A stretch of DNA of 6,983 nt from a candidate division KSB1 bacterium (GTDB lineage Bacteria; Zhuqueibacterota; JdFR-76; DREG01): the NCBI GenBank assembly GCA_022566355.1, contig JADFJB010000171.1, forward strand, positions 1 to 6,983. The letters run 5' to 3'. The stretch's first letter is position 1; each line of letters starts with the position of its first letter. The position numbers were made by a program, and so were the translations under genes. Below the pieces are notes generated by a model. The model was not told where the DNA came from and ran no database searches. It was given only the letters and a program-made list of their open reading frames with translations. Of this stretch, positions 1-6,983 are shown piece after piece.

Positions 1-105
1 TGGAGTTTATTTGTTATTTGGTAATTCAATTCTCTTTTCTGGTATCACCAACTACGATAGGCTTATTATTATTATCTAATTGGAAAATATAAACCTTCTA
101 AAATT

Positions 106-1206
106 ATGAGTATATTTCAAAGTTTAACCAAGCCATCTAAAAAGTCCAGTCCCGACTTTTTAAATAGCAGGTTCTTACGAGCTTGTTATCGGAAGACGAC
201 AGATGCCACGCCGATCTGGCTGATGCGACAAGCGGGGCGGTATATGACTGAGTATCGAAACATGCGACAACGCTTTGGCATTTTAGAAATCATCAAAAAT
301 CCCGAATTGGCCTGTGAGGTCACAATGCAGCCTATAAACGCCTTCGACCTGGATGCAGCTATTATTTTCGCCGATATCTTACCACCATTAGAAGGTATGG
401 GATTGAACTTGGAGTATACAAAGGGTGAAGGTCCGGTAATCGACAATCCCATTCGTACAATTACGGATATTGAGAATTTGCGAGTTTCATCCCCTGTTGA
501 AGTTTTGTCATTTACTCTTGAGGCCATCAAACTGGTTCGTCGGGAATTGGATGGAAAAAATCTACCACTCATTGGATTCAGTGGTGCGCCTTTTACGCTG
601 GCATGCTACGCTATTGAAGGCGGCAGCAGTCGCAATTACCTGCGTACAAAAAACATGATGATTGGTGAACCCAAAGCCTGGCATCAATTAATGGAAAAAA
701 TGTCGATTGTAGTTGGCCAGTACCTGCTTGCGCAAGCCCAGGTTGGCGCACAAGTGCTCCAGGTTTTCGATAGTTGGGTTGGCGAACTCAGTCCATCCGA
801 TTATCTTGAAAGGGTGGCGCCCTATACTCGAAATGCCATTGAAATAGCCAAAACGGCAAATGTGCCAATCATTCATTTTGGCACGAACACAAGCGGCATG
901 CTGGAACTGATCAAAGAGACCGGCGGCGATGTAATTGGTGTTGATTGGCGCATTAACCTGGATGATGCCTGGCAGAGGTTGGGTGACGATGTAGCTATTC
1001 AAGGGAATCTGGACCCAGCAGCTCTTTTTGCTCCATGGGAAGAATTAAAGACAAAAGCCCAAAAGGTGTTGGAACAGGCAGCTGGTAAACCTGGACACAT
1101 TTTCAACCTGGGGCATGGCATCCTGCCCGAGACACCAGTTGATAACGTGAAGCGATTGGTTGATTATGTTCATGAAGCTTCGATGAATAAAACTCAATGG
1201 AATTAA
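106..1206 (+). CDS. hemE: Uroporphyrinogen III decarboxylase
   Basis: HemE removes the four acetate carboxyls of uroporphyrinogen III to give coproporphyrinogen III, in the cytosol and without a cofactor. The 366-residue protein is a single TIM-barrel domain of normal size for the family. Both family signatures are visible: PIWLMRQAGRY at residues 36-46, with the substrate-binding arginines R41 and R45, and GFSGAPFTLACYAIEG at 157-172. By comparison with the human enzyme, D90 (in FADIL) is the catalytic aspartate, Y168, S223 and H337 (in GHGI) line the pocket, so no key residue is missing. The conserved region begins near residue 20 (NSRFLRAC); the Ser/Lys-rich residues 1-20 are an extension beyond most bacterial HemE proteins. 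No other ATG, GTG or TTG lies in frame between 106 and the conserved region, so this start is the best available although it has no Shine-Dalgarno sequence. hemN follows after 30 nt. Confidence 0.97.
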   Translation: MSIFQSLTKPSKKSSPDFLNSRFLRACYRKTTDATPIWLMRQAGRYMTEYRNMRQRFGILEIIKNPELACEVTMQPINAFDLDAAIIFADILPPLEGMGLNLEYTKGEGPVIDNPIRTITDIENLRVSSPVEVLSFTLEAIKLVRRELDGKNLPLIGFSGAPFTLACYAIEGGSSRNYLRTKNMMIGEPKAWHQLMEKMSIVVGQYLLAQAQVGAQVLQVFDSWVGELSPSDYLERVAPYTRNAIEIAKTANVPIIHFGTNTSGMLELIKETGGDVIGVDWRINLDDAWQRLGDDVAIQGNLDPAALFAPWEELKTKAQKVLEQAAGKPGHIFNLGHGILPETPVDNVKRLVDYVHEASMNKTQWN

Positions 1207-1218
1207 GCAGTTACCTAA

Positions 1219-1226
1219 TAAGGAGT
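1219..1226 (+). promoter_or_regulatory. Ribosome binding site of hemN
   Basis: TAAGGAGT lies with its AGGAG core at 1221-1225, 11 nt before the hemN ATG. The spacing is slightly long but usable. It is the only clear Shine-Dalgarno sequence in the window and supports the start at 1237. Confidence 0.65.
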
Positions 1227-1236
1227 ACAGTACTCA

Positions 1237-2634
1237 ATGAACGAACGAAGTAATTTTGAAGTCGATCTGGAATTGCTGGAGAAATATAATCAGCCTGGAC
1301 CCAGGTATACGAGTTACCCAACCGCGCCCCATTTCAGCAGCGATTTCGGGGCTCAAGATTTTTATAATGAGATTGTGGAAACCAACCAAAACGGCAACTT
1401 AACCGACTTATCGCTCTATTTTCATCTTCCATTTTGCAAGTCTCTATGTTATTTCTGTGCCTGTAATGTTATCATTACTCAAAATCCCGAGCGAATCGAT
1501 GATTATTTAATCTATTTGAAAAAAGAGATCGATCTTGTCAGCAAACTGATCAATCCCAGGCGTAAAGTAGTGCAGTTACATTGGGGTGGAGGCACACCTA
1601 CCTATCTTGATCCGAACCAAATCACGGATATTTTTAGTTATATTACAGATCATTTCAATTTTTCCGATAGCGCCGAAATAAGTATAGAGATCGATCCCAG
1701 GGGTCTTTCTCAAGATTGCTTGTCTACATTACGGAACGTTGGTTTTAACCGGGTTAGTTTTGGTGTGCAGGATTTGGATGCAAAAGTACAGGAGACAGTG
1801 AATCGAATTCAACCGGAATCGTTGAACCGTGAGGTGGTGAAGCAAAGCAGGGAGTTAGGATTCAATTCCATCAATATCGATCTAATTTACGGTCTTCCGT
1901 ACCAGACTGTGGAATCATATAGCAAAACCCTTGATAAAATTATTGATATTTCCCCTGATCGCCTGGCTGTGTTCAACTATGCGCATGTCCCATGGTTAAA
2001 GAAACATCAAAAGTTGATACCGACAGAGGCTCTTCCCGAACCAACCGAACGACTGAAACTGCTTAAGCTGATCATCGATAAGCTGACTGAATCAGGCTAT
2101 GTCTACATTGGTATGGATCACTTTGCCAAACCCGAGGACGAATTAACCAAAGCCTTAAATGATCATACCCTCTATCGTAATTTTCAGGGATATAGCACCT
2201 ATGCAGAGGCTGAGATCTACGCTATGGGCATCACCTCGATTAGCCAGCTGAACAGTATGTATGCCCAAAATTCTAAAGGAATGAAAAAATATAAACAAGC
2301 ATTAGATCAAGGAAATATTCCAACCCATGTTGGCTATCGTTTGAATGATGACGATAAACTGCGTCGTTTTGTTATTATAGAACTGATGTGCAATAATCGA
2401 GTGCTAAAACCGGAGGTTTGGGATCGGTTTGGTGTGGACTTTGACGAATACTTTTCCGACTCCATCGAAAAGTTGGATGAGTTTATTCAGGATGGTCTGA
2501 TTATACTTCAGCCCGATCGTTTACAGATTACCGAACCGGGCCGTTTGGTTATTCGCAATATTGCCATGGTATTCGACGCTTACCTCGGTGAGAATCAACT
2601 GGCAGAAAAGCCTGTTTATTCCATGACGGTTTGA
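1237..2634 (+). CDS. hemN: Oxygen-independent coproporphyrinogen III oxidase (HemN)
   Basis: HemN is a radical-SAM enzyme that oxidatively decarboxylates the ring A and B propionates of coproporphyrinogen III to vinyl groups, giving protoporphyrinogen IX without oxygen. The 465 residues compare with 457 in E. coli HemN and align along the whole length. Visible landmarks are GPRYTSYPTA at 21-30, which marks true HemN rather than HemW; the [4Fe-4S]/SAM motif C67-x3-C71-x2-C74 followed by C76 (CYFCACN); the SAM-binding GGGTPTY at 117-123; EIDPR at 151-155; NIDLIYGLP at 213-221; FNYAHVP at 246-252; IGMDHFA at 291-297; and RNFQGYS at 314-320. The C-terminal HemN domain occupies roughly 360-450 (RLVIRNIAMVFDAYL). 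It follows hemE by 30 nt and has the window's only good ribosome binding site. Its stop codon overlaps a possible promoter -35 box for hemH. Confidence 0.97.
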   Translation: MNERSNFEVDLELLEKYNQPGPRYTSYPTAPHFSSDFGAQDFYNEIVETNQNGNLTDLSLYFHLPFCKSLCYFCACNVIITQNPERIDDYLIYLKKEIDLVSKLINPRRKVVQLHWGGGTPTYLDPNQITDIFSYITDHFNFSDSAEISIEIDPRGLSQDCLSTLRNVGFNRVSFGVQDLDAKVQETVNRIQPESLNREVVKQSRELGFNSINIDLIYGLPYQTVESYSKTLDKIIDISPDRLAVFNYAHVPWLKKHQKLIPTEALPEPTERLKLLKLIIDKLTESGYVYIGMDHFAKPEDELTKALNDHTLYRNFQGYSTYAEAEIYAMGITSISQLNSMYAQNSKGMKKYKQALDQGNIPTHVGYRLNDDDKLRRFVIIELMCNNRVLKPEVWDRFGVDFDEYFSDSIEKLDEFIQDGLIILQPDRLQITEPGRLVIRNIAMVFDAYLGENQLAEKPVYSMTV

Positions 2635-2658
2635 TTTGAACAGCCAATTTATTATAAT
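2631..2658 (+). promoter_or_regulatory. Possible sigma70-type promoter ahead of hemH
   Basis: TTGATT (2631-2636, 4/6 to TTGACA) is followed after 16 nt by a perfect TATAAT (2653-2658). It overlaps the hemN stop codon. It could be an internal promoter for hemH that predates the insertion at about 2665, which falls almost at the expected start site. The match could be chance in AT-rich DNA, and if the host is Bacteroidota-like its main sigma factor recognises a different consensus. Confidence 0.35.
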
Positions 2659-2659
2659 C

Positions 2660-2664
2660 TATAC
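2660..2664. repeat. Possible target-site duplication, left copy (TATAC)
   Basis: TATAC lies one base outside the left inverted repeat of the 342-bp element. The same five bases directly abut the right inverted repeat at 3008-3012, and the preceding C also matches. The unpaired T at 2665 spoils perfect symmetry, and a 5-bp match has a modest chance probability. Confidence 0.45.
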
Positions 2665-2665
2665 T

Positions 2666-2686
2666 GGTAACTATTCAGCTATTGGC
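2666..2686 (+). repeat. Left terminal inverted repeat
   Basis: Starts GGTAACTATTCAGC and is the reverse complement of 2987-3007 at 19 of 21 positions; the two differences are at the 15th and 19th bases. The pairing does not extend inward or outward. Confidence 0.85.
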
Positions 2687-2709
2687 ATCCCGACGCTTCG
2701 GGATTGGCA
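2681..2709 (+). repeat. Hairpin (2687-2704) between direct repeats of ATTGGCA
   Basis: ATCCCGA (2687-2693), loop CGCT, TCGGGAT (2698-2704) form a perfect 7-bp stem. The 7-bp direct repeat ATTGGCA occurs at 2681-2687 and 2703-2709, overlapping the stem ends, so the palindrome looks like a small unit placed inside the left end. No T-run follows, so it is not a standard intrinsic terminator. Confidence 0.6.
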
Positions 2710-2712
2710 GAA

Positions 2713-2984
2713 AGGCTTCCTGTTGAAGAGAAATACGGGTTAAGAAGTCAAATCTGTCGTTCGGCTGTATCTATATTGTTGAGGGTTGTAACCGAAACAG
2801 TCAAATAGATTTCAAACGATTTTTAGAAATTGCTTTAGGTTCATCATTTGAATTGGAAACTCAAATTAATCATCATTGAAGAGATATCTTTAATCCCAAC
2901 AAAAGATAGTTAAGTGATTATGGATCAGTTAAATAGTGAACAAAAATGAGTAACAATCTCAGTAAGCTAATGGCCAACAGCTAA
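2713..2984 (+). pseudogene. Four-helix-bundle protein (S23 / 23S rRNA intervening-sequence family), decayed
   Basis: Reading across frames recovers the family in order. Frame one (2713-2775) gives RLPVEEKYGLRSQICRSAVSI. A deletion of about 10 nt, where the family has PSNIA, shifts the frame, and 2775-2864 gives IVEGCNRNSQIDFKRFLE followed by IALGSSFELETQ. An extra A at 2865 shifts it again, and 2866-2946 gives LIIIEEISLIPTKDS, a TAA at 2911, then VIMDQLNSEQK. A lost A near 2946 leads to the last part, MSNNLSKLMANS and a TAA at 2982-2984. Intact members are about 115-125 residues; here the first 35-40 residues are missing, as the sequence runs directly from the hairpin region into the middle of helix 1-2. 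Three frameshifts and a stop mean no protein can be made. Family members are small dimer- or pentamer-forming bundles, encoded in 23S rRNA intervening sequences and related to the Avd accessory protein of diversity-generating retroelements. I identified the family from motif memory, not a search. Confidence 0.88.
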
Positions 2985-2995
2985 AAGCTAATGGC
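2966..2995 (+). repeat. Direct repeat of GCTAATGGC at the right end of the element
   Basis: GCTAATGGC occurs at 2966-2974 and 2987-2995, 21 nt apart, with AGCTAA also at 2979-2984 between them. The first copy encodes the last residues of the pseudogene (LMAN) and the second begins the right inverted repeat, so the gene end and the element end share sequence. Confidence 0.6.
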
Positions 2996-3007
2996 TGAAT
3001 AGTTACC
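2987..3007 (-). repeat. Right terminal inverted repeat
   Basis: Ends ...CTGAATAGTTACC and pairs with 2666-2686 at 19 of 21 positions. It begins 2 nt after the pseudogene's stop codon and lies 26 nt before the hemH start. Confidence 0.85.
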
Positions 3008-3012
3008 TATAC
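3008..3012. repeat. Possible target-site duplication, right copy (TATAC)
   Basis: TATAC abuts the right inverted repeat and matches 2660-2664. With the base before it, CTATAC is shared on both sides, though that C is also the last base of the right inverted repeat. Confidence 0.45.
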
Positions 3013-3033
3013 GGTTAAATCAAGAATAGTAAA

Positions 3034-4062
3034 ATGAATAATCGAGGAATTCTCTTAGTCAATTTAGGGTCACCGGACTCGACATCGGTTAAGGATGTCC
3101 GCAAATACTTACATCAATTTCTAATGGATAAACACGTGATCGATACGCCGTATCTTGTTCGAAAAATGATTGTTGGTGCTTTTATTCTTCCTTTCAGACC
3201 AAGGCGATCCGCTGAAGCTTATCGTAAAATTTGGTGGGAAAATGGTTCTCCGCTGATTGTAAATAGTCAAAAAGTTCATCGACTTCTGCAAGAAAAACTG
3301 GATGAGCCAGTTGAACTAGCCATGCGTTATGGCAATCCCTCGATTTTGCAAGGGATGCATAACTTATTGAAAAATAATCCAAAACTAGCAGAAATTTTCC
3401 TGATCCCTCTTTATCCTCATTATGCCATGGCCACAGTGGAGTCTGTTTTGGTGGAAGTAAAAAAAACCATCACTAAACTCAATTTAAAAATCGATCTTAA
3501 CGTTCAACCTCTTTATTATGACAATCCAGACTACATTCAAGCGCTTGCGGCGAGTGCAAAAGCATATTTGAACCGGGAATTTGACCATCTACTCCTCAGT
3601 TATCATGGACTCCCGGAGCGACATCTCAAAAAATCAGATCCAACTGGCCAGCATTGTTTGATCAAAGAGAACTGTTGTGAAATTTCTTCCATTGCTCATA
3701 ACACCTGTTACCGACACCAGGTTTTCAGAACAGCAGATCTTTTGACGAAGGAATTGAATATTCCACGGAACAAGTATTCCATTTCTTTCCAATCGCGCTT
3801 GGGAAAAGATCCATGGCTGAAACCATTTACCGATGAGGAATTACGGCTTCTTCCTGCAAAAGGGGTGAAAAAGTTGTTAGTGATTTGCCCCGCCTTTGTT
3901 TCAGACTGTCTGGAGACCCTGGAGGAAATAGAGATCGCAGGAAAAAAATTATTCCTGGAGGCCGGAGGAAAGGAGTTTCAAATGATCCCTTGCATGAACG
4001 ATCATCCATTGTGGATTGATACCTTGCAAAAGTGGTGTTCGGAACCGGTAGAATTATTATAG
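3034..4062 (+). CDS. hemH: Protoporphyrin ferrochelatase with internal four-cysteine segment
   Basis: HemH inserts ferrous iron into protoporphyrin IX, the last step of protoheme synthesis. The 342-residue protein opens with the family start GILLVNLGSPD (5-15). The ferrochelatase signature LLLSYHGLPERH is at 186-197 with the catalytic H191, and DCLETLEEI is at 291-299 with E294, which matches the catalytic glutamate of the human enzyme. FQSRLGKDPWLKP (252-264) is also typical. Between the signature and FQSR lies a segment absent from E. coli HemH, with cysteines C208, C214, C215 and C225 within 18 residues. This fits the class typified by Myxococcus xanthus, in which four cysteines of an internal segment of about 20 residues bind a [2Fe-2S] cluster. 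The start at 3034 fits family alignments but has no Shine-Dalgarno sequence. The element at 2666-3007 sits just upstream and may alter its expression relative to hemE and hemN. Confidence 0.97.
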   Translation: MNNRGILLVNLGSPDSTSVKDVRKYLHQFLMDKHVIDTPYLVRKMIVGAFILPFRPRRSAEAYRKIWWENGSPLIVNSQKVHRLLQEKLDEPVELAMRYGNPSILQGMHNLLKNNPKLAEIFLIPLYPHYAMATVESVLVEVKKTITKLNLKIDLNVQPLYYDNPDYIQALAASAKAYLNREFDHLLLSYHGLPERHLKKSDPTGQHCLIKENCCEISSIAHNTCYRHQVFRTADLLTKELNIPRNKYSISFQSRLGKDPWLKPFTDEELRLLPAKGVKKLLVICPAFVSDCLETLEEIEIAGKKLFLEAGGKEFQMIPCMNDHPLWIDTLQKWCSEPVELL

Positions 4063-4143
4063 GATAATCTAATAATTAATTTGACGGTACAAAATGGTTA
4101 CATACTGTGAAGCAAATAAAGATGAAAGTTTAGTTCTTATAAC

Positions 4144-5562
4144 GTGCCTAAAAACTTAAAAACCGACGTATTGATCATTGGAGCCGGTATATCAGGTTTG
4201 GCGACTGCTCACTTTCTCGAAAACCATAATGTTCAAGTTAATATTTTAGAAAAGGAATCCTATTCGGGAGGAAATATCCGAAGTCAACGGATGGAGAGCT
4301 TCCTGGTAGAATATGGCCCCAATAGTACTTTAGACACAACACCTCTGCTTCATCAATTATTGATTGATTTGGATATTGAAAATTTTGTGGAATATGCCAA
4401 ACCCAATGCAAAGAAACGTTATATTGTCCGTAATGGACAGCTAAATGCACTCCCGATGGGTCCCCTGCATTTCTTAAAATCAGATCTTTTTTCAAAATCA
4501 GCAAAATTACGATTACTGAAAGAACCATTCATTTCACCATCGAATACAAACAAGGAAGAATCACTGGCAGATTTTGTCAAACGTCGTCTCGGACAGGAAT
4601 TCCTCGATTATGCTATCAATCCATTCGTGGCGGGAGTTTATGCCGGTGTTCCTGAGAAACTCAGTGTCCGGAGCGCATTTCCCAAGCTGTATGAATTGGA
4701 GCAAACCTATGGCAGCCTCTTTAAAGGAGCTATAGGCGCGGCCATAAAGCGGCGTAAAAGTAATGAGACCTCCAAACAAAGGGCGAGGTTATTCTCGTTT
4801 CAAGACGGGATGCAGACGATCATCGATGCCCTTGTTAAGCAGTTTTCCAATAGAATTTATACCGATTCAAAGATCGACTTTATCCGAAAACAACATTCCG
4901 GGTTTGAAGTAGCTTTTAGATCGAATAATGAATTTCACTCAATCCGTTGCAGCTCATTACTATTTGTCATCCCCACTCATAGTTTTGCTGAATTAAACTT
5001 TGAATTTGATTTTCCAATTCGAAACCAATTGAACCAGGTATCCTATCCTCCGGTTACGATGGTATTTTTTGGTTATCACGAAAATCCAGCCAAGATTCCT
5101 TTAGATGGTTTTGGTTTTTTGATTCCTGAGAAAGAAAATCGCAATATTCTGGGAACAATTTGGAGCTCTACCTTATTCTCAAACCGCGCTCCAACAGGAG
5201 GTGTTGCGCTTACAACCTATATCGGTGGCAGCAGGCAACCGGAGAATGCATTAAAACCTAAAGAGCAAATCATTAATATGGTTGAGCAGGATTTACAAGA
5301 TCTGATGGGGATCGATAAGAAGCCAGACTTTGTAGAAATCAAACGTTGGGATAAAGCGATTCCCCAGTACAATCTTGGCCACCAAGAAATTATAGATTCG
5401 ATAGAAGCGTGTGAGAAAGGGTATCCCGGACTTTATCTTTCCGGGAATTTCCGTGGTGGCATATCCGTCGGAGATTGTGTCAAACAAGCCAATGTTATGA
5501 GTGAACAAATTGCATCAGATCTAAAAATTCATACAGACTCGCTTAAAACTGAAACCATTTAA
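4144..5562 (+). CDS. hemG: Protoporphyrinogen oxidase, FAD-dependent (HemY/PPOX type)
   Basis: This flavoenzyme takes six electrons from protoporphyrinogen IX to give protoporphyrin IX, the substrate of HemH encoded just upstream. Its 472 residues match the HemY/PPOX family (B. subtilis HemY is about 470), not the short flavodoxin-like HemG of E. coli, although databases often use hemG for both; hemY or pgoX is the alternative name. The N-terminus shows the FAD-binding Rossmann motif VLIIGAGISGLA (9-20), acidic E36 ending the second strand, GG at 42-43 and EYGPNS at 56-61. The C-terminal FAD-contact motif SGNFRGGISVGDC is at 433-445. The start is GTG: a stop (TGA at 4123) closes the frame upstream with no ATG between, and any later start would remove the Rossmann motif. 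There is no Shine-Dalgarno sequence. In Gram-positives relatives oxidise coproporphyrinogen, but HemN in this operon argues for the protoporphyrinogen role. Confidence 0.94.
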   Translation: MPKNLKTDVLIIGAGISGLATAHFLENHNVQVNILEKESYSGGNIRSQRMESFLVEYGPNSTLDTTPLLHQLLIDLDIENFVEYAKPNAKKRYIVRNGQLNALPMGPLHFLKSDLFSKSAKLRLLKEPFISPSNTNKEESLADFVKRRLGQEFLDYAINPFVAGVYAGVPEKLSVRSAFPKLYELEQTYGSLFKGAIGAAIKRRKSNETSKQRARLFSFQDGMQTIIDALVKQFSNRIYTDSKIDFIRKQHSGFEVAFRSNNEFHSIRCSSLLFVIPTHSFAELNFEFDFPIRNQLNQVSYPPVTMVFFGYHENPAKIPLDGFGFLIPEKENRNILGTIWSSTLFSNRAPTGGVALTTYIGGSRQPENALKPKEQIINMVEQDLQDLMGIDKKPDFVEIKRWDKAIPQYNLGHQEIIDSIEACEKGYPGLYLSGNFRGGISVGDCVKQANVMSEQIASDLKIHTDSLKTETI

Positions 5563-5581
5563 CAAAAAGATATAAAAACAA

Positions 5582-6880
5582 ATGAACATAGAAAAGTCGG
5601 AATTCCTTTTTAGCAAAGCATTGCAACTCATTCCAGGTGGAGTGAATAGTCCTGTTCGGGCATTCAAAAGTGTCTCTGGCACTCCATTTTTTGTCGATCG
5701 CGGAGAAGGTCCCTATTTATGGGATGTAGATGGAAACCGCTACACGGATTATGTATTATCCTGGGGACCATTAATTTTAGGTCACGCTTTCCCTGCTGTT
5801 GTTTCAGCATTGCGTGAGACATTAGATCGTGGTACCAGTTATGGAGCACCGACCCATGTGGAGAGCGATCTTGCGGAATTGATTATTAATGCGATTCCAT
5901 CGATCGATATGATCCGGTTTGTCAACAGTGGGACAGAAGCAACGATGAGCGCCCTGCGATTGGCTCGAGCCTATACTAAACGATACAAAATAATAAAGTT
6001 TGCCGGCTGTTACCATGGCCATGCGGATATGTTGTTGGTGCAGGCCGGAAGCGGTGTAGCCACATTGGGTTTGCCGGATTCTCCGGGTGTTCCTCCCGCT
6101 AGTGTGTCTGATACTCTCATCGCATCCTATAATGACATCCACTCTGTTGGAACTCTCTTCGATCGATTCGCCGGTCAGATTGCTGCGGTTATAGTTGAAC
6201 CTATAGCAGGGAATATGGGATTTATTAAACCGGAGCCCGGGTTTTTACAAGAGCTACAAGATATTTGCCACAAAAATGATTCACTTTTCATTTTGGATGA
6301 GGTGATGACCGGGTTTCGTGTCAGCATGGGTGGTGCGCAAATACTATTTGAGTTAAATCCTGATTTGACCTGTCTGGGCAAGGTTATCGGCGGTGGATTA
6401 CCGGTTGGCGCTTATGCAGGGAAAAAAGAAATCATGCAGCACGTGGCACCATCCGGAGAGATGTACCAGGCGGGTACTCTTTCGGGAAATCCTTTGGTAA
6501 TGACGGCGGGGCTGGCAACTTTGAAGTTGTTATCGGCTTCCACGATGTTTGAAGAAATTAGCGTTAATACCAGGAAGTTAACGGATGGCATACGAGAAAT
6601 CGCTGCAGAGTCGAATATTCCTATGCAAATCGGCCAGGCCGGAACAATGTTTGGATTTTTCTTTTTGAAGGAACCCGGTGTAAAGATCACCGATTATGAA
6701 AGCGCAAAAAAATATGCTGATACGGACAGATATGCGAAATTCTTCCACACCATGCTGGCCAATGGGATTTACTTTGCTCCAAGCCAGTTTGAGGCTGGAT
6801 TTCTCAGTAGCGAACATTCAGGATCGGAAATTTCAATAACGTTAGATGCAGTAAAAGAAAGTATGTCCCATTTGAACTAA
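5582..6880 (+). CDS. hemL: Glutamate-1-semialdehyde 2,1-aminomutase
   Basis: HemL is a PLP enzyme (fold type I) that converts glutamate-1-semialdehyde to 5-aminolevulinate, so this organism makes the precursor by the C5 route from glutamyl-tRNA. The 432 residues are the normal family length. PGGVNSPVRAF at 18-28 is diagnostic. The PLP site is formed by NSGTEAT (115-121), CYHGHAD (143-149), D239 in LDEVMTGFR and the Schiff-base lysine K267 in GKVIGGGLPVGAYAG. The gabaculine-sensitive loop region GTLSGNP follows at 298-304. It begins 19 nt after the hemG stop codon, with an A-rich leader and no Shine-Dalgarno sequence, so translation probably follows from the same message. It carries the first committed step but is placed last in the cluster; its partner hemA, glutamyl-tRNA reductase, is not in the window. 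Confidence 0.98.
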   Translation: MNIEKSEFLFSKALQLIPGGVNSPVRAFKSVSGTPFFVDRGEGPYLWDVDGNRYTDYVLSWGPLILGHAFPAVVSALRETLDRGTSYGAPTHVESDLAELIINAIPSIDMIRFVNSGTEATMSALRLARAYTKRYKIIKFAGCYHGHADMLLVQAGSGVATLGLPDSPGVPPASVSDTLIASYNDIHSVGTLFDRFAGQIAAVIVEPIAGNMGFIKPEPGFLQELQDICHKNDSLFILDEVMTGFRVSMGGAQILFELNPDLTCLGKVIGGGLPVGAYAGKKEIMQHVAPSGEMYQAGTLSGNPLVMTAGLATLKLLSASTMFEEISVNTRKLTDGIREIAAESNIPMQIGQAGTMFGFFFLKEPGVKITDYESAKKYADTDRYAKFFHTMLANGIYFAPSQFEAGFLSSEHSGSEISITLDAVKESMSHLN

Positions 6881-6938
6881 GTATATAAAAACATAATTAC
6901 TGTAACGTATTAAAATTGTACTTATCAATATTATTAAA

Positions 6939-6983
6939 CCTCCCCTACCCCCTCCTTAAACAAGGAGGGGAAATTCCTCCCCT
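6939..6983 (+). repeat. C-rich palindromic repeat with 9-bp hairpin, running off the window
   Basis: CCCCTCCTT (6949-6957), loop AAAC, AAGGAGGGG (6962-6970) form a perfect 9-bp stem starting 69 nt after the hemL stop. The octamer CCTCCCCT flanks it on both sides (6939-6946 and 6976-6983), so the repeat probably goes on past the edge. It is much more C/G-rich than its surroundings. The bases after the stem are AAATTCC, not a T-run, so a dispersed intergenic repeat is likelier than a standard terminator, although the stem could still stop or stabilise the hem transcript. Confidence 0.7.

Follow-up and report, generated by a model that had tools for sequence, protein, structure and literature searches.

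The window, that is, the whole stretch of 6,983 nucleotides analyzed here, comes from a candidate division KSB1 bacterium and contains a hem operon with hemE, hemN, hemH, hemG/Y, and hemL, all on the plus strand (gene names were judged from the sequences). The stop codon of hemN lies at positions 2632 to 2634 and hemH starts at position 3034, with a gap of 399 nt between them. The hem genes are the only long genes in the window, and no transposase or reverse transcriptase was found there, in agreement with the first-pass annotation, which had reported the lack of a transposase in the inverted-repeat unit. In 12 relatives, the closest of them from the same family, a search with hemH (3034 to 4062) gave no match at an E value of 1e-20; possible explanations are a lineage-specific gain of the complete heme operon and its loss in the relatives. 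The contig end (6876 to 6983) is occupied by a second dispersed repeat, which runs to ATTAAACCTCCCCTACCCCCTCCTTAAACAAGGAGGGGAAATTCCTCCCCT and shows 96% identity over 108 bp to a stretch inside an element of the same genome (G000:C73, L159/L160) with the GTAACTATTCAG ends described below.

The hemN-hemH gap contains two inverted-repeat arms at 2666 to 2686 and 2987 to 3007, which lie 300 nt apart and are complementary at 19 of 21 positions, confirming the 21-bp ends recognized in the first-pass annotation. When the 399-nt gap was shuffled with its dinucleotides preserved, 1 of 2000 shuffles equalled their score if separated arms (at least 100 nt apart) were required, and 33 of 1000 did so if local hairpins were counted as well. 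The unit itself is real, but its borders had to be corrected to 2667 and 3006, giving 340 bp instead of the 342 bp first proposed. The 12-bp terminal inverted repeats are GTAACTATTCAG at 2667 to 2678 on the plus strand, a 12-mer found identically at ISGst1 (L502, one end exact) and at many MITEs, and CTGAATAGTTAC at 2995 to 3006, which reads GTAACTATTCAG on the minus strand. Outside them lie the left and right target duplications, CTATACTG (2659 to 2666) and CTATACGG (3007 to 3014), which match at 7 of 8 positions. The duplication suspected earlier is therefore real, but TATAC is only a part of the 8 bp.

Between the terminal repeats, a remnant of a left heptamer array (GCTATTG GC, 2678 to 2686, plus strand) is followed by a small leader palindrome (CCCGACGCTTCGGG, 2689 to 2702), a decayed S23 or four-helix-bundle gene (2704 to 2864, plus strand), and a right heptamer array (GCTAATG GCCAACA GCTAAAA GCTAATG GCTGAAT, 2966 to 3000, plus strand). 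The left remnant was recognized by comparison with the copies L053 and L063, in which the array is longer (GCTATTG GCATTTG GCTATTA GCTATTG), the palindrome by comparison with L063, and the right array from its sequence, from the relative L507, and from the 7-bp periodicity of S23 flanks. In fuller copies, the right array codes for the C-terminal KLKANS and the stop codon. The layout of an array-bounded S23 gene is present in the window, with the right array kept and the left one, which is longer in L053, L063, and L507, reduced to a remnant.

In a tblastn search, an S23 protein matched positions 2704 to 2775 in frame 1 and 2775 to 2864 in frame 3, with 83 to 87% identity and an E value of 1e-19; the listing for PF05635 gives 2775 to 2870. 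The N-terminal part of the gene is gone, a deletion at GATTGG(CAG) having brought the leader next to the S23 frame near codon 23, and both leader and N-terminal part are kept in L063. The gene has also suffered a frameshift and, at the SIPSNIAEG motif, has lost a short stretch. The cargo had been taken for a decayed four-helix-bundle gene, and this two-frame match upholds that assignment. Relatives match PF05635 and TIGR02436, and a window-type relative (L093) matches the solved structure 2GSC at 2e-22. The fullest relative, L507 from KSB1 bacterium 4484_188, measures 448 bp, runs from GTAACTGCTAAG to CTGAATAGTTAC, is flanked by the duplication GTGTGTCT/GTGTGGCT, and contains an S23 frame with one stop codon that matches PF05635 at 2e-32. 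The ends, the 8-bp duplication, the genomic copies, and the alignment with L507 point to the 340-bp unit as a non-autonomous IS66-type element and a deletion derivative of an S23 element of about 450 bp.

At the nucleotide level, the own genome (G000, 4.6 Mb in 213 contigs) gave 42 matches, the strong ones at about 20 places, where both ends and interior recur; the best copies show 91%, 90%, 86%, and 78% identity over most of the length. Together with the 8-bp duplication, this recurrence bears out the earlier view of an inserted, dispersed unit. Read singly, the copies have common ends, differing flanks, and differing internal deletions. At different sites, five of them (L055, L056, L058, L060, and L062) show one and the same internal structure together with a foreign left module, an argument for a deleted form having spread as such. 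Perfect duplications were found at L005/L054 (TAAAAATT) and L011/L060 (GAATCTAT). In the chimeric copies with a different left module, it is the outermost ends that the duplication flanks (8 of 8 positions at L060/L011; by eye at L056), so the outer 12 bp appear to be the recognized part. The first-pass annotation had considered a recurrence of the ends around intact copies of the gene. The ends do recur, but the copies detected with them in the own genome are decayed, and the copy nearest to intact is L507, from the other KSB1 genome, with its one stop codon. A right-hand module, TGGCAGAGATTCGTAAAAGCGACGAACC..AAACTTCAAGTTTCTTGAAAGTTAC, is common to L051, L052, and L160, is attached to S23-type as well as GxxExxY-like elements, and again terminates in GTTAC (or ATTAC). 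At the end of contig C166 in the own genome (L065), a right-end-like inverted pair surrounds an apparent IS remnant (GTCCCGTCCTGAAAAAAGTTAACAG .. AACCTATTTCAGGACAAGACAC).

The exact 12-mer GTAACTATTCAG occurs 17 times in the own genome (once for the reversed control), 369 times in the same-family genome G002 (control 0), and 93, 82, and 24 times in G057, G032, and G019, respectively. Many of the pairs in G002 delimit MITEs of about 90 to 430 bp whose interiors vary and which are flanked by perfect duplications of 8 bp, e.g., AAATTTTT, ACAGTTCT, CTTTTCCG, and CAAATAAT. The flanking 8-mers differed by at most one mismatch in 34 of 50 elements bounded in this way, which were taken from the own genome and its relatives, compared to none in offset controls.

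GTAA ends and 8-bp target duplications are the marks of the IS66 family, and this family was suspected on that account. Two pattern scans of viral contigs gave mainly single matches, as chance would predict for a 14-mer given the size of the collection, and also L391, an element of 1613 bp with ends GTAACTATTCACCC/GTAACTATTCAGCC, a duplication ATTAAATG (8/8), and one transposase of 490 amino acids matching PF03050 at 4e-60. The annotated ISGst1 on the Geobacillus plasmid pGS18 (L502) likewise measures 1613 bp, with ends GTAACTATTCAGCC/GTAACTATTCACCC and duplication AAAAGAAC (8/8), and GTAACTATTCAG is identical to one end of ISGst1 and of L391. Within the same phylum, G053 carries an IS66 element (L500) of 1525 bp with ends GTAACTGTTCAGCTATAG/GTAACTATTCAGCTATGC and duplication ATTTTTTG (8/8); own-genome copies such as L054 begin with GTAACTGTTCAGCTAT, 16 bp identical to this element. 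IS66 elements with ends of the same kind were also found in G057 and G048, and PF03050 is present in G053, G057, G048, G032, and G028. Two observations count against the IS66 assignment, namely, that the own assembly has no match to PF03050 and that the duplication of the window element matches at only 7 of 8 positions. PF03050 was likewise found neither in G019 or G058 nor in the assembly of G002, in spite of the very high MITE load of the latter with its 369 exact ends; the source in these genomes may accordingly have been lost, be unassembled, or be a different one. The doubt about IS66 that arose from the own genome and G002 was dropped after L391, ISGst1, and L500.

The ends are not specific to one S23 gene, as the same ends also enclose unrelated cargo. 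Besides the window-type S23 gene, GTAACTATTCAG-type ends enclose at least two further cargos in the own genome. One is a different S23 subfamily (L159, and also L101 in G013), and the flanks of L159 share AAAAAGAG. Another is a short reading frame, MNEYIPSN..LTAKEIVDAAYNVHKNLGP, whose sequence faintly resembles the start of GxxExxY proteins; its 39-amino-acid remnant scored an E value of 0.14 against PF13366, below the cut-off, so that a GxxExxY-like identity is only suggested.

The first-pass annotation had conditionally proposed a family of self-contained four-helix-bundle elements. In such a family, as understood here, the four-helix-bundle protein itself would move units with these ends. 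The S23 gene is indeed the sole gene inside, the array sequence tracks the protein, and cassettes without IS66 ends show occupied and empty sites. However, the same IS66-family ends with 8-bp duplications are found on S23-free MITEs with other cargo and on true, transposase-bearing IS66 elements, and copies missing most of the gene are dispersed as well. We consider such a self-contained family very improbable and no longer maintain it. The annotation also spoke of an IVS-type unit, which would have strayed from 23S rRNA and be cut out of the transcript as a hairpin by RNase III. The S23 (IVP) intervening sequences of Coxiella and Leptospira belong to the same protein family and have stem-forming terminal inverted repeats, the Coxiella IVS likewise with an S23 frame (PMC4990558), and the full window element folds as RNA into a long terminal stem (z = -6), like an rRNA IVS. 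Against this stand its site outside rRNA, between the protein genes hemN and hemH, and its transposon borders, i.e., IS66 ends with an 8-bp target duplication; moreover, no rRNA family was detected in the window or at nine tested S23 loci. The IVS-type identity was given up, as this origin appears less probable again.

Another candidate mobilizer comes from G002, where a DruA (DUF4338)-Tn5-type IS4 transposase lies inside a pair of GTAACTATTCAG ends (L195 3229 to 5714; G002:C7:24728-27213). In its favor stands this position between both ends, in a genome where 369 of them occur. However, a perfect inverted repeat of its own (16 bp, CTTAACATGTCCCTCA) lies inside the pair, the outer ends lack a target duplication, and co-occurrence is poor, in that the transposase is absent from G032, G057, and G019 and its relative in G042 is without these ends. 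It was rejected as the autonomous partner, a role we judge more doubtful still, and has the appearance of a nested insertion. Hardly credible at all are a dispersed palindrome of the REP/RAYT type and an inverted repeat that arose by chance. Four Y1 transposase genes are present in the own genome, but no GTAACTATTCAG-type end occurs in their neighborhoods. To our knowledge, 8-bp duplications are not a feature of RAYT, which was rejected on this ground together with the IS66 ends; chance is excluded by the recurrence in the genome.

We regard it as highly likely that the window unit is a non-autonomous, MITE-like element of the IS66 family with a passenger gene, inserted by a transposase acting in trans. 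Its anatomy can be read directly, and mobilization in trans, which we infer, completes a well-supported reading. With IS66 of the ISBst12/ISGst1 type (PF03050) the element shares the GTAACTATTCAG inverted repeat and the 8-bp duplication, whereas it has no transposase and its interior is a decayed S23 gene. Like MITEs and passenger-carrying IS derivatives, it is short and transposase-free, has IS ends, and exists in many dispersed, internally deleted copies; unlike them, it carries the relic of a protein gene with inverted heptamer arrays of its own, and the same ends are used by at least two S23 subfamilies and by the third cargo with its weak GxxExxY-like match. At first, the S23 gene would have been enclosed by inverted 7-bp repeat arrays, and its capture between IS66 ends would have followed. 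An IS66 (ISBst12-type) transposase supplied in trans would bind the GTAACTATTCAG ends and insert the unit into the hemN-hemH gap with a stagger of 8 bp; the captured gene would have spread before it decayed through deletion and frameshift. The means of spread, previously called unexplained, is very probably such a transposase, judging from ends and 8-bp duplications that are common to transposase-bearing IS and MITEs with other cargo. The element at the hemN-hemH site most likely has no present function.

Inverted arrays of about 7 bp flank most S23 genes examined, in many phyla. We examined the flanks of 78 S23 genes, all of which PF05635 had identified in the own genome and its relatives, and both flanks were dominated by tandem arrays with a period of 7 (also 6, 8, 9, and 14). 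For about 18 of 75 flanks on the upstream side and 24 of 77 on the downstream side, 7 was the strongest lag, compared to 1 of 70 distant controls. With a score of 12 or more required, the upstream array matched the reverse complement of the downstream one for 65% of 74 genes, as opposed to 2.4% of mismatched pairs. A second set of 80 S23 genes, mostly from Bacteroidota, gave 70.5% matching arrays against 4% for mismatched pairs and 1.5% for far flanks. In 44 of 75 cases, no more than 6 nt separated the start of the left array from the stop codon that ends a co-directional upstream gene, with 22.7 expected under uniform placement. Array sequence tracks the S23 protein (Mantel r of 0.25, 0 of 2000 permutations, with within-genome pairs excluded and wider relatedness left uncontrolled): the unit GCTGGAT goes with the EMYEEG subfamily in five genomes, and GCTATTG/GCTGTTG-like units accompany proteins of the window type, both in other families and in Bacteroidota. 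The subfamily starting with (R)QLNVWQKAH had no flanking arrays in the first set (L039, L041, L043, L046, L118, L120, L121, L125, and L127) and may be domesticated.

On cyanobacterial plasmids, S23 genes lie between inverted heptamers such as TAGGGAG and GGGAACA. For one such gene in Trichormus variabilis, plasmids 98% identical in the flanks provide a clean empty site, the empty form reading ..AAAAAGTAATTAACAAATAAATATG.. and the occupied form ..AAAAAGTAAT[cassette ending GTAAT]TAACAAATAAATATG.. The cassette is somewhat longer than 400 bp; its insertion point is the stop codon TAA, and GTAAT may be a 5-bp repeat. Since a less closely related plasmid (92%) carries a decayed cassette in this position, both directions, gain or precise loss, are conceivable. 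Presence and absence were also observed at three further sites with less exact borders; two copies in Calothrix brevissima represent one plasmid backbone and no independent insertions. Less settled is the view that the S23 gene travels without IS66 as an array-bounded cassette, or is at least gained and lost in this form.

S23 or four-helix-bundle proteins are common and their structures have been solved; we know of no function for them. The S23 inserts of rRNA are called selfish, and no means of their movement is known to us. The Avd proteins of diversity-generating retroelements are distantly related four-helix bundles (weak NCBIfam match), but the window has no reverse transcriptase. Tandem 7-bp units near stop codons have been described as heptameric intergenic repeats in Xanthomonas, often as inverted pairs, and in Nostoc (PMC4692102), and as TAACTGA repeats in Beggiatoaceae (PMC4679880), whereas the arrays here bracket an S23 gene. 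In the open-access literature, we found no description of S23 genes packaged between inverted 7-base arrays in many bacteria: the terms four helix bundle and S23 are absent from both heptamer papers, and the part of PMC4990558 considered here makes no link between rRNA intervening sequences and heptamer arrays.

The window element offers one concrete route for S23 genes, namely, capture between IS66 ends. Tentatively, and short of calling it probable, we propose that S23 genes outside rRNA form a widespread, undescribed class of elements with one gene between element-specific 7-bp inverted arrays, which would insert just behind the stop codons of operons and whose protein would recognize its own array, as DNA or RNA, for spread; the window element would be such a cassette later captured by IS66 ends. 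A one-gene cassette with inverted heptamer arrays that is present or absent in near-identical plasmids opens both what the protein does and where bacterial heptamer repeats come from to direct tests. If true, the array-cassette class would join two unexplained literatures, that of the rRNA intervening sequences and that of the abundant intergenic heptamer repeats.
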